A stretch of DNA of 64,000 nucleotides from Variovorax atrisoli 110B (GTDB taxonomy: Bacteria; Pseudomonadota; Gammaproteobacteria; Burkholderiales; Burkholderiaceae_C): positions 1-64,000 of the forward strand of contig NZ_KB907463.1 in the NCBI RefSeq assembly GCF_000382045.1, in the 5' to 3' direction. The position numbers and the translations under genes are program-made. Positions 1 through 64,000 of the stretch are shown here, in pieces; position 1 is the stretch's first letter, and the number at the start of each line of letters is the position of its first letter. Under the pieces are notes generated by a model that worked only from the letters and a program-made list of their open reading frames with translations, had not been told where the DNA came from and made no database searches.

Positions 1-45
1 CAACTTTCATTGTCAGCCGCCGAAGTCATTTCAGCGGAGCCTTGT

Positions 46-75
46 AGTCTAGCACGATTTTTTCAAATCAACCAA
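46..75 (-). promoter_or_regulatory. Downstream copy of a tandem stable-RNA-type promoter
   Basis: Read on the minus strand, a -35-like TTGGTT (plus positions 70-75) lies 18 bp before a -10-like TAGACT (46-51). The bases after the -10 (AAGGCTCCGCTGAAATGAC, ending near TTCGGCGG) nearly repeat those after the second promoter at 170-199. Paired promoters with GGCTTCGCTGA-type starts are typical of rRNA operons in Comamonadaceae, which is family knowledge. The transcript would leave the window to the left, so its target is not seen. Confidence 0.5.
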
Positions 76-169
76 ACTATTTTGGCTTTTCGCATCTGCC
101 AACCTCTTCTTTCGCAACCCGCAGTCTTCACCGCAAGCCGCCGAATCAGTCGTTTCAGCGAAGCCTTCG

Positions 170-199
170 ATTATGCACCGTTTTTTAAGAAGCGGTCAA
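170..199 (-). promoter_or_regulatory. Upstream, stronger copy of the tandem promoter
   Basis: On the minus strand TTGACC (plus 194-199) and CATAAT (plus 170-175) are 18 bp apart, close to the sigma-70 consensus. They are followed by CGAAGGCTTCGCTGAAACG and TTCGGCGG, matching the module 124 bp downstream. The sequence from 1 to about 300 is also much richer in A and T than the rest of the window and holds no convincing gene. I read 1-442 as a regulatory and spacer region between a leftward stable RNA operon and rightward uup. Confidence 0.55.
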
Positions 200-442
200 C
201 TTTTTCGAAGACTTTCTTCACCACACACAACCAGCATCCCAGGACACCAGCCGCTTAAACAACACAAGGCCGTCAGTAGCGAAGCCCTCGAGTATATGAC
301 ATTTCCGGGCGTGCGCAAGATGCTCGTGAAAGAATCTTGGATCACTGTCACCACGGGCCTTCTCTACATATCTACATATATATAGGGGAGGGCCAGTGCC
401 CCCAAGAGCCCTGACATCCCCTGCTCCGATAATCCGCGCCAC

Positions 443-2347
<1,905 letters not shown>

Positions 2348-2438
2348 CATCCGCCCGAGCCGGCCGTCCGACGCCCGGCGGGCCCGGACTAGGCTATATA
2401 TGCGGCACCCTCTCTCCGAGCCCCGGGAAAGCAGCCGC

Positions 2439-4172
2439 ATGTCCTCCTCCTTCCAGACGTTCCTCCGCCGATCCTCGGCCCTGCTCGCGCTGATGATCCT
2501 CGGCGCCTGCGCGCAACTGCCGCAGAACGTCGACCGCCCGGTTTCGACGGCCATCGCCGCGCCCGCCACCGGCACCGCGCTGGCCGACCTGGTGCAGCAG
2601 CGCCGGCAGGCCGACAAGGCCGGCTACGAATCGGGCTTCCTGCTGCTGGGCGGTCCGCAGGCCGCCTACGGCAGCCGCCTCGCGCTGATCGAGGGCGCGC
2701 AGAAGACGCTGGACCTGCAGTACTACGCCATCCACGCCGACGCCAGCACCGGCCGCCTGGTGCGCGGCCTGAGGGCGGCCGCCGAGCGCGGCGTGCGCGT
2801 ACGCGTGCTGCTCGACGACTTCCATTCCACCGGCCGCGATGCGCTGGTGCTGGGCCTGGCCTTCGTCCCCAACATCCAGATGCGGCTGTTCAACCCGCTG
2901 GCGGGCTCGCGCGACTCCTCCTTCAGCCGGCTGCTCAACTCGATCGACGACGCCTCGCGCATCCAGCAGCGCATGCACAACAAGCTGTTCCTGGCCGACA
3001 ACGTGCTGGGCGTGACGGGCGGGCGCAACCTGGGCGACGCCTACTTCGGCAACGCGACCAACGGCAACTTCGTCGATGTCGACGTGCTGGCCGCCGGCCC
3101 CATCGTGCAGGACCTCTCGCGCAGTTTCGACAGCTACTGGAACAACGAGCGCGCCTACCCGGTGCAGTCGCTGGTCACGCGGGAGGAACTCCAGGCCATG
3201 CGCGACCGCGCGCGAGCGGCCGACCAGGAACTGGCCGACGAATCGACCCGCCGGCAGGAAGGCGAAGGCCCGCCCACCGCCGAGCAGCGCGCCCGCGCCT
3301 GGGACGAGAAGCCGCTGGACCTACGCACCGCCACCTTCGTCTGGGCGCCGGCGGTGATGCTGGCCGACAAGCCCGGCAAGATTCCCGCCGACTCCGGCGC
3401 CGGCAGCACCAAGGCGCCCGGCCTCGTCGTGAGCCGGCTCGACGACAAGCCTGGCACCTCCCGCGGCGCGGCCTCGCTGGAAGCCGCCTCCGACATCGCC
3501 GCCAACGGCGACACCGTGGTCGAGGGGCTGCTGCACCTCATCGGCCAGGCGCGAACCGACCTGACCATCATCTCGCCCTACTTCGTACCCGGGAAGGACA
3601 TGCTCCAGGCCTTCTCGGCCGCCCGCGGCCGCGGCGTGCGCATTCGCGTGCTGACCAACTCGCTGGCCTCCAATGACGCGCCGGTGGCGCACGTGGGCTA
3701 TGCGCGCCACCGCGAGGAACTGCTGAAGATGGGCATCGAGCTCTACGAGCTGCGCAGCGAGCAGGCGAGCTTCGGCACCGTGTTCGGCGGCTCCACGGGA
3801 AGCAGCGGCGGCAGCGGCGGGAGCACGGGCATCTCGGGCGAATCGCGTGCGATGCTGCACTCCAAGGTGCTGGTGATGGACGGACGTCTGCTGGTGGTGG
3901 GCTCGATGAACCTCGACCTGCGATCGCAGCTGCAGAACACCGAGATCGCACTGCTGATCCGAAGCAACGAGCTCTCGCGCGCCGCGTCGGAGCAGATCGA
4001 GCGCGGCATGCGCGAGCGCTCGTGGCACGTCGAGCTGGTCGACGGCTCGCTGGTGTGGCGCGCCCCCCAGGGCAGCGGCCTGAAGGACGCCACCACCGAG
4101 CCCGACGCCGGCGCCATGCTGCGGCTGATGCTCAAGCTCTTCGGGCCGCTGGCACCCGACCAGCTGCTCTGA
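2439..4172 (+). CDS. Phospholipase D-family lipoprotein, cardiolipin-synthase-like
   Basis: The protein is 577 residues from the ATG at 2439. I preferred this over the in-frame ATG at 2400 because it starts directly at a lipoprotein signal (charged FLRRSS, hydrophobic LLALMIL, lipobox LGAC). Two HKD motifs define the PLD superfamily: HNKLFLADN with GGRN downstream, and HSKVLVMDG followed by GSMNLDLRS. This pairing and the overall plan fit the ClsC-type phospholipid synthases, which transfer phosphatidyl groups. A Gly/Ser-rich insert (GSTGSSGGSGGS) precedes the second motif. The predicted lipid anchor would place it at the periplasmic face of the envelope. It lies 91 bp after uup, with no sign of functional linkage. 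The exact substrate is not deducible. Confidence 0.85.
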   Translation: MSSSFQTFLRRSSALLALMILGACAQLPQNVDRPVSTAIAAPATGTALADLVQQRRQADKAGYESGFLLLGGPQAAYGSRLALIEGAQKTLDLQYYAIHADASTGRLVRGLRAAAERGVRVRVLLDDFHSTGRDALVLGLAFVPNIQMRLFNPLAGSRDSSFSRLLNSIDDASRIQQRMHNKLFLADNVLGVTGGRNLGDAYFGNATNGNFVDVDVLAAGPIVQDLSRSFDSYWNNERAYPVQSLVTREELQAMRDRARAADQELADESTRRQEGEGPPTAEQRARAWDEKPLDLRTATFVWAPAVMLADKPGKIPADSGAGSTKAPGLVVSRLDDKPGTSRGAASLEAASDIAANGDTVVEGLLHLIGQARTDLTIISPYFVPGKDMLQAFSAARGRGVRIRVLTNSLASNDAPVAHVGYARHREELLKMGIELYELRSEQASFGTVFGGSTGSSGGSGGSTGISGESRAMLHSKVLVMDGRLLVVGSMNLDLRSQLQNTEIALLIRSNELSRAASEQIERGMRERSWHVELVDGSLVWRAPQGSGLKDATTEPDAGAMLRLMLKLFGPLAPDQLL

Positions 4173-4190
4173 AGGCGGAAGCGGCGCCGG

Positions 4191-5114
4191 TCAGTGCTTG
4201 TGCTGGTGCGCAGCGCCGCCGGCATCCGCGCCTTCGGGCGCGCCCACCGGCAGCGTCACGTCCAGCGTGGTCTTGGCGCCCTTGGCGTCCTGGAAGCTCA
4301 GCGTCATCGGCACGGTCGCGCCCTTCGCCAGCGCGCCCTTCAGGTCCATCATCATCACGTGGTAGCCGCCGGGCTTGAGCTCGACGGTCTGGCCCGCGGG
4401 CAGGTCGAGGCCGCTCGAGAGCTCGCGCATCTTCATGGTGTCGCCCTCCATCTTCATCTCATGCACTTCGGCGACGCCGGCGGCCGGCGTGGAGATGCCC
4501 ACCAGCTTCGCGCCGGTGGGCGAGGTCAGCTTCATGAAGGCGCCGGTGCCGCTCTGGCCCGGCACCGACTGGCGCACCCAGCCGTCGCGCACGTCGACCG
4601 TGGCCACGCCCTGCGCCACCACGTCGAGCTTCGCGGCCGGGCTCTTCAGGCCGGCGGTGGAACTGCCCGAGGCCGGCACCTCGGCCCAGTCGGCTGCGCC
4701 CACGTCGCAGGTCTGCAGCACCTTGAACCACAGCGTGCCCGGCGTGGACGGCACCTTGCCGCGCAGCACGAACTCGGCGCGCTCGCTGCCGGGCAGCGCG
4801 TTCCCGGGCGTCTCGGCGGTCCAGCGGACTTCGCCCTCGCCATCCTTCGCGCCCTTCTGCACGTCGAGCTTCCAGCCCTTGCGCGCCTGCGCGTCGCTCA
4901 GGATGAAGCCCTTGGGCAGGCGCACCGCCAGGCCGGTGGTGGCCTTGGCGCCTTCGCAGGCGTGGCCGACGCGGAAGGCGGCGTCGTAGTCGCTGCCGAC
5001 GGTCACGCCGCCCGGACGCAGCGTGACGTGCGCCACCGCGGCGCCCATGCCGGCCAGCATGGCGCACGCAGCAGCGGTGGTCCTGAGGATGGCCAGCGGA
5101 ATCTTGTTCGTCAT
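4191..5114 (-). CDS. YcnI (DUF1775) and PCuAC copper-chaperone fusion protein
   Basis: 307 residues. A signal peptide ends at AAVAHV, leaving a histidine at or next to the mature N terminus, the copper-binding feature of YcnI/DUF1775 domains (about 28-165). The second half is a PCuAC (DUF461) domain with the Met/His copper site spread over VHEMKMEGDTMKMREL and GGYHVMMMDLKG, and the C terminus ends in a His-rich AHQHKH. PCuAC proteins hand periplasmic Cu(I) to cytochrome oxidase assembly. Here the two normally separate domains are one chain. It is the last gene of the copper locus, 32 bp after the TonB-dependent receptor. Fusion and locus together argue for periplasmic copper capture just after outer-membrane entry. 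Confidence 0.85.
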   Translation of the reverse strand: MTNKIPLAILRTTAAACAMLAGMGAAVAHVTLRPGGVTVGSDYDAAFRVGHACEGAKATTGLAVRLPKGFILSDAQARKGWKLDVQKGAKDGEGEVRWTAETPGNALPGSERAEFVLRGKVPSTPGTLWFKVLQTCDVGAADWAEVPASGSSTAGLKSPAAKLDVVAQGVATVDVRDGWVRQSVPGQSGTGAFMKLTSPTGAKLVGISTPAAGVAEVHEMKMEGDTMKMRELSSGLDLPAGQTVELKPGGYHVMMMDLKGALAKGATVPMTLSFQDAKGAKTTLDVTLPVGAPEGADAGGAAHQHKH

Positions 5115-5146
5115 GTCGTTTGGTCCTTGCAGTTGGAATGGAAAAG

Positions 5147-7471
5147 TCAAAGGTCGAACTTGAGCTCGGCCACGTAGGTGCGCTGCGGGTACGGGTGGAA
5201 GGCCCAGTACTTGTTGTTGTTCAGGTTGTCGATGCCGAAGGAGGCGCTCCACTGGCGGTCGATCCGGTAGCGTATGCGCGCATCGACCACGAAGAACTTC
5301 GAGAAGCCCATGTACGCGAAGCCGTTGGGGTCGCTGTTGTCGAGGGTGCCGTACTGCCTGCCGCTGTAGCGCGCGCCCACGGTGTAGCTCCAGCGGTCGT
5401 CCGGCCGGTAGGTGGCCAGCAGCGTGGCGCGCACCCTGGGCACGCGCGGCTGGTCGTGGCCGACGCTGGCGGGGAAGCCGCCGTTGGCGGTGATCTTCGA
5501 GCGGGTGAGCGTGAGGCTGCCGCTCAGGTCCAGCCCGCGCACGCCCACGTCGGACGCGTTCAGCGCCACCTCCAGCCCGCGCGTGCGGATGGCGTCGACG
5601 TTCTGCACCGTGCTCACCAGGTTGTTGAGCGCCTGGGTGTAGAGCGCGTCCTTCGTGTTCTCGAAGAAGAGCGTGGTGCGCAGCACGCCGTCGAACCCCC
5701 AGCCCTTGAGGTCGCGCTCGGCGGTGAGCTCGGTGGTCCACGAGCGCTCGGGCCGCAGGTTGGGGTTGGTGTTGACGATGCGGTTGCCGTCGATGGATCC
5801 CTGGTAGAGCTCGCTCACGGTGGGCATGCGCACAGCGCGGCCGGTCGAGGCCTTGAGCAGCCAGTCGGAGGTGGCCTGCCAGGCGACTGCCGCCTTTGGC
5901 GAGTCGTAGCTGTTCTTGCGCGGCGAAAAGTTCAGCAGCGTGCTGGCGTTGCCGAGCTGGCCGCCGTAAGCCTCCCAGCGCTCATGGCGCAGGCCGAGCG
6001 TGGTCTTCCAGTCCTTCGCGAAGCGCCAGGTGTCCTGCACGTAGAGCGACTGCAGCCGGGTGTTGCCGTTGAAGGCCGAGAACGGCGAGACGGGCGAGCC
6101 GCCGATCCAGTCGAGCGTGTTGCCGACGCTGGTACGAAGCCGCGCCGTGTCCTGCTGGAAGCCGAAGTCGACCACGTGCGCGCCCACGCCCTCGGCCGAG
6201 CCGGTGGGCCGCCAGGTGCCGGCGGCCTTGAAGGTGCTCCAGCCGGTGCCGCCCATGTCGGTGGTGCGGCCCGGGCCGCCGCTGAAGGCGCCGGGCAGCG
6301 GCGTGGTGGGCGTGCGCGAGGTGTCTCGCGAATAGTCGTACAGGCTCGCGGCAACCTCCCAGTCGAACACGCCGCCGGTGTGGCTCTTCACCGAGAGGCC
6401 GTGCATGTAGTGCGTGAGCGCGGTTTCGGTGGGCGCGAGCGCAGCGCTGGGCGAATCGAGGTTGTAGGCGCGCCCGCCGATGTTCACCCGCCCGCCGTAC
6501 ACCGGCCGACCGAGGGCGTCGCGCAGCCAGGTGTCGACGCCGCCGTGCGTGGTGTTGTTCCACGCGCCGAGCGTGTAGGTGGCGCGCACCGTGGGCGAGA
6601 AGTCGTAGGCCAGCTTGAGCTTGGCCTGCTCCTGCGTGGTGTCGTAGATGGTGGAGCCGCCGACCAGCCACCAGGGCTGGTTCGACGGGTTCAGCCCGCC
6701 CACCGCGCCGGTCACCGGCGTGCCCGCGTTGCCGACCGTGCCGGCGCTGACGAGCCGGTTGCCGAACACCAGCGCCTGCCCCTTGCTGTGCGTGCGCGAT
6801 GCGCTGAGCCACCACGACCAGTCGCCGCTGCGGCTGCCCAGCGACAGGTCGAGCTGCTGGCCGGCCGGCGAGGAGTGGCTGTTGTACAGGTCGAAGTTCG
6901 AGACGAAGCCGCTGAGCTTGACGTGCGCCTCGAACTTGGTGGGCATGCGCGTGACGTAGTCGACCACCGCGCCCACCGAGTTGCCCGGGTACGCGGCCGA
7001 GAACGGCCCGTAGAGCACGTCGACGCGCTCGATCTCTTCCGGCGACACCATGCCCCAGCGCGGCGCGTAGGTGGCGCCGTTGCCCAGCGGGTTCGACAGC
7101 ATGATGCCGTCGGCATAGACCATCGAACGCGCACTGTTGCCGGTGCCCGAGGCGCGCGTGGCCAGCACGGCGTGGTTGAAGTCGCCGATGTAGCGCTTGC
7201 GCACGACCAGGCTCGGCAGGTACTTCAGCGCGTCCTCGCTGTCGGTGGCGTTGACGGTCTCGACGATCTGCTCGTGCGTCACGCCTTCGATGGTGGTGGG
7301 GATCTGCGCGGGCAGCGAGGTCGGCCGCCCGCCGGTCACGGTGATGGTGTTCAGCGTGCGGCCGCCGGGGCCGCCTTCGGCCGTGTCGGCCGGCTGCGCC
7401 TGTTGCGCCAGCGCGGGCGCGCCAAGGGGAAATGCCATGGCGATCGCCAGGGCGCGGGAATGCTTTTTCAA
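5147..7471 (-). CDS. TonB-dependent outer-membrane receptor, probably for copper
   Basis: 774 residues. The start is a TTG (minus strand CTC-TTG-AAA) preceded by a good ribosome site, GGAGAAGG, 5-6 bp upstream. A signal peptide (MKKHSRALAIAMAFPLG) ends near ALAQQ. The plug domain shows the usual TITVTGGRP TonB-box region, and the barrel begins after RVDVLYGPFSAAYPGNSVGAVVDY. The C terminus, YVAELKFDL, is a beta-barrel end. The receptor lies between a DUF2946 gene and the YcnI-PCuAC fusion, which is the genomic setting of OprC/NosA-like copper receptors, so copper is the likely ligand. That is inference from context: I did not identify the metal ligands. Another metal or chelate is possible. 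Confidence 0.85.
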   Translation of the reverse strand: MKKHSRALAIAMAFPLGAPALAQQAQPADTAEGGPGGRTLNTITVTGGRPTSLPAQIPTTIEGVTHEQIVETVNATDSEDALKYLPSLVVRKRYIGDFNHAVLATRASGTGNSARSMVYADGIMLSNPLGNGATYAPRWGMVSPEEIERVDVLYGPFSAAYPGNSVGAVVDYVTRMPTKFEAHVKLSGFVSNFDLYNSHSSPAGQQLDLSLGSRSGDWSWWLSASRTHSKGQALVFGNRLVSAGTVGNAGTPVTGAVGGLNPSNQPWWLVGGSTIYDTTQEQAKLKLAYDFSPTVRATYTLGAWNNTTHGGVDTWLRDALGRPVYGGRVNIGGRAYNLDSPSAALAPTETALTHYMHGLSVKSHTGGVFDWEVAASLYDYSRDTSRTPTTPLPGAFSGGPGRTTDMGGTGWSTFKAAGTWRPTGSAEGVGAHVVDFGFQQDTARLRTSVGNTLDWIGGSPVSPFSAFNGNTRLQSLYVQDTWRFAKDWKTTLGLRHERWEAYGGQLGNASTLLNFSPRKNSYDSPKAAVAWQATSDWLLKASTGRAVRMPTVSELYQGSIDGNRIVNTNPNLRPERSWTTELTAERDLKGWGFDGVLRTTLFFENTKDALYTQALNNLVSTVQNVDAIRTRGLEVALNASDVGVRGLDLSGSLTLTRSKITANGGFPASVGHDQPRVPRVRATLLATYRPDDRWSYTVGARYSGRQYGTLDNSDPNGFAYMGFSKFFVVDARIRYRIDRQWSASFGIDNLNNNKYWAFHPYPQRTYVAELKFDL

Positions 7472-7564
7472 GAGGAACCTTCTCCACGGAGCTTCAAGCC
7501 GGACGGGCCGGACAAGCCGCGCACGCGCTTCGGGCGCGCGTGCACGGCTACGGTTTCGAGAGCG

Positions 7565-7936
7565 TCAGGAGAAGGTCGGAGGCCCGCGCGCCGGCAGCGG
7601 CGCCGCGGTGGCCGCGGCAAGGCGCGCGGCGGGGATGGGCTGGACCACGCGGCCCAGCGGCAGGGGAAGATCGAAGGTCGGGGCTGCCATGGCCGGCGGC
7701 GGAGCGCCTGTCAGCACGCACAGCGGGCAGTCCATGTGAGAGGCGCCCATTTCCTTGACGCCGTCCTCGGTGTGGACCACCACCTTGATGGAGCCCGCGG
7801 CGGAGCACACGAGCTCCATGGCCTGCGGGTTCACCAGCGGCGACGCCACCGCCACGCCCAGCGACATCACGAACCACAGCAGCACCCATCGACCGGCAAG
7901 GACGATGGAGCGGGTGGATCGGTGCAGCGCGTGCAT
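7565..7936 (-). CDS. DUF2946 family protein, copper-locus component
   Basis: 123 residues with an N-terminal hydrophobic signal or anchor (VLLWFVMSLGVAVA) and a conserved HMDCPLCVL segment carrying two cysteines and a histidine, the signature of DUF2946. Members usually sit beside TonB-dependent copper receptors and are thought to bind or sense metal at the membrane; the biochemical role is not established. It starts only 11 bp after the TraB/GumN-family gene and ends 93 bp before the receptor, so all four genes may form one transcript. No strong Shine-Dalgarno is visible, so translation may be coupled to the upstream gene. Confidence 0.75.
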   Translation of the reverse strand: MHALHRSTRSIVLAGRWVLLWFVMSLGVAVASPLVNPQAMELVCSAAGSIKVVVHTEDGVKEMGASHMDCPLCVLTGAPPPAMAAPTFDLPLPLGRVVQPIPAARLAAATAAPLPARGPPTFS

Positions 7937-7947
7937 GGCGGCCGCGA

Positions 7948-9162
7948 TTATCGGCGCACTTTGCCCTTGGCGGCAGGGGCAGCGGCCTTGGAGGGCGCAG
8001 CCTTGCCGGTGGCCTTGGCCGGGGCGCGGGCCCCGCCCCTGGATGCGGCAGGTGCCGCCTTGGCGGACTTTCCGCCCCTTGCGGCAGCCGCGGGCGCCGC
8101 CTTTCCGCGCTGGCCCTTGACCGCCTTGCCTGCGCGCACGGCCCTGGGCGCCGGGGACGGCGCAGCGAGCGCGGGCATCGGCTGCGCGGTCTGCTCCTGC
8201 GCGCTGGTGAGCACCGGCGTCACGGTGAAGCCCCGCGCCGCCATCAGCGTGGGCAGCCCCTGCGGACCGATCATGTGCAGCGCACCGACCGCGGCGAACA
8301 CCCCCTTGCCGCCGGCATGCAGGCGCTCGATGCCGTCGGCGAGGTTCGGGTTGCGGTCGTCGAGCAGGCGCTTGAGCAGCCGCTGCTCGGCGGGCGTGTT
8401 GAGGCAGTCGCACCACTCGGAATAGCGGGACAGCCGGGCCGCGTCGCTGCGGGCCCAGACCTCGGCCAGCTCCTTGATCTGGCCGCGCAGCTTGCCCGAT
8501 TCGAGCTCGTCGAGCGCCGCGTCGACCTGCTCGGCCTCCTCGGCTTCGGAGCTGCCCGTCAGCACCTTGAGATGGTCTTCCGCATTCTCGAGCGCCACGA
8601 TGGGCTTGTTGCCGTTGCGCGCCGCGACGGCGAGCGTCTCGTCCACGCCGAATTCGGGATAGAGGCCGTCGACGCGCCCCACCAGCCCGGCCAGCGCCGT
8701 GACCTGCAGGATCGGCTGCAGCTTCGACAGCGAGCCCGGCGGCACGCAGGCCTCGCTGTTCTGGCGCTCGAGCCGGCGGGAGCGCTCGCCGCTGAGCATG
8801 CGGGCAAGCAGTTCGGGGTCGGCGGGCCGAGCCATGGCGCGGGCGGTGGCTTCGTCGCGCATGTCGAGTTCGAGCGCGACGGTGTCGCTCTGCGCCAGCG
8901 CCTTCTGGATGGTGGGGCCGGGCCGCACCCAGTCGCCGCGGCCGATGTGGATGGTGCCGTAGAGCCACGAGGTGCGCCCGTCGCGCTCGATGCGCCAGAG
9001 CACGCCGCGGTCGACGCCGTTGCGCAGGCCGACACCGGGCTTCTCGAGGCTCGCGATGGCGGAGGGCGGGCAGGCGGCCTGGGCCGCCCCGAAGGTGAAG
9101 AGGAAAGCGATGCCGCACAGGGGCGCGGCGAGGATCCGGAGTATCCGCAAGGCTTGCTCCAC
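7948..9162 (-). CDS. TraB/GumN family protein with a Lys/Ala-rich tail
   Basis: About 404 residues from a GTG at 9162; in-frame ATGs at 9216 and 9225 would overlap the divergent gene and give a poor signal peptide. A signal sequence (APLCGIAFLFTFGAAQA) is followed by GTIHIGRGDW and, near the end of the domain, GALHMIGPQGL. These are the paired GxxH motifs of the TraB/Tiki superfamily, whose animal members are metal-dependent proteases. Bacterial GumN-type members are poorly characterised. From about residue 315 on, the protein is a low-complexity tail of Ala, Lys, Arg, Gly and Pro (KGKVRR at the end). The gene is 11 bp upstream of DUF2946, suggesting co-expression with the copper genes. The start codon is uncertain. 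Confidence 0.78.
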   Translation of the reverse strand: MEQALRILRILAAPLCGIAFLFTFGAAQAACPPSAIASLEKPGVGLRNGVDRGVLWRIERDGRTSWLYGTIHIGRGDWVRPGPTIQKALAQSDTVALELDMRDEATARAMARPADPELLARMLSGERSRRLERQNSEACVPPGSLSKLQPILQVTALAGLVGRVDGLYPEFGVDETLAVAARNGNKPIVALENAEDHLKVLTGSSEAEEAEQVDAALDELESGKLRGQIKELAEVWARSDAARLSRYSEWCDCLNTPAEQRLLKRLLDDRNPNLADGIERLHAGGKGVFAAVGALHMIGPQGLPTLMAARGFTVTPVLTSAQEQTAQPMPALAAPSPAPRAVRAGKAVKGQRGKAAPAAAARGGKSAKAAPAASRGGARAPAKATGKAAPSKAAAPAAKGKVRR

Positions 9163-9214
9163 GATGAAAGAAAGTCCGGCATTCTCACAGCACCGCTGCC
9201 CATAATCCGAAACC

Positions 9215-9628
9215 ATGCAGAGCATCTTCCACCTTGCCTTTCACGTTCGCGACCTCGACGTCGCCCGCAGCTTCTACGGCGGCGTGCTCGGCTGCCCCGA
9301 GGGCCGCAGCACCGACACCTGGGTCGACTTCGACTTCTTCGGCCACCAGATTTCCCTTCACCTGGGAGAACCCTTCGCCACCGCACGCACGGGCCGCGTC
9401 GGCGACGTGATGGTGCCCATGCCGCACTTCGGCCTCGCGCTCGCGCTGCCCGACTGGCAGGCGATGGCGCAGCGGCTGGAGGCCGCCGGCACCGAGTTCG
9501 TGCTGAAGCCGCAGGTGCGCTTCGAAGGTCAGCCGGGCGAGCAGTGGACGATGTTCTTCCACGACCCGTTCGGCAATCCGATCGAGGTCAAGGGTTTCCG
9601 TTCCCTGGACTCCCTCTACGACAAGTAA
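9215..9628 (+). CDS. VOC/glyoxalase-fold protein
   Basis: 137 residues covering one complete vicinal-oxygen-chelate domain. It opens with IFHLAFHVRDLDVARSFYGGVLG, shown here only in part as FHLAFHVRDL, with a metal-ligand-type His. It closes with FHDPFGNPIEVKGF, the typical end of glyoxalase/dioxygenase-fold proteins. In this family two beta-alpha-beta modules place His and Glu around a divalent metal; the substrate ranges from methylglyoxal adducts to ring-cleavage substrates and cannot be told here. The gene is divergent from the TraB gene. CATAAT at 9201-9206 lies 8 bp before the ATG and there is no Shine-Dalgarno, so a leaderless transcript is plausible. It ends 4 bp before the next gene. 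Confidence 0.88.
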   Translation: MQSIFHLAFHVRDLDVARSFYGGVLGCPEGRSTDTWVDFDFFGHQISLHLGEPFATARTGRVGDVMVPMPHFGLALALPDWQAMAQRLEAAGTEFVLKPQVRFEGQPGEQWTMFFHDPFGNPIEVKGFRSLDSLYDK

Positions 9629-9632
9629 GCAG

Positions 9633-10805
9633 ATGATCCCGCGCCCGGCAGCCGTCGTCGCTCCCCTCGCGCTGCTGTGCGCCACGCTCGCGCACGCCCA
9701 GCTCGACTGCGAGCTCAACGGCCACGGCGTGAACCCCGACAACGGCAGCAGCATCGCGGGCAAGACCGGCCTGCTGCGCTGCAAGGACCGCACGAGCGGC
9801 GAGCTGCAGCGCGAATCGCAGATACAGAACGGCGTGGCGATGGGCCTCGTGCGCATCTACGAGAAGGGCCGGCTCGCCAAGGAGCAGAGCGTCAACGCCA
9901 AGGGCAACCTGCAGGGCCGCGCGCGCGAGTTCTCCCCCACCGGCCGCGTGCTGCGCGACGCCACCTACGACGACGGCCAGGAGCGCGGCCTGGTGCGCAG
10001 CTTCTACCCCGACGGCAAGCTGCGGCGAGCGATCTTCTATCCCACCTCCGACACCGGCGGCGGCAGCGAGCGCGCCTCGGTCGAGTTCACCGAGCACGGC
10101 CAGCTCTCGGCCCTGCGCTGCGCCGACGCGCCCACGCTGGCGCCGGTGGTCGACGACGCCAGGCTCTGCGGCTTCTCGGGCACAGGCCCGTCGCAGGTCG
10201 ACCTGTTCGACGCGCGCGGCATCCTGCGCTCGCGCCTGTCGTTCGTGTCGGGCAAGCGGGTGCGGGCGCAGAGCTTCTACGACAACGGCAAGCCCTCGTC
10301 GCTCGACGAGACCGTGGGCAACCAGCGCACCGAGCAGAGCTTTTCATCGGAAGGCATCAAGCGCCGCGAGACCGCCTTCCTGCTGGTGGAACGCACGAGC
10401 ATCCGCGTGCGCGAGCAGGCCTTCTCCGAGAAGGGGACGCTGGTGCGCGACCAGCGCTGGAACAGCGCGGGCGAACCCATCGTCGACGACGCCTACTACC
10501 TCAACGGCCAGCCGCGCAGCAAGTCGGCCTACAGCGGCAGCGGCGACGCGCGCAGCGTCGAGATCACCGAGTTCTACGACAGCGGCCAGCGCGCCGCGCA
10601 GGGCCGCTACGAGATCCAGGGCCGGAACCGGCAGATCCCGGTCGGCACCCACCAGCGCTTCAGCGAGAAGGGCACGCTTCTGGCCGAGTCGAGCTTCGAC
10701 GCCAAGGGCCGCGTCACGCGCGAGCGCGTCTGGGACGAGAACGGCGACCTGCAGCGCGACGACGAAGTCTTCGAAGACGGCTCGCGCAAGGCATATACAA
10801 GGTAA
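9633..10805 (+). CDS. Secreted MORN-type repeat protein (YwqK-like)
   Basis: 390 residues with a signal peptide ending at AHAQ. The mature protein is a series of about 20-25-residue repeats such as GLVRSFYPDGKLRRA, SFYDNGKPSS, YYLNGQPRSKS and EFYDSGQRAAQGRYE, the (G)xxxxYxxG(Q/K)xxxE pattern of MORN_2/YwqK-like proteins. Such repeats form stacked beta hairpins. YwqK is annotated as an antitoxin in Bacillus, but the fold recurs in many secreted proteins of unknown role, so no toxin partner should be assumed. Two cysteines (LDC, LLRC) near the N terminus could form a disulphide. It follows the glyoxalase-fold gene by 4 bp, which suggests one transcript. Confidence 0.8.
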   Translation: MIPRPAAVVAPLALLCATLAHAQLDCELNGHGVNPDNGSSIAGKTGLLRCKDRTSGELQRESQIQNGVAMGLVRIYEKGRLAKEQSVNAKGNLQGRAREFSPTGRVLRDATYDDGQERGLVRSFYPDGKLRRAIFYPTSDTGGGSERASVEFTEHGQLSALRCADAPTLAPVVDDARLCGFSGTGPSQVDLFDARGILRSRLSFVSGKRVRAQSFYDNGKPSSLDETVGNQRTEQSFSSEGIKRRETAFLLVERTSIRVREQAFSEKGTLVRDQRWNSAGEPIVDDAYYLNGQPRSKSAYSGSGDARSVEITEFYDSGQRAAQGRYEIQGRNRQIPVGTHQRFSEKGTLLAESSFDAKGRVTRERVWDENGDLQRDDEVFEDGSRKAYTR

Positions 10806-10806
10806 C

Positions 10807-10898
10807 GCCCCCAGGCTCCGCGCACTTCGTGTCGCTCCTCCACCCCCTACCGGGGGCAACACCTGCGGCCCGGCCAAGCCGGTTCCGCGGTGTTTCGC
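10807..10898 (+). repeat. Dispersed intergenic repeat, copy 1
   Basis: Begins CCCCCAGGCTCCGCGCACTT and ends with GGTTCCGCGGTGTTTCGCG. The same element recurs at 59590-59683 in the same orientation and at 61748-61838 inverted. The ends are well conserved and the middle varies. It contains an internal near-palindrome around GCGGCCCGGCCAAGCCGG. It fills the spacer between a rightward and a leftward gene that converge. Confidence 0.7.
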
Positions 10899-10927
10899 GA
10901 AAAGAGAAGAGCTGCTCCTTGGCGAGC

Positions 10928-11902
10928 TCAGTCCAGCTTGATTCCTGCCTGCTTGATGATCGGGCCCCAGCGCTTCGACTCGGCGCGCGACAGCGCCGCG
11001 AACTGGGCCGGCGTGCCCGGCATCGCCTCCATGCCGAAGTCGTCGAAGCGCTTCTGCACGGCCGGCGTGCCGAAGGCCTTGTTCAGGTCGCCGTTGAGCT
11101 TGCTGACCACCGCCGCCGGCAGGTTGGCCGGGCCCAGGATGCCCTGGAACGCGAACACCTCCGTGTTGGGCACGCCCACCTCGGCCAGCGTCGGCACGTT
11201 GGGCAGCGGCTTGCTGCGCGCGCCCGAGCCGATGGCCAGCACGCGCACCTTGTTGGTCTGCATGATCGGCAGGCCCGAGGCCAGGTCGAGGAACATGCAG
11301 GGCACCTGGCCGCCCATCACGTCGGCCATGGCCGGCGCGGCGCCGCGGTACGGGATGTGGGTGATGAAGGTGCCGGTGCGCACCTTGAACATCTCCATGG
11401 CCAGGTGGTGCGGCGAGCCGTTGCCCGGCGAGGCGTAGTTGACCTTGCCGGGGTTGGCCTTCACGTAGGCGAGGAACTCCTTGAAGTCCTTCGCAGGGAA
11501 GTCGGGATGCACCACCAGGGCCAGCGGGAACTTGCCGATGGCGCCGATGTAGGTGAAGTCTTTCTCGGGGCTGAAGGGCAGCTTGCTGAACAGGTGCTCG
11601 TTGAAGGCCAGCACCGCGTTGTCGGCCGACAGGATCGTGCAGCCGTCGGGCTTGCTCTTGGCGACGATGTCGGCGCCGATGTTGGTCGAGGCGCCGGGGC
11701 GGTTGTCCACCACGATCTGCTGGCCCAGCGTCTGGCGCATCGCCTCGGCCAGCACGCGCGCGATCACGTCGGTGCCGCCGCCCGCCGGATAGGGCACGAC
11801 CCACTTGATGAGCTGTGCGGGGTACTCCTGCGCGCGGGCGAAGGGCGATGCGGCCATTGCGGCGCCGGAGGCGAGCGTGGCGAGAAGGGTGCGGCGATCC
11901 AT
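10928..11902 (-). CDS. Bug-family tripartite tricarboxylate transporter receptor
   Basis: 324 residues with a Tat-like or Sec signal (MDRRTLLATLASGAAMAAS, cleavage near ARA). The family hallmarks are present: IKWVVPYPAGGGTD near the N terminus, VVDNRPGAS, and THIPYRGAAPAMADVMGGQ. Bug (TctC) proteins are periplasmic solute receptors, very expanded in Burkholderiales, binding carboxylates or aromatic acids. No TctA/TctB membrane genes are nearby, which is common for orphan Bug proteins. It lies 46 bp after the DUF2783 gene and, with the FAD monooxygenase, forms a three-gene minus-strand run, so the ligand is probably the monooxygenase substrate or a relative. Confidence 0.9.
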   Translation of the reverse strand: MDRRTLLATLASGAAMAASPFARAQEYPAQLIKWVVPYPAGGGTDVIARVLAEAMRQTLGQQIVVDNRPGASTNIGADIVAKSKPDGCTILSADNAVLAFNEHLFSKLPFSPEKDFTYIGAIGKFPLALVVHPDFPAKDFKEFLAYVKANPGKVNYASPGNGSPHHLAMEMFKVRTGTFITHIPYRGAAPAMADVMGGQVPCMFLDLASGLPIMQTNKVRVLAIGSGARSKPLPNVPTLAEVGVPNTEVFAFQGILGPANLPAAVVSKLNGDLNKAFGTPAVQKRFDDFGMEAMPGTPAQFAALSRAESKRWGPIIKQAGIKLD

Positions 11903-11948
11903 GGAATCAGTCTCCAATCTGCTGGTTGTATGTATGTCGTTCCGGAAA

Positions 11949-12170
11949 TCAGGAAGCGGACAGCGATGGTACGGGCAGAGCCCACAGCGCGTCGGCCAGT
12001 GCGGTGCGGCAGCGCGCCTCGTCGCCGACCTGCTCGAACAGCAGCAGCGCGAGCCGCGCGAGGAACAGCGATTCCCGCTCGGCACCGGCTTCGGTGATGG
12101 CGCGCGCGCATTCGGCATAGAGGCGGTCGCGGGCGTCGGGTTGGAGCTGCGGTGTGGTCGTCGTCGTCAT
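11949..12170 (-). CDS. DUF2783 small protein
   Basis: 73 residues, acidic to neutral and mostly helical by composition (RDRLYAECARAITEAG, LARLALLLFEQVGD). This matches DUF2783, a short protein regularly encoded directly after flavoprotein monooxygenases in proteobacteria. Its ATG overlaps the stop of the monooxygenase (ATGA, 4 bp), a sign of translational coupling and possibly of physical partnership. There is no signal peptide or membrane segment, so it should be cytoplasmic. Its function is not established; a stabilising or regulatory subunit of the hydroxylase is my inference from the strict coupling. Confidence 0.78.
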   Translation of the reverse strand: MTTTTTPQLQPDARDRLYAECARAITEAGAERESLFLARLALLLFEQVGDEARCRTALADALWALPVPSLSAS

Positions 12171-13918
12171 GCGGAAATCTCCCGGGCCGCGCGGGCCAGT
12201 GCGGGTTGCAGGGCGCCGGCGGGCAGGCGATGCCAGCGCGCGGCCACGTGGCCGTCGGGGCGCAGCAGGTAGACCGCGCCGTCCCTTGCGCCGAGCGCGT
12301 CGAACACGGCGGGCGATGCTTGCGCGTCGGCGCCGTCGACGCCCGGGCTCGCGACGCTGCGCACGACGAAGGGCAGCGCGCCCTTGCGAGCCCGTTCGAT
12401 GTCGGCGGCAGGCAGCGCGACGAGGTCGGGCCGCAGCACCAGCAGCGTGAAGGTGGGCGCGATCCAGTCGGTGAGATGGCCGCGCTCGAGCTGCTGCTCG
12501 GGCATCGCCTCGCCCGGCAACGGGCCGGCGGGCAGCGCATCTCCCTCGCTCGACAGCGGCGATGCGGCATAGCGCACCGCCTGCGTCTGGCGCGGGTTGA
12601 TGAGTTGCGCGATGCCGCGATGCGCCTCCGAAAGCGACAGCGCCGCCTCGCGCAGCAGGTCGAATCCGCGCGAGGGCGGCGACATGAACTCGGTGCTGCG
12701 CATCGCGTTCTCGGCGTTGACGTGGAAGGCCTCGATGCGCTCCTGCGAGTACGAATCGAGCAGCGCCGCGCCGGACAGCCCCTTCGCGACGAAGGCCAGC
12801 TTCCATGCGAGGTTGTCCGCGTCGTCGAAGCCGGAGTTGAGCCCGCGCACGCCGAAGATCGGCATGGCATGCGCCGCGTTGCCCGCGAACACGACACGGC
12901 CGTGGCGGTAGCTCTCAAGCGTCATCGCGCCGGCGCGATAGACCGAGGTCCACACCGTCTTCCACGGCAGATGGCCTTCGCCGATGGCGTCGAGGTGACG
13001 CTGCACGAACTCGGCGACGGCTGCCGGCTGCAATGCCTCCTCGGTGCTCTGGCCGGGACGCAGCTGGTAGTCGATGCGCCAGATGTCGTCGGGCTGCCGG
13101 TGCATGAGCACGGTCGAGCCGGGGTTCCAGGGCGGGTCGAACCAGGCGCGGCGCTCGGTGGGGTGGCCGCTCTTGAGCTCGATGTCGATGATCACGTAGC
13201 GGCCTTCGTAGCCCGTGCCTTCGAGCGCGAGTCCCATCTGCTTGCGCACGAAGCTCTGGCCGCCGTCGCAGGCCGCGAGCCACCGGCCGCGCAGGCGGTA
13301 GGCGCCTTCGGCGTTGCGCACGTCGAGCGTCACGCCTTCGTCGTCCTGCGAAAGGCCGGTGAGCTCGGTGCCCCAGCGGATGTCGACGAGCCCCGGCGTG
13401 CGCTCGTTGCGGCGCAGGATCTCCTCCAGCAGGTAGTGCTCGGCGTAGTACTGCTCGAGGTTGATCATCGGCGGCAGCTTCTGCCGCTCATCGTGCGGCA
13501 TCTCGAAGCGGAACACCTCGGCGGTCTTGTAGAAGCTGCGCCCGCCGGTCCAGGGCAGGCCCTTGTCCATGAAGGCGCTCAGCACGCCGAGCCGCTCCAT
13601 GATCTCCAGGCTGCGCCGCGAGATGCAGGCCGCCCGGCTGCCGACGCACACGGTGTCGTCGGCTTCGAGGATCACGCTGCGCACGCCGTGGTTCGCGAGC
13701 CCCAGCGCGAGCGCCATGCCGACCGGGCCGCCGCCCGCGATCACCACCGGATGGCTGGCGGCTTCGACGCCGTCGGGGCCGAGTTCGGGCGTGCGCGGGT
13801 CGTAGCGCGTGTAGTGGAAGGCGCCGACCGAAGGCGGCAATCCGGCATCGGCGCCGGGCTTCGGCGGCACGGGGCCGCTGGCAGCATCGCCCAGGGTGGC
13901 AGCGGGGGAGTTCGTCAT
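12167..13918 (-). CDS. FAD-dependent aromatic-type monooxygenase
   Basis: 583 residues of the group A flavoprotein hydroxylase family (PHBH/MhpA-like). Visible motifs are the dinucleotide fold VVIAGGGPVGMALALGL with the acidic end ILEADD (about 58-90), the second FAD/NAD site LAACDGGQSFVRKQMG, and the FAD-ribityl GD motif region VFAGNAAHAMPIFGVRGLNSG (shown in part as AGNAAHAMPIFG). A C-terminal thioredoxin-like dimer domain follows. Such enzymes hydroxylate phenolic rings with NAD(P)H and O2. An extra N-terminal stretch of about 50 residues precedes the FAD fold. It heads the run with DUF2783 and the Bug receptor and is divergent from a LuxR-type regulator. With the FAH-family hydrolase nearby it suggests an aromatic-acid pathway; the substrate is unknown. 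Confidence 0.88.
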   Translation of the reverse strand: MTNSPAATLGDAASGPVPPKPGADAGLPPSVGAFHYTRYDPRTPELGPDGVEAASHPVVIAGGGPVGMALALGLANHGVRSVILEADDTVCVGSRAACISRRSLEIMERLGVLSAFMDKGLPWTGGRSFYKTAEVFRFEMPHDERQKLPPMINLEQYYAEHYLLEEILRRNERTPGLVDIRWGTELTGLSQDDEGVTLDVRNAEGAYRLRGRWLAACDGGQSFVRKQMGLALEGTGYEGRYVIIDIELKSGHPTERRAWFDPPWNPGSTVLMHRQPDDIWRIDYQLRPGQSTEEALQPAAVAEFVQRHLDAIGEGHLPWKTVWTSVYRAGAMTLESYRHGRVVFAGNAAHAMPIFGVRGLNSGFDDADNLAWKLAFVAKGLSGAALLDSYSQERIEAFHVNAENAMRSTEFMSPPSRGFDLLREAALSLSEAHRGIAQLINPRQTQAVRYAASPLSSEGDALPAGPLPGEAMPEQQLERGHLTDWIAPTFTLLVLRPDLVALPAADIERARKGALPFVVRSVASPGVDGADAQASPAVFDALGARDGAVYLLRPDGHVAARWHRLPAGALQPALARAAREISA

Positions 13919-13960
13919 GCGGCGGGATTGTCCCGATGCGCGACGAGCGGCAATGTCATA

Positions 13961-13974
13961 ACTTCGTACGAGGT
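13961..13974. promoter_or_regulatory. Imperfect palindrome between divergent monooxygenase and LuxR genes
   Basis: ACTTCGTACGAGGT has a perfect TCGTACGA core and one mismatched outer pair. It is in the 110-bp space between the divergent start codons (13918 and 14029), where an operator for the LuxR-type protein would be expected. Function is inferred from position only. Confidence 0.3.
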
Positions 13975-14028
13975 GTTTACCCGCATGCGCGCCCTCTTCG
14001 TCTTCCCTTTCTTCCTCCGTCCCCGGCC

Positions 14029-14811
14029 ATGAGACGCTGGCGCATCCAACCTTCCGAGGACGCCGCGCTGGCCGCTGCAGTGGTCGGCGACGTGCTCTCG
14101 GGCGTGGGCACGCCGCTGCTCGCGACCAGCTACCTCAAGGCCATGCAGCGCGTGATGCCGGTGACCTTCTGCACCGTGTTCGTGGTCGATGCGGCCGGGC
14201 GCATCGAGCTGGTGTCGGCCGCCAGCAGCTACGGCAGCACGGCGGAGCGCACATCGGAACGCTACGTGGCGCAGCGCTTCGACCTGCTCGACCCGAACAT
14301 GGCCTGGCTCGCAGCGCGCAAGCTGCCCGGGCGCGCACAGCTGTGGATGGGCCACCAGCGTGCCGACGAGGTGGCCGACCCGGTGTACCGCGCCGCCTGC
14401 TATGGCGACGTGGGCATCCGCGAGCGCGCGTCGGTGCTGTTGCTGCAGCCCACGGGGCAGCGGGTGGCGGTGAGCTTCTATCGCAGCTTGGCGCAGCCGG
14501 AGTTCGGCACGGCCGACTTCGCGCTCATCGAGGCCCATGCCACGCTGCTGGCCGATGCCACCGCGGCGCATGGCCGCAGCGCGGTCGGCGCCCGCAAGGC
14601 GGTGGAACCCGCCCTCGCCGAACGGCTGCTGCGCCTGAGCCTGCGCGAGCGCGAGGTCATCGGCCACCTGATGGCCGGCCGCACCGCCAAGGAGGCGGCG
14701 CGCGAGATCGGCGTGGAGCTGACGACCGTGCGCACCCACCAGTACCGGGCGTTCCGGCGGCTGGGGATACGGTCGCAGAAGGAGCTGCTGCGCGGCGCGG
14801 GGCCGCACTGA
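14029..14811 (+). CDS. LuxR-family transcriptional regulator
   Basis: 260 residues from the ATG at 14029. An N-terminal sensory region (about 1-185) includes a GAF/autoinducer-like stretch with VTFCTVFVVDAAGRIEL and ends near the linker KAVEPALAERLL. The C-terminal LuxR helix-turn-helix reads LSLREREVIGHLMAGRTAKE and continues AREIGVELTTVRTHQYRAFR. Its divergent position points to control of the FAD monooxygenase run, and it converges with the FAH-family gene 10 bp downstream. I did not recognise the conserved acyl-homoserine-lactone pocket residues, so it probably senses a metabolite and not a quorum signal. No Shine-Dalgarno is obvious before the ATG. Confidence 0.82.
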   Translation: MRRWRIQPSEDAALAAAVVGDVLSGVGTPLLATSYLKAMQRVMPVTFCTVFVVDAAGRIELVSAASSYGSTAERTSERYVAQRFDLLDPNMAWLAARKLPGRAQLWMGHQRADEVADPVYRAACYGDVGIRERASVLLLQPTGQRVAVSFYRSLAQPEFGTADFALIEAHATLLADATAAHGRSAVGARKAVEPALAERLLRLSLREREVIGHLMAGRTAKEAAREIGVELTTVRTHQYRAFRRLGIRSQKELLRGAGPH

Positions 14812-14821
14812 GCGGGCAGCC

Positions 14822-15919
14822 TCAGTCTTCCGGGGTTTCCTCTTCGACCTGCGGCGCCTCGTCGCCGGCCTGCGGCTTGACGAGCGACACCGGCGCATCC
14901 TTCGGACGGCCCGCGGTGGACACGATCTCCTGGTCGATCGCGCCGAAGATCGATCGCCCGTCCAGCCCCTTCATCTCGATGCGGATAGTGTCGCCGAACT
15001 TCATGAAGTCGGTGTAGGGCTGGCCGGTCTGGATGGTCTCGATGCAGCGCTTCTCGGCGATGCACGAGTAGCCCTTGGGCCACTCCGTCTGGCCGTCCTT
15101 CTTCTCGACGCCCTTGTTGCTCACGGTGCCGCTGCCGACGATGCTGCCGGCACGCACGTTGCGCGTCTTGGCGATGTGGGCGATGAGCTGGCCGAAGTGG
15201 AAGGTCATCTCCGGGCCGGCGTCGCACATGCCGACCTTGCGGCCGTTCCAGCTGCTTTGCAGCGCGAGGTGCACGCGGCCGTGCTGCCAGGCCTCGCCGA
15301 GTTCGTCGAGCGTGACGGCCACGGGGCTGAAGGCGGTGGCGGGCTTGCTCTGGAAGAAGCCGAAGCCCTTGGCCAGCTCGGCCGGGATGAGGTTGCGCAG
15401 GCTCACGTCGTTGGCCAGCATCACGAGGCGGATGCCGTCGAGCGCCTGGTCGGGCGTGGCGCCCATGCGCACGTCACCGGTGATGACGGCGATCTCGGCC
15501 TCGAAGTCGATGCCCATGGCCTCGCTGGGCACGATCACGTCGTCGGTCGGGCCGAGGAAGTCGTCGCTGCCGCCCTGGTACATCAGCGGGTCGGTGTAGA
15601 AGCTCTCGGGCACCTCGGCGTTGCGCGCCTTGCGCACCAGCTCGACGTGGTTGATGTAGGCCGAGCCGTCGGCCCACTGGTAGGCGCGCGGCAGCGGGGC
15701 CATGCACATCGAGGGGTCGAAGGGAAAGGCGTGGCGCGCGCGGCCGGCGTTGAGGTTGGCGTACAGGTCCTGCAGCTGCGGGCTCATGAAGCCCCAGTCG
15801 TCCAGCACCTGCTGCAGCCGGTTGGCGATGCCGGTGGCGTAGTGGGCGAGCGTGAGGTCGCGCGAGACGACGACGAGCTGGCCGTCGCGCGAGCCGTCCT
15901 TCAGGGTGGCGAGTTTCAT
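14822..15919 (-). CDS. Fumarylacetoacetate hydrolase (FAH) family protein
   Basis: 365 residues starting MKLATLKDGS, the usual opening of the FAH-like hydrolases. The metal site region shows DFEAEIAVITGDV (acidic ligands) and LANDVSLRN. Downstream are FQSKPATAFSPVAVTLDEL and GSGTVSNKG, which line the active site. FAH-fold enzymes cleave C-C bonds of diketo acids such as fumarylacetoacetate or fumarylpyruvate, or decarboxylate oxaloacetate-type acids, with Mg2+ or Mn2+. The length exceeds the 230-280 residues of fumarylpyruvate hydrolases and fits the longer beta-proteobacterial group. The acidic C terminus (QVEEETPED) is unusual. Its closeness to the flavin hydroxylase and Bug receptor suggests a role at the end of an aromatic ring-cleavage route. 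Confidence 0.87.
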   Translation of the reverse strand: MKLATLKDGSRDGQLVVVSRDLTLAHYATGIANRLQQVLDDWGFMSPQLQDLYANLNAGRARHAFPFDPSMCMAPLPRAYQWADGSAYINHVELVRKARNAEVPESFYTDPLMYQGGSDDFLGPTDDVIVPSEAMGIDFEAEIAVITGDVRMGATPDQALDGIRLVMLANDVSLRNLIPAELAKGFGFFQSKPATAFSPVAVTLDELGEAWQHGRVHLALQSSWNGRKVGMCDAGPEMTFHFGQLIAHIAKTRNVRAGSIVGSGTVSNKGVEKKDGQTEWPKGYSCIAEKRCIETIQTGQPYTDFMKFGDTIRIEMKGLDGRSIFGAIDQEIVSTAGRPKDAPVSLVKPQAGDEAPQVEEETPED

Positions 15920-16059
15920 GATGCGGTGCGTGCGTGTGGACTGGAGCGGACCGCCGGCACGGACCGGTCGCCGCTCCCACTTAAACTGGTTGAACGGGCG
16001 GCAGTTTACCGAGGTGGTCTTTGGTGAACCTCCGGGCCGGCGCCCCACTCCACATACCG

Positions 16060-17259
16060 ATGCCGACGCTCGTCGCCCCCTCTTCCTCGCCGTCGCTGCC
16101 TCCCGGGTTGCCGGGGCGTCCGTCGTGGCGGGCGCTGATCGGGCTGACGCTGCTGGTGGGGCTGGTCCACCTGCTGCTGCTCGGGCTGGCGCCGATGGCC
16201 ATCGGGCCGGAGCCCTCGCCGCTGGCGAACAAGTTCAGCACGCGCACCATCGTGATCGCGCCGCCGGCCGCCGAGGCGCCCGCACCGGCAGCCGCGCCCG
16301 CAGAAGCGAAGCCCGCGCCGCCACCGAAGCCCAAGCGGCCGCGCGAAGCCTCGGTGCCCAGGCCGAAGCCGGCACCGAAGCCCGCCCCCGCCGAACCCTC
16401 GCCAGAACCTGAGACAGTCGCGACGCCTGCGCCGGAAACGCCCGACCTGACGGCCCAGGCCGCTACCGATTCAGGAGCAGCCGCACCGCCCGAAGCTGCG
16501 GCCAGCGCGCCGGCAGGGGCGACATCGCCTTCCGGCGGCAGCGGAACCGGCACCCAGGCGGCGGCCGGCGGCGAGGCCTCGGGCACCATCGCCGGCACCC
16601 AGGCGATGAAGATCCCCGGCTCGGTCACGCTGGACTTCGAGGCCACCGGCCAATCGGGCGCCTCGCCGCAGCGCGGCGTCTTCGGCGAGCTGGTCTGGCT
16701 GCAGGACGGCACCCGCTACGACGGCCGGCTGACGCTCAAGGCGGTGTTCTTCACGCTGCTCAACTGGCACAGCACCGGGCGCATCGGCCCCTCCGGCCTG
16801 GAGCCGGAGCGGTATTCCGAAAGCCGCAAGTCGGAGGTGGCCTCGCATTTCGTGCGCGACCAGAACCAGATCGTGTTCAGCAACAACGCGCCCCCCGTGC
16901 CGCTGCTGCCCGGCGCGCAGGACCGCATGAGCGTGATGATGCAGCTTGGCGGCCTGCTGGCGGCCAGCCCGCAGCGCTATCCCGCCGGCACCAGGATCTC
17001 GGTGCAGACAGTGGGTACCCGGGACGCCGAAGTCTGGGTCTTCGTGGTCGGCGACGAGGAAAAGCTCAGCCTGCCGGCCGGCGAATTCACCGCCCGCAAG
17101 CTCACGCGCGACCCGCGCAAGTCCTTCGACCGGAAACTGGAACTGTGGCTGGCTCCGGAGTACGGGTATCTACCCGTGCGGATCAGGCAAACCGAGCCCA
17201 ACGGGGACTTCGCTGACGCGCAGTTGCGCAAACCCCTGCCTTCGGGCCCGCCAAATTGA
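16060..17259 (+). CDS. DUF3108 protein with N-terminal membrane anchor and Pro/Ala linker
   Basis: 399 residues from the ATG at 16060; in-frame TTG and GTG codons at 16021 and 16024 are less likely. One membrane helix (ALIGLTLLVGLVHLLLLGLA, about 27-46) is followed by a long Pro/Ala/Glu/Lys linker (about 68-170) like the periplasm-spanning region of TonB. The C-terminal domain (about 190-399) has DUF3108 features: VTLDFEATGQ, LTLKAVFF, PAGTRISVQTVGTRDAEVW and ELWLAPEYGYLPVRIRQTE. DUF3108 proteins are periplasmic with a predicted beta-rich fold and unknown role in the envelope. It is not TonB: the C-terminal TonB box-binding domain is absent. Confidence 0.8.
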   Translation: MPTLVAPSSSPSLPPGLPGRPSWRALIGLTLLVGLVHLLLLGLAPMAIGPEPSPLANKFSTRTIVIAPPAAEAPAPAAAPAEAKPAPPPKPKRPREASVPRPKPAPKPAPAEPSPEPETVATPAPETPDLTAQAATDSGAAAPPEAAASAPAGATSPSGGSGTGTQAAAGGEASGTIAGTQAMKIPGSVTLDFEATGQSGASPQRGVFGELVWLQDGTRYDGRLTLKAVFFTLLNWHSTGRIGPSGLEPERYSESRKSEVASHFVRDQNQIVFSNNAPPVPLLPGAQDRMSVMMQLGGLLAASPQRYPAGTRISVQTVGTRDAEVWVFVVGDEEKLSLPAGEFTARKLTRDPRKSFDRKLELWLAPEYGYLPVRIRQTEPNGDFADAQLRKPLPSGPPN

Positions 17260-17323
17260 GGAGAAAGTCACGCTAACGAAGCGAAAGGAGCCAGGGATAG
17301 GCCAATTAGCCAGTTGGTTTTAC

Positions 17324-17367
17324 AGATAGACAACCTATCTTGAAACTGGCGCGTTGATTGCTATCTA
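17324..17367 (+). promoter_or_regulatory. Promoter with inverted repeat upstream of the DUF3567 gene
   Basis: TTGAAA (17340-17345) and TATCTA (17362-17367) are 16 bp apart, a fair sigma-70 promoter ending 40 bp before the ATG at 17407. A perfect inverted repeat AGATAG-ACAAC-CTATCT (17324-17340) abuts and overlaps the -35 by one base, the position of an operator or of a hairpin ending the preceding transcript. The choice between these is inference. Confidence 0.45.
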
Positions 17368-17406
17368 ACCCCCATGAACGCCATCGACATTCTCACAGGG
17401 CCCGCC

Positions 17407-17685
17407 ATGAACATGCTTTATGACTCGGAGTCTTTCGTCGTCGTCCACGTGCAGCCGAACGAAGGCGAAACGCCCGCACAGCCGAACATGCCGGTCCTGG
17501 AGCGCCACGGCTTCGAGATCGTGGACAAGCGCTCGGGCAAGGAGGTCTACCTCGACGGCTCCTGGGCAGAACTGTTCCAGCAGCAGATCGCCGCCTGGCA
17601 GCTCAACACCCCCACGCAGGAAGAAGTCGAGGACACCCTCGAAGGCTACGCCGAACTGGCGCACACGCCCGTTCTGGTGCACTGA
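17407..17685 (+). CDS. DUF3567 family protein
   Basis: 92 residues from the ATG at 17407 (MNMLYDSESFVVVHV). An in-frame ATG at 17374 would add eleven residues that lack family similarity. The central HGFEIVDKRSGKEVYLDGSW segment and the ending TPTQEEVEDTLEGYAELAHT fit DUF3567, a small cytoplasmic protein family confined largely to Burkholderiales. Its role is unknown. It has its own promoter upstream and a strong terminator 39 bp after the stop, so it is a single-gene unit. Its restricted family range supports the taxonomic call. Confidence 0.82.
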   Translation: MNMLYDSESFVVVHVQPNEGETPAQPNMPVLERHGFEIVDKRSGKEVYLDGSWAELFQQQIAAWQLNTPTQEEVEDTLEGYAELAHTPVLVH

Positions 17686-17724
17686 AGCCGCTTCCAGCCC
17701 GCCAAGCTCCCTTCGGAGCGACAG

Positions 17725-17749
17725 AAAGCGCCCCCGCGGGCGCTTTTTT
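17725..17749 (+). terminator. Rho-independent terminator, probably bidirectional
   Basis: A 9-bp perfect stem AAAGCGCCC / GGGCGCTTT (17725-17733 and 17738-17746) with loop CCGC is followed by six T in total (17744-17749). It ends the DUF3567 unit. The stop codon of the leftward AbrB-type gene begins at 17749, so the hairpin may also end that transcript. Confidence 0.9.
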
Positions 17750-18876
17750 CATGGCCGCGCCGGCCTTGCTGCGTCCTGGCGGTAGATCCACCGGAACATC
17801 GGCCCCACGATCAGCAGCACCGCCACCAGCCGGCAGACCTGGAAGGCCGTGACCACCGGCACGCCCAGCTGCAGCACCTTGGCGGTGATCGACATCTCCG
17901 CGATGCCGCCCGGCGAGGTGCCCAGGATCATCGTGGCCGGATGCAGCCCGGTCGCCCACGCCAGGAGCCAAGCCACCGCGGCGCAGAGCACCAGCATGCC
18001 GAAGGTGCCCAGCACCACCGATCCCAGCCAGCGCGGCGCCGTGTGCAGGAATTCGCGGCTGAAGCGCACGCCCAGGCTCACCGCGATGACCAGCTGCGCC
18101 GTGTTCGACATCCAGGCGGGCACGGCCGACAGCGACTGGCCGGCGATGGTGAAGCCCATCGCCACCAGCAGCGGCCCGATGAACCACGGGTTCGTTCGCT
18201 TCAGCGCGCGCATCGCCAGGGCGCCGACGCCGGTCGCCGCCGCCAGCAGCGCGAGGCCGCCGGGGTTCACCTCGCGCACGCCGGGCGGGTTGATCTCCAG
18301 CCCGTGCAGCCCGCTCCACTGCATCGCGAAAGGGATGGTCACCGTCACCACCACCAGCCGCAGGCTGTGCGCCGCGGCCACGAGGTCGGTGCGCGCGCCG
18401 GCCGATTCGGCCATCAGCGTCATCTCCGACGCGCCGCCGATGGCGCCCGAGAAGTAAGTCGTGGCTCTCATGGACTTCGCCGGCACATGCGGCATGCGCT
18501 TCGCATGCATCGCGTGCAGCCAGCGGCCGAAGCCCACGCCCAGCAGCAGCGCCCAGGCGATCGCCAGCACGATCGCCCACCACACGCTGGCCACCAGCCC
18601 GACGACGTGCGGCGTGAAGTAGAGCCCCAGCGCCGTGCCGATGGTCCACTGCCCCAGGTTGCGCAGCGGCGTGAAGCTCGCGGTGGGCGCGCCCGCGATC
18701 GAGGCCAGCGACACCGCCAGCAGCGGGCCGATCATCCAGGGCAGCGGGGTGCGCAGCGCGAGGCAGACGCCCGCGGCAGCGAGCGCGAGCAGCAGCGTGG
18801 CCAGCACGCGAACGGGATATCGGGAAAGCACGGACCGGAAGAAGGGACGACAGGGAAAAGCGGCGAAGGACGGCAC
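17749..18876 (-). CDS. AbrB-duplication family membrane protein
   Basis: 375 residues with about ten hydrophobic segments arranged as two repeats. The duplicated signature is visible as LPWMIGPLLAVSLASI near the start and NPWFIGPLLVAMGF in the middle, and as TYFSGAIGGASEMTLMAES and ILGTSPGGIAEMSITAKVL (repeat ends). This is the AbrB_dup family (named ammonia monooxygenase or AbrB-like in databases); the names are historical and no DNA-binding or AMO activity is implied. The fold suggests a transporter of unknown substrate. The gene is divergent from the ChaN-type lipoprotein gene and ends in a shared terminator. Confidence 0.83.
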   Translation of the reverse strand: MPSFAAFPCRPFFRSVLSRYPVRVLATLLLALAAAGVCLALRTPLPWMIGPLLAVSLASIAGAPTASFTPLRNLGQWTIGTALGLYFTPHVVGLVASVWWAIVLAIAWALLLGVGFGRWLHAMHAKRMPHVPAKSMRATTYFSGAIGGASEMTLMAESAGARTDLVAAAHSLRLVVVTVTIPFAMQWSGLHGLEINPPGVREVNPGGLALLAAATGVGALAMRALKRTNPWFIGPLLVAMGFTIAGQSLSAVPAWMSNTAQLVIAVSLGVRFSREFLHTAPRWLGSVVLGTFGMLVLCAAVAWLLAWATGLHPATMILGTSPGGIAEMSITAKVLQLGVPVVTAFQVCRLVAVLLIVGPMFRWIYRQDAARPARP

Positions 18877-18909
18877 CGCATGCGTGTGCCGAGGGCATAG
18901 TATGGCGCG

Positions 18910-19812
18910 ATGCCTCTTCCGTACCGGCCCGCCCGGGCTTACCGGCTCCCGCTGCTGCTCCCTCTCCTGGCCGCCGTCGCGCTCGCGGGCTGCTCGGCGT
19001 TCTCGTCACTCACGGCAACGGGTGCCGATGCGCCCGACGCCCCCGTCGCGCGCCGCGTGGCCGCCCTGCAGCCGCTCGATGCCCTGCTGATCGGCGAGCA
19101 GCACGATGCGCCGGAGCACCATGTCATCGAGCGCGAGACGGTCGAGGCGCTGGCCGCGCGCGGCCACCTCGCCGCGCTGGCGCTGGAGATGGCCGAGGAA
19201 GGGCGCAGCACCGCGCAGCTCGGGCCCGCCGCCACCGAGGCGCAGGTGCAGGCCGCGCTCGACTGGAGCGACAAGGCCTGGCCCTGGGCCAGCTACGGCC
19301 CCGCCGTGATGGCCGCCGTGCGCGCCGGCGTGCCTGTGGTCGGCGCCAACCTGCCGCGCTCGCGCATGAAGAACGCGATGGCCGACGTCTCGCTCGACGT
19401 GCAGCTCAACGGCGAGGCCTTCAGCGCGCAGCAGGAGGCGGTGCGCGAGGGCCATTGCCGGATGCTTCCCGAATCCCAGATCGTTCCCATGACGCGCATC
19501 CAGGTGGGCCGCGACCGCGCGATGGCGCAGGCCATCGTCAAGGCGCGGAAGCCGGGCCAGACCGTGGTGCTGATCGCCGGCGCCGGCCACGTGGTGCGCA
19601 CGCTCGGCGTGCCGCAGCACCTGCCCGACGACGTGAAGATCGCCACCGTGCGGCTGCTGGCTGCGCCGGCCTCTGCCGCCGGCCCCGAGACCAGCCCTCA
19701 GACCGGCCCCCAGACCGGCGACTACGACCGCATCTGGCGCACACCGCCGCTGCCCGAGAAGGACTACTGCGCCGAGTTCAAGCGCCAGGCCAGACCGCAG
19801 CCCAGGACCTGA
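18910..19812 (+). CDS. ChaN family (haem-binding uptake) lipoprotein
   Basis: 300 residues. A lipoprotein signal (LPLLLPLLAAVALAGC, Cys about 27) places it in the envelope. The ChaN/haem-binding-uptake domain opens with DALLIGEQHDAPEHH and includes ALALEMAEEGRS and, near the end, VVLIAGAGHVVRTLGVP. In ChaN proteins a pair of chains binds two haem groups; the related PhuW is linked to haem uptake. No haem transport genes are near. A -10-like CATAGT at 18896-18901 lies 8 bp before the ATG without a Shine-Dalgarno, as for two other genes here. The C terminus has a Gln/Thr/Pro-rich spacer (ETSPQTGPQTG). Confidence 0.85.
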   Translation: MPLPYRPARAYRLPLLLPLLAAVALAGCSAFSSLTATGADAPDAPVARRVAALQPLDALLIGEQHDAPEHHVIERETVEALAARGHLAALALEMAEEGRSTAQLGPAATEAQVQAALDWSDKAWPWASYGPAVMAAVRAGVPVVGANLPRSRMKNAMADVSLDVQLNGEAFSAQQEAVREGHCRMLPESQIVPMTRIQVGRDRAMAQAIVKARKPGQTVVLIAGAGHVVRTLGVPQHLPDDVKIATVRLLAAPASAAGPETSPQTGPQTGDYDRIWRTPPLPEKDYCAEFKRQARPQPRT

Positions 19813-19830
19813 GCCGAGCTGAAAAGAAAA

Positions 19831-19861
19831 ACGCCGCCGGCCCGAAGGCCCGCGGCGTTTT
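19831..19861. terminator. Bidirectional terminator between convergent genes
   Basis: The stem ACGCCGCCGGCC / GGCCCGCGGCGT has one mismatch, loop CGAA, and is flanked by A-rich sequence on the left and TTTT on the right. It therefore has a T-tract on both strands. It separates the ChaN gene from the leftward giant repeat-protein gene. Confidence 0.85.
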
Positions 19862-19885
19862 CTGTCGCCCTGGGAACGGCGCAGC

Positions 19886-22800
19886 TCAGCGTGAGCTGAT
19901 CGTCGAGACCGCCGAATTGCCCGTCGCCGAGGCGGTGATCTGGTTGCCGGTGGTGCGCAGCGTGCTGTTGCCCACCGGGCCGGAGATGCCGACGCCGAAG
20001 TTCACGCTGGTCACCGTGGCCGTCACCGCGCCGGTGTTGACCTGGTAGTTGCCGATGGCGGCGCTCGGCGCACCGGTGTTCAGCGCCGTCTGCGTCACGC
20101 GGTTGGTCGCGCTGTTGCCGAAGGCCTGCGCGGCCAGCGTGTTGCCGGTGACGCCGGCCGTGCTGTTCGGCACGCCCCCGACGGTGCCGTTGAGCGCCAC
20201 CTGGTAGCTGGTGCCCGTGCTGGCGGCCGTCACCGTGCCCGCGTTGTTCTGGCTGTTGAGGATCGCAGCGCTCGCGCCGACATTCAGCGCCAGCGGAGCG
20301 CCGACCAGGCTCGACGTGCCCGCCGCGGCCGCGCCGCCGTAGCTGCTGCCCGCGCCCGATTCCAGCACGTTGGTCGCCGCGTTGCCGCGCGCCAGCGCCG
20401 CCGTGGTGTTGCCGTCGAGCGAGACGCTGCTGCCGTTGAGCGGCATCACGCCCGACAGCGTGGCGTTGGCCACCGTGTTCGACGTCGCCGTCACGCCCGC
20501 GGTGCTGCCCTGCACGTTGAGGATGCCGGCGCTCGCGCCCTGCGTGGCGCTGCTCGCAACGGTGGCCGTGTTGGTCGCGCGATTGGCGGTCGCTTCGGCG
20601 AAGGTGCTGTTGCCCGAGATCGTGAGCGCGCCGTTGGCCAGCGTGGTCGTGGGCGCGGCGTTGTCGTCGTTGTGGATCGAGGTGGCGGCCGTGCTGCTCA
20701 CGGTCGATGCGGCTGTCTGGCGGTTCGACAGCACATGGTCGCCGCTGGCCGTGATGTTGCCGGAGCCGCCGATCTCGCCGAGCGTCGCCGAGCCCGTAGC
20801 GCCCGCCGGCTGGGTGTTGACCGCGCTCACGCTCAGCGTGTTGGCCGCGTCGTTCATCACGCCCAGCGCGGCGTTGCCGTTGCCCGAGAGCCGCACGGTC
20901 GAGCCGGTGGAGCCGGCCGGCGCGAAGACCTCGAGCGTGGACGAGGCAGTCACCGCCGCGGTGCCCGACTGGCTCGACTGCAGCGCACTGCGCGCGCCCA
21001 CGTTCGAGCCCGCCAGCGTCACGCTGTTGAGCGCGGTGTTGCCCACGGCCTTGGCGCTCTGGCTGTTGTTCGTCACGCCGAGCGTCGAGGCATTGACGCT
21101 GGACAGCGGCGCGGAGTCGATGCCGATGCTGCCGGTGGCGGTGGCCGACACCGCACCGGCGCCGACCTGCACGTTGGCCAGCGCATGGTCGGCCGAGGCC
21201 GCCACGGACGAAGCCGTCCCGCCGGTGGCGGTCGCCGATGCCGGCAGCCCTCCGACGATGGCGCCGCCCTTCACGTCGATGCTGTTGGTCGCGGCGCTGC
21301 CGGTGGCTGCGGCGGTGGTGACGTTGCCGTCCAGCGTGGCGCTGCTGCCGGCCAGCGCGGTCGGCCCGGTCAGTGTGAGCCTGGTCGCGTTGTTGGCATT
21401 GGCGGTCACGGCCGCGCTGCTGTCCTGCGCGTTCAGCACCGCAGTCTTGGCCGACTGCGATGCGCCGCCGGCCAGCGAGGCTGCGTTGGTCGCGCGGTTG
21501 GCCGCCGCTTCCGAATACGTGGTGTTGCCCGAAGCGGTGAAGCTGCTGCTGGCCAGGCCTGCGTTGCCGAGCACCAGGCGGTCCTCGTTGTAGATCGCGG
21601 TGTCGGCGGTGCTGGTGACCGAAGCGCCGGCCGATTGGCGGTTCACCAGGACCTGGTCGCCCGCCGCGATGGTGTTGCCCGGCAGCGGTCCCTGGCCGAT
21701 GAGCGCCGGCGCCGGCAGCGCGCTCGACGTACCACCCGCGACGCCGAGCTTGTTGTCCACGTCGTTGATCACGCCCAGCGCCGTGTTGGCGTTGTTCGAC
21801 AGCTTCACCGAAGAGCCCGACACCGAGGCCGGCGCGAAGGCCTGCATGAAGGAGCGCGCCTCCAGCGCCGCCGCGCTGCCCTGCGAGGACATCAGCGCGG
21901 AACGGGCCGACACGTCGGTGGCCGCGAGCGCGATGGCGTTGCTGCCGGTGTTGGCGACGGCCTTCGCGCTCTGCGTGTTGTTCGAAGCGCTCAGCGTCGA
22001 ACCCGCGATGACCGCACCCGGCGCCGTGTCCACGCCGAAGGCTGCCGCCACCTTGGAAGAGATGGTCGGGCTGGTCACCAGCTGGATGTTCGAGAGCGCA
22101 TGGTCGGCCACCGCGCCCGCAATACCCCCGACGCTGGTCGCGCCGGCCAGCGGCAGTCCGTTGGCCAGGGCGATGGTGTTGCCCTTCACGTCGATGCGGT
22201 TGGCCGCGGCGTTGCCGGTGGCAGAGCCGCCGGCGGAGTTGCCGTCCACCGTGACCTGCGAGCCCACGATGCTCGCGCCGCCCAGCACGACCTGCACGCC
22301 GTCCTTGTTGGTCAGCAGCGCGCCTTCCTGGCCGGTGAGCGAGCTCACTGCCGCGCTGGTCAGCTGCAGGTTCTGCACCGCAGTGGTGGTGGCGACGCCG
22401 ACAGCATCGACGGCCACGCCGCTGTTCGCGCTGTTGCTGGTCGCACCGGCCAGCGTCGCGTTGCCAGTGGCATCGATCCTGGAATTGCCGACCGCGCCGC
22501 CGACCGAGATGTTGACCTCGGGCCCGCCGCTGCGCTGCGCCGATACGGAGCCCTGGCCCGACTGCGCGTTCTGCACGCTGAAGGCCGCGTTGGTGGCGAG
22601 CGTGTTGCCGGTGAGCGTCGCGCCCGACAGCGACAAGCCGGAGGTGTCGATGTTGTTGCCCGTCACCTTCACCGTGTTGCCGGTGGCGCGGCTGCCGTAG
22701 GCCAGCGCCTCGGCCGTGTTGCCCGAGCTGGTGACCGAGCCGTCGGCCAGCGTGCCCGTGACCGTGTTGCGCGCCACGACGCCGCCGGCCGCGATGGCCG

Positions 22801-25213
22801 AGACGCCGGTGCCCGCGCCCGCCACCGCCTGCGTGTTGGTGACGTTGGCCACCGAGGCATTCGCGCCGCTGACGTTGTTGAGGTTCAGCGTCACGCCGCT
22901 GGCCGCGTCGTTGCCGTAGGCCGCGGCGACGAAGGCGTTGCCGCTGTTCGCCACGCTCGCGGCGGAGACGTTGCCGGCCACCGCGGCCGCAAAGGTGTTG
23001 GGCCCGGCGGCTGTGGAATCGACGTTCGCCTGCACCGACTGGTCGTTCAGCACGCCGTAGGCGGCGCTCACCGTCGGCAGCGCGCCGGCCGCGTTGCTGA
23101 AGGGCAGACCGCTGAGCGCATCGACGGTGACGCTGGATGCCGGCGTGATGCCCAGGCCGGGCGCAGCCGCCACGTTGCCCGCGTTCACGCCGAGGGTGTT
23201 GGTGGCCGAGTTGCCGTAGGAGATGGCACGCTGCAGGTTGTCGGTGAGCGAGGCCGAGCCGCCCGCGAGGTTGCCGTTCACCGTCAGCCGCGCCTCGGGG
23301 TTCGAGAGCCCCGCGCCGACGGCGGAGTTCGCGTCGTTCATCTGCACGCTCGCGATGCCCGCGCCAGTGCCCACCGAGTTGCCCGAGAGCGTGAGCGTGT
23401 TGGTGGCGCCGTTGCCCAGCGCCACGGCTTCCTGCCGGTTGCCGTCCAGCGACAGCGTGCTGTTGCCCACCGCCGCACCGCCGCCGTTGGCGGTCAGCCA
23501 GATCTGCGAGCCGATGTTCACGGCCGCGACGCCACCGATGCCGCCTGCATAGTTGCCCTGCAGGTTGGTGAGCGTGGCCGAGCCGCTGGCGGACACGCGT
23601 CCGTCGGAGTTGGTGCCGCCCGTGAGCGTGGCGTTGCCGGTTCCCAGCGCCACCGTGCCGGCCTGCAGCGCGAGGCTCTGGGTGATCTGGTTGCCCTGCG
23701 CGCTGGCCGCCGAGGTGTTGTCGGAAACACTGACCGAGCTGCCCGTGGTCTGGCCCGTGCCGGGCGACTCACCCGTCTGCGCCGCGATGACCGAAGGCAG
23801 CAGCAGCGCGCTGACCGGTGCATTCAAGTTGGCCTGCTGGTTCGACACCGCGGTGGTGCCGGTGAATGAGGCCGCGTTCTTTCCGGTGGCGATGCTGCTG
23901 GAGGCCGTGTTGCCGGCGACGGTGGCCGTGATGCTGTTGTCCGCCAGCGTGACCGCGCTGTTCTTGCTCGACTGCACGCCGGCCAGGATCTGCGCACCCA
24001 TGGTCTGCGCCACGGTCGTCACGCCGAGGTTGCCCTGGCTGTTGACGATGGCCAGGTCGCTGTTGACGTTGCTGGTCACGCCCGCGCCGTTGTGGATGCT
24101 GTTGTTGGCCGCCGTGGCCGCGGTGCCGCTGCCCGCGACGCTCACGTCGTCGACCACGATGCGGTTGCCCGCCACGCCGGCCGTGGCGCCCAGCGCCTCG
24201 TTGCCCGTGGCCGCGCTGGAGATCGCGTTGCCCTGCACCGACAGCGACCCCTGCAGCACGTTCGAGCCGCCCGCGGGCGCGCCGCTGACGATGCCCAAGA
24301 CCACCGAGCCGATGTTGGTGGCCGAGCGTGTAGCCAGGATGCCGTTGCCGTTCGCCTGCAGGTTCGCGACCACCGCCGAGCCGGCGAAGGTCGGCGCGCC
24401 GCCCGACTGGATCTCGGCCGTGCTGCTGGCGCTGTTGGCCTTGAGCACGGCGGAGATCGAATTGCGCTCCAGCGACGCGGTGGTGGTCAGCGTGTTGCCC
24501 GCGTTCGCGGTCAACATCAGGTCGACCGTGTTGCCCAGCACCGTCGCGCTGGAGCCCGTGCCGGTGGCCGACTGCAGCGAGGTGACGACGATGTTGCCCT
24601 TGGCGTCGAAGAGCGGCGCACCCGCCGGGTAGGTCAGCACCGAGGTGCCGGCCTGCGCCGGCGCGGCGACGGCCGCCGCGCCCGAGATCACCGAGCTGCC
24701 GCTGTTGAGCGTGGTCGTGGCCGAGATGGTGTTGTCTGCGTTCACCACGCTGCCCGACTGCAGCGTGCTTGACTCGGAGGCCAGCTTGCTGCCGGTCACG
24801 CTGCTGCCGATGACGCCGGTGTTGGTCGCCACGCCGAGCGTGGCCGCGTTGTTCACCGGCAGGCCGGGTGCGGCCTGGATGCCGTTGCCGAAGCTGTTGC
24901 CGGTGGCGGTCGCGCCGATCAGGTTGCCGCTGGTGCTCACCGCCACCGGGTTCGGATTCGACGGCGTGCCGGTGGAGGTCGTGCCCACCGTAGCGCCGGT
25001 GATGGTGGCATTGACGTTGGCCGAGTTGGTGGTGCCCGCATTCACCGAGGGCGTGCCGGTGGCGGTGCCGTTGTAGGCGGCGTCCACCGAAGTCTCCGCG
25101 GCCTGCGCGCCGGAGGCCGCGGCGATCAGCGCCATCGCGACTGCGGTGCCGATGCTGCTGCGGCTGAACATGGGCGCGCGTGCGGCCCGGCTCTGGATCT
25201 TGCGTGCTTTCAT
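19886..25213 (-). CDS. Giant secreted repeat protein, HfaD/curli-like matrix or anchor candidate
   Basis: 1775 residues from the ATG at 25213, preceded by GAGGAG 7 bp upstream. A long signal peptide (GTAVAMALIAAASGAQA) is cleaved near residue 40. The mature chain is dominated by Ala, Gly, Ser, Thr, Asn and Val; I saw no cysteine and one tryptophan. Two short motifs alternate through it: type A xNxQxxxxxVxA (LNVQGSTAGVTA, LNSQNNAGTVTA, NYQVNTGAVTA) and type B xGNxxxAxAxGNxAxN (DGNTTAALARGNAATN, TGNTLAAQAFGNSATN). A 306-residue unit is tandemly duplicated at about 20400-22250. The end lacks a beta-barrel, so it is not an autotransporter. It follows a CsgG/HfaB-type gene and a small secreted-protein gene. 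Export by that protein and assembly as a beta-solenoid or amyloid-like surface layer is inference. Confidence 0.75.
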   Translation of the reverse strand: MKARKIQSRAARAPMFSRSSIGTAVAMALIAAASGAQAAETSVDAAYNGTATGTPSVNAGTTNSANVNATITGATVGTTSTGTPSNPNPVAVSTSGNLIGATATGNSFGNGIQAAPGLPVNNAATLGVATNTGVIGSSVTGSKLASESSTLQSGSVVNADNTISATTTLNSGSSVISGAAAVAAPAQAGTSVLTYPAGAPLFDAKGNIVVTSLQSATGTGSSATVLGNTVDLMLTANAGNTLTTTASLERNSISAVLKANSASSTAEIQSGGAPTFAGSAVVANLQANGNGILATRSATNIGSVVLGIVSGAPAGGSNVLQGSLSVQGNAISSAATGNEALGATAGVAGNRIVVDDVSVAGSGTAATAANNSIHNGAGVTSNVNSDLAIVNSQGNLGVTTVAQTMGAQILAGVQSSKNSAVTLADNSITATVAGNTASSSIATGKNAASFTGTTAVSNQQANLNAPVSALLLPSVIAAQTGESPGTGQTTGSSVSVSDNTSAASAQGNQITQSLALQAGTVALGTGNATLTGGTNSDGRVSASGSATLTNLQGNYAGGIGGVAAVNIGSQIWLTANGGGAAVGNSTLSLDGNRQEAVALGNGATNTLTLSGNSVGTGAGIASVQMNDANSAVGAGLSNPEARLTVNGNLAGGSASLTDNLQRAISYGNSATNTLGVNAGNVAAAPGLGITPASSVTVDALSGLPFSNAAGALPTVSAAYGVLNDQSVQANVDSTAAGPNTFAAAVAGNVSAASVANSGNAFVAAAYGNDAASGVTLNLNNVSGANASVANVTNTQAVAGAGTGVSAIAAGGVVARNTVTGTLADGSVTSSGNTAEALAYGSRATGNTVKVTGNNIDTSGLSLSGATLTGNTLATNAAFSVQNAQSGQGSVSAQRSGGPEVNISVGGAVGNSRIDATGNATLAGATSNSANSGVAVDAVGVATTTAVQNLQLTSAAVSSLTGQEGALLTNKDGVQVVLGGASIVGSQVTVDGNSAGGSATGNAAANRIDVKGNTIALANGLPLAGATSVGGIAGAVADHALSNIQLVTSPTISSKVAAAFGVDTAPGAVIAGSTLSASNNTQSAKAVANTGSNAIALAATDVSARSALMSSQGSAAALEARSFMQAFAPASVSGSSVKLSNNANTALGVINDVDNKLGVAGGTSSALPAPALIGQGPLPGNTIAAGDQVLVNRQSAGASVTSTADTAIYNEDRLVLGNAGLASSSFTASGNTTYSEAAANRATNAASLAGGASQSAKTAVLNAQDSSAAVTANANNATRLTLTGPTALAGSSATLDGNVTTAAATGSAATNSIDVKGGAIVGGLPASATATGGTASSVAASADHALANVQVGAGAVSATATGSIGIDSAPLSSVNASTLGVTNNSQSAKAVGNTALNSVTLAGSNVGARSALQSSQSGTAAVTASSTLEVFAPAGSTGSTVRLSGNGNAALGVMNDAANTLSVSAVNTQPAGATGSATLGEIGGSGNITASGDHVLSNRQTAASTVSSTAATSIHNDDNAAPTTTLANGALTISGNSTFAEATANRATNTATVASSATQGASAGILNVQGSTAGVTATSNTVANATLSGVMPLNGSSVSLDGNTTAALARGNAATNVLESGAGSSYGGAAAAGTSSLVGAPLALNVGASAAILNSQNNAGTVTAASTGTSYQVALNGTVGGVPNSTAGVTGNTLAAQAFGNSATNRVTQTALNTGAPSAAIGNYQVNTGAVTATVTSVNFGVGISGPVGNSTLRTTGNQITASATGNSAVSTISSR

Positions 25214-25293
25214 GTCGTGACTCCTCGGATGTTGGATGCGTCTGGCTTGGAAAACGGGTGGATGCGCGATGCGTGGATCGCGCCGGGAGCCGG

Positions 25294-26727
25294 TCAGTCG
25301 CCCTTGACGGCGCCGTCGGCAGAAGAAGAAGCGGAAGAAGCTGAAGGGGACGAAGGCGCTGCGCCGCCGACGACCGGGCTGCCGATGCGCAGCTTGGCGA
25401 TCTCCTGCAGGCCCGGGCCGTCGCGGTGGATCGAGGTGTCGGCCGCGTCGGGCCGCCAGGTGATGCTGATCGCGCCGGGCGCCACGCCGCGATTGGCCAG
25501 CGCCGAGGTGACGGCCGCGATGCGCTGGTCGGTGAGCTCGTCGCGCTTGCGGGCGTCCCAGTTCTCGGTGTCGCGCGCCACCAGCACGATGTCGGTCGTG
25601 CCCTTCTTGGCAGCGCCGGCGATCTGGTCGATGAGCGCGAGCGAGCTGCCGCCCAGCGTGGTCGCGCCGAAGTCGAAGGGCACCTGCGTCGCCGTGCCCG
25701 TGAGGCGCGCACCGCCCGCACCGCCCGCACCGCCGGCATTGACCGCCACGCTGCCCTGCGCCACCGGCGAGGTGACGGCCGCGCCGCCCGTCGCGGCATC
25801 GCCCGGGTTGTCGACCTTGCGCAGCTCTGCCGCGGGCGTGAGCGGAATGGGCTCGCCGCCTCCGGGGCGCATCGTCATGCAGGGCCGGTGGTCGACCTGC
25901 GTGACGGCGGCCATGAGGCGCACCACGCCCTCTTCCAATGCGGCGCGCACACCCATCTGCACGGGCTCCTGCCCCTTGGCGCCGATGTCGACGTCGTACA
26001 GCTTGCTGCCGAAGAAGCGGAACACGTTCAGCCCCACTTCGTAGCCGTTGAACTGCTTGGTGAGGCTCACGGTGCGCACCACCATCAGCGACTTGGTGTC
26101 GACGATGCGCAGGTCGATGCTCACCGACTGGCTGAAGGTGCGCGCCTTCACGCCCACCTGGTTCACGCCGAACTCCGCGCCGCCGGAGTTGATGTTGTAG
26201 TTGAGCTCGGTGATGCCGCCCACGATGAAGTAGTCGGACTTGTTGATGGTGCCGCCGAAGTACGGCAGCCACGGCACGTTCTGCCCGCCGTTGGGTCCGC
26301 CGAGCTGGTGCGTGCGGCCGTCGCCGAGCTGGCGCCGGTCGGCGTACGCGAGCTCGCGCTCTGCGATCACCGGGTCGAAGCGCTCGGCGATGCTCACCGC
26401 GCCGCCGAGCTTGCCGAGCGCCGAATACACCATCAGCGCGCCACCCTGCGTGATGGCGTTGCCTTCGTTGATGCTGTACTTGCCGGTGTAGTCCTTCACG
26501 TCGCCCACGCCGATGATCACCGGCGGGCGCCGCGTGGCGGCGATGTGGTCGGCGTAGCAGGCGAGCACCGCCTCCATCGGCGTGACGTTGTCGCGCACCG
26601 AGGGCCCGAGCACCACCGGAGCCTCGTTCGGTGCGAAGCGCTGCTGCGGCGCGGAGACGCAGCCCGCGAGCGCCAGCGTGGCGACGGCTGCTGCAAGAAC
26701 GAATGCGCGGCGGATGCGATGCTGCAT
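25294..26727 (-). CDS. CsgG/HfaB-type outer-membrane secretion lipoprotein
   Basis: 477 residues. Signal and lipobox VATLALAGC make it a lipoprotein. The CsgG-like domain (about 50-300) shows PPVIIGVGDVKDYTGKY, ITQGGALMVYSALGKLG, SDYFIVGGITELNYNINSG and FSQSVSIDLRIVDT, with the FFGSKLYDVDIG segment after it. These resemble HfaB of Caulobacter holdfast anchoring and CsgG, the nonameric curli export channel. A C-terminal extension beyond the CsgG core (about 345-460) reads VPFDFGATTLGGSSLALIDQ and RDELTDQRIAAVTSALANRG, an OmpA/MotB-like arrangement that could bind peptidoglycan. It begins 13 bp after the small secreted protein gene and ends 80 bp before the giant gene. Role as the export pore for both is inferred from the family. 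Confidence 0.85.
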   Translation of the reverse strand: MQHRIRRAFVLAAAVATLALAGCVSAPQQRFAPNEAPVVLGPSVRDNVTPMEAVLACYADHIAATRRPPVIIGVGDVKDYTGKYSINEGNAITQGGALMVYSALGKLGGAVSIAERFDPVIAERELAYADRRQLGDGRTHQLGGPNGGQNVPWLPYFGGTINKSDYFIVGGITELNYNINSGGAEFGVNQVGVKARTFSQSVSIDLRIVDTKSLMVVRTVSLTKQFNGYEVGLNVFRFFGSKLYDVDIGAKGQEPVQMGVRAALEEGVVRLMAAVTQVDHRPCMTMRPGGGEPIPLTPAAELRKVDNPGDAATGGAAVTSPVAQGSVAVNAGGAGGAGGARLTGTATQVPFDFGATTLGGSSLALIDQIAGAAKKGTTDIVLVARDTENWDARKRDELTDQRIAAVTSALANRGVAPGAISITWRPDAADTSIHRDGPGLQEIAKLRIGSPVVGGAAPSSPSASSASSSADGAVKGD

Positions 26728-26740
26728 GACTCGCTCCCGC

Positions 26741-27259
26741 TCAGTTGAGCACGCCGAAGGCGCAGGCCGAGCTGCCGCCCACGCTCGCGGTCTGCGCACC
26801 GGTGTTGCCCTGCGCCGAGTTCAGCGCCTGGTTGGCCGCGCCCTGCACCTGCGAGCTGGTGCCGCCGACGATGCCCGATGCGACCGCGCCCGAATTGGCC
26901 TGCGAGGTGCCCACCGTCGCACCGCCCAGCGTGCCTACCGCGGTGCGGCTGTCGTTGCCCGATGCGTTCGATGTGGCGCCTGCCGTGCTCGGCGAATTCG
27001 CGACCGTGCTGTTGTTGCCGTCGTTGCCGGTGGAGCTGGCCGAGACGTTGCAGTTGTACTGGCGGCCGATGTAGTTGTTCGTGTTGTAGACCGGTGCCGA
27101 GTAGTAGCCGCTCTTCTGCTTGCGGATCATGTCCTGGATCGCGGCCTGGTTGACCTTGTCGGTGCTGGTCTGGAATTGCCATGCGGCGTTCTCGCCGACG
27201 TTGTTGGCGTGCGCAGCCAGAGGCACGCACAGCAGTGCCCAAAGAAATACGCGTTGCAT
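26741..27259 (-). CDS. Small secreted protein, HfaA-like, first gene of the surface-protein operon
   Basis: 172 residues with a signal peptide (MQRVFLWALLCVPLAAHA). The mature N terminus, NNVGENAAWQFQTSTDKVNQ, continues AAIQDMIRKQKSGYY, and resembles the leader region of holdfast protein HfaA as I remember it. From about residue 65 the chain turns Ser/Thr/Asn/Gly/Ala-rich (STGNDGNNSTVANSPSTAG, GTSQANSGAVASG, QALNSAQGNTGAQTASVGG) in the style of the giant protein. Two cysteines, YNC and SAC, could form one disulphide. It heads the operon and has a ribosome site AAAAGGGA. The likely role is a minor subunit, nucleator or adaptor of the surface structure; this is inferred from gene order with the HfaB-type gene. 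Confidence 0.65.
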   Translation of the reverse strand: MQRVFLWALLCVPLAAHANNVGENAAWQFQTSTDKVNQAAIQDMIRKQKSGYYSAPVYNTNNYIGRQYNCNVSASSTGNDGNNSTVANSPSTAGATSNASGNDSRTAVGTLGGATVGTSQANSGAVASGIVGGTSSQVQGAANQALNSAQGNTGAQTASVGGSSACAFGVLN

Positions 27260-27344
27260 GACGATCCCTTTTCTCGAAAACGCCCCCGCTGGATTCACGG
27301 GTGCTGCGTTTCGCGAAGGGATGCTAGGGACCGGCTGCCGTGGC

Positions 27345-27387
27345 CGGTATCCCTGGAACCGGTAGGCGGCATCCCGCGAACCGGTAG
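27345..27387 (-). promoter_or_regulatory. Two tandem 21-bp repeats upstream of the surface-protein operon
   Basis: Plus-strand copies at 27345-27365 and 27367-27387 share 18 of 21 bases, with the common core ATCCC-(3)-GAACCGGTAG. Their period is 22 bp, about two helix turns, so proteins bound to both would face the same side. They lie 86-128 bp upstream of the start at 27259, the usual distance for an activator. I read them as a regulator binding site; no regulator is identified. Confidence 0.5.
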
Positions 27388-27481
27388 AAATAACGAAGAA
27401 GGGAAAGGCCGTGCGATCGCCGCGGAACACGCAGGCAGGCAGCGCGCACGACGGCGCGCTCATTCACGCGGCACGGGCTGG

Positions 27482-27601
27482 CTAGTCGCCGAACCAGAGC
27501 AGCAGCCAGACGCTGACCGAACCGAGAACCACCGTCATCAGCACGACCTCCCCGGTCGTGGGCAACGGCCTGTCCATCCAGCGTTCGATGTTTTTCGACA
27601 T
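27482..27601 (-). CDS. 39-residue single-pass membrane microprotein
   Basis: The reading frame runs from ATG at 27601 to TAG at 27482 and encodes MSKNIERWMDRPLPTTG, then a hydrophobic helix VVLMTVVLGSVSVWLLLWFG ending in Asp. A strong ribosome site GGGGGACGAGG directly precedes the ATG. A -35-like TTGACA (plus 27655-27660) lies about 54 bp upstream, but its -10 is weak. The sequence is charged then hydrophobic, so the N terminus should stay in the cytoplasm. It lies 222 bp upstream of the surface-protein operon on the same strand. I do not recognise a family. A role in that system or as an independent membrane peptide is open. Confidence 0.55.
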   Translation of the reverse strand: MSKNIERWMDRPLPTTGEVVLMTVVLGSVSVWLLLWFGD

Positions 27602-27714
27602 CCTCGTCCCCCGGTCTTGGAATGGGGGCGCAGCGTGATGCAATCGCGCGCTTTTGTCAAAGCAGCAGAAATACTTCTTGCAATCTTGCGCACTCGATCA
27701 GGCAGTCGAAGGAT

Positions 27715-28293
27715 TCAGAAAGACAGCTGCATCGTTTCCGGCCACCCGGCCTTTTCGTCGACGCGCGCCTCGGCCGCCGGCAGCGCGCCTTCATGCTCCA
27801 GCAGGCGCTGCTTGCGCAGGACCCCGCCCGCGTAGCCCTTGAGCTGGCCGTTCCTGCCGATCACGCGATGGCACGGCACGACGATGCTGACGGGGTTCGA
27901 TCCGTTGGCCGCGCCGATGTCGATGGCCGCGCGCGGATCGTCGAAGCCCAGATGTCTCGCGAGCTCGCCATAGCTGGTGGTGCGGCCCGCCGGAATGCGG
28001 CGCAGCGCGGCCCACACCTTGCGCTGCAGTGCATCGCCGAGCGTGGCAACGGGCAGCGCGTCGATGGCGGCGAGGTCGCCTTCGAAGTAGCGGCGCAGGG
28101 CATCGGCCACCGCATGCGGCGCGACGATGCCTTCGGCCAGCTCGATCGGGTCTTCGTGCAGCTGGCGCAGGAGACGGTGCAGGCGGGCGCGATGGTCCGC
28201 GAAGTCCAGCGCATGGATCGCGCCGGTGTCGTCGGTGACGAGAAGAAGCTCGCCCAGCGGCGAGGCCAGGCGGCTGAGTTGCAGCTTCAGCAT
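27715..28293 (-). CDS. ogt: Methylated-DNA-protein-cysteine methyltransferase
   Basis: 192 residues from the ATG at 28293. The C-terminal ATase domain has the active-site VVPCHRVIG with the acceptor cysteine at residue 141, the GRTTSYGELA helix-turn-helix region and GYAGGVLRKQRLL after the active site. The enzyme transfers the O6-alkyl group from guanine to its own cysteine in a single suicidal turnover. The size fits Ogt, not Ada: there is no N-terminal Cys4 zinc domain or AraC domain. It stands alone between the microprotein gene and the aminotransferase gene. A Lys-rich 12-aa alternate N terminus upstream has no ribosome site. Confidence 0.92.
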   Translation of the reverse strand: MLKLQLSRLASPLGELLLVTDDTGAIHALDFADHRARLHRLLRQLHEDPIELAEGIVAPHAVADALRRYFEGDLAAIDALPVATLGDALQRKVWAALRRIPAGRTTSYGELARHLGFDDPRAAIDIGAANGSNPVSIVVPCHRVIGRNGQLKGYAGGVLRKQRLLEHEGALPAAEARVDEKAGWPETMQLSF

Positions 28294-28434
28294 GATCGTG
28301 TCCTTCAAAAGCAAAGGCAAAGACAAAGGCGGTGGGGCCGCGAACATCCACATGCTGCGCGTTCCCCGCCGCCTTCACCGGCCGTATCCGGACATCGATC
28401 TGCGGCTTCCGCCGCGAGGCCTTTCAGCGTTCGT

Positions 28435-29769
28435 TCAGGCGTGCGCCTTGATCGAGTCGGCCAGCGTGTTCACCAGCGTGTCGATGTGCGACTTCTCGAC
28501 GATGTACGGCGGCGCGATCACCAGCACGTCGCCCGCGGGACGCACCAGCGCGCCCTTGTGGAAGCAGTCGAGGAAGATCTCGTAGGCGCGCTTGCCCGGC
28601 GTGCCCGCGATGGGCGCGAGCTCCACCGCCGCGGCGAGGCCGAGGCTGCGGATGCTGATGACGTTGGGCAGGCCCTTGAGCGTGCCGTGGAATGCGTCAC
28701 CCAGCACCTTGCCCATTTCGCCGGCGCGCGCGAAGAGGTTCTCCTGCTTGAACAGATCGAGCGTGGCGATGGCCGCGGCGCATGCCACGGGGTGGCCCGA
28801 GTAGGTGTAGCCGTGGAAGAACTCGACCACGTGCTCGGGTGCGTCGGTCTTCATCATCGCGTCGTAGAGCTTGTCGCGGCAGATCACGCCGCCCAGCGGG
28901 ATGACGCCGTTGGTCACGCACTTGGCGAAGTTCAGCATGTCGGGCACCACGCCGAAGTAGTCGGACGCGAAGTTGGTGCCCATGCGGCCGAAGCCGGTGA
29001 TGACCTCGTCGAAGATCAGCAGGATGCCGTGCTTGTCGCAGATCTCGCGCAGGCGCTTGAGGTAGCCCTTGGGCGGGAGGTACCAGCCGGCCGAGCCCGC
29101 CACCGGCTCCACGATGATCGCGGCCACGTTGCTCGGGTCGTGCAGCGGCAGGATGCGCGTCTCGAGCTCGACCAGCGGGTCTTCGGCCCACACCGGCTCC
29201 TCGTTGTGGATGTAGGCGTGGTTCACCGGGTCGTGGATGAAGCGCATGTGGTCCACCCGCGGCAGGAAGGCCGAGCCGAACACCTTGCGGTTGCCCGGGA
29301 TGCCGCCTACCGACATGCCGCCGAAGCCCACGCCGTGGTATCCCTTCTCGCGGCCGATGAACACGTTGCGGTGGCCCTCGCCGCGCGCGCGGTGGTAGGC
29401 CAGCGCCACCTTCATCGAGGTATCGGCGGCTTCGGAGCCCGAGTTGCAGAACAGCACCTTGTTGAGGTCGCCGGGGGCGAGCGAGGCGATCATCTCGGCC
29501 GCCTTGAAGGCGCGGTCGTTGCTCACCTGGAAGGCGGTGGCGTAGTCGAGCGTGTCGAGCTGCTTCTTGATCGCCTCGTTGATCGGCTTGCGGTTGTGGC
29601 CCGCGCCCACGCACCACAGCGACGAGATGCCGTCGATCACCTTGCGGCCATCGTGGGTGGTGAACTCCATGCCGTCGGCCGCGACGAACACGCGCGGGTC
29701 CTTGCGGAAATGACGGTTGGGGGTGAAGGGCAACCACTGGTTGTCCATGTTGAAGTCCTGGTAGGCCAT
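28435..29769 (-). CDS. Class III omega-aminotransferase (beta-alanine:pyruvate type)
   Basis: 444 residues covering a full fold-type I aminotransferase of class III. Visible features are the N-terminal WLPFTPNRHFRKDPRVF, FCNSGSEAADTSMKVALAY (PLP phosphate loop; partly NSGSEAADTS), the family pattern LIFDEVITGFGRMG with the PLP-binding Asp, and LNFAKCVTNGVIPLGG with the Schiff-base lysine. The opening and the motif spacing are typical of beta-alanine:pyruvate aminotransferases, which make malonate semialdehyde and alanine and often accept other omega-amines. Starts at the ATG 29769, with GAGCGAGAC upstream. It is divergent from purU, with a 228-bp spacer. Confidence 0.9.
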   Translation of the reverse strand: MAYQDFNMDNQWLPFTPNRHFRKDPRVFVAADGMEFTTHDGRKVIDGISSLWCVGAGHNRKPINEAIKKQLDTLDYATAFQVSNDRAFKAAEMIASLAPGDLNKVLFCNSGSEAADTSMKVALAYHRARGEGHRNVFIGREKGYHGVGFGGMSVGGIPGNRKVFGSAFLPRVDHMRFIHDPVNHAYIHNEEPVWAEDPLVELETRILPLHDPSNVAAIIVEPVAGSAGWYLPPKGYLKRLREICDKHGILLIFDEVITGFGRMGTNFASDYFGVVPDMLNFAKCVTNGVIPLGGVICRDKLYDAMMKTDAPEHVVEFFHGYTYSGHPVACAAAIATLDLFKQENLFARAGEMGKVLGDAFHGTLKGLPNVISIRSLGLAAAVELAPIAGTPGKRAYEIFLDCFHKGALVRPAGDVLVIAPPYIVEKSHIDTLVNTLADSIKAHA

Positions 29770-29997
29770 GTCTCGCTCCTGCGGTTGGGGGATCTGGGAG
29801 GGGAAAATCGCGATTCTGGCACCCCTGCGACAATCCCACCCCTGGATCCGGATAACCCCAGGCTTGCCGACCCCATGCGGCCGACAGTCCCCTCAACGGG
29901 AGCGCGGCCCGGCCAAGCCGGACATGCGGCATCCCTGGAAAGAAGACCGATGCAGGCAGCGTGGCCGCCTGCGGAGTGATCGAGCAACCGAACTGAT

Positions 29998-30855
29998 ATG
30001 ACAACGAATACGCCCGCCTACATCCTGAACCTCTACTGCCCCGACCGCACGGGCATCGTGCACGCCGTCTCGGGCTTCCTGCTCGAGCGGGGGGCCAACA
30101 TCGAGGAGGCGGCCCAGTACAACGACCACGACACGGGCCTGTTCTTCATGCGCGTGCGCTTCGCCTGCGGCGCGCACAGCGAGAGCGTGCTGCGCGAGGA
30201 GCTCAAGGCCTTCGCCACGGGCTTCGGCATGACGCTGCAGCTGCACGCGGCCGCCGAGCCGATGAAGACGGTGATCATGGTGAGCAAGGAAGGCCACTGC
30301 CTCAACGACCTGCTGTTCCGCTGGAAGAGCGGGCTGCTGGCCATCGACGTGCGCGCCATCATCTCGAACCACCGCGACTTCTACCAGCTGGCCGCCAGCT
30401 ACAACGTGCCCTTCCACCACATCCCGGTGACGGCTGCGACCAAGGCGCAGGCCGAGGCGAAGCAGCTGGAGATCATCGAGGCCGAGGGTGCCGAGCTCGT
30501 GGTGCTCGCGCGCTACATGCAGATCCTGAGCGACAACCTGTGCCGCAACCTCTCGGGCCGCGCGATCAACATCCATCACTCGTTCCTTCCCAGCTTCAAG
30601 GGCGCCAAGCCCTACTACCAGGCCCACGACCGCGGCGTGAAGCTGATCGGCGCGACCGCCCACTACGTGACGGCCGACCTCGACGAAGGCCCGATCATCG
30701 AGCAGGACGTGGCCCGCGCGGACCACACCGACACGGTGGAGGACCTCACGGCCCGCGGCCGCGACACCGAGAGCCAGGTGCTGGCCCGCGCGGTGAAGTG
30801 GCACAGCGAACACCGCGTGCTGCTGAACGGGCACCGGACGGTGGTGTTCCGCTGA
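29998..30855 (+). CDS. purU: Formyltetrahydrofolate deformylase
   Basis: 285 residues. An N-terminal ACT domain (about 8-85; YILNLYCPDRTGIVHAVSGF in part) is followed by the formyltransferase-fold catalytic domain with MVSKEGHCLNDLLFRW, AIISNHRDF, MQILSDNL and the active-site block INIHHSFLPSFKGAKPY. The loop GATAHYVTADLDEGPIIEQD carries the catalytic Asp. The enzyme hydrolyses 10-formyl-THF to formate and THF, balancing one-carbon pools; the ACT domain mediates Met/Gly control in E. coli. Full-length and intact. The upstream 228 bp hold part of a sequence resembling the dispersed repeat but no gene. Confidence 0.95.
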   Translation: MTTNTPAYILNLYCPDRTGIVHAVSGFLLERGANIEEAAQYNDHDTGLFFMRVRFACGAHSESVLREELKAFATGFGMTLQLHAAAEPMKTVIMVSKEGHCLNDLLFRWKSGLLAIDVRAIISNHRDFYQLAASYNVPFHHIPVTAATKAQAEAKQLEIIEAEGAELVVLARYMQILSDNLCRNLSGRAINIHHSFLPSFKGAKPYYQAHDRGVKLIGATAHYVTADLDEGPIIEQDVARADHTDTVEDLTARGRDTESQVLARAVKWHSEHRVLLNGHRTVVFR

Positions 30856-30871
30856 ACTTCCATCCGGGAAG

Positions 30872-30889
30872 ACCCGCCGTCAGGCGGGT
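30872..30889 (+). terminator. Hairpin after purU
   Basis: ACCCGCC-GTCA-GGCGGGT is a perfect 7-bp stem starting 17 bp after the purU stop. There is no T-tract, so it may be a weak or factor-dependent terminator or an mRNA-stabilising hairpin before the DUF2846 gene. Confidence 0.4.
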
Positions 30890-30926
30890 GTAGCATCCTC
30901 GCGCCAGAAAAAGAGGAGAAGGCGCG

Positions 30927-31634
30927 ATGGGACGTTGGATCGGTAGGGTGTTGCTGGCCGTGCTTGCGGCCGGCCTGTTCGGGTGCTCGGCCAGCGGGCC
31001 CCGGTTCTCGGAGATGGCGGGCAGCATGCCGTCGCTGGGCGAGAACGAAGGGCGGATCTACTTCTATCGCAACTCCATCCTGGGTGCGGCAATCCAGCCC
31101 GATGTCGCGGTCAACGGCCAGGTGGTGGGCACGTCGCGACCCAACAGCTTCTTCTACATCGACCGGCCGGCCGGTACCTATCGGGCCAGTGCCCGGACCG
31201 AAGCCGAAGGCACGATCGACGTCGTGCTGCGGCCGAAGCAGACAGCCTATGTCTTGATGAGCATCAGCATGGGCCTGCTCGTCGGACGACCGGAGTTCCA
31301 ACGTGTTTCCGAGGCCGAGGGCCGAAAGGAACTTCAGTCCCTGGCCTATGACGATGCCTTTGCTTCCGCCCGGACGGCCAAGGCTTCGACCTCCGTGCCG
31401 TCCGCAGGCAATGCGGCGGCCTCAACGCCCCCATCCCCCGCGGCAGTGAGCAAGCCCGTGTCCCCCGCAGCAACTGTGGCCGCCGCGCCTCTTGCATCCG
31501 CCCCACCGCCAGCGGCAGCCGCGCCAGCGCCATCGCCCGCCGCTCGCCCCCCTGCTCCGGCACCGCCCGAAGCCACGCCCTTTGCCAAGACCTCCTTGAA
31601 CGATCTGCGGTTGCTCCTGCAGGCCAACCGCTGA
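30927..31634 (+). CDS. DUF2846 lipoprotein with Pro/Ala tail
   Basis: 235 residues. The lipobox LFGC (Cys about 20) marks a lipoprotein. The DUF2846 domain follows with GRIYFYRNSILGAAIQP, VAVNGQVVGTSRPNSFFY and RPAGTYRASARTEAEG, a small beta-sandwich-like domain of unknown role common in envelope proteins. A Pro/Ala-rich spacer (about 150-215) leads to a short C-terminal segment TSLNDLRLLLQANR. A good ribosome site (AGAGGAG) precedes the ATG. Its stop lies one base before the ATG of the next gene, so both are co-translated and may act together in the periplasm. Confidence 0.78.
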   Translation: MGRWIGRVLLAVLAAGLFGCSASGPRFSEMAGSMPSLGENEGRIYFYRNSILGAAIQPDVAVNGQVVGTSRPNSFFYIDRPAGTYRASARTEAEGTIDVVLRPKQTAYVLMSISMGLLVGRPEFQRVSEAEGRKELQSLAYDDAFASARTAKASTSVPSAGNAAASTPPSPAAVSKPVSPAATVAAAPLASAPPPAAAAPAPSPAARPPAPAPPEATPFAKTSLNDLRLLLQANR

Positions 31635-31635
31635 G

Positions 31636-32940
31636 ATGCGCGCGATGAAATACCTGTCCTCCCCCGCGCTTGCAGCGCTCGCCATCGCGCTGCCCATCCT
31701 GACGGCACACGCACAGGATTCGCGCAGCGGCGCAGCGCTCCCGCCCGATGCACTCTTCGCCCGCGTCTCGCCCAGCGTCTGGGTGGTGCAGGCCAGCGAC
31801 GCACAAGGCAAGGTGCTCGCCACCGGCAGCGCGGTCGCCACCGGCGCGGGCACCGCGGTCACCAGCTGCCAGTTGCTCGCGAAGGCCGGCTCGGTGACGC
31901 TGAAGCGCGACAACGTGAGCTACGGTGCAGCGCTGGCGCTGCCCGATGTGGAGCGCGATCTGTGCCAGCTGCGCATTGCGAACCTGCCCGCTGCCGTCGC
32001 CGAAGTGGCACCGGCGAATGCACTGCAGGTTGGCATGCCGCTGTACGTGATCGGCGCCCCCCGAGGCAGGGAACTGACGCTGGGCATCGGCATGCTGGGC
32101 GGCATCCGCCGGAACGCAGCGGGCGAACTCGAAGCCCTGCAGTTGACCGCGGCAGCCGAGTCAGGGCTTGGCGGCGCGGGGGTCTTCGACGCACAAGGCC
32201 GCCTCGTGGGCTTGCTGCCGGCCTCGGCAGCCGGCACGGCAGTCGCGAACCTCGCCATGCCGGCGTCCTGGATTGCGCAGCTGCCAGAGCGCGGCAAGCG
32301 GGCGATCGAGCGGCTGGCGTCCCTGCCAGCCACAGCCTCAGGCAACTCCGGCACTGCGGCCACTGTCGCCAGCCAGGCAACTGCAATGGCGGGCCGGCCA
32401 AGCGTCATCGAATATCAGCTGCACGACCGCCTCACCAACACCTACCGCAAGGTGGTCTACAGGATCGACCCATCGACCGACGAGCAGATCAGCTTCAACA
32501 ACGGTGGCTGGGTGGAAAAGCCGAGCGGCGAAGTCGTCAGCGTCACGTCGGCCATCGCAGGCGAATTCGATTCGGTCATGCCCCCGGGCGGCTGGACCAA
32601 GGAGAACCTCAAGGAAGAAGCCGCCTGGAGAGCCCGCTACAGCTCCACGCTGGGCGGCTCGCGTTCCAACATGGACCTGAATGCGACAGTGATGGAGGAC
32701 ACCGCGCTGACCGTCGGGGGCAGGGAATTCAAGGTCGTACGCATCGAGTACAGGGGGTACACGCAGCGCTTCCCGAACGCGGGCTCCGTGTTCGGAAACC
32801 AGTACGGCCGCTACGTGGCGAACGTCTGGTTCTCGCCAGAACTGAGGCGAGTAGTGCGCTTCGAGGCCGAGACACGGGGTGGCGCGGGGAGCGTCGCCTT
32901 CCAGGTACGCGAAACCCTCGAGCTGGTCAGCATCCGCTAG
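31636..32940 (+). CDS. Secreted trypsin-like fold protein with a degenerate catalytic triad
   Basis: 434 residues with signal peptide (cleavage near AHAQD; a second ATG at 31645 gives a cleaner signal). Residues about 35-220 follow the plan of trypsin-like serine proteases: SVWVVQASDAQGKVLATGSA, then GAGTAVTSCQLLAKAG where the His of the usual TNxHV is Gln79; then ERDLCQLRI, which keeps an Asp (D108); then ESGLGGAGVFDAQGRLVGLLP where the Ser of GNSGGP is Leu178. Two of three catalytic residues are therefore lost. The second half (about 255-434) is a different beta-rich domain with YRKVVYRIDPSTDEQISFN and VWFSPELRRVVRFEAET. It is likely a binding or scaffold protein. Coupled to the DUF2846 lipoprotein gene. 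Confidence 0.72.
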   Translation: MRAMKYLSSPALAALAIALPILTAHAQDSRSGAALPPDALFARVSPSVWVVQASDAQGKVLATGSAVATGAGTAVTSCQLLAKAGSVTLKRDNVSYGAALALPDVERDLCQLRIANLPAAVAEVAPANALQVGMPLYVIGAPRGRELTLGIGMLGGIRRNAAGELEALQLTAAAESGLGGAGVFDAQGRLVGLLPASAAGTAVANLAMPASWIAQLPERGKRAIERLASLPATASGNSGTAATVASQATAMAGRPSVIEYQLHDRLTNTYRKVVYRIDPSTDEQISFNNGGWVEKPSGEVVSVTSAIAGEFDSVMPPGGWTKENLKEEAAWRARYSSTLGGSRSNMDLNATVMEDTALTVGGREFKVVRIEYRGYTQRFPNAGSVFGNQYGRYVANVWFSPELRRVVRFEAETRGGAGSVAFQVRETLELVSIR

Positions 32941-32953
32941 GGAGCTTGATGCG

Positions 32954-32981
32954 GCGGGGCTGCCTCGCAAGGCAGCCCCGC
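32954..32981. terminator. Convergent-gene hairpin
   Basis: A perfect 12-bp stem GCGGGGCTGCCT / AGGCAGCCCCGC with loop CGCA lies between the stop codons of the trypsin-like gene (rightward) and the YXWGXW gene (leftward). No T-tract follows on either strand, so termination efficiency is uncertain, but the placement and stability are typical. Confidence 0.65.
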
Positions 32982-32993
32982 GCGCCGGTGGCG

Positions 32994-33368
32994 TCAGTTG
33001 CGATACGGATTGTTCGGCCGGCGGTCGTAGCGGTTCGGCACGCCATCGCCGTCACGGTCCCAGCGGCCTGCGTTGTAGACCCAGCGGCCGCCGTCCTGGC
33101 GCCACTCCGGCGGACGGTAGGCGTAGCCCGGGCGGGCGCGGACCCAGCCGCCGCGGATCCACACATGGCGGCCGCCGCGCCACTCGTAGTGCCCCGGCGC
33201 CCACACGTAGCCGCGGCGCGGCGGCGGAACGCGTTCATAGCGCGGCGGGGGCGGAGGCACCTGGATGGTGACCACCGGTTGTGCCTGCGCAGCCGTCGGA
33301 ACGGTCAGTGCGCCCACCGAGAGAAGCGATGCAGCGCCGACGGAAAGAGCCAATGCGAGTTTTTTCAT
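32994..33368 (-). CDS. Secreted YXWGXW-repeat protein
   Basis: 124 residues with a clear signal peptide (MKKLALALSVGAASLLS, cleavage near AAQAQP). A Pro-rich stretch (VPPPPPRYERVPPPRRGYV) leads into W-x2-G-x-Y/W repeats: WAPGHYEWRGGRHVWI, RGGWVRARPGYAYRPPEW and RWVYNAGRWDRDGDGVPN. The DRDGDGVPNRYD end resembles a calcium-binding thrombospondin-type loop. This belongs to the YXWGXW (WXXGXW) repeat proteins of beta-proteobacteria, periplasmic or surface proteins without known activity. A ribosome site AGGAGT precedes the ATG. Confidence 0.85.
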   Translation of the reverse strand: MKKLALALSVGAASLLSVGALTVPTAAQAQPVVTIQVPPPPPRYERVPPPRRGYVWAPGHYEWRGGRHVWIRGGWVRARPGYAYRPPEWRQDGGRWVYNAGRWDRDGDGVPNRYDRRPNNPYRN

Positions 33369-33531
33369 GAAGGACTCCTCATGAGTTGTTGGAGGAGCCT
33401 TCATGCTGCCGAGCCGTTGTGAACCTCCTGTAAGCCGCGCGCGAAGTCTTGTGTAAAGCTGTGACGCGCGTTTGGGGCCTTTTCGGCTCTTGCTAGCGCT
33501 CACTCACTCGTGCGCAAGAACCGTTGAAAGC

Positions 33532-34851
33532 TCATTCCTGCAGCTCGTGCAGGTCGATGACCGAGGCCATGGCCGCATGGCCGGCCTTGTTGGGATGCAG
33601 GTGGTCGCCCGAATCGAACAGCGGGTTCAGCGCCTGCGGATCGGCCGGGTCGCGCAGCGCGGCATCGAAGTCGATCACGCCGTCGATGTCCTGCTTGCCG
33701 CGAATCCAGCGGTTGACGGCCTCGCGCATGGCCTCGCTCGATTCGCTCCAGTAGGGCGTGTTCCTGAAGGGCGGCACGGTGCCGATCAGCACCTTCACGC
33801 CCTTGGCCCGCGCCTGCTTCACGAGCTGCTGCAGCCCCTCGGTGATGCGCTCGGCCGTCGGCATGTCGCGCGGCTTCAGCTCTGCGCCCGGCACCTTGGC
33901 GAACATCGCGCGGCCGATGTCGTTGGTGCCCAGCAGGATGATCGCGTGCGTCACGCCGCTCTGCTTGAGCACGTCGAGCTCGAAGCGCGAGAGCCCGCTG
34001 GGCCCGATGCCATCGGCCAGCAGGCGGTTGCCGCCGATGCCCAGGTTGAGCACCGCGACGTCCTGCCCGCCGGGCTGGGTGTCGCGCAGGCGGGTGGCGA
34101 GCATGTCGGGATACGAACCCAGCGTGGCCTCCGCGCCGCCCGCGGTGATCGAGTCGCCGAAGGCCACGACGGTGCGGATCGACTTGGTCGTGAGCACGTC
34201 CAGCCCCGTCACGATCTGGTTGAACGATAGCGGCACGGGGTCCTGCAGCTTCGCCGCCTTCACTACGTTGCCGGGCGCCATCCATGTCGTGCCCGGCTCC
34301 TGCAGGGCGACGGTGGCGAAGGGCGCGCCGCGATCGAAGAAGGCGCTCACGATCACGGTCTGGCCCGCCTGCACCGCGAGATCGACGCCGTCGCTCCACA
34401 CCTCGGCGCCTGGCGCGATGGTGACGCTGGTCCGCCCGCCGAAGCGCAGCTCGCGCAGGGTGGCCGGCGAGAAGGCTTCGGCGCCGGTGCCACGCGCCGC
34501 GCTCGCGGCGGCGATGCGCAGCGGCGCCTTGCCGAAGCGGTTGGAGAAACGGATGCGAACACGCTCGCCGTCGAGCGACAGTTCCACCTTCTGGCGGAGC
34601 GTGCGCCCGCGCAGATCATTGCCCGCCGGAGACGAGTACTTGGCGCCGCCCGGGCTCATGGCAAGCTCGGCGAAGTCGAGAGGCGCCACGGCCCAGCTCG
34701 CGACCCAATGCGCCTCCGCAGGCTGGCGCGGACGCCCGTCGGGCGTGACGGCCTGGACGCCGACGGCAAGCAGGGCAAGGAGGAAGGCAGCCACCCAGTG
34801 CGCGACGGCCACGTCGCGGAGGCGGGCTGCCCATCGGGAGACCAGATTCAT
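33532..34851 (-). CDS. SGNH/GDSL hydrolase, secreted
   Basis: 439 residues with an N-terminal hydrophobic signal (VAAFLLALLAVGVQAV). The C-terminal half (about 225-439) is an SGNH hydrolase: block I VVAFGDSITAG with the nucleophile Ser, block II NLGIGGNRLL with the Gly, block III ILLGTNDIG with the Asn, block V SGDHLHPNKAG with Asp and His. The N-terminal half (about 40-215) is a beta-sandwich accessory domain found in this subfamily (WVASWAVAPLDFAE, VRIRFSNRFGKAPLRI), as in secreted rhamnogalacturonan- or xylan-acetylesterase-like proteins. It probably cleaves an ester of a sugar or lipid; the substrate is unknown. It stands alone between the YXWGXW gene and the carboxylase. Confidence 0.88.
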   Translation of the reverse strand: MNLVSRWAARLRDVAVAHWVAAFLLALLAVGVQAVTPDGRPRQPAEAHWVASWAVAPLDFAELAMSPGGAKYSSPAGNDLRGRTLRQKVELSLDGERVRIRFSNRFGKAPLRIAAASAARGTGAEAFSPATLRELRFGGRTSVTIAPGAEVWSDGVDLAVQAGQTVIVSAFFDRGAPFATVALQEPGTTWMAPGNVVKAAKLQDPVPLSFNQIVTGLDVLTTKSIRTVVAFGDSITAGGAEATLGSYPDMLATRLRDTQPGGQDVAVLNLGIGGNRLLADGIGPSGLSRFELDVLKQSGVTHAIILLGTNDIGRAMFAKVPGAELKPRDMPTAERITEGLQQLVKQARAKGVKVLIGTVPPFRNTPYWSESSEAMREAVNRWIRGKQDIDGVIDFDAALRDPADPQALNPLFDSGDHLHPNKAGHAAMASVIDLHELQE

Positions 34852-34916
34852 GCGCGCAAAGCGGCCCAGTGTACGGAGCCACTGTTCCCCCGCGCGTGAC
34901 GAGGTCTAAAGCCCGG

Positions 34917-37900
34917 TTACCAGGTGTCTACGTACGCAACCGCCGGCCCTTGCGCCTTCGTGGCCGACGACAGCCCACGCACCAGCCAGGTGCGCGTATC
35001 GGCCGGGTCGATCACCGCGTCGATCTCCAGCGTCTGCGCCATGTGGATGGCCTCGCCGTTCTCGTACTGCTGCGCCACCAGCTTCTTGAAGAGCGCATCG
35101 CGCTCGGCGCCCTCGGATGCGGCGGCCAGCTCCTTGCGGAAACCCAGCCGCACGGCGCCTTCGAGGCCCATCGCCCCGAACTCGCCCGTGGGCCATGCCA
35201 CGGTGAAGACCGGCGCATCGAAGCCGCCCGCCGTCATCGCCTGCGCACCGAGGCCATAGCCCTTGCGCAGCACCACCGCGAAGAATGGCACGCGCAGGTG
35301 CGAGGCCACCATGAACATGCGGCACACGTGGCGCACCTGCGCCTGCGCCTCGATCTCGGGCCCGACCATGAAGCCCGGCGTGTCGCACAACGAAACAATT
35401 GGCAGGCCGTGCGCGTTGCACAGCTGCATGAAGCGCGCGGACTTGTCGGCCGCCTCCACGTCGATCGCGCCGCCCAGGTGATGCGGGTTGTTGGCCATCA
35501 GCCCGACCGGCCTGCCCTCGATGCGCGCGAGCGCGGTGACGATGCCCGCGCCGAAGCCCGCGCGCAGTTCGAGCAGCGAGCCGGTGTCGGCCACGCCGCG
35601 CATCGCGGCGCGCACGTCGTACACGCGCAGCCGGTTCTCGGGCACCACATGACGCAGCGTGCGCGGGTCGGCGCACTGCCAGTCGGAGGTCGCGCCCTGG
35701 AAGTACGAGAGGTACTGCTTCGCCGCGGCCACCGCGGCGGCCTCGTCCTCCACGAGGATGTCGATCACGCCGTTGCGCGACTGCACGCCGCTCGGCCCGA
35801 TCTGCTCCGGCGCGAAGGTGCCGAGCCCGCCGCCCTCGATCATCGCGGGGCCGCTCATGCCGATGTTGCTGCCCCTGGTGGCGATGATCACGTCGGCGCA
35901 GCCCAGCAGCGCCGCATTGCCCGCAAAGCAGCGCCCATGCACGATGCCCACCACGGGCACCTTGCCCGACAGCGCCGCGAACTGGCTGAAGGTGTGGTTG
36001 TTGAGGCCGGCCACGATGGGCATGTCGGTGTCGCCAGGCCGTCCGCCGCCGCCTTCGGCGAACAGCACCACCGGCAGCTTCAGCTGATGCGCCACCGCCA
36101 GCAGCCGGTCGGTCTTGTGGTGGTTGCGCATGCCCTGCGTGCCGGCCAGCACGGTGTAGTCGTAGGCCAGCACCGCGCAGCGCGAAGCCTCGGGCCCGAA
36201 CTGCTTCGCGTTGACGCTGCCCAGCCCGGTGACCATGCCGTCTGCGGGCGTGTTGGCGATGAGGTCTTCCAGCGTGCGGCGGCGCGTCTGCGCGGCGATG
36301 GCGAGCGCGCCGTACTCGATGAAGTTGGCTGGGTCGGACGCGGTGTCGCACAGGTCCGCGATGTTCTCGCGCGCGGTGCGCCCGCCCTGCGCATGGCGCT
36401 TGTCGACGGCCGCCTTGCGGTTGGCGTCGAGCGTGTAGGCATGGCGGTCGATCACCTTCCGAAGGTCGGGGCGGATAGTGTCCAGGTCCTGCTCCGCGCG
36501 GGCTTCCGCCTGCACGGCCTGCGCATCGACGGCCTCGAGCTTCACCAGCGACTGCCCTTCGACGAGATAGTCGCCGGGCGCCGCCAGCAATGCCACCACG
36601 CGGCCGGCCACGGGCGCGTGCAGCAGGTGCTCCATCTTCATCGCCTCGAGCACGCCGAGCTGCGCGCCCACCGGCAGCACGTCGCCCACCTCGACCTCGA
36701 ACTGCACGAGGCGCGCGGGCATCGGGGCCTTGACGGTCAATTCGTCCGATCCGTCGTCGGCGGCAACGGGCAGCGGCTCCGCGGACGCAGCCGCGGTCTT
36801 TCGCACCTGCTTCTCGAAGGCCGAGGCAGCGGCGAGCAGATCGCCCAGGTGCGCCTCCACGAAGCGCGTGTGCACCGCCTGCGCGGCGAACTCGGGCCGC
36901 GCAGCGATGGCGCGCAGCAGCAGCAGGTTGGTGGCGATGCCCTCGATGTGGCATTCGTCGAGCGCGCGCAGCGAGCGGCGCAGCGCGTCCTCGAAGCGCG
37001 GCGAGGGCGAATGCACGATGAGCTTGGCCAGCAGCGTGTCGTAGTGCGGCGAAGGCGCGAGGCCCGCGTAGCCGTGCGTGTCCACGCGCACGCCGGGGCC
37101 CGCCGGCAGGTCGAAGCGCGCGAGCGTGCCGCCCGAGGGCCGCGCATTGCCCTGCGCGTCGAGCGTCTCGGCGTTGATGCGCCACTGCACCGCGAAGCCG
37201 CGCTGCGGCGCCGTGCGATCTGCCTCCACGCCGAGTTCGCCGAGCAGCTGGCCAGCGGCCACGGCGATCTGCAGCTGCACCAGGTCCAGCCCCGTCACCG
37301 CCTCCGTCACGGTGTGCTCGACCTGCAGGCGCGGATTGGCTTCGATGAACACGAAGGGCAGCGTCGCCGATGCCGCGTCGACCAGGAACTCGAAGGTGCC
37401 GAGGCCGCGGTAGCCCACCGCCTTGGCCATGCGCAGCGCGGCCTGCGTGACCTGCGCGCGCAAGGCCTCGGGCAGCGAGGGACTGGGCGCGATCTCCACC
37501 AGCTTCTGGAAGCGCCGCTGCAGCGTGCATTCGCGCTCGCCGAGGCTGGCCACGGACTTGCCGTCGCCGATCACCTGCACCTCGATGTGCCTCGCGTTCA
37601 GCATCAGCCGCTCGACGTACACCCCCTCGATGCCGAACGCCGCCTTCGCCTCGGACATGCAGCGCGCATGCGCCTCGGGCAGCTCCTGCGCGTTCAGCAC
37701 CGCGCGCATGCCGCGCCCGCCGCCGCCGCCGATGGCCTTGACCATCACGCCCGCGCCCTGCGCCTGGTGGTCGGAGAAGAAGGCCTGCGCCTGCGCGAGC
37801 GTCACGGCGCCGGCGCTGCCGGGCATCACCGGCACGTCGCATTGCGTGGCGAGTTCGCGCGCGCGTGCCTTGTCGCCGAACAGGCCGAGCTGCTCGGGCG

Positions 37901-38216
37901 TGGGGCCGATGAAGACCAGGCCCGCATCCGCGCAGGCCTGCGCGAAATCGGCGCGCTCGCTGAGGAAGCCGTAGCCGGGATGCACCGCATCGCAGCCCTG
38001 CGCCTTCGCCACCTCGATCAGCGCGGCGGCATCGAGGTATGCGGAAGGGCCGGTGGCATCGAGCGCCACCGCGGTATCGGCCAGCTGAGCATGCAGTGCG
38101 GCGGCATCGTCGCGCGCATGCACCGCCACGCTTGCGATGCCCAGGTCGCGCAGCGCACGCACCAGGCGCACCGCGATCTCGCCGCGGTTGGCAATCAGAA
38201 CTTTGGAGAACAGCAA
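34917..38216 (-). CDS. Single-chain biotin-dependent acyl-CoA carboxylase (BC-BCCP-CT)
   Basis: 1099 residues from a TTG at 38216, six bases after a ribosome site GAGAGG that overlaps the stop of the upstream synthetase gene; no ATG is in a fitting place. The N-terminal biotin carboxylase (about 1-450) starts KVLIANRGEIAVRLVRA and has the ATP-grasp glycine loop GGGGGRGM and EANPRLQVEHTVTE. The BCCP domain has the biotinylation site VLEAMKMEH. The C-terminal carboxyltransferase (about 590-1099) has GGGGRPGDTD, GRCFAGNAAL, GGGLGTFAPE and NNPHHLGGAID. All parts in one chain is the arrangement of the long-chain acyl-CoA carboxylases. With the adjacent acyl-CoA synthetase it would activate and carboxylate an acid; the acyl substrate is not known. 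Confidence 0.88.
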   Translation of the reverse strand: MLFSKVLIANRGEIAVRLVRALRDLGIASVAVHARDDAAALHAQLADTAVALDATGPSAYLDAAALIEVAKAQGCDAVHPGYGFLSERADFAQACADAGLVFIGPTPEQLGLFGDKARARELATQCDVPVMPGSAGAVTLAQAQAFFSDHQAQGAGVMVKAIGGGGGRGMRAVLNAQELPEAHARCMSEAKAAFGIEGVYVERLMLNARHIEVQVIGDGKSVASLGERECTLQRRFQKLVEIAPSPSLPEALRAQVTQAALRMAKAVGYRGLGTFEFLVDAASATLPFVFIEANPRLQVEHTVTEAVTGLDLVQLQIAVAAGQLLGELGVEADRTAPQRGFAVQWRINAETLDAQGNARPSGGTLARFDLPAGPGVRVDTHGYAGLAPSPHYDTLLAKLIVHSPSPRFEDALRRSLRALDECHIEGIATNLLLLRAIAARPEFAAQAVHTRFVEAHLGDLLAAASAFEKQVRKTAAASAEPLPVAADDGSDELTVKAPMPARLVQFEVEVGDVLPVGAQLGVLEAMKMEHLLHAPVAGRVVALLAAPGDYLVEGQSLVKLEAVDAQAVQAEARAEQDLDTIRPDLRKVIDRHAYTLDANRKAAVDKRHAQGGRTARENIADLCDTASDPANFIEYGALAIAAQTRRRTLEDLIANTPADGMVTGLGSVNAKQFGPEASRCAVLAYDYTVLAGTQGMRNHHKTDRLLAVAHQLKLPVVLFAEGGGGRPGDTDMPIVAGLNNHTFSQFAALSGKVPVVGIVHGRCFAGNAALLGCADVIIATRGSNIGMSGPAMIEGGGLGTFAPEQIGPSGVQSRNGVIDILVEDEAAAVAAAKQYLSYFQGATSDWQCADPRTLRHVVPENRLRVYDVRAAMRGVADTGSLLELRAGFGAGIVTALARIEGRPVGLMANNPHHLGGAIDVEAADKSARFMQLCNAHGLPIVSLCDTPGFMVGPEIEAQAQVRHVCRMFMVASHLRVPFFAVVLRKGYGLGAQAMTAGGFDAPVFTVAWPTGEFGAMGLEGAVRLGFRKELAAASEGAERDALFKKLVAQQYENGEAIHMAQTLEIDAVIDPADTRTWLVRGLSSATKAQGPAVAYVDTW

Positions 38217-38226
38217 ACGGAACCTC

Positions 38227-39840
38227 TCAGCTTTTGTCTTTGAGCAGGCGGCGCAGCACCTTGCCCGCACCGGTGGTGGGCAGCGCGTCGATGAAGCTCA
38301 CCGCGCGCGGCGCCTTGTAGCTCGCCATGTTGTCGCGCGCCCAGGCGACGAGCGCATCGGCTTCGAGCGCGGCGCCGGGCTTGCGCACGATGAAGGCCTT
38401 CACCACCTCGCCCTTCTCCGCGTCGGGCTGGCCGATCACCGCCGCCTGCGCCACCGCCGGATGCTTGATGAGGATGGTCTCGACCTCCTCGGGGAACACG
38501 CTGTAGCCCGAGACCTTGATCATCTCCTTGAAGCGGCCGATGAAGGTGAGGTAGCCGTCGGCGTCGATCCTGCCCATGTCGCCCGTGTGCACCCAGCCGT
38601 TGCGCAGCGTGGCGGCGGTGGCCTCGGGCTTGTTCCAGTAGCCCTTGAAGGTGCCGGGGCTGGTGAGCACGATCTCGCCGACCTCGCCCGCAGGCAGGTC
38701 GGCCTGCATGTCCGCATCGACGATGCGGATCTTCACGCCCGGCACCGCGACGCCCTGCGTGCCCCAGCGCGGCGCATGGTGCGGCGTGTAGGTGTCGCAG
38801 GTGTGGGTCTCGCTCAGGCCGTAGGCGGCCTCGAAGGAAGTGCAGTTGGGCGCATGCGAGCGCCACTGCAGCGCCAGTGGCTCGGTGAAGGCGATGCCGA
38901 AGCTGGTCACCGGGTTCATCTTCAGGCTGCGCAGGTCGAAGCCGGCGATGTCCGGCACCTGCATGCAGGCCACGTTCATCGGCGCGATGCTGTACCACCA
39001 GCTCACCTTGTACGCCGCGATGGCCTGCAGCGCGGCACGCGGGTCGAATCGGTGCAGCAGCACCGAGGCGGCACCGCTGAGCACCGGCACGTTGACGCCC
39101 ATCAGCATGCCGGCGATGTGATAGAGCGGCGCGATGGACAGCAGCACGTCGGCGGGCCCCACGCCGTTGCAGTCGGCTGCCGCGCGCGTCTTGAAGAGCG
39201 CGTTGCCGTAGCTCAGCATCGCCCCCTTGGGCAGGCCGGTGGTGCCCGATGTGTAGGTCATGAGCGCCACGTCGTCCATGTCGATGGCCACCGGCTGCGG
39301 TTTCGCGTCGGCGCGCATCACGGCGAGGAAGTCTTCGCAGCCTTCGGGCACGCTGCGTTCCGTCTTGCGTTCGGCGGCCAGCTCCGCCGGCAGGTCGAGC
39401 GTGGGTTCGGCCGGCAGCAGGTCGGCGTAGTGCACCACGAACACGTGCTCCAGCGAACTTCCGGGCTGCACCTTGCGCACCACCGGCAGCAGCGGCGCGG
39501 CCGCGACGATCACACGTGCCTTCAGGTCGTTGACCTGGTAGGCCAGCTCGTGCTCCTTGTTGAGCGGCCCGCTCGGGCAGACGATGGCGCCGATCTTCTG
39601 GATGCCGAAGTGCGCCACCAGGTACTGCGGGCAGTTGTTGAGGAAGAGCACCACCGGCTCGCCCTTCTTCACCCCCAGCGCCTGCAGCCGCGCGGCGAAG
39701 GCGTCGCTGGCGCGGTCGAGCGCGCTCCAGCTCGTGGTGTGGCCGTACCAGAAGCAGGCGGGGCTGTCGCCGCGCTCTCGCGCGTGGGTGCGCAGGTACT
39801 CGTGCAGGGGCTGCTGCGGGCGGTCGGGCAATGTCTCCAT
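38227..39840 (-). CDS. AMP-forming acyl-CoA synthetase
   Basis: 537 residues of the ANL adenylating superfamily. Motifs are the P-loop LMTYTSGTTGLPKGAML, AYGLSETHT, WVHTGDMGRIDADGYLTFIG and the C-terminal GRFKEMIKVSGYSVFPEEVE plus PTTGAGKVLRR with the catalytic lysine. The enzyme makes an acyl-AMP and then acyl-CoA from a carboxylic acid. It shares a transcript with the single-chain carboxylase (10 bp apart, coupled by SD overlap), and is divergent from a TetR-type regulator. This suggests a short pathway in which a carboxylic acid is activated and then carboxylated. No signal peptide; cytoplasmic. Confidence 0.9.
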   Translation of the reverse strand: METLPDRPQQPLHEYLRTHARERGDSPACFWYGHTTSWSALDRASDAFAARLQALGVKKGEPVVLFLNNCPQYLVAHFGIQKIGAIVCPSGPLNKEHELAYQVNDLKARVIVAAAPLLPVVRKVQPGSSLEHVFVVHYADLLPAEPTLDLPAELAAERKTERSVPEGCEDFLAVMRADAKPQPVAIDMDDVALMTYTSGTTGLPKGAMLSYGNALFKTRAAADCNGVGPADVLLSIAPLYHIAGMLMGVNVPVLSGAASVLLHRFDPRAALQAIAAYKVSWWYSIAPMNVACMQVPDIAGFDLRSLKMNPVTSFGIAFTEPLALQWRSHAPNCTSFEAAYGLSETHTCDTYTPHHAPRWGTQGVAVPGVKIRIVDADMQADLPAGEVGEIVLTSPGTFKGYWNKPEATAATLRNGWVHTGDMGRIDADGYLTFIGRFKEMIKVSGYSVFPEEVETILIKHPAVAQAAVIGQPDAEKGEVVKAFIVRKPGAALEADALVAWARDNMASYKAPRAVSFIDALPTTGAGKVLRRLLKDKS

Positions 39841-39898
39841 GGCGTCACTTTCTCAGGGTTATCGATAGCAGCCCGCGAGGGGCTGGCGCTTGCCAATG

Positions 39899-39932
39899 GT
39901 GCATGGTGCACGAACAATCCTACCCATGGGTA
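39899..39932. promoter_or_regulatory. Candidate TetR operators in the synthetase/regulator intergenic space
   Basis: Two inverted repeats lie between the divergent start codons (39840 and 39926): GTGCA-TGG-TGCAC (39899-39911) and the perfect 12-bp palindrome TACCCATGGGTA (39921-39932). The latter includes the regulator ATG, a position allowing autorepression. Binding by the TetR protein is inferred from position. Confidence 0.4.
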
Positions 39933-40621
39933 TAACTTCCGCGACACGGCAAAAACCCTCTGGCTCTGCAGACCAGAGCAGCGTCACGGCGCAGCCGCAC
40001 CTTCCGCAGGGCACGGGCCGGCAGCGCGCGGCCACGCAGGGCACCGACCTGCAGCGCGAGCGCATCCTGCAGGCGGCCGCGCAGCTCTTCGCGGCACAGG
40101 GCTACGCCAACACCACCATGGCGCAGATCGTGCGCGAGCTGGGCATGACCAAGCCCTTCGTGTATTACTACTTCCGCGACAAGCAGGAGATCTTCGAGAC
40201 GCTGTCGTGGCGCCCCGCGGTCGACTGCTTCACCGCGCTCGACTTCGCGGCCACCGACCCGCGCCGCGCGAGCGAGAAGGTGCTCGAAGGCCTGGAGCGG
40301 CTGATCCGCGCGACCATCTCGCACCACCCGGTGGCCTTCTTCCCGTACCGCGAGCCGCAGGTGCACCGGCCCGAGTACATCGCCGCGCAGAAGAAGCTCG
40401 CGCATCACTTCTACGAGCGGCTGTGCCCGCTGCTCGAGGAGGCGCGCGCCGACGGCGACCTCGACTTCACCGAGACAAAGATCACCGCGCTCGCGGCCTG
40501 CAGCCTGCCGGGCTTCCTCTACAGCTGGTATCGCCCGGGCGGGCGCCTCTCGCCCGACGAGGTCGTGGCCGAGCTCACCAGGCTGGCAAGCCGCGTGATC
40601 GGGCTGCGAACGAAGAACTGA
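39926..40621 (+). CDS. TetR/AcrR family regulator
   Basis: 231 residues from the ATG at 39926. After about 45 variable residues, the TetR DNA-binding domain reads RERILQAAAQLFAAQGYANT, then TMAQIVRELGMTKPFVYYYF, with the typical helix-turn-helix and YYYFRDKQEIF end. The ligand domain (about 110-231) shows no recognisable specificity. It is divergent from the acyl-CoA synthetase and carboxylase genes and 27 bp upstream of a branched-chain-type binding protein gene. It probably controls both units, and its inducer may be an acyl-CoA, as for FadR- or PsrA-type TetR proteins; the latter is inference. Confidence 0.87.
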   Translation: MGITSATRQKPSGSADQSSVTAQPHLPQGTGRQRAATQGTDLQRERILQAAAQLFAAQGYANTTMAQIVRELGMTKPFVYYYFRDKQEIFETLSWRPAVDCFTALDFAATDPRRASEKVLEGLERLIRATISHHPVAFFPYREPQVHRPEYIAAQKKLAHHFYERLCPLLEEARADGDLDFTETKITALAACSLPGFLYSWYRPGGRLSPDEVVAELTRLASRVIGLRTKN

Positions 40622-40648
40622 AGACAACACCTCCGGAGACAAAGCACC

Positions 40649-41905
40649 ATGAAGTTCAGGAAAGCGCCACTGGCGCGGATCGCCCTCGCCTGCCTGCTGG
40701 CCGCGGCCGGCGCATCGCATGCCCAGCAGGCAACCTACAAGATCGCCTACATCGACCCGCTCTCGGGCCCGTTCGCCAACGTCGGCGAGCTGATGCTGAT
40801 GCACACGCAGTACGCCATCGAGGACATCAACGCGAAGGGCGGCGTGCTCGGCGGCACGAAGCTGCAGCTGCTGCAGTTCGACAGCAAGCTCTCGGCCCAG
40901 GAGAGCCAGAGTGCGCTGCAGGCGGCCATCGACCAGGGCGCGAAGGCCATCGTGACCGGCGGCTCGGGGTCCTCGGTGGTCACGGCGCTGGTGCAGTCGG
41001 TGACGCGCTGGAACCAGCGCAACCCGGGCAAGGAGCTGATCGTGCTGAACCACTCCTCCATCGATCCCGAGATGACGGGCAAGGCCTGCAGCTTCTGGCA
41101 CTTCCAGACCGAGGCCAACACCGCGATGAAGATGAAGGCGCTGGCCAACTACATCAAGAAGACGCCCGACGTGAAGAAGGTGTACCTGCTCAACCAGGAC
41201 TACGCACACGGCAAGCAATGGGCCAGCTACGGCCGCCAGCTGGTGGGCCTGGCTCGGCCCGACATCCAGTTCGTGGGCGAAACGCTGCACCCCATCGGCC
41301 GGGTGAAGGACTTCGCACCCTACATCGCCAATGTGAAGCAAAGCGGCGCCGACTCGGTCATCACCGGCAACTGGGGCCAGGACATGACGCTGCTGCTGAA
41401 GGCGGCGGGCGACGCGGGCTACGACCTGCGCTACTTCAACCACAGCGCGGGCTCGGTGCCGGGCACGGTCACGGCCGTGTCGCAGGCCAGGCTCGGCCAG
41501 CTGACCTGGGTGGCCGAATGGCACCCGGGCGAGGCCGATACGCCCAAGGTGGACGCACTGGCCAAGGCATACAAGGCCAAGACGGGCAAGGACTTCCTCG
41601 CGCCGCGCATCGACATGACGCCGCGCCTGCTGGCCGCGGCCATCAACAAGGCCGGCTCCACCGACACGGTGAAGGTCGCGCATGCCCTCGAAGACCTGAA
41701 CTTCGACTCGGTGGTCGGCCCGGTGCGCATGCGCGCCGAAGACCACCAGCTGCTGCTGCCGCAGGTGGTCAACACCATCGTGCCGGTGGACGGCAAGACC
41801 GTGAAGACCGGCTGGGAAGGCACCAACTACGGCTTCCGCACCGATGCGGTCTATACCGGCAACGAGCTCGCGCAGGGCACGGAATGCAAGATGGTCCGGC
41901 CCTGA
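40649..41905 (+). CDS. Periplasmic branched-chain amino-acid-type (LivK) binding protein
   Basis: 418 residues with signal peptide ending at ASHAQQ. The family pattern is IAYIDPLSGPFANVGE at the start, INAKGGVLGG, FDSKLSAQESQSALQ, IVTGGSGSSVVTA, and AYKAKTGKDFLAP late in the chain. LivK-like proteins deliver branched-chain amino acids, amides or aromatic acids to an ABC permease. No LivH/M/G/F genes are adjacent, so the permease is elsewhere. It sits with TetR and the acyl-CoA synthetase/carboxylase, which points to a carboxylic-acid ligand. Good signal, full length, intact. Confidence 0.87.
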   Translation: MKFRKAPLARIALACLLAAAGASHAQQATYKIAYIDPLSGPFANVGELMLMHTQYAIEDINAKGGVLGGTKLQLLQFDSKLSAQESQSALQAAIDQGAKAIVTGGSGSSVVTALVQSVTRWNQRNPGKELIVLNHSSIDPEMTGKACSFWHFQTEANTAMKMKALANYIKKTPDVKKVYLLNQDYAHGKQWASYGRQLVGLARPDIQFVGETLHPIGRVKDFAPYIANVKQSGADSVITGNWGQDMTLLLKAAGDAGYDLRYFNHSAGSVPGTVTAVSQARLGQLTWVAEWHPGEADTPKVDALAKAYKAKTGKDFLAPRIDMTPRLLAAAINKAGSTDTVKVAHALEDLNFDSVVGPVRMRAEDHQLLLPQVVNTIVPVDGKTVKTGWEGTNYGFRTDAVYTGNELAQGTECKMVRP

Positions 41906-42044
41906 GCGATTTCTTCACGACTGCTGAAGAGGGCGGAGGTTTGTAAGGGAAACCCCGTCCTGCCTGCCGCCTGTGCCGTCGGGATACTCCGGCTTCGAAG
42001 CCCGGATATCAGAGGCGGGTCCATTCCAAAGGCACAACAAGACC

Positions 42045-45000
42045 ATGGCAGGCAAAAACTCGCTCCACCCGATCCCGCATCCGGCGAAGAAGCCCTTCGT
42101 CGGCAACCTGCTGTCCATCGGCTCCGACTCCCCCGTGCTCGACATGTGGAAGATCGCGCAGGACCTGGGCGGCATCTACTGGCTGGACATGCCGGGCATG
42201 CCGGTGATCGTGGTGTCGTCTCCCGCGCTGGTGGACGAGCTGTGCGAGGAGGAGCGCTTCGACAAGAGCACGCGCGGCGCCCTGCGCCGGCTGCGCGCCG
42301 CTTCCCATGGCCTCTTCACTTCCGACACGCACGAGGAGACCTGGTCGAAGCCGCACAACATCCTGCTGGCCAACTTCAGCCAGCGCGCGATGCAGGCCTA
42401 CCACCCGATGATGCTGGACATCGCCGGGCAGCTGGTCACCAAGTGGGAGCGCCTGAACTTCGACGAGGAGGTGGACGTGGTGCGCGACATGACCGCGCTC
42501 ACGCTCGACACCATCGGCCTGTGCGGCTTTGGCTACCGCTTCAACTCCTTCTACCGCGAGGGCTTCCATCCCTTCGTCGACGCGATGGTGCGCACACTGG
42601 AGACGGTGCAGAACCGCCGCGGCCTGCCGCTGGAGGAGCTGATGCTGAAGAAGGAGCTCGCGCAGCAGCGCAAGGACATCCGCTACATGCACAAGATGGT
42701 GGAGGACATCATCGAGGAGCGGCGCGCGAGCGGGGCCGACATCGCCACCAAGCCCGACCTGCTGAGCTACATGATCGCGGGCGTGGACAAGAAGAGCGGC
42801 GAGAAGCTCACCGACAAGATGATCCGCGACGAGTGCATCGAATTCCTCATCGCGGGGCACGAGACCACCAGCGGGCTGCTGTCCTTCGCCATCTACTTCC
42901 TGCTGCAGAACCCCGAGGCCATGGCCAAGGCGCAGGCCGAGGTCGACAACGTGTTCGGCCCCGACACCACGCAGAAGCCCACCTATGCGCAGGTCAACCG
43001 CCTGCAGTACGTGATGCAGGTGCTGAAGGAGTCGCTGCGCCTCTACCCCACCGCGCCTGCGATCTCGATGCGCGCCAAGGAAGAGACGAAGATCGGCGGC
43101 CAGTACACGATCAAGAAGAACAACATGGTCATCATGCATGCGCTGGCGCTGCATCGTGACAAGGGCATCTGGGGCGAGGACGCGGACGAGTTCAACCCCG
43201 AGCACTTCAGCCGCGAAGCCGAGCGCGAGCGTCCGGTGAACGCCTTCAAGCCTTTCGGCAACGGGCAGCGCGCCTGCATCGGGCGGCAGTTCGCGCTGCA
43301 GGAGGCGGTGCTCACGCTGGGCATGATCCTGCAGCGCTTCAACCTGGTGGACCACACGGGCTACAAGCTGAAGATCAAGGAAGCGCTCACGATCAAGCCC
43401 GAGGGCTTCAGGATCAAGGCGCTGCTGCGCGACCCGGCCACGCGCCCGCGCGGCAACATGAGCGATGCAGCCGCGGCGCCGGTGCAGCCCGCGAAGGCCG
43501 CCGAGCGCAAGCCGCAGGCGGCGCGCCACGGCACCTCGCTGCTGGTGCTTCAGGGCTCCAACCTCGGCACCGCCGAGGACCTCGCGCGGCAGCTCGCGGA
43601 GGCCGGCGAGATGCGCGGCTTCTCCACGCAACTGGCCTCGCTCGACGACTATGCCGAGCGGCTGCCGGCCAGCGGCGCGATCGCCATCGTCTGTGCCTCG
43701 TACAACGGCGCGGCCCCCGACAACGCGGCCGAGTTCCACCGCTGGCTCGACAAGGCCGACGACTCGCTCAACGGCGTGCGCTTCAGCGTCTTCGGCTGCG
43801 GCAACACCGACTGGGCCTCCACCTACCAGGCCGTGCCGCGCCGCATCGACGAGCGGCTGGAAGCACTGGGCGCCGATCGCGTGCATTCGCGCGGCGAGGG
43901 CGATGCGCGCGAGGACATGGACGGCGCCTTCCAGGACTGGAGCGATGCGCTGTGGCCCGCGCTCTCGAAGGCCTTCGGCATCCAGACGGGCGCCGACACC
44001 CCAGCGCAGGGCGAGCCGCTCTACACGCTGGAGGAGCTGCCGCCGCCGCAGAAGAACGCGATCGTCGATGCGCTGGGCGCGGTGGCGCTGCGGGTGATCG
44101 AGAACCGCGAGCTGCAACGCGGCGGCAACGCTGAAGCCGGACGCTCCACGCGTCACGTCGAACTGATGCTGCCCGAGGGCCTGGTCTACCGCGCCGGAGA
44201 CCACCTGAGCGTGGTGCCGCGCAACGGCCCGGCACAGGTCGAACGCGCGATGGCGCGCTTCGGCTTCGACCGCACGGCCCACGTGCGCCTGCACGCGGCC
44301 GCGGGCCGCAAGGCATCGCTGCCGGTGGAACAGGTGGTCGCGGTCGACCGGCTGCTGGGCGACTACGTCGAGCTGCAGGATGTGGCCACGCGCAAGCAGA
44401 TCGCCACGCTGGCGGCGTACACCGAGTGCCCGTTCACGAAACCCAAGCTGGAGGCCCTCTCGGGCAGCGACGACGCCTCGCAGGCGAAGTACAAGGCCGA
44501 GGTGCTGCACAAGCGCAAGTCGCTGCTCGACCTGCTGGAGGAGCACCGCGCCTGCCAGGTGCCGTTCGCGGTGTTTCTCGAGATGCTGTCGCCGCTGTCG
44601 CCTCGCTACTACTCGATCTCGTCCTCCCCCGCCATGACGCCGGGCCGCTGCAGCGTGACAGTGGGCGTGGTGAGCGGGCCTGCGAAGTCGGGCATCGGCA
44701 CCTTCGAGGGCGTGTGCTCGAACTTCCTGGCGCGCGCCGAGGCCGGCGACACGGTGCACGGCGTGGTGCGCGAGACCACGGCCGAGGGCTTCAGGCTGCC
44801 GGAGGATGCAAGCCGGCCCATCATCATGGTGGGCCCCGGCACCGGCCTCGCGCCGTTCCGCGGCTTCCTGCAGGAACGCGCCGCGCAGGCCGAGGCGGGC
44901 ACCGCCCTCGGCGAAGCGCTGCTCTTCTTCGGCTGCCGCCATCCCGAGCAGGACTTCATCTACGCCGACGAACTCGAGGCCTGGGCGCATCGCGGCCTGA

Positions 45001-45263
45001 TGAAGCTGCACACCGCCTTCTCGCGCGCCGGCGAGCGCAAGGTCTACGTGCAGGACCTGATCCGCGAGCAGGCTGCCCACGTGTGGAAGCTGCTGGAGGC
45101 CGGCGCGGTGGTCTATGTCTGCGGCGACGGCTCGCGCATGGAGCCGGACGTGCGTCGCACGCTCAGCGACCTCGCGCGCGAGCACGGGCACGACAGCGCT
45201 GCGTGGATGGACAGGATGATCGCGGACCAGCGCTACGTGCTGGACGTGTGGGCGGGAAGCTGA
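42045..45263 (+). CDS. Self-sufficient cytochrome P450-reductase fusion (CYP102-like)
   Basis: 1072 residues from the ATG at 42045. The P450 domain (about 1-475) has the I-helix AGHETTSGLLSF, ExxR motif KESLRLYP and haem-thiolate loop FKPFGNGQRACIGRQFA with the Cys at about 411. A Pro/Ala-rich linker leads to an FMN domain (about 500-640: LLVLQGSNLGTAEDLAR, ASYNGAAPDNA, FGCGNTDWASTYQ) and a CPR-type FAD/NADPH domain (about 690-1072: PRYYSISSSP, GVCSNFLARA, VGPGTGLAPFRGFLQ, ending DVWAGS). This is the P450BM3 plan: hydroxylation of fatty acids with NADPH, without other partners. All key residues appear intact. It has no operon partner; upstream 139 bp hold no gene. Confidence 0.94.
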   Translation: MAGKNSLHPIPHPAKKPFVGNLLSIGSDSPVLDMWKIAQDLGGIYWLDMPGMPVIVVSSPALVDELCEEERFDKSTRGALRRLRAASHGLFTSDTHEETWSKPHNILLANFSQRAMQAYHPMMLDIAGQLVTKWERLNFDEEVDVVRDMTALTLDTIGLCGFGYRFNSFYREGFHPFVDAMVRTLETVQNRRGLPLEELMLKKELAQQRKDIRYMHKMVEDIIEERRASGADIATKPDLLSYMIAGVDKKSGEKLTDKMIRDECIEFLIAGHETTSGLLSFAIYFLLQNPEAMAKAQAEVDNVFGPDTTQKPTYAQVNRLQYVMQVLKESLRLYPTAPAISMRAKEETKIGGQYTIKKNNMVIMHALALHRDKGIWGEDADEFNPEHFSREAERERPVNAFKPFGNGQRACIGRQFALQEAVLTLGMILQRFNLVDHTGYKLKIKEALTIKPEGFRIKALLRDPATRPRGNMSDAAAAPVQPAKAAERKPQAARHGTSLLVLQGSNLGTAEDLARQLAEAGEMRGFSTQLASLDDYAERLPASGAIAIVCASYNGAAPDNAAEFHRWLDKADDSLNGVRFSVFGCGNTDWASTYQAVPRRIDERLEALGADRVHSRGEGDAREDMDGAFQDWSDALWPALSKAFGIQTGADTPAQGEPLYTLEELPPPQKNAIVDALGAVALRVIENRELQRGGNAEAGRSTRHVELMLPEGLVYRAGDHLSVVPRNGPAQVERAMARFGFDRTAHVRLHAAAGRKASLPVEQVVAVDRLLGDYVELQDVATRKQIATLAAYTECPFTKPKLEALSGSDDASQAKYKAEVLHKRKSLLDLLEEHRACQVPFAVFLEMLSPLSPRYYSISSSPAMTPGRCSVTVGVVSGPAKSGIGTFEGVCSNFLARAEAGDTVHGVVRETTAEGFRLPEDASRPIIMVGPGTGLAPFRGFLQERAAQAEAGTALGEALLFFGCRHPEQDFIYADELEAWAHRGLMKLHTAFSRAGERKVYVQDLIREQAAHVWKLLEAGAVVYVCGDGSRMEPDVRRTLSDLAREHGHDSAAWMDRMIADQRYVLDVWAGS

Positions 45264-45278
45264 AGCGGCAGCGGAAGC

Positions 45279-45893
45279 TCAGGCCTGCAGCGCAGGCGCG
45301 AAGGCGTGCAGCGTGCCGCGCACGCACCAGCCGTCGGCGGTCAGCGCCATCACCCTTTCGGAGAGCCCTTCGGACCCGGCAGCCGCCCTGAGCTTTTCGG
45401 CGGCGGCGCACATGCGGCCCGGCGCCTCGGCGGCGCCCCGGCTGTCGGTGAAGTAGACGACGTCGCGGCTCGGCACCACCGCGATCAGTTCGCCCTCGAA
45501 GTCCTGCGCGAGCTGCTCCCACAGGTCGGGCAACAGGAGCATGCAGGCCTCGAAGCCATCTCCCGCGACCAGCGCCTTGTAGCCGCCGAAGTCGCGCGTG
45601 CGGACATTGGGCGCCACGAGCCGCAGCATGTTGTCGATGGCCAGCTCGTACATCGACTGTGTATCGAGACCCGTCTCCAGCAGGCCTTCGCGCGTCAGCG
45701 TGGCGAACCGGGCCGACGTGTCGACCACGAAGCTCACGAGCAGGTCGGAACCCTCGGCAAGGGGAAAGGCCACGGCCTCGTGCGCCTCGCGGCTGCCGCC
45801 GAGCGACTCGATCAGGTCGAGCACCGGCCGCATCGCTTCCTCGAGCAGGCCGGCACGCCTGATGCGAGGGTAGACGGGCGGAATGCTGTGCAT
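45279..45893 (-). CDS. DUF1444-like protein, uncharacterised
   Basis: 204 residues from the ATG at 45893; no signal peptide or membrane segment. The pattern AEGSDLLVSFVVDTSARFAT followed by LDTQSMYELAIDNMLRLV and VYFTDSRG resembles the DUF1444 (YtpQ) family, whose members have no known biochemical role. The chain is rich in Leu and acidic residues and probably folds as a cytoplasmic alpha/beta protein. It converges with the P450 gene (15 bp between stops). The 196 bp upstream, shared with vgrG in the other direction, are AT-richer and contain CTATCGCAATCTATCG repeats. Confidence 0.55.
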   Translation of the reverse strand: MHSIPPVYPRIRRAGLLEEAMRPVLDLIESLGGSREAHEAVAFPLAEGSDLLVSFVVDTSARFATLTREGLLETGLDTQSMYELAIDNMLRLVAPNVRTRDFGGYKALVAGDGFEACMLLLPDLWEQLAQDFEGELIAVVPSRDVVYFTDSRGAAEAPGRMCAAAEKLRAAAGSEGLSERVMALTADGWCVRGTLHAFAPALQA

Positions 45894-46089
45894 GGTGCCG
45901 CCATTGTTCGGGGGGCGTGGGAGGAGCCGCAAGTGACGGAAGTCATGCCATCGCGATGGTTTCGCTGCGGGCCGCGGTGATGTCGGAAATGTCCGATCTA
46001 TCGCAATCTATCGTCTTACTGGTGTTTCAGCCTCGAATTGCTACGATTTGCTTCGTCAGCCAGGAACCCAAGAACACCAGGGAGATTTC

Positions 46090-48384
46090 ATGCCTGTCGG
46101 CGCAGCCCAGCTCGCGCGTGTCCTCACTGCTTCCTCGTCCGCGATGCCCACGCTCGGCGATGCGCCGGCGCTGGAGCCCATCGCCATTGTGGGCGACGAG
46201 GGCCTCAGCAGCCTGTTTCGCTACACCCTGACGCTGGCCACGCCCGAGCAGCCGGGCTACAACGAGCGCCAGGCGGCCAACGTCGCCATCAAGCGGCTCG
46301 TGGGCGAGACGCTCACGGCGCACATCGTGCTCGACGGCCGCCCGGGTTCGGGGCCGCAGCAGCGGCACATCTCCGGGCTGGTCACGCGCGTGCGATTCCT
46401 TCGGCTGGAGAACCGGCGCGCGCTCTACGAGGCCGTGATCGAGCCCTGGCTCTCGCTGGCCACGCGCACGAGCGACTACCGCATCTTCCAGAACCAGAAC
46501 GTGCTGGACATCGTCAAGACGGTGCTCGGCAAGTACGGCCTGCCCTTCGACGTCCGTGCCACGCGCAGCTATCCGCCGCGCGAATTCCAGGTGCAGTACG
46601 GCGAGAGCGATCACGACTTCATCGCCCGGCTGCTGCACGAATGGGGGCTCTACTACTGCTTCGAGCACGAGGAGAACAGCCACAGGCTGGTCATAGTGGA
46701 CGAGATGGCCTCGCACCAGCCCTTCGCCCACGAGGGCTACCAGACCATCCCCTTCCATCCGGCAGACGCGACGGTGCGCGAGGAGCACTGCGACCGCTTC
46801 AATGCCTGCGAGGAACTGCAGAGCGGCCGCTGGGTGACGGACGACTTCGACTTCACGCGCCCCAAGGCCGAGCTCCAGCAGATCAGCGCCATGCCGCGCA
46901 AGACCGCGCAGAACACCTGGGAGCGCTACGGCTGGCCGGGCGACTACGTCGTCGAGTCCGAAGGCGAGCAGCTGGTGCGCACGCGCATGGAAGAGACCGG
47001 CAGCCAGGGCGAACTCGCCAGCGGCTCGGGCAATCTCCGCGCCGTGGTGCCCGGCTGCCTGCTGACGCTGGAGCGCCATCCGCAGAACGAATCGAACCGG
47101 CAGTACCTGGTCACGCATGCCCATCTACGGCTGCAGGACGTGGGCGATGCGAGTTCGCAGCAGGAGTTCGAATGCCGCGTCGACTTCGACGTGATACCCG
47201 CGAGCAAGGTCTTCCGCCCGCCGACACCGCCGGTGCCGAGGCCGCGCACCACGGGCCCGCAGACCGCCATTGTCACCGGCCCTGCAGGCCGCGAGATCTG
47301 GACCGACGAGTACGGCCGCGTGAAGCTCAGCTTCCACTGGAACCGCTATTGCACGAAGGACGAGAACAGCTCCTGCTGGGTGCGCGTGTCATCGCCCTGG
47401 GCCGGCACGAACTTCGGCGGCATCCAGATACCGCGCATCGGGCAGGAGGTGATCGTCGATTTCGAGAACGGCGACCCCGACCGGCCCATCGTCACCGGCC
47501 GCGTCTACAACGCCGACAACATGCCGCCGTGGACGCTGCCCGACAACGCCACGCAGAGCGGCCTGCTCACGCGCAGCTCCGAGGGCGGCAGCGAGGCCAA
47601 CGCCAATGCCTTGCGCTTCGAGGACAAGAAGGGTGCCGAGCAGGTGTGGCTGCACGCGGAGCGCAACCAGGACATCGAGGTCGAGCACGACGAGACCCAT
47701 TCAGTGGGTCGCGACCGCAGCAAGAAGGTGGGCCGCAACCAGATGGCCACCATCGGCATGGCCTACATGCACAACGTGGGGCTGGCCAAGATGGTGAACA
47801 TCGGCCTGGCCTACTCCTTCAACGTCGGCATGCTGCGCAACACCGTGGTCGGCATGATGGACAACACCGTGGTCGGCAAGACGCAGACCACCAAGGTCGG
47901 CGAGAAGTACCTGCTGTCCGTGGGCGGCGACAAGGGCAGCCACATCGAGATGGACGGCAAGACCATCTCGCTGCGCGTGGGTGCATCGGTGGTGCAGCTC
48001 AAGGCCGACGGCTCCATCGCGGTCACGGGCAGGAAGATCAACATCACCGCGCAGGGCGACGACGTGACCGTCAACGGCGAACACATCTGGCTCAATCCGA
48101 AGGGCGGTGGCGCAGCGCTGCAGCCGGATGCGGTGCCCACCCCGCCGCCGGCCGAGCCTCCGGGCAGCCCGCTCGCGAGCCTGGGCGCGCTGATGGGAGG
48201 CAACCCGGCCGACCTGCTGGGCAAGGCGGGGCAGCTCGCGTCTATCGCGCAGCAGGTGGCCGGAAGCGCTGGTGGTGGCGGCGAAGCAGCTGGCCAGGTG
48301 ACACAGGTGCTGGGCACCGTCTCCGCGGCCGTTTCTGCCGGCGTCGGGAAGATGGCGGCGGACAAGGACGACAGTCATGGCTGA
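46090..48384 (+). CDS. vgrG: Type VI secretion tip protein VgrG
   Basis: 764 residues with GGGAGA 5 bp before the ATG. The phage-gp27-like base (about 30-360) includes FRYTLTLATPEQPGYNERQA in part as SLFRYTLTLATPE, and DYRIFQNQNVLDIVK. The gp5-like OB domain follows (WTDEYGRVKLSFHWN, WVRVSSPWAG, GGIQIPRIGQEVIVDFENGD). Next is the gp5 C-terminal-type beta prism (TQSGLLTRSS, RNQDIEVEHDETHSVG). After about residue 690 is a Pro/Ala/Gly-rich extension with no recognised effector domain. VgrG trimers cap the Hcp tube and carry effectors. It heads an orphan module; no other T6SS structural genes are in the window. Overlaps the next gene by 8 bp. Confidence 0.93.
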   Translation: MPVGAAQLARVLTASSSAMPTLGDAPALEPIAIVGDEGLSSLFRYTLTLATPEQPGYNERQAANVAIKRLVGETLTAHIVLDGRPGSGPQQRHISGLVTRVRFLRLENRRALYEAVIEPWLSLATRTSDYRIFQNQNVLDIVKTVLGKYGLPFDVRATRSYPPREFQVQYGESDHDFIARLLHEWGLYYCFEHEENSHRLVIVDEMASHQPFAHEGYQTIPFHPADATVREEHCDRFNACEELQSGRWVTDDFDFTRPKAELQQISAMPRKTAQNTWERYGWPGDYVVESEGEQLVRTRMEETGSQGELASGSGNLRAVVPGCLLTLERHPQNESNRQYLVTHAHLRLQDVGDASSQQEFECRVDFDVIPASKVFRPPTPPVPRPRTTGPQTAIVTGPAGREIWTDEYGRVKLSFHWNRYCTKDENSSCWVRVSSPWAGTNFGGIQIPRIGQEVIVDFENGDPDRPIVTGRVYNADNMPPWTLPDNATQSGLLTRSSEGGSEANANALRFEDKKGAEQVWLHAERNQDIEVEHDETHSVGRDRSKKVGRNQMATIGMAYMHNVGLAKMVNIGLAYSFNVGMLRNTVVGMMDNTVVGKTQTTKVGEKYLLSVGGDKGSHIEMDGKTISLRVGASVVQLKADGSIAVTGRKINITAQGDDVTVNGEHIWLNPKGGGAALQPDAVPTPPPAEPPGSPLASLGALMGGNPADLLGKAGQLASIAQQVAGSAGGGGEAAGQVTQVLGTVSAAVSAGVGKMAADKDDSHG

Positions 48385-49543
48385 GCCCGCGCCGCCGATT
48401 CCCGAGCCGCGCCTCGCGCAACTGCGCAACGCGACGCCCTTTCCTCACTTCCAGTTCGACAAGATGGGCAAGGGCCGGCGCTTCCACGACGTGGTGGTGG
48501 TGTGCGCGAGCTTCGTTCTCGCGCCCGGGCGCCTGGAGCCGGCAGCGTTCCACCGCGGGCCGATCTTCGCCGACGAGCCGTGGGACGCCGACCATGCCAC
48601 GCTGTCGAGCCTGCGCGCCGCGACCGACCTCCTGCTGCGCAAGCCCGGTGCCGACGTCTACGTGACGGGCACCGCGCGCGCCCCCGGCTGGACGCCGTCG
48701 AGCGAGTGGCATGCGCAGCTGCTGGTGCGCCGGCAGGAGGAAACGCTGCTGCACAAGGCGCTGCGCCTGACGGGCCCGCGGCACTGGAACTGGCACGAGG
48801 ACACCGCACAGCGCGGCCTGTCCGATCCGCAACCCACGCTCGCCGTGCCGCTGCGCTATGAACTCGCCTATGGCGGATGGGGCTTCGACCAGGGAGACGA
48901 TGAAGCAGCCCAGCCCCGCACGCACGCAGCCAACCCCTGCGGCACCGGATGGTTCGGCAGCGCAGCCCGCGAAGACCACCCCGGAGGCCGCCACGCCACC
49001 GGGCAGCCGTTCTTCGGTCCGCAGATCGAATACGCCGGTGCACCGCTGCAGCACGCCAACCAGGAGGACGCGCAGCCCGCCGGCTTCAGCCCTGTCGCAC
49101 GCTTCTGGCAGCCGCGCGTCGCGCTGGCCGGCACCTACGACGACGCCTGGCGCCAGCGTCATGCCGGACAGCCGTACATGGACTACGCCGACGATTTCGA
49201 CGAGCGCTTCTTCCAGTACGCGCCCGCCGACCAGGTCGTGGCCGCCGGCCTGCGAGGCGACGAGTCGGTGCGCATGAGCGGCTTCTTCGCCTCCGCGCCG
49301 CATATCGAGTTCCAGCTGCCGCAGCTGTGGATCGAGGCGCTGTGCAGGGACGGCGATGGCACGGAGCGCAGCGAAGCAATGCGGCTCGACACGGTGCACG
49401 TCGACCTCGACGAGATGCTCGTGCACCTGACCTGGCGGCTCACGCTGGACCAGGAGCTCGACACGGTGGCGGTCGATCTGTTCCACCGGCCGATCGCCGA
49501 GGCTGCCGCGGGCATGGCGGAAGTTCATGGAGTGCCCGCATGA
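48377..49543 (+). CDS. DUF2169 type VI effector adaptor
   Basis: 388 residues of the DUF2169 family: it opens with PRLAQLRNATPFPHFQFDKM, has LRYELAYGGWG with NPCGTGWFG downstream, and ends in LDEMLVHLTWRLTLD. DUF2169 proteins are adaptors placed between vgrG and toxin genes, helping load a PAAR-bearing effector onto VgrG, as the Agrobacterium Tde2 locus illustrates. The start overlaps the vgrG end by 8 bp and its stop overlaps the next ATG (ATGA), so the genes are coupled. Cytoplasmic, no signal peptide. Confidence 0.87.
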   Translation: MAEPAPPIPEPRLAQLRNATPFPHFQFDKMGKGRRFHDVVVVCASFVLAPGRLEPAAFHRGPIFADEPWDADHATLSSLRAATDLLLRKPGADVYVTGTARAPGWTPSSEWHAQLLVRRQEETLLHKALRLTGPRHWNWHEDTAQRGLSDPQPTLAVPLRYELAYGGWGFDQGDDEAAQPRTHAANPCGTGWFGSAAREDHPGGRHATGQPFFGPQIEYAGAPLQHANQEDAQPAGFSPVARFWQPRVALAGTYDDAWRQRHAGQPYMDYADDFDERFFQYAPADQVVAAGLRGDESVRMSGFFASAPHIEFQLPQLWIEALCRDGDGTERSEAMRLDTVHVDLDEMLVHLTWRLTLDQELDTVAVDLFHRPIAEAAAGMAEVHGVPA

Positions 49544-49887
49544 ACACCGAGAAGCACATCGCCGATGCGGAGTCGGGCTTCATGGTGGTCAACGTCGTAC
49601 CCGACTTCTGCATCGTCGGCACGCAGGTCGTTCCCTTCGACATCGTGTCGATCCTTCCACCCGAGAAGGCCGCCTACTCGCACACCGTGTTCGCGCGCAG
49701 CGAGAAGGTGCTGATGGTCGACAGCATCGTCAAGGGCGTGACAGGCAATGCGGGAAGCGGCGTGCGCTCGGGCGTCTCGCTGGGAGCGGGCAACGTGAAG
49801 ATCATCTCGGGCTCGCAGACCGTCTTCGTCGAAAGCCGTGCCGTGGCACGCCATGGCGATCTTTGCGAGATGAACGGATCGGCCTGA
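49540..49887 (+). CDS. PAAR-like (DUF4150) protein
   Basis: 115 residues. MVVNVVPDFCIVGTQVVPFD, then FARSEKVLMVDSIVKG, TGNAGSGVRSG and VESRAVARHGDLCEMNG match the DUF4150/PAAR-like family: a small tip protein that sharpens VgrG and recruits an effector. Its two cysteines (DFC, DLC) are in positions that could bind metal, as in PAAR proteins. The gene shares 4 bp with the DUF2169 adaptor gene upstream and its TGA overlaps the ATG of the effector gene by one base. It therefore belongs to the vgrG module, and the effector is probably delivered through it. Confidence 0.85.
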   Translation: MNTEKHIADAESGFMVVNVVPDFCIVGTQVVPFDIVSILPPEKAAYSHTVFARSEKVLMVDSIVKGVTGNAGSGVRSGVSLGAGNVKIISGSQTVFVESRAVARHGDLCEMNGSA

Positions 49888-51128
49888 TGAGTTCGACGCC
49901 CGACGACAAGAAGACGCTGGGACAGGTGCTGTCCACCTCTTCCTCGTCTTCGTCGCCTTTCTCGACTCCAGCCTTCAACAGCAACGGCACCCTCGGCCGA
50001 GTGCTGACCTTCGAGGTGCCCAAGGGGCCGATGCTGCGGCGCCGGCCCGGCATCTGCAGCGAACGGTACGAGCGCGAGAGGGCAGAGTTCGAGAAGCTCC
50101 CGTGGTACGAACGAATGTTCATCGGCACCGGCCGCGACGCGCGCCTGGAACCGACCGATGCACTGCAGTCGGCCAAGACGTTCCAGCGGGCATGCGAACA
50201 GATGCCCGACGAAATCCCGAAATCGGCGTTGGACGACAAGCTCCAGCAGTTGAACGACCACTACAGCGGCAAGAACCCCCTGCCGCCCGAACAGTCTCTG
50301 GAGCTGAAAAGAAGGACATCCTTCCTGCAGGATGTGTATACGCCCGGGCCGCGTTGGGAGAACAGCACTTCCGGCGCAGAGAGCGCCTGGCTGAGCGAAC
50401 AGAACCTGCGCTTCGGCAACTCGCTGGGCATCGCCTTGTTGGGTCCTCTCTTCGGTGCCCCTGGCGCCGCCACGCGTGTGCTCGGCGGGTCGGAACAGCA
50501 GGTTGCAGCGGCCAATCAGTTCGGGGCCAGCGCGTTCGACATGGCTACCGCGCATGTGGGCCTCGGCGGTGGCAAGCGCGCGCCCGAGCCACTCCCGCGG
50601 CCTGGCGAATCGATGCGCGGGGCGCCGCTGGAGCCGGTCAGCCGAACTGTGGAGGGCAAGCCGCGCGGGCCCGTGCAAGAGCCCGTGCCGAGCAAGACCT
50701 CGGGCGCGCGCGAAGGCACAGTGGTCACGCGTCGTCCCATGTCTCCGCAGGAGCGCGCACAAAGACTGGAAGAGCTGGCCAAGGACCCCGCACAAGGAGG
50801 CAAGGCCACAGCCAAGACACGCCGGGAAGCGGAGGTTGGACTTTCAATGGAAGAGCAAGGCAAGCTGCCAGGCCCCATCACGCGCGACCCCACCGGGGCA
50901 TCGGAGTTCATCGACGCCACGGGCCAAAAGTGGGATGTGAAGGGCTGGAACTCCCAATACGCCCCGCGTGGCTACAACACACCCGATGCGATGGCGCTGA
51001 TACAGAAAGAAATGGGCGTCGGCGAGAACGTCATCGTCGACACGCTGAAGATGTCACCACAACACATCGGCGAACTGCAGACTGCGGTGGGTAATGCAGG
51101 CCTCAACAATCGAGTTATCTTCCACTAA
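49887..51128 (+). CDS. Type VI effector with C-terminal nuclease-like toxin domain
   Basis: 413 residues with a Ser-rich N terminus, an uncharged hydrophobic segment (NSLGIALLGPLFGAPGAA, about 178-195), a Pro-rich linker (about 230-290), and a toxin module beginning near the EVGLSMEEQGKLPGPI linker. The last 85 residues have RDPTGASEFIDATG, then QKWDVKGWN and a GYNTPDAMALIQKEMGVGEN segment. E340, D343, D350 and K352 form an E-x2-D...D-x-K arrangement like PD-(D/E)XK nucleases; the same block ends many polymorphic toxins. The nuclease activity is inferred, not seen. It is directly preceded by PAAR-like and followed 2 bp later by a candidate immunity gene. Its GC content falls toward the 3' end, consistent with C-terminal toxin exchange. 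Confidence 0.72.
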   Translation: MSSTPDDKKTLGQVLSTSSSSSSPFSTPAFNSNGTLGRVLTFEVPKGPMLRRRPGICSERYERERAEFEKLPWYERMFIGTGRDARLEPTDALQSAKTFQRACEQMPDEIPKSALDDKLQQLNDHYSGKNPLPPEQSLELKRRTSFLQDVYTPGPRWENSTSGAESAWLSEQNLRFGNSLGIALLGPLFGAPGAATRVLGGSEQQVAAANQFGASAFDMATAHVGLGGGKRAPEPLPRPGESMRGAPLEPVSRTVEGKPRGPVQEPVPSKTSGAREGTVVTRRPMSPQERAQRLEELAKDPAQGGKATAKTRREAEVGLSMEEQGKLPGPITRDPTGASEFIDATGQKWDVKGWNSQYAPRGYNTPDAMALIQKEMGVGENVIVDTLKMSPQHIGELQTAVGNAGLNNRVIFH

Positions 51129-51130
51129 TC

Positions 51131-51658
51131 ATGCAAGAGAAAGTCTCCCAAGCGGAAGTCATCGCGAACCTGGCCGCCCAGGCAGAAGGCGAGAGCGTTG
51201 ATCTAAGTCATTCAGATCTGTCCGCCATCACGTGGGAGGGCCTCGATGCTTCGGGCGCGACCATAGCGATGTCTCTGTTTCGGGGCGCCCGCTTTGCAGC
51301 GCCCCAGGCGCTGAATGGCTGCACTTGGATCGGTGATCGCTTGGAGAACTGCCGTTTCGAGTCCGTCGACATGACGAAGGCCGAATTGCTGGACTGCGAG
51401 TTCGAAAACTGCTTCCTTAAATCGCCTCGCCTGTTCAGGGTCGATCTCTCGGGCACGGTGTTCTCGGCTTGCCATCTCATCGACGTCGATTTTTCGCAGG
51501 CGGCCATGATTCGGACCCGCTTCACACAGTGCACCTTCACCAACGTGCGGCTGACCGATGATCTTGTGGTTTCCGGCAGCGGCAACTTCGAGTTCGGGCC
51601 CGACGGCACCGCTCTTTCCTCGCCACCCCCAGAATGGACAGTAGATGCTCGCACTTGA
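51131..51658 (+). CDS. Pentapeptide-repeat protein, candidate immunity protein
   Basis: 175 residues. Two runs of (A/x)(D/C)(L/F)xx repeats are visible: about seven near the N terminus (VDLSH, SDLSA, LDASG, SLFRG, ARFAA) and about fourteen in a row from about 77 to 147 (NCRFE, SVDMT, KAELL, DCEFE, NCFLK, RVDLS, ACHLI, DVDFS, QCTFT). Such repeats fold into a right-handed quadrilateral beta-helix, which in MfpA and Qnr mimics DNA. The gene follows the effector by 2 bp, so immunity is likely. If the effector is a nuclease, a DNA-mimic blocking its active site is a specific inference. Its GC content is lower than its neighbours, consistent with transfer. Confidence 0.72.
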   Translation: MQEKVSQAEVIANLAAQAEGESVDLSHSDLSAITWEGLDASGATIAMSLFRGARFAAPQALNGCTWIGDRLENCRFESVDMTKAELLDCEFENCFLKSPRLFRVDLSGTVFSACHLIDVDFSQAAMIRTRFTQCTFTNVRLTDDLVVSGSGNFEFGPDGTALSSPPPEWTVDART

Positions 51659-51721
51659 GGCTGGCTCGGCCGACAGCTTCGCTTTTGAGCGCGAGTCGAG
51701 ATTCGAGAGTCTGGTAGGCAA

Positions 51722-51871
51722 TTGACCGTCCGGCTGAGCGATTTTCCGGAAGAGCCGATGTACACGCTCCTGCTAGATGCGCAGCCGCTCACAAGCTTCG
51801 ACGACTGGCCCCCTGGAGAGTGGGCTGAACAATCCGGACGGCCTCAGGCACTCCTGTCCGGATCCGGATAG
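51722..51871 (+). pseudogene. Possible remnant of a second immunity gene
   Basis: A TTG-initiated frame of 49 codons reads LTVRLSDFPEEPMYTLLLD, then AQPLTSFDDWPPGEWAEQSG, and stops inside the 3' end of the leftward lipase gene. Its start is acidic and aromatic like immunity proteins, and the run is cut short. There is no good ribosome site. It could instead be spacer that happens to be open. It lies in the lower-GC stretch behind the pentapeptide-repeat gene. Confidence 0.3.
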
Positions 51872-52629
51872 ACCAACGGCCCCAGTGCCCCGCGATTGAA
51901 CGGCTTCCACTGCCCCTCCGGCTGCGCCAGCCGGTCGGCCACCGCATAGAGCACCGCCGGATGCGCGCCCAGCCCCAGGTGGCTGGCGATGACTTCGATG
52001 TTCTCCGACTGCGGGCCGGTCTTCTCGATGCTGCAGCGCCATGCGACGACGCCATCGGTGCGGCTGAAGATCGAGGTGGTGGGCACGGGCGGCGTGGGCT
52101 GCACGAACTTCATGCGACGCGGGTCGTGCGAACTCTGGCCGCTCACGCCTTCGTACACGCGCCATGCGTTGGTGGCGCGCGGGCTGCCCGAGAAGGGGCT
52201 GCCCAGGGTGATGACGTCGCGGATCATGTGCGAGTAGGACGAGGCCAGCATGCGTGCATACACGCCGCCGAGGCTCCAGCCGATGATGCTGACCTTCTGG
52301 CCGCTCTCGTCGTGCAGCTTCTTCAGCAACTCGACCATGCCCTGCTCCACGCCGTCGCGCGGGCCGAAGTTGCGTCCCTGGCCCCATCCGTGGGCGTCGT
52401 AGCCGCGGCTGCAAAGGTAGCGGCGCAGCAGCAGCGTGGAGCCGTCGCCGGCCACCAGGCCCGGCAGCACGAGCACCGGGTGCCCGTCGCCGCGCGGCGT
52501 GAGCTGCAGCAGCGGCCACATGGCGATGCCTGCGCCCGTCTCCCACAGCGCGCGGCCCTCGGCCAGCAGCAGCAGGCGCGACGGCGGGGTGAGGTCTTCC
52601 TTGGCGTAGGTAGCGGTTGCGCTGGTCAT
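51844..52629 (-). CDS. Alpha/beta-hydrolase, triacylglycerol-lipase-like
   Basis: 261 residues with no signal peptide. The nucleophile elbow is GWSLGGVYAR (Ser about residue 118), preceded by the oxyanion region HPVLVLPGLVAGDGSTLLLR (in part PVLVLPGLVAGD). The later TSIFSRTDGVV holds the likely acid Asp, and ASHLGLGAHP the His. The core resembles lipases and PHB depolymerase-like hydrolases. The gene is directly after a TetR gene on the same strand and precedes the phasins, a setting that fits lipid or polyester turnover, though the substrate is not proven. Its start ATG is 88 bp after the TetR stop. Confidence 0.83.
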   Translation of the reverse strand: MTSATATYAKEDLTPPSRLLLLAEGRALWETGAGIAMWPLLQLTPRGDGHPVLVLPGLVAGDGSTLLLRRYLCSRGYDAHGWGQGRNFGPRDGVEQGMVELLKKLHDESGQKVSIIGWSLGGVYARMLASSYSHMIRDVITLGSPFSGSPRATNAWRVYEGVSGQSSHDPRRMKFVQPTPPVPTTSIFSRTDGVVAWRCSIEKTGPQSENIEVIASHLGLGAHPAVLYAVADRLAQPEGQWKPFNRGALGPLVYPDPDRSA

Positions 52630-52717
52630 GTCGGATGGCTCCTTTGTGCTTCTTGTATCTGCTTCAGAACGAGGGTGAGGCCTGCAGGGCGAATGCCCCG
52701 TCGGACGTCACCGGCAT

Positions 52718-53353
52718 TTATCCGAGGTATTTGGCCCGCAGGTAATCGAGGTAAGCCCTCGATTCGCCGGAAACATAGGGGGAAACCAGCGTGAGCGTGT
52801 AGAAGGCCGCAAGGCCGGGGTCGGCCTGCGCCAGCGCCTCGCGCCCCGGCACCAGCCGCTCGAAGGAGAGCCAGCAGGTGGTGGTGAAGACCATCTGCAG
52901 CGCCAGGATGCGGGCCTGCTCGGCGTTGGTCTCGATCACGCCCGAGGCCACGAGGCTCTCGCACAGGGTCTGCGCGGCCAGCAGATTCTGCGCGGTGAGG
53001 GCCTGCGCACGCTGTCCCAGCGAGGGGTACTCGCTGGCCAGGAAGGCCATGTCGCGGTAGATGAATCGATATTCGTCGATGGCCTCGAAGCGCAGGTGCA
53101 GCGCCAGCCAGAGGTCGTCGATGGCAGCGATGGAGGCCGATGAGCCGTTCAGCGCCTCCAGCCGCTGCTCGAAGCGCCTGAACAGCCATTCGACGATCAG
53201 CTGCTTGGCCTTGAAGTGGTAGTGCAGGTTGCCCGGGCTGATCCCCAGTTCCGCGGCAATCTTGTGGGTCGACACGGCCGCGAGGCCTTGCGCGTTGAAC
53301 AGCGCGAGGCTGGCCTGCAGGATGCGGTCGCGCGTGGTGTTGGAGCTGGCCAC
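52718..53353 (-). CDS. TetR/AcrR family regulator
   Basis: 211 residues. The N-terminal DNA-binding domain reads TRDRILQASLALFNAQGLAA, then STHKIAAELGISPGNLHYHF, with the typical YHFKAKQLIVEWLF end. The C-terminal all-helical domain is a variant ligand-binding region without obvious similarity. In the minus-strand run it follows the phasin gene (26 bp) and precedes the lipase (88 bp), so it may control the lipase/phasin group. The helix-turn-helix GISPGNLHYHFK resembles the fatty-acid-linked TetR proteins of proteobacteria, which is a loose similarity only. Confidence 0.87.
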   Translation of the reverse strand: MASSNTTRDRILQASLALFNAQGLAAVSTHKIAAELGISPGNLHYHFKAKQLIVEWLFRRFEQRLEALNGSSASIAAIDDLWLALHLRFEAIDEYRFIYRDMAFLASEYPSLGQRAQALTAQNLLAAQTLCESLVASGVIETNAEQARILALQMVFTTTCWLSFERLVPGREALAQADPGLAAFYTLTLVSPYVSGESRAYLDYLRAKYLG

Positions 53354-53379
53354 AAGCGGCTTGCTGCGTTGCCTGCCGT

Positions 53380-53856
53380 TCAGCGCTTGCCGCGCCCGCG
53401 GGATGCGCCTGCGCCGACACCAGCACCGGCTTCGAGCTGCGCCACGCGCTCGCGCAGCTGCGCCACTTCGTCGCGCAGGGCCTGCACCTCGGCGGCGTCG
53501 GGCATGCCCAGGCGCTGCAACGCGGTGGCGACGCGCTGGTCGAACACGTCCTCGAACTTGCGGATGCCGAAGCTGTCGAGGCCCAGGCCCGGCACCTTGC
53601 CCTGGCCGATACCGAGCAGGCCTTCGATCACGTTGGCCTGGCGCTTGGCGACGTCGTTGCGCACGTTGTCCAGCGCCTTGAGGCCGGCGCGCAGCAGGCC
53701 TTCGGCCTTGCCGGTCCGCTCCTCGGGTTCGTGCTGCCCCCTGGGCGCGGCCTTGCGGGCCGCAGTCTTCTTCGCGGCTGCGGGAGCCTCGGCCTTCCTT
53801 GCTGCAGGCGCCGCCCTCTTCTTCGACTTTGCGGTTTCGTCAGGACGGGTGGCCAT
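53380..53856 (-). CDS. PhaF/PhaI-type phasin-like granule protein
   Basis: 158 residues. The N-terminal 45 residues are rich in Lys, Ala and Arg (KSKKRAAPAARKAEAPAAAKK). The core LLRAGLKALDNVRNDVAKRQ and FDQRVATALQRLG are amphipathic, and the C-terminal VQALRDEVAQLRERVAQLEAG is a coiled coil, a heptad pattern typical of phasins that coat polyhydroxyalkanoate granules. The Lys/Ala-rich end is at the N terminus, the reverse of the Pseudomonas PhaF layout. With the neighbouring DGAT-type enzyme it fits a lipid-body or PHA-granule surface function. It is followed by the TetR gene on the same strand. Confidence 0.7.
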   Translation of the reverse strand: MATRPDETAKSKKRAAPAARKAEAPAAAKKTAARKAAPRGQHEPEERTGKAEGLLRAGLKALDNVRNDVAKRQANVIEGLLGIGQGKVPGLGLDSFGIRKFEDVFDQRVATALQRLGMPDAAEVQALRDEVAQLRERVAQLEAGAGVGAGASRGRGKR

Positions 53857-53892
53857 TCGGTGGTGCTCCAGATGCCGGAAGAGAAATGAAAA

Positions 53893-53909
53893 GGGGCGCG
53901 ATGCGCCCC
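53893..53909 (-). terminator. Terminator after the phasin-like gene at 53915
   Basis: Read on the minus strand, GGGGCGC-ATC-GCGCCCC is a perfect 7-bp hairpin followed by TTTTCATTTC. It starts 5 bp after the stop codon of the gene ending at 53915, so the next phasin gene may need its own promoter or rely on read-through. Confidence 0.75.
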
Positions 53910-53914
53910 GGGGA

Positions 53915-54475
53915 TCAGACCGCCTTGCGGGCGGCAGCGCGGCGAACCGGCTTCTTGGCGGTGGCCTTGGCCTTCACCGTGCGCACCGGCTTGGCGGCTT
54001 CTTCTTCTTCGCTGCCGCTCACGCGGGCTTCGATCTGCTTCGTGCCGGCGGCGATGCGGTCGGCGATCTGCACCGACACGGTGGCCAGCGGCTGGTTCAG
54101 GGCGCCCAGGGCGTTGATCACCGAGGTGGCGACCGGCGATTCGACGCGGGCCACGCGGTCGGCGACGGCTTCGATGCCGCTGGTGGTGCCGGCGGCGACG
54201 CGGTCCATCACCGAGACGATGCGGCCGGTGTCGATATCCACGCGGTTGGCCAGGAAGCCATTGATCTTCTCCTGCGCACCGATCAGGTTGGCCTTGACCT
54301 GATCGCTCACCAGCGGGAGCTTGCGGCTGCCGAGGAAGTCGCTGTAGCGCGAAGCGGCGCCGCCCAGCAGGCGGTGCACGCCGGCGCGGTAGGCGCCGAC
54401 CAGGGTCTTGCCCGCGTCGTTGTACTGGCCGACGACGTGGACGGCTGCGGAAGCGATGGAGGTTTGCGTGGACAT
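53915..54475 (-). CDS. Phasin-like protein with H1-like C-terminal tail
   Basis: 186 residues. The body (about 1-150) is helical with heptad-like spacing (SAAVHVVGQYNDAGKTLVGA, EKINGFLANRVDIDTGRIVS, GIEAVADRVARVESPVATS), the plan of phasins. The last 35 residues are AKPVRTVKAKATAKKPVRRA, ending ARKAV, very basic and lacking acidic residues. This is like the AAKP repeats of PhaF, which bind DNA and spread PHA granules over the nucleoid. I infer a granule-surface protein that may contact DNA. A separate promoter is likely: direct repeats and a 166-bp spacer lie upstream. No assigned family is certain. Confidence 0.6.
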   Translation of the reverse strand: MSTQTSIASAAVHVVGQYNDAGKTLVGAYRAGVHRLLGGAASRYSDFLGSRKLPLVSDQVKANLIGAQEKINGFLANRVDIDTGRIVSVMDRVAAGTTSGIEAVADRVARVESPVATSVINALGALNQPLATVSVQIADRIAAGTKQIEARVSGSEEEEAAKPVRTVKAKATAKKPVRRAAARKAV

Positions 54476-54569
54476 GATGGAGATTTCCTTGAAGTTGATG
54501 GGCTTCGCGAAGGAAACAGGAGCTGGATCAGTCGCGATGGGCCTATCTTCTTCCAGGGGGCCTAGGCCT

Positions 54570-54596
54570 GGAAAACTAGAACGGTCGGAAAACTAG
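54570..54596 (-). promoter_or_regulatory. Direct repeats upstream of the phasin-like gene
   Basis: GGAAAACTAG occurs at 54570-54579 and 54587-54596, giving a 17-bp period; on the minus strand the repeat reads CTAGTTTTCC. It lies about 95-120 bp upstream of the start at 54475. A palindrome AGGCCTAGGCC is adjacent near 54556-54569. I read these as a regulator site; the protein is unknown. Confidence 0.4.
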
Positions 54597-54641
54597 TCCA
54601 ACTGCCCCAATTTTCTTTCCGGGCCCGCCCCCTTGTGCGGG

Positions 54642-56378
54642 TCAGGCCGCCGCGGCCCTGGGCGAGACGCTCGAGGACCGCTTGGCCGGGGCGGCCTTGC
54701 GGGCCGGGGCCTTCGACGCGGCTTTCCTTGCGGCGGTTTTCGCGGGTGCCTTGGCCGCCACCTTCGCGGCGGCCTTCACCGGCGCTTTCGCTGGAGCCTT
54801 CTTCGCGGCGACCTTGACCGGAGCCTTCTTGCGCGCTGCCGGATTCTTCCTCGCGGCTGCCGCAGGCTTCGCTTCGGTTTCGGTTTCGGCTTCGGCCTCG
54901 TCCGAAGGCTCCGCCACCGTCTTCGGCGGCACCGGAGCGGGTGCGGCGCCAGCGACGGCCGGATGCTTCTGCGTCAGCTCCATCAGCAGCTTGTGCTCGG
55001 CCAGCATGTAGTCGCCGATCTCGGTGATGTCGGGCACGGCGCGGCGGCAGGCGATCAGGCCGTAGTCCATGCGGCCGTTGTAGCTCTGCACCGTCACGTT
55101 CAGCGCCGTGCCGTGGCTGGCGATCGACACCGGGTAGTAGCAGGTGACGAGCGCGCCGGCAAAGTACATCGGGAACGGCGCGCCCGCCACGTTGGAGATG
55201 GCGACGTTGGCCGCCGGCGGCAGCAGGTTGACGATGCCCGAGCGCCCCACCATCGAGGCGATGCCCGACACCAGCCAGGGCGCCGCGAAAGTCGGGAAGT
55301 CGTCGAGGATCACCGCCTTGAAGCGGTTCATCGTCGACTTGGAGCTGGTCGACGAGGCGTTGATTGCCTTCAGCCGCTGGACCGGGTCGGTGATGTCGCT
55401 GGCCAGGCTCACGAGGATCATGCTGGCCTGGTTGTTCGCCGTGTCGTCGCCCGCCTCGCGCAGGCTCACCGGCACGCCGGCCACCAGGGGCTTGGCCGGC
55501 AGCTCGTTGTTGTCGGCCAGGTAGTGGCGCAGCGCGCCCGACACGGTGGCCAGCACCACGTCGTTGAGCGACACGCCGAAGTGCTTGGCGATGTACTTGG
55601 TCTCGGCCAGCGAGATGGTGCGCCCGGCAAAGGTGCGCTGATTGGTGATCGACACGTTGAGTGAGGTGCGCGGCGCGAAAAGGTTGAACTTCTTCGGCGC
55701 GGCGGCCGCGTCCTTCTCGGCCGCCTTCTCGTCGGGCCTGGCGATGCCGCTGATGGCGCGCGCAATGGCCGGCGCCATCTTGAAAAGCTTCACGTACTGC
55801 TGCGCGGTGTTGCGCAGCGCCGCCGTCGCAAGCTCGGCCATGCCCAGCTGGTAGTTGTTGCCGCGCGGGCGCGAGCGCGGCGGCTTCACCACGCGGCCGG
55901 TGGGCTCCAGGTCGAAGATGGCCTTGCCCACTTCCACGCCGGCCTGCCCGTCGATGCCCGCGTGGTGCACCTTGGTGTAGAGCGCCACCTGGCCGCTCTT
56001 GAGGCCGTCGATGATGTAGAACTCCCACATCGGGCGGCTGCGGTCGATCAGCGACGAATGCAGCCGCGCCACGTACTGCTGCAACTGCCGGTTGGTTCCG
56101 GGCTTGGGCAGCGTGATGTGTCGCACGTGGTAGTCGAGGTCGATGTCGTTGTCTTCCACCCAGACCGGGTTGGTCATGTCGAAGGGCATCAGCGCGAGCT
56201 TGCGCGTGAACACGTCGGCCAGGTGGATGCGGCTGGCCATGAACTTCTTGGCGTCCTCGTAGAAGTCGCCCGCGTAGCCCTTCGGAAGGTCGAGCACGTT
56301 GAGCGAACCCACGTGCATCGGCATTTCCGGCGTTTCCAGGTGCAGGAAGGTGGCATCAAGACCGCTCAGGTGTTTCAT
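54642..56378 (-). CDS. Wax-ester synthase/diacylglycerol acyltransferase (WS/DGAT) with H1-like tail
   Basis: 578 residues. The WS/DGAT signature HHAGIDG (residues 138-144) contains the catalytic His pair; the opening MKHLSGLDATFLHLET and SLNDVVLATVSGALR, VPVSLREAGDDTANNQ and MILVSLASDI follow the family order. The enzyme esterifies acyl-CoA with a fatty alcohol or diacylglycerol to store wax esters or triacylglycerol. After residue about 470 comes a spacer (VAEPSDEAEAETETEAKP), then about 73 very basic residues with (K/R)A(A/P)K repeats (AAKKAPAKAPVKAAAKVAAK). That tail is not part of the family; it resembles histone H1-like tails and its neighbours' tails. The gene lies upstream of the phasin-like genes on the same strand. 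Confidence 0.88.
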   Translation of the reverse strand: MKHLSGLDATFLHLETPEMPMHVGSLNVLDLPKGYAGDFYEDAKKFMASRIHLADVFTRKLALMPFDMTNPVWVEDNDIDLDYHVRHITLPKPGTNRQLQQYVARLHSSLIDRSRPMWEFYIIDGLKSGQVALYTKVHHAGIDGQAGVEVGKAIFDLEPTGRVVKPPRSRPRGNNYQLGMAELATAALRNTAQQYVKLFKMAPAIARAISGIARPDEKAAEKDAAAAPKKFNLFAPRTSLNVSITNQRTFAGRTISLAETKYIAKHFGVSLNDVVLATVSGALRHYLADNNELPAKPLVAGVPVSLREAGDDTANNQASMILVSLASDITDPVQRLKAINASSTSSKSTMNRFKAVILDDFPTFAAPWLVSGIASMVGRSGIVNLLPPAANVAISNVAGAPFPMYFAGALVTCYYPVSIASHGTALNVTVQSYNGRMDYGLIACRRAVPDITEIGDYMLAEHKLLMELTQKHPAVAGAAPAPVPPKTVAEPSDEAEAETETEAKPAAAARKNPAARKKAPVKVAAKKAPAKAPVKAAAKVAAKAPAKTAARKAASKAPARKAAPAKRSSSVSPRAAAA

Positions 56379-56601
56379 GTGTAGTGTCTCCTCGGTGGGG
56401 CATGAGCCGTCTGGCAGGATACCGTGGGCATCGCGTTCCCGGGCCCTCGCTTATTCAGTGTTTCCACCGAGGCAGGGCGCCGGCGCGACAGGGGTTTGCC
56501 CCAGTAATCCGAAAGTGCGGCATCCCAAAGCCCCCGCAACAACTGCTCACATGGCGCCATGTCCTTCCATGTCTTTCATGGGGCCTCCGTACACTGGGGC
56601 C

Positions 56602-58659
56602 ATGACATCCAGCCTCCCCATGCAACAGGACGACGACAACCTCTGGCTAGAGGACATCGACGGAGAGAAACAACTGGCCTGGGCGCGCGCCGAGAACGCC
56701 GTCACCGTGCAGGCGTACGCGCAGTCGCCCGCGTTCGAGGCGCTCCAGCAGGGCATCCTCGAGGTGCTCGACTCCGACGAGCGCATTCCGATGGTCTACA
56801 AGATCGGCCCGCGCTTCTTCTACAACTTCTGGCGCGACAAGGCGCATCCGAAGGGCGTCTGGCGGCGCACCACGCTCGACGAGTACCGCAAGCCGCGGCC
56901 CGAATGGGAGACCGTGCTCGACCTCGACGCGCTGGCCGCGGCCGACGGCGAGAACTGGGTCTGGCACGGCGCCGACTGCCTGCAGCCCGAGTACAGGCGC
57001 TGCCTGATCTCGCTGTCGCGCGGCGGCGCCGACGCCGACGTGGTGCGCGAGTTCGACCTGGAGACGAAGCAGTTCGTCGAGGGCGGCTTCTCGCTCCCGG
57101 AGGCCAAGAACCACGTGGGCTGGAAGGACATCGACCACCTCTACGTGGCCACCGACTTCGGCCCTGGCTCCATGACCAGCTCCAGCTACCCGCGCATCGT
57201 CAAGCAGTGGCGGCGCGGCACGCCGCTGGAGAGTGCGGTGACGGTGTACGAGGGCCTGCACGAGGACATGTCCGTGAGCGCCTGGCGCGACAACACGCCC
57301 GGCTTCGAGCGCGACTTCGTCTCGCGGCAGATGGACTTCTACGAGAGCGAGACCTGGCTGCGCGGCGCCGACGGCAAGCTGGTGAAGATCGACGTGCCCG
57401 ACGACTGCGACACCGACATCACGCGCGAGTGGCTGCTCGTCGAGCCGCGCGAGGACTGGACCGTGGGCGGCACCACCTACAGGGCGGGCTCGCTGCTGGC
57501 CGCGAAGTTCGACGACTACATGGCCGGCAGCCGCACGCTCACGGTGCTGTTCGAGCCCGACGACACCACCGCGCTCGACGACTACTCGTGGACGCGCAAC
57601 CACCTGATCGTCAACGTGATGCACGACGTGGTGAACCGCCTCGAGGTGCTCACGCCCCCCGCCGACGGCAAGGGCCCATGGAAGCGCGAGGGCCTGGGCG
57701 GCGCGCCCGAGCTCTCGACCATCGCGGCCGGCGGCATCGACGAGGACGAGAACGACGACTACTTCCTCACGGTGAGCGGCTTCCTGCAGCCGACCACGCT
57801 CTACATCGGCACCATCGGGCAGGGAGAGCCACAGGTGCTGAAGGGCAGCCCCTCGTTCTTCGACGCCTCGCGCCATCGCGTGAGCCAGCACTTCGCCACC
57901 TCCAAGGACGGCACGCGCGTGCCCTACTTCGAGATCGCCCCCAAGGACCTGAAAGCCGACGGCACCAACCCCACGCTGCAGTACGCCTACGGCGGCTTCG
58001 AGGTGCCCCTGCAGCCTGCCTACAGCGGCAGCATCGGCCGCGCATGGCTGGACCAGGGCGGCGTGTACGTCGTCGCCAACATCCGCGGCGGCGGCGAGTA
58101 CGGCCCGCGCTGGCACCAGGCCGCGCTGCAGGAGAACCGGCTGCGCACCTGCGAGGACTTCGCGGCGGTCTCGGAGGACCTGATCGCGCGCAAGGTCACC
58201 TCGCCCGCTCACCTGGGCGCCATGGGCGGCAGCAACGGCGGGCTGCTGATGGGCAACATGCTCACGCTGTACCCGCACCTGTACGGCGCGATCGTGAGCG
58301 AGGTCGCGCTGCTGGACATGCGCCGCTACACGCACCTGTCGGCCGGCGCCTCGTGGATCGCGGAATACGGCGACCCCGACCAGCCGCAGGAGTGGGAGTT
58401 CATCCGCACCTTCTCGCCCTACGAGAACGCGAAGCCGGGGCTGGCCTGTCCGCCCGTGCTCTTCACCACCTCCACCCGCGACGACCGCGTGGGGCCGGTG
58501 CATGCGCGCAAGATGCACGCGAAGATGAAGGCACTGGGCTACGACAGCAGCTTCTACGAGAACCTGGAAGGCGGCCACAGCGCGGCCACCGACAACAGGG
58601 AGTCGGCCTTCATGGATGCGCTGGGCTACGCCTACCTGTGGCGGCACTTGAGGAGTTGA
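56602..58659 (+). CDS. S9 family (prolyl oligopeptidase-type) serine peptidase
   Basis: 685 residues from the ATG at 56602; one in-frame ATG a few codons upstream cannot be excluded. No signal peptide. The N-terminal beta-propeller (about 1-410) has repeats with VLDLDALAAADGENW and YPRIVKQWRRGTPLE. The C-terminal alpha/beta-hydrolase (about 430-685) has GGSNGGLLMGNM with the nucleophile Ser, TTSTRDDRVGPVHARK with the Asp, and LEGGHSAATDN with the His. The prolyl oligopeptidase layout is clear, and the enzyme cleaves short peptides; its exact specificity is open. The stop codon is separated from the arginase ATG by one base, so the two are co-translated. Confidence 0.9.
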   Translation: MTSSLPMQQDDDNLWLEDIDGEKQLAWARAENAVTVQAYAQSPAFEALQQGILEVLDSDERIPMVYKIGPRFFYNFWRDKAHPKGVWRRTTLDEYRKPRPEWETVLDLDALAAADGENWVWHGADCLQPEYRRCLISLSRGGADADVVREFDLETKQFVEGGFSLPEAKNHVGWKDIDHLYVATDFGPGSMTSSSYPRIVKQWRRGTPLESAVTVYEGLHEDMSVSAWRDNTPGFERDFVSRQMDFYESETWLRGADGKLVKIDVPDDCDTDITREWLLVEPREDWTVGGTTYRAGSLLAAKFDDYMAGSRTLTVLFEPDDTTALDDYSWTRNHLIVNVMHDVVNRLEVLTPPADGKGPWKREGLGGAPELSTIAAGGIDEDENDDYFLTVSGFLQPTTLYIGTIGQGEPQVLKGSPSFFDASRHRVSQHFATSKDGTRVPYFEIAPKDLKADGTNPTLQYAYGGFEVPLQPAYSGSIGRAWLDQGGVYVVANIRGGGEYGPRWHQAALQENRLRTCEDFAAVSEDLIARKVTSPAHLGAMGGSNGGLLMGNMLTLYPHLYGAIVSEVALLDMRRYTHLSAGASWIAEYGDPDQPQEWEFIRTFSPYENAKPGLACPPVLFTTSTRDDRVGPVHARKMHAKMKALGYDSSFYENLEGGHSAATDNRESAFMDALGYAYLWRHLRS

Positions 58660-58660
58660 G

Positions 58661-59581
58661 ATGAGCAATGCCAACGTCACCCTCGAACTGATCGGCGCAC
58701 CCACCGACGTCGGCGCCAGCGTCCGCGGCGCGGGCATGGGCCCCGACGCGCTGCGCGTGGCGGGGCTGCCGGAGGCGCTCGCGCGGCAGGGCTATGCGGT
58801 CGTCGACCGGGGCAACCTCGCGGGGCCGGCCACGCCCTGGACGCAGCCGCCGAGCGGGCTGCGTCATCTCGACGAGGTGATCGCCTGGAACCGCTCGGTC
58901 TACGAGGCCATCGACACGGCGCTGGGTGCCGGCCGCGTGCCGCTGATGATGGGCGGCGACCACTGCCTGGCCATCGGCTCGATCAGCGCGGTGGCATGGC
59001 ATGCGCGCAAGCGGGGCAAGAAGCTGCGCGTGCTGTGGCTCGATGCGCACTCCGACGTCAACACCGAGGCCTCCAGCCCCAGCGGCAACCTGCACGGCAT
59101 GCCGGTGTCGTGCCTGCTGGGGCACGGACCCTCGGCGCTCACCGGCTGGAGCGGCGAGCGCGCGGCGCTGCAGCACGACGCGATCCGCTTCATCGGCATC
59201 CGCAGCGTGGACGGCGACGAGAAGGAAGCCATCCGCACGCTGGGCCTGAACGTGTTCGACATGCGCCACATCGACGAGCACGGCATGCGCACCACCATGA
59301 CCGAGGCGCTGCAGGATGTCGACGAAGACACCCACCTGCACGTGAGCTTCGACCTCGACTGCCTCGACCCCGCCGACGCGCCCGGCGTGGGCACCGGCGT
59401 GCGCGGCGGCCCCACCTACCGCGAGATGCAGCTGTGCATGGAAATGATCGCCGACACCCGCCGGCTCGGCTCGCTCGACGTGGTGGAGCTGAACCCGGCG
59501 CTCGACGTGCGCAACCAGACCGCCGAGGTGGCCGTGGAACTCATCGAGAGCCTGTTCGGCAAGTCGACGCTGGCGAGGTAG
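58661..59581 (+). CDS. rocF: Arginase
   Basis: 306 residues, complete. The ureohydrolase metal motifs are GGDHCLAIGS, LDAHSDVNT and SFDLDCLDPADAPG, which hold the binuclear Mn ligands, and the ending LDVVELNPALDVRNQTAE fits arginases. It hydrolyses L-arginine to ornithine and urea. The distance to GGDH and the SFDLDCLDP loop fit arginase over agmatinase. Coupled to the S9 peptidase gene (one base between stop and start), which could supply arginine from peptides; this link is inference. Followed by a dispersed repeat element. Confidence 0.9.
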   Translation: MSNANVTLELIGAPTDVGASVRGAGMGPDALRVAGLPEALARQGYAVVDRGNLAGPATPWTQPPSGLRHLDEVIAWNRSVYEAIDTALGAGRVPLMMGGDHCLAIGSISAVAWHARKRGKKLRVLWLDAHSDVNTEASSPSGNLHGMPVSCLLGHGPSALTGWSGERAALQHDAIRFIGIRSVDGDEKEAIRTLGLNVFDMRHIDEHGMRTTMTEALQDVDEDTHLHVSFDLDCLDPADAPGVGTGVRGGPTYREMQLCMEMIADTRRLGSLDVVELNPALDVRNQTAEVAVELIESLFGKSTLAR

Positions 59582-59589
59582 GAAGAACT

Positions 59590-59683
59590 CCCCCAGGCTT
59601 CGCGCAATTCGTGTCGTTTGTCCTTCCCTTCGCCCGGGGGCGACACCCGCGGACCGGCAGAACCGGTTGCGCGGTGTCTCGCT
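59590..59683 (+). repeat. Dispersed intergenic repeat, copy 2
   Basis: Starts CCCCCAGGCTTCGCGCAATT and ends GCGCGGTGTCTCGC, same orientation as copy 1. The central part is diverged. The element lies between the arginase gene and the leftward DUF805 gene, which converge. Confidence 0.7.
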
Positions 59684-59714
59684 AACGGGCTCTCCCGAGC
59701 CCAGGGGAAATCGA

Positions 59715-60278
59715 TCAGGGCCGCTCGACCTGCGCCGCCTTGGCGCGCGTGCTGTAGCCCTGGTAGGCCGGCAGCGCGATGGCCGCGAGGATGCCGAGCA
59801 CGGTGATCACCGGCAGCAGCCACGCGCCGATCAGCACGCCGATGCCATTGGGCGGCGGCGGCGCGCCGAAGCGGTTGCGGCCCTTGGTGCCGGGCTTGAA
59901 GACCCAGATCAGCGCGACGAAGGGGATCAGCGCCAAGAACAGCATCCAGCCCGACCAGTCCATGTCGTGCGAACGCTGGATGCCGGTCAGCACGTAGAAG
60001 ACCAGGTACGGGATGGCGAGCACGAAGGTCAGCCCGCCGATCACGCCCTCGGAGCGCGCAAGGCCGGTGAAGCCGAGCACGCCACCCATCACGGCTGCCG
60101 CGATGATGAAGATGATGTACGAATAAAGCGTGTACGCCAGGAAGCGCGCCCGGCCGATGCGGCCCTTGGCGGACCACAGCTTGACGGGCTGCACGGCGCC
60201 GGATTCGCCCTCGTACACGTCGGCCACCGCGGAGCGCGGCGCGGCGTAAGGATTGGGGTTGGTGAAATCTGTCGTCAT
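59715..60278 (-). CDS. DUF805 membrane protein with a pilin-like C-terminal helix
   Basis: 187 residues. The DUF805 core (about 34-140) has GRIGRARFLAYTLYSY, three hydrophobic segments and GIQRSHDMDWSGW then LALIPFVALIWVFKPGTKG, the family pattern. The C-terminal part reads LLPVITVLGILAAIALPAYQ and GYSTRAKAAQVE, which matches the N-terminal helix of type IV pilins at GILAAIALPAYQGY, but without the prepilin peptidase site. DUF805 proteins have no known function. The pilin-like helix probably inserts in the membrane; a contact with pilin-type assembly is only a thought. Confidence 0.85.
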   Translation of the reverse strand: MTTDFTNPNPYAAPRSAVADVYEGESGAVQPVKLWSAKGRIGRARFLAYTLYSYIIFIIAAAVMGGVLGFTGLARSEGVIGGLTFVLAIPYLVFYVLTGIQRSHDMDWSGWMLFLALIPFVALIWVFKPGTKGRNRFGAPPPPNGIGVLIGAWLLPVITVLGILAAIALPAYQGYSTRAKAAQVERP

Positions 60279-60333
60279 GTGTTTCTCTCTCCTCTGCTTT
60301 GATTTGTGAAGCGCCCATTGTGGGCAAAGACCT

Positions 60334-61725
60334 TTACAAAAGGCCAGCCCTTTTGACGGCGTGGTAGCGATTCACCAGCGCCACCGCGAGGTCGGCCGGC
60401 TCCACGTCGACCGACAGCGGATCGTTGCCCACCACGCGCGCGAAGGCGTCGCGGCGCGACTGATCGAACAGGTGCGCCGCGGCCACGTCGACCGCGTCGC
60501 GCGCATGCACCAGCGGCTGGCTGGCGATGCGCCCGATCACCCGCTCGCGCAGGCTCGCGACCAGCACGAGGTGCTTGCGGCGCAGCAGCTTGATGGCAGG
60601 GCGCAGCTCGGCGGCGTCTTCGTCGCGGAAGTTGGTCAGCACGATGACCAGCGCGCGCCGCTTCTGCACGCGCAGCAGTTCCTGCGCGGCCAGGAGGTAG
60701 TCGGAATGGGTGGCGCCGGGCTGGATGTCGTGCAGCCGGTTCATCAGCGCGTTGAGCGTGGCGCTGCCCTTGCGAGGGGCGAAGTCGCGCCGCTCTTGCG
60801 GCGGGCAGCCGAAGGTCATGGCGCCGACCTCGTCGCCCTCCTTCAGCGCGACGTAGCTCAGCAGCATCAGCGCGTTGAGGGCCTCGTCGAAGTGGCTGGT
60901 GCTGGTGCTGCCGTTGCCGTCGGCGCCGCCGGCCTGCTGCGCCGGAGCGCCCTCGTCGGCGCGCATGCGGCGGCCGCAGTCGAGCAGGAACAGCACGCAC
61001 TGGTCGCGGTCGTCCTGGAACTCGCGCACGATGGGCCGGCGCTGGCGCTGGGTGGCCTTCCAGTCGATGTGGCGCAGCGAGTCGCCGGTCTTGTAGTCGG
61101 CAAGCTGGCGGAAGTCGGTGCCCAGCCCGCGCTGCGCATAGGTCTTGATGCCGATCTGCGCGAGCCGCCGGTCGCCCGAGAGCCACGCGTAGCGTGCCAG
61201 CGCCGCGAAGTTGGGATACACCCGCAGCCGGCGCGGCTCGCCGAGCGTCTGCCGCACCTCGAAGCAGCCGAGGCGGGTGCGCCAGCGCAGCTGGGTGGCC
61301 CCGAACCGAGCCACGCCGCGCTGCGTGGCGGTGGCCGTGTAGCGGATCGCGACGCGCGAGAGCGCCGGCACCGTGTGCTCCTGCGGCAGACCCTCGAAGG
61401 CGAAGTGCGTGTCGAGCTCGTCGAACACCGACACCCGCCAGGCCTGCGCACCTTCGTTCACCAGCGTGAGGGTGAGCACCGTGGGCACGCCCAGCGAGAA
61501 CGCGCCGGGCAGGTTGCGCTCGATGCGCAGCGGCGCGGCGCGCCACAGCCGCAGGCTCTGCCAGAGATCGAAGCCCGCCAGCACGAGGCCCAGCGCCAGC
61601 AGCACGCCCGCCGCGAGGGCGACGTATTCCAGCGGCGCGCCCAGCAGCAGCGCCGCCGCGGCGGCAGTGCTCAGGCCAGCCAGCGCCAGCACGGGCGCCC
61701 GCGCAGGAATTGGCAGCAGACGCAT
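60334..61725 (-). CDS. DUF58 protein
   Basis: 463 residues from the ATG at 61725. Two membrane helices near the N terminus (LALAGLSTAAAAALLLG and YVALAAGVLLALGLVLAGF) precede the DUF58 core with RTRLGCFEVRQTLGEPRRLR, YKTGDSLRHIDWKATQRQ and VLFLLDCGRRMRA, the start of a von Willebrand A-like domain with a degenerate MIDAS. DUF58 proteins work with MoxR ATPases and are typical of a conserved cluster of unknown cell-envelope or protein-maturation role. It is downstream of MoxR with a repeat element between. Confidence 0.87.
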   Translation of the reverse strand: MRLLPIPARAPVLALAGLSTAAAAALLLGAPLEYVALAAGVLLALGLVLAGFDLWQSLRLWRAAPLRIERNLPGAFSLGVPTVLTLTLVNEGAQAWRVSVFDELDTHFAFEGLPQEHTVPALSRVAIRYTATATQRGVARFGATQLRWRTRLGCFEVRQTLGEPRRLRVYPNFAALARYAWLSGDRRLAQIGIKTYAQRGLGTDFRQLADYKTGDSLRHIDWKATQRQRRPIVREFQDDRDQCVLFLLDCGRRMRADEGAPAQQAGGADGNGSTSTSHFDEALNALMLLSYVALKEGDEVGAMTFGCPPQERRDFAPRKGSATLNALMNRLHDIQPGATHSDYLLAAQELLRVQKRRALVIVLTNFRDEDAAELRPAIKLLRRKHLVLVASLRERVIGRIASQPLVHARDAVDVAAAHLFDQSRRDAFARVVGNDPLSVDVEPADLAVALVNRYHAVKRAGLL

Positions 61726-61747
61726 CAACAGAGCACCGTCCCTTCGG

Positions 61748-61838
61748 GAAACACCGCGGAACCGGCTTCGCCGGGCCGCGGGTGTCGCCCCCGGCATGGG
61801 GTTGGCGCAGGGACGCGAAGGGCGCGAAGCCTGGGGGC
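61748..61838 (-). repeat. Dispersed intergenic repeat, copy 3 (inverted)
   Basis: On the minus strand it starts CCCCCAGGCTTCGCGCCCTT and ends GGTTCCGCGGTGTTT, matching the ends of copies 1 and 2. It fills the 118-bp space between the MoxR and DUF58 genes of one minus-strand run, so it is transcribed with them and its hairpin potential may affect the mRNA. Confidence 0.7.
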
Positions 61839-61843
61839 GAACG

Positions 61844-62839
<996 letters not shown>

Positions 62840-62853
62840 GGGCGTCTCTCGGT

Positions 62854-64000
62854 TCAGGATGAAGAGGAAGAAGAAGGTGACGAAGAAGAGGCAGGCCGGG
62901 ACGTGAGCGGCCCGTTCGCGTCGAGCCGGCGGCGCGCGGTCTCGAGCACTTCCAGGTCGATCGCCATGGCGCCGGCATGGCGGGAGCGGGCCTCGTCCAT
63001 CGCGCGGGCGAGCATCGCCGGCTCCAGCCCCGTCGCCTGCGCGATGGCGGCTGCTCGCGCCGCCGCGTCGCGACGCGCGTAGCCGCGCAGCTGGCGGCGG
63101 GCGGATTCGTCGAGCGCGCGCAGTTGCGCCACGTGCAGCGCAGCCGCGCCGTGCGCGTGCAGGAAGCCGGCGGTGCCGCGCACCTGCTCGGCCATGGAGC
63201 GCCGGTGCGTTCCCGCCGAAGGCGCGAGCGGCCCGAAGCGCACCGCCGCGCGCCACAGCGCAGCCGCCAGCGCCAGCAGGCCGAGCACCAGCGCCACCCA
63301 GCCTTTCTGCCAGAGCCACAGCAGGAAGGGCTCGCGCGCCTCGTCGGCGACGAACCAGATCTCGGCGCCGCCGCGCGCCTGCACGGCAGCGGCGGCGAAC
63401 AGTGCGTTGTCGCCGCGCAGGATGCCGTCGTTGTGCCACACGCCCCAGGGCAGCACGGTGACGGAGCCACGGCCGACGGCCACGCGGATCGCCTCGGTGC
63501 CGCGCGAGCCGGCCACCGTCCACAGCGCGGGGGGCTGCCTGTCGGCGGGCCGGTAGCGCGAGGGCGACCACCAGGTGCACAGCCGGTAGCCGCGCCCACC
63601 CGCGAAGCTCGCAGGCACGGTCGCGGGTTCGGTCACGATGCGGCAGTCCGCGTCCTTGGCGGACGGATCGGGGATGCGCGGGAGGCCGGATCTCTTTTTC
63701 TTCTTCGGCTCGGACGCCTCGTCGTTCTTCGCATCATTCTTCTCGTCGGACGCGGGCGGCTTCTCGCGCACCAATGGCAGCCAGTCCTCGAGCTGGTCTC
63801 CGCCGACGAGGTAGCCCGGCATCACGAGGTGCCCGCCCTGCTCGACCCACTGGCGCAGGCGCTTGCCGCGCTCGGGGAACATGTCCCAGTGGCTGGAGCC
63901 GAGCACCAGCCGCGCCTGCGCGGGCGGCATGGCGTCGAGGCCGTCGCGCTTGACCACCTTCATGCCGAGCTCGCGCAGCAGCACCTGCGCGCCGTAGAAG
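62854..64000 (-). CDS. DUF4350 family membrane protein, partial
   Basis: The frame stays open to the right edge of the window (reading FYGAQ before the first in-window GTG), so the N terminus is missing; at least 381 residues are seen. Visible are GSSHWDMFPERGKRLRQWVE, then VEQGGHLVMPGYLVGG (DUF4350 N-terminal domain), VAVGRGSVTVLPWGVW, one membrane helix (VALVLGLLALAAALWRA) and a C-terminal cytoplasmic region with MAEQVRGTAGFLHAHG and SARRQLRGYARRDAA. A KKKKR stretch and a C-terminal run of Ser with a Pro are unusual. Together with MoxR and DUF58 it forms the DUF4350-MoxR-DUF58 set. Confidence 0.85.
   Translation of the reverse strand, partial: FYGAQVLLRELGMKVVKRDGLDAMPPAQARLVLGSSHWDMFPERGKRLRQWVEQGGHLVMPGYLVGGDQLEDWLPLVREKPPASDEKNDAKNDEASEPKKKKRSGLPRIPDPSAKDADCRIVTEPATVPASFAGGRGYRLCTWWSPSRYRPADRQPPALWTVAGSRGTEAIRVAVGRGSVTVLPWGVWHNDGILRGDNALFAAAAVQARGGAEIWFVADEAREPFLLWLWQKGWVALVLGLLALAAALWRAAVRFGPLAPSAGTHRRSMAEQVRGTAGFLHAHGAAALHVAQLRALDESARRQLRGYARRDAAARAAAIAQATGLEPAMLARAMDEARSRHAGAMAIDLEVLETARRRLDANGPLTSRPASSSSPSSSSSS

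Follow-up and report, generated by a model that had tools for sequence, protein, structure and literature searches.

What do three adjacent genes on one strand of a Variovorax contig make: a holdfast anchor, a curli-like amyloid, or a system of another kind? The genes lie on the minus strand of the window, the whole stretch of 64,000 nucleotides that was analysed, and encode a small secreted HfaA-like protein of 172 residues (27259-26741), a CsgG/HfaB-type lipoprotein of 477 residues (26727-25294), and a secreted repeat protein of 1775 residues (25213-19886), referred to below as the giant. The spacers are 13 bp between the hfaA-like and hfaB-like genes and 80 bp between the hfaB-like and giant genes. 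The original prediction, made from the sequence of the window, gave this layout with correct coordinates, strand, spacings and sizes, and its betaproteobacterial host is Variovorax by the nearest named relatives. By eye, the HfaA-like protein and the giant start with signal peptides, and the lipoprotein carries a lipobox ending in C23. On balance, we think that the operon probably exports a giant HfaD-like β-solenoid through a CsgG-family channel, and that the product would be an adhesin or a fibre on the surface. That the products are exported, amyloid in nature and adhesive is what we infer, and a role in attachment is plausible.

All three genes are under purifying selection. In comparison with five relatives, one of which carries the second operon type described below, dN/dS is 0.00-0.50 for the hfaA-like gene, 0.07-0.29 for the hfaB-like gene, and 0.24-0.65 for the giant gene, the fastest-evolving of the three. 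The three-gene arrangement exceeds chance, because the gene order recurs across the scanned loci and silent substitutions exceed amino-acid-changing ones. A scan of the operon for promoters and terminators finds none above shuffles.

The lipoprotein certainly contains a CsgG domain. PF03783 matches residues 69-283 (25879..26523, minus strand) at 65.5 bits, against a Pfam cut-off of 20.8, a search of the genome places the domain at the identical position, and every one of its five sequence matches in the PDB is a CsgG (E about 6e-8). The stretch FIVGGITELNYN, singled out in the original prediction, is present. The NCBIfam model of HfaB (NF037935) scores 194.5 bits (E 1.9e-57), and the two channel copies of the genome score 197.1 and 196.2 bits in the genome search, all under the curated cut-off of 300. 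The assignment of the lipoprotein to the CsgG/HfaB type therefore holds, though the HfaB match is sub-threshold. In accordance, 45 of 45 diverse members of the channel family match both models at E<=0.01, and three cysteines never vary among the 45 aligned rows: C23 of the lipobox, C57, and C283.

Beyond the CsgG domain, most channel members carry a tail that resembles the OmpA domain. In the window, the tail (residues 351-425; 25453..25677, minus strand) is weak, matching PF00691 at 19.3 bits, below the cut-off of 27.2. The match reaches E<=0.01 in 11 of the 45 members, with a best value of 1.3e-9. Residues D386 and R402, which are kept in 71% and 87% of the rows, respectively, align by eye with the Asp and Arg through which OmpA binds the cell wall. 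Six rows lack the tail (L184, L187, L188, L190, L191, and L192). It is also missing in L106, and the tail of L166 looks garbled.

The HfaA-like protein contains repeats with the motif Q-x-N-x-G. Residues C70 and C166 are invariant in 61 aligned rows, i.e. the window and 60 of 73 loci after near-copies were thinned. Structure prediction from this alignment is uninformative (pLDDT 47). No model in Pfam or NCBIfam fits the protein at E<=1, and the HfaA model NF037934 (cut-off 50 bits) finds no match anywhere in the genome, while the Caulobacter control matches. When four true HfaA proteins are compared with the HfaA-like family, 17 columns around NSxQxNxG align with 82% probability (E 1e-5; E 0.23 for the reversed control).

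The giant matches no Pfam model at E<=1. Its one NCBIfam match is to an unrelated model (E 0.12, 11 bits against a cut-off of 300), and the HfaD model NF037936 (cut-off 100 bits) finds no match in the genome, while the Caulobacter control matches. About 22 units, each of about 68 or 87 residues, make up the protein. We aligned the C-terminal regions of giants from 42 of the 74 loci described below, from both alpha- and betaproteobacteria, with that of the window. In the last 500 residues of this 43-row alignment, invariant Gln and Asn columns stand at fixed spacing, and the Gln-to-Gln distances alternate between 66-69 and 84-87. This periodicity is less clear in the single-residue autocorrelation of the giant than in the invariant columns. 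A profile of the unit finds 20 units at i-E<0.01 in the window giant, which span residues 62-1773 (19895..25030, minus strand), or 24 pieces, two of them short, at a loose threshold. Each of 38 giants (1002-2792 residues, taken as longest ORFs) contains 12-29 units; these matches, and those behind the count of giant-bearing loci given below, are partly by construction, because the profile was built from the same giants. HfaD, HfaA, and curli-type proteins were left out when it was built. A search of the genome with the giant alignment yields matches in the two giants of the genome only.

AlphaFold2 predicts an all-β repeat fold for the last 500 of the 1775 residues (19889..21388, minus strand). 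With the 43 sequences, the model consists of strands without helix, with a mean pLDDT of 90.4, a pTM of 0.90, and five models within 2 pLDDT points. The original prediction made a β-solenoid or amyloid-like fold its touchstone; since the all-β repeat fold is a confident one, it stands on this point. Foldseek finds no PDB entry at E<=0.001 with this model. Among the candidates supplied by Foldseek, to which the structural aligner was confined, the top-ranked one is the SufB/SufD β-helix (Z 12.8, 195 residues, rmsd 3.3), and in sixth place stands CsgA of Pontibacter korlensis (8c50; Z 9.3, 152 residues, with a high rmsd of 8.4). The structural neighbours are β-helices, and in repeat proteins a Z under about 13 can reflect a mere common arrangement.

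AlphaFold2 readily makes solenoids of repeats. The giant could thus be a largely disordered surface coat or an S-layer-like protein whose solenoid is a modelling artefact, as its rapid evolution and low-complexity composition would allow (60-80% of the residues are A, G, S, T, N, or V in those giants whose C-terminus is complete). However, invariant Q and N columns keep their spacing in 43 rows from alpha- and betaproteobacteria, and the five models agree at high pLDDT. We regard the disordered coat as very improbable.

The short unit of the giant, 66-69 residues, equals three times the curlin repeat length of 23 +/- 5 residues given in PMC10192328. Therefore, a short unit probably contains three curli-sized rungs, and the whole solenoid would measure roughly 30 nm if all units stack.

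The original prediction set the giant apart from HfaD on account of its length and repeats. Whole-profile comparison of the two is weak. In hhalign, HfaD aligns to the giant C-terminal profile with a probability of 3% and P 0.014, against 0.46 for the reversed control; L149, L150, and L151, whose C-termini differ, were left out of this profile. Whole-profile hmmsearch with shuffles gives mixed results over 14 HfaD-model hits, and the reciprocal search with 8 giants is mostly at chance. The unit profile, applied to HfaD after these comparisons, gives a clearer result. Of 11 classical HfaD proteins, 9 have a summed score higher than that of every one of 300 shuffles, and 1 and 4 of 300 shuffles score as high in the remaining two. 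Reversing the sequences lowers the score in all 11 (6.4-41.5 forward, 0-4.8 reversed); one genus contributes five of the 11, and a second genus two. For three weaker HfaD-model hits, 21, 4, and 6 of 300 shuffles score as high.

The unit profile was also scored on the small proteins. The HfaA-like protein of the window scores above all 300 shuffles, those of L187 and L177 are likewise equalled by none, and two true HfaA proteins are equalled by 4 and 3 of 300. We further applied the profile to proteins beside the HfaB-like genes of L107, L108, L109, and L113. A 584-residue protein of L108 is matched by no shuffle, while a 159-residue protein of L108 is equalled by all 300 and a 156-residue protein of L107 by 81. 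Three curli-type proteins, so labelled by eye from their sequence and neighbours, are at chance (93, 115, and 300 of 300 shuffles). Taken together, the repeat comparisons support rather than prove the view that the giant is an expanded, HfaD-like protein, which we consider probable. The separation from HfaD should accordingly be relaxed: the two are probably not unrelated.

The chance-level scores of the curli-type proteins also bear on the reading of the operon as a curli-like amyloid system, in which the giant would be a polymerising curlin of many repeats. The CsgG channel and the all-β repeat model, with CsgA among its structural neighbours, fit such a system, and so does a CsgA homologue with up to 62 curlin repeats, as stated in PMC10192328. 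Against it, CsgE and CsgF (PF10627 and PF10614) have no match in the genome, while the E. coli control matches, and neither secreted protein matches any Pfam family, the curlin repeats included, at E<=1. A curli-like amyloid is therefore quite unlikely.

To see how widely the operon occurs, we scanned named genomes with five channel sequences and obtained 74 loci. The scan rests on two short peptide patterns and therefore reaches fairly close relatives only. The betaproteobacterial loci come from Variovorax, Xenophilus, Polaromonas, Ramlibacter, Hydrogenophaga, Limnohabitans, Caenimonas, and Alcaligenaceae, the sphingomonad loci from Novosphingobium, Sphingobium, Sphingomonas, Croceicoccus, and Sphingosinicella, and a further group from Aureimonas; metagenome bins include two of Caulobacteraceae, one labelled gammaproteobacterial and one labelled deltaproteobacterial. 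In 73 of the 74, the channel gene has an HfaA-like gene next to it (weakest E 1.2e-18, in L190); the exception is L192, where no such gene reaches E<0.01. Giants, counted as ORFs that contain three or more of the units, occur in 62 loci. For 11 of the 12 loci without one, no more than 1,020 bases of contig follow the channel gene; the remaining locus, L181, belongs to a fragmentary bin in which 2,390 bases follow it.

In sampled genomes, with the genome of the window counted in each sample, the channel core is found at E<=0.001 in 22 of 101 from the genus and 5 of 150 from the family, three of the latter being weak (28-31% identity). One genome of the same genus (G203) has a core 99% identical to that of the window. 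The HfaB model matches 13 of 369 genomes in the class sample, none over the cut-off, and 52 of 398 in the phylum sample, 11 over the cut-off; many of the weak matches are probably CsgG. The operon set is thus a coherent, patchily spread family and is not peculiar to one lineage. The emphasis of the original prediction on a non-Caulobacter lineage gives way to this family of 74 named loci, with a second copy in the same genome.

In a tree of 45 channel rows, which cover part of the 74 loci, with L106 and four HfaB rows, the family forms one clade (100/100) that long branches separate from the HfaB rows. A single clade for the 20 betaproteobacterial rows is rejected (AU p 0.0007), while one for the 21 sphingomonad-type and other alphaproteobacterial rows is not (p 0.17); both tests were run after the tree had been seen. 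Because the betaproteobacterial rows are not one clade and the alphaproteobacterial rows are compatible with one, transfer of the operon between alpha- and betaproteobacteria is likely, judging from the channel sequences.

The position of the family in the tree also argues against a true holdfast anchor, in which HfaABD would tether polysaccharide to the outer membrane and the giant would be an enlarged, sugar-gripping HfaD. For such an anchor speak the shared gene order, the 194.5-bit HfaB match, and the repeat similarity of the giant to HfaD and HfaA. In Caulobacter, deletion of HfaA or HfaD loosens the holdfast, according to PMC6707917. However, the channel family is a clade of its own, the curated HfaA and HfaD models are unmatched in the genome, the HfaB match stays below its cut-off, and Pfam finds no polysaccharide gene among six neighbouring genes searched. 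The holdfast anchor is unlikely. Of the holdfast- or curli-like system originally predicted, the CsgG-type channel stands; the profiles give CsgG in full, HfaB below threshold, and neither HfaA, HfaD, CsgE, nor CsgF.

The genome carries a second operon on contig C11. Its channel is 86% identical to that of the first over the core, and its giant has 1574 residues. The neighbours of the operon are an EAL-domain gene (131 bits) and genes for Crp-type regulators. By eye, 7 of 11 other second-type regions have similar EAL-like and small genes upstream. The metal-binding motifs of the EAL protein look degenerate by eye against the consensus, so the protein is more likely a sensor of c-di-GMP than an enzyme, as far as its motifs suggest.

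The first operon sits between aptA and chaN. By eye, aptA is upstream in 17 of 17 regions of the first type, and chaN is downstream in 16, the contig of the last one ending inside the giant gene. In 12 of 16 genus genomes that lack the first operon, aptA and chaN are within 60 bases of each other. The distance is within 290 bases in L222, ogt lies between the two genes in L223, and about 1.7-1.8 kb of other ORFs separate them in L216 and L217. L223 (G168) has a clean empty site, with about 40-50 bases between the ends of ogt and chaN. L216 (G171) retains a remnant of the start of an HfaA-like gene, which is likely a deletion scar.

We propose that the operon is dedicated to exporting a single giant substrate and works as follows. 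All three proteins would be taken across the inner membrane by Sec, and from there the lipoprotein would pass on to the outer membrane. The CsgG-type lipoprotein would form a pore, as its family supports, and the OmpA-like tail, in most members, would tie the pore to the cell wall. The giant would be threaded out unfolded and fold outside as a stiff, flat β-solenoid of about 22 units. Since a short unit probably holds three curli-sized rungs, one giant chain would amount to a short curli-like fibre. The HfaA-like protein, with its similar repeat motif, may cap, nucleate, or anchor the giant at the pore. By analogy with Caulobacter HfaB, the channel would export both the HfaA-like protein and the giant. 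The sister operon on C11 may be controlled by the flanking EAL and Crp-type genes.

CsgG-type channels are known as exporters of small amyloid subunits. With one repeat protein of 1000-2800 residues as its partner in a conserved operon, a channel of this kind would put to the test how long a chain it can thread, whether a gene can encode fibre length, and whether a common kind of repeat links holdfast anchors and curli. It is conceivable, and somewhat short of likely, that the operon represents a third class of CsgG-family export, with a wall-tied pore and a single-polypeptide β-solenoid fibre of fixed length, spread horizontally among sphingomonads and Burkholderiales. Such a class would stand beside curli and the holdfast anchor and, rather than polymerise small subunits, would secrete a ready-made fibre whose length is set by the gene. 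In bacteria associated with plants, soil, and water, the operon also points to a surface structure whose first and third proteins are matched by no model in Pfam or NCBIfam.

Among the matches listed for the open PubMed Central literature, none describes the operon by title or abstract. Annotation already uses the names 'holdfast attachment protein HfaA' and 'CsgG/holdfast attachment protein HfaB' (PMC10128055), and the CsgG family has been noted to be wider than curli (PMC3521004).

The closest known system is HfaA-HfaB-HfaD of Caulobacter crescentus, which, like the operon, combines a small repeat protein, a CsgG/HfaB-type channel, and a larger repeat protein, with similar Q-x-N-x-G and A-x-G-N repeats by the unit profile. 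HfaA and HfaD reach the Caulobacter surface in dependence on HfaB, their proposed pore, according to PMC6707917. The two systems differ in that the curated HfaA and HfaD models fail on the operon and the HfaB model stays below threshold, in the OmpA-like tail on the channel of many members, and in the size of the third protein, which is 1002-2792 residues in the 38 giants and 409-487 residues in the 11 classical HfaD ORFs. Curli (CsgA/B/E/F/G, type VIII secretion) shares with the operon the CsgG channel and with the giant the strand-turn repeats marked by Asn and Gln, the giant rungs being predicted at about 23 residues. However, CsgE, CsgF, and the Pfam curlin repeat are unmatched here, the repeat signature of the giant is another, and curli consists of many small subunits, whereas the operon encodes one giant chain. 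The many-repeat CsgA homologues are, like the giant, predicted to be very long single-chain solenoids, but they carry the curlin motif, which the giant lacks, and come mostly from curli operons, according to PMC10192328. By the models that define the Hfa anchor and curli, the operon is a member of neither, and by its sequences it appears to work like a mixture of the two.

The genome that carries the window contains a second copy of the operon, on contig C11 (locus L005, 1701–12665). An EAL-domain gene and a gene for a 93-residue protein lie immediately upstream of this copy, and genes for Crp-type regulators lie on its downstream side. Comparable upstream genes can be recognised by eye in 7 of the 11 other fetched regions of the second operon type.

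In G171, a genome of the same genus, a piece from the 5′ end of the HfaA-like gene persists between chaN and aptA (L216, 11493–11573), and the rest of the operon is absent. The remnant is likely a deletion scar. Relatives also carry additional ORFs bearing the repeat unit past the first giant gene (L164, 16223–21305; L151, 16615–21033). Allopusillimonas has two such ORFs downstream, the second of which runs into the locus end, and a Sphingosinicella bin has one.

In their respective alignments, the channel (25294–26727 in the window) has invariant cysteines at C57 and C283, and the HfaA-like protein (26741–27259) has them at C70 and C166. These cysteines could possibly form disulfides.

Beyond the end of the giant gene, an inverted repeat with a stretch of T residues after it (19826–19871) is absent from the output of the promoter/terminator scan; by eye, it is possibly a terminator common to the giant gene and the convergent chaN gene. 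A 39-codon ORF on the minus strand (27482–27601) lies between ogt and the operon, and its product appears by eye to be small and membrane-like.

Two more proteins of the window's genome (L006, 5424–6248; L007, 5104–6003) match the CsgG Pfam model weakly, at about 25 bits. We consider them a separate CsgG-fold family. By eye, the two proteins look alike. In other alphaproteobacteria (loci L107, L108, and L109), an HfaB-like gene (171–179 bits) is accompanied by mid-sized repeat proteins of 251–584 residues. Response-regulator-like genes are seen by eye close to these pairs. The arrangement in these loci is possibly one more variant.
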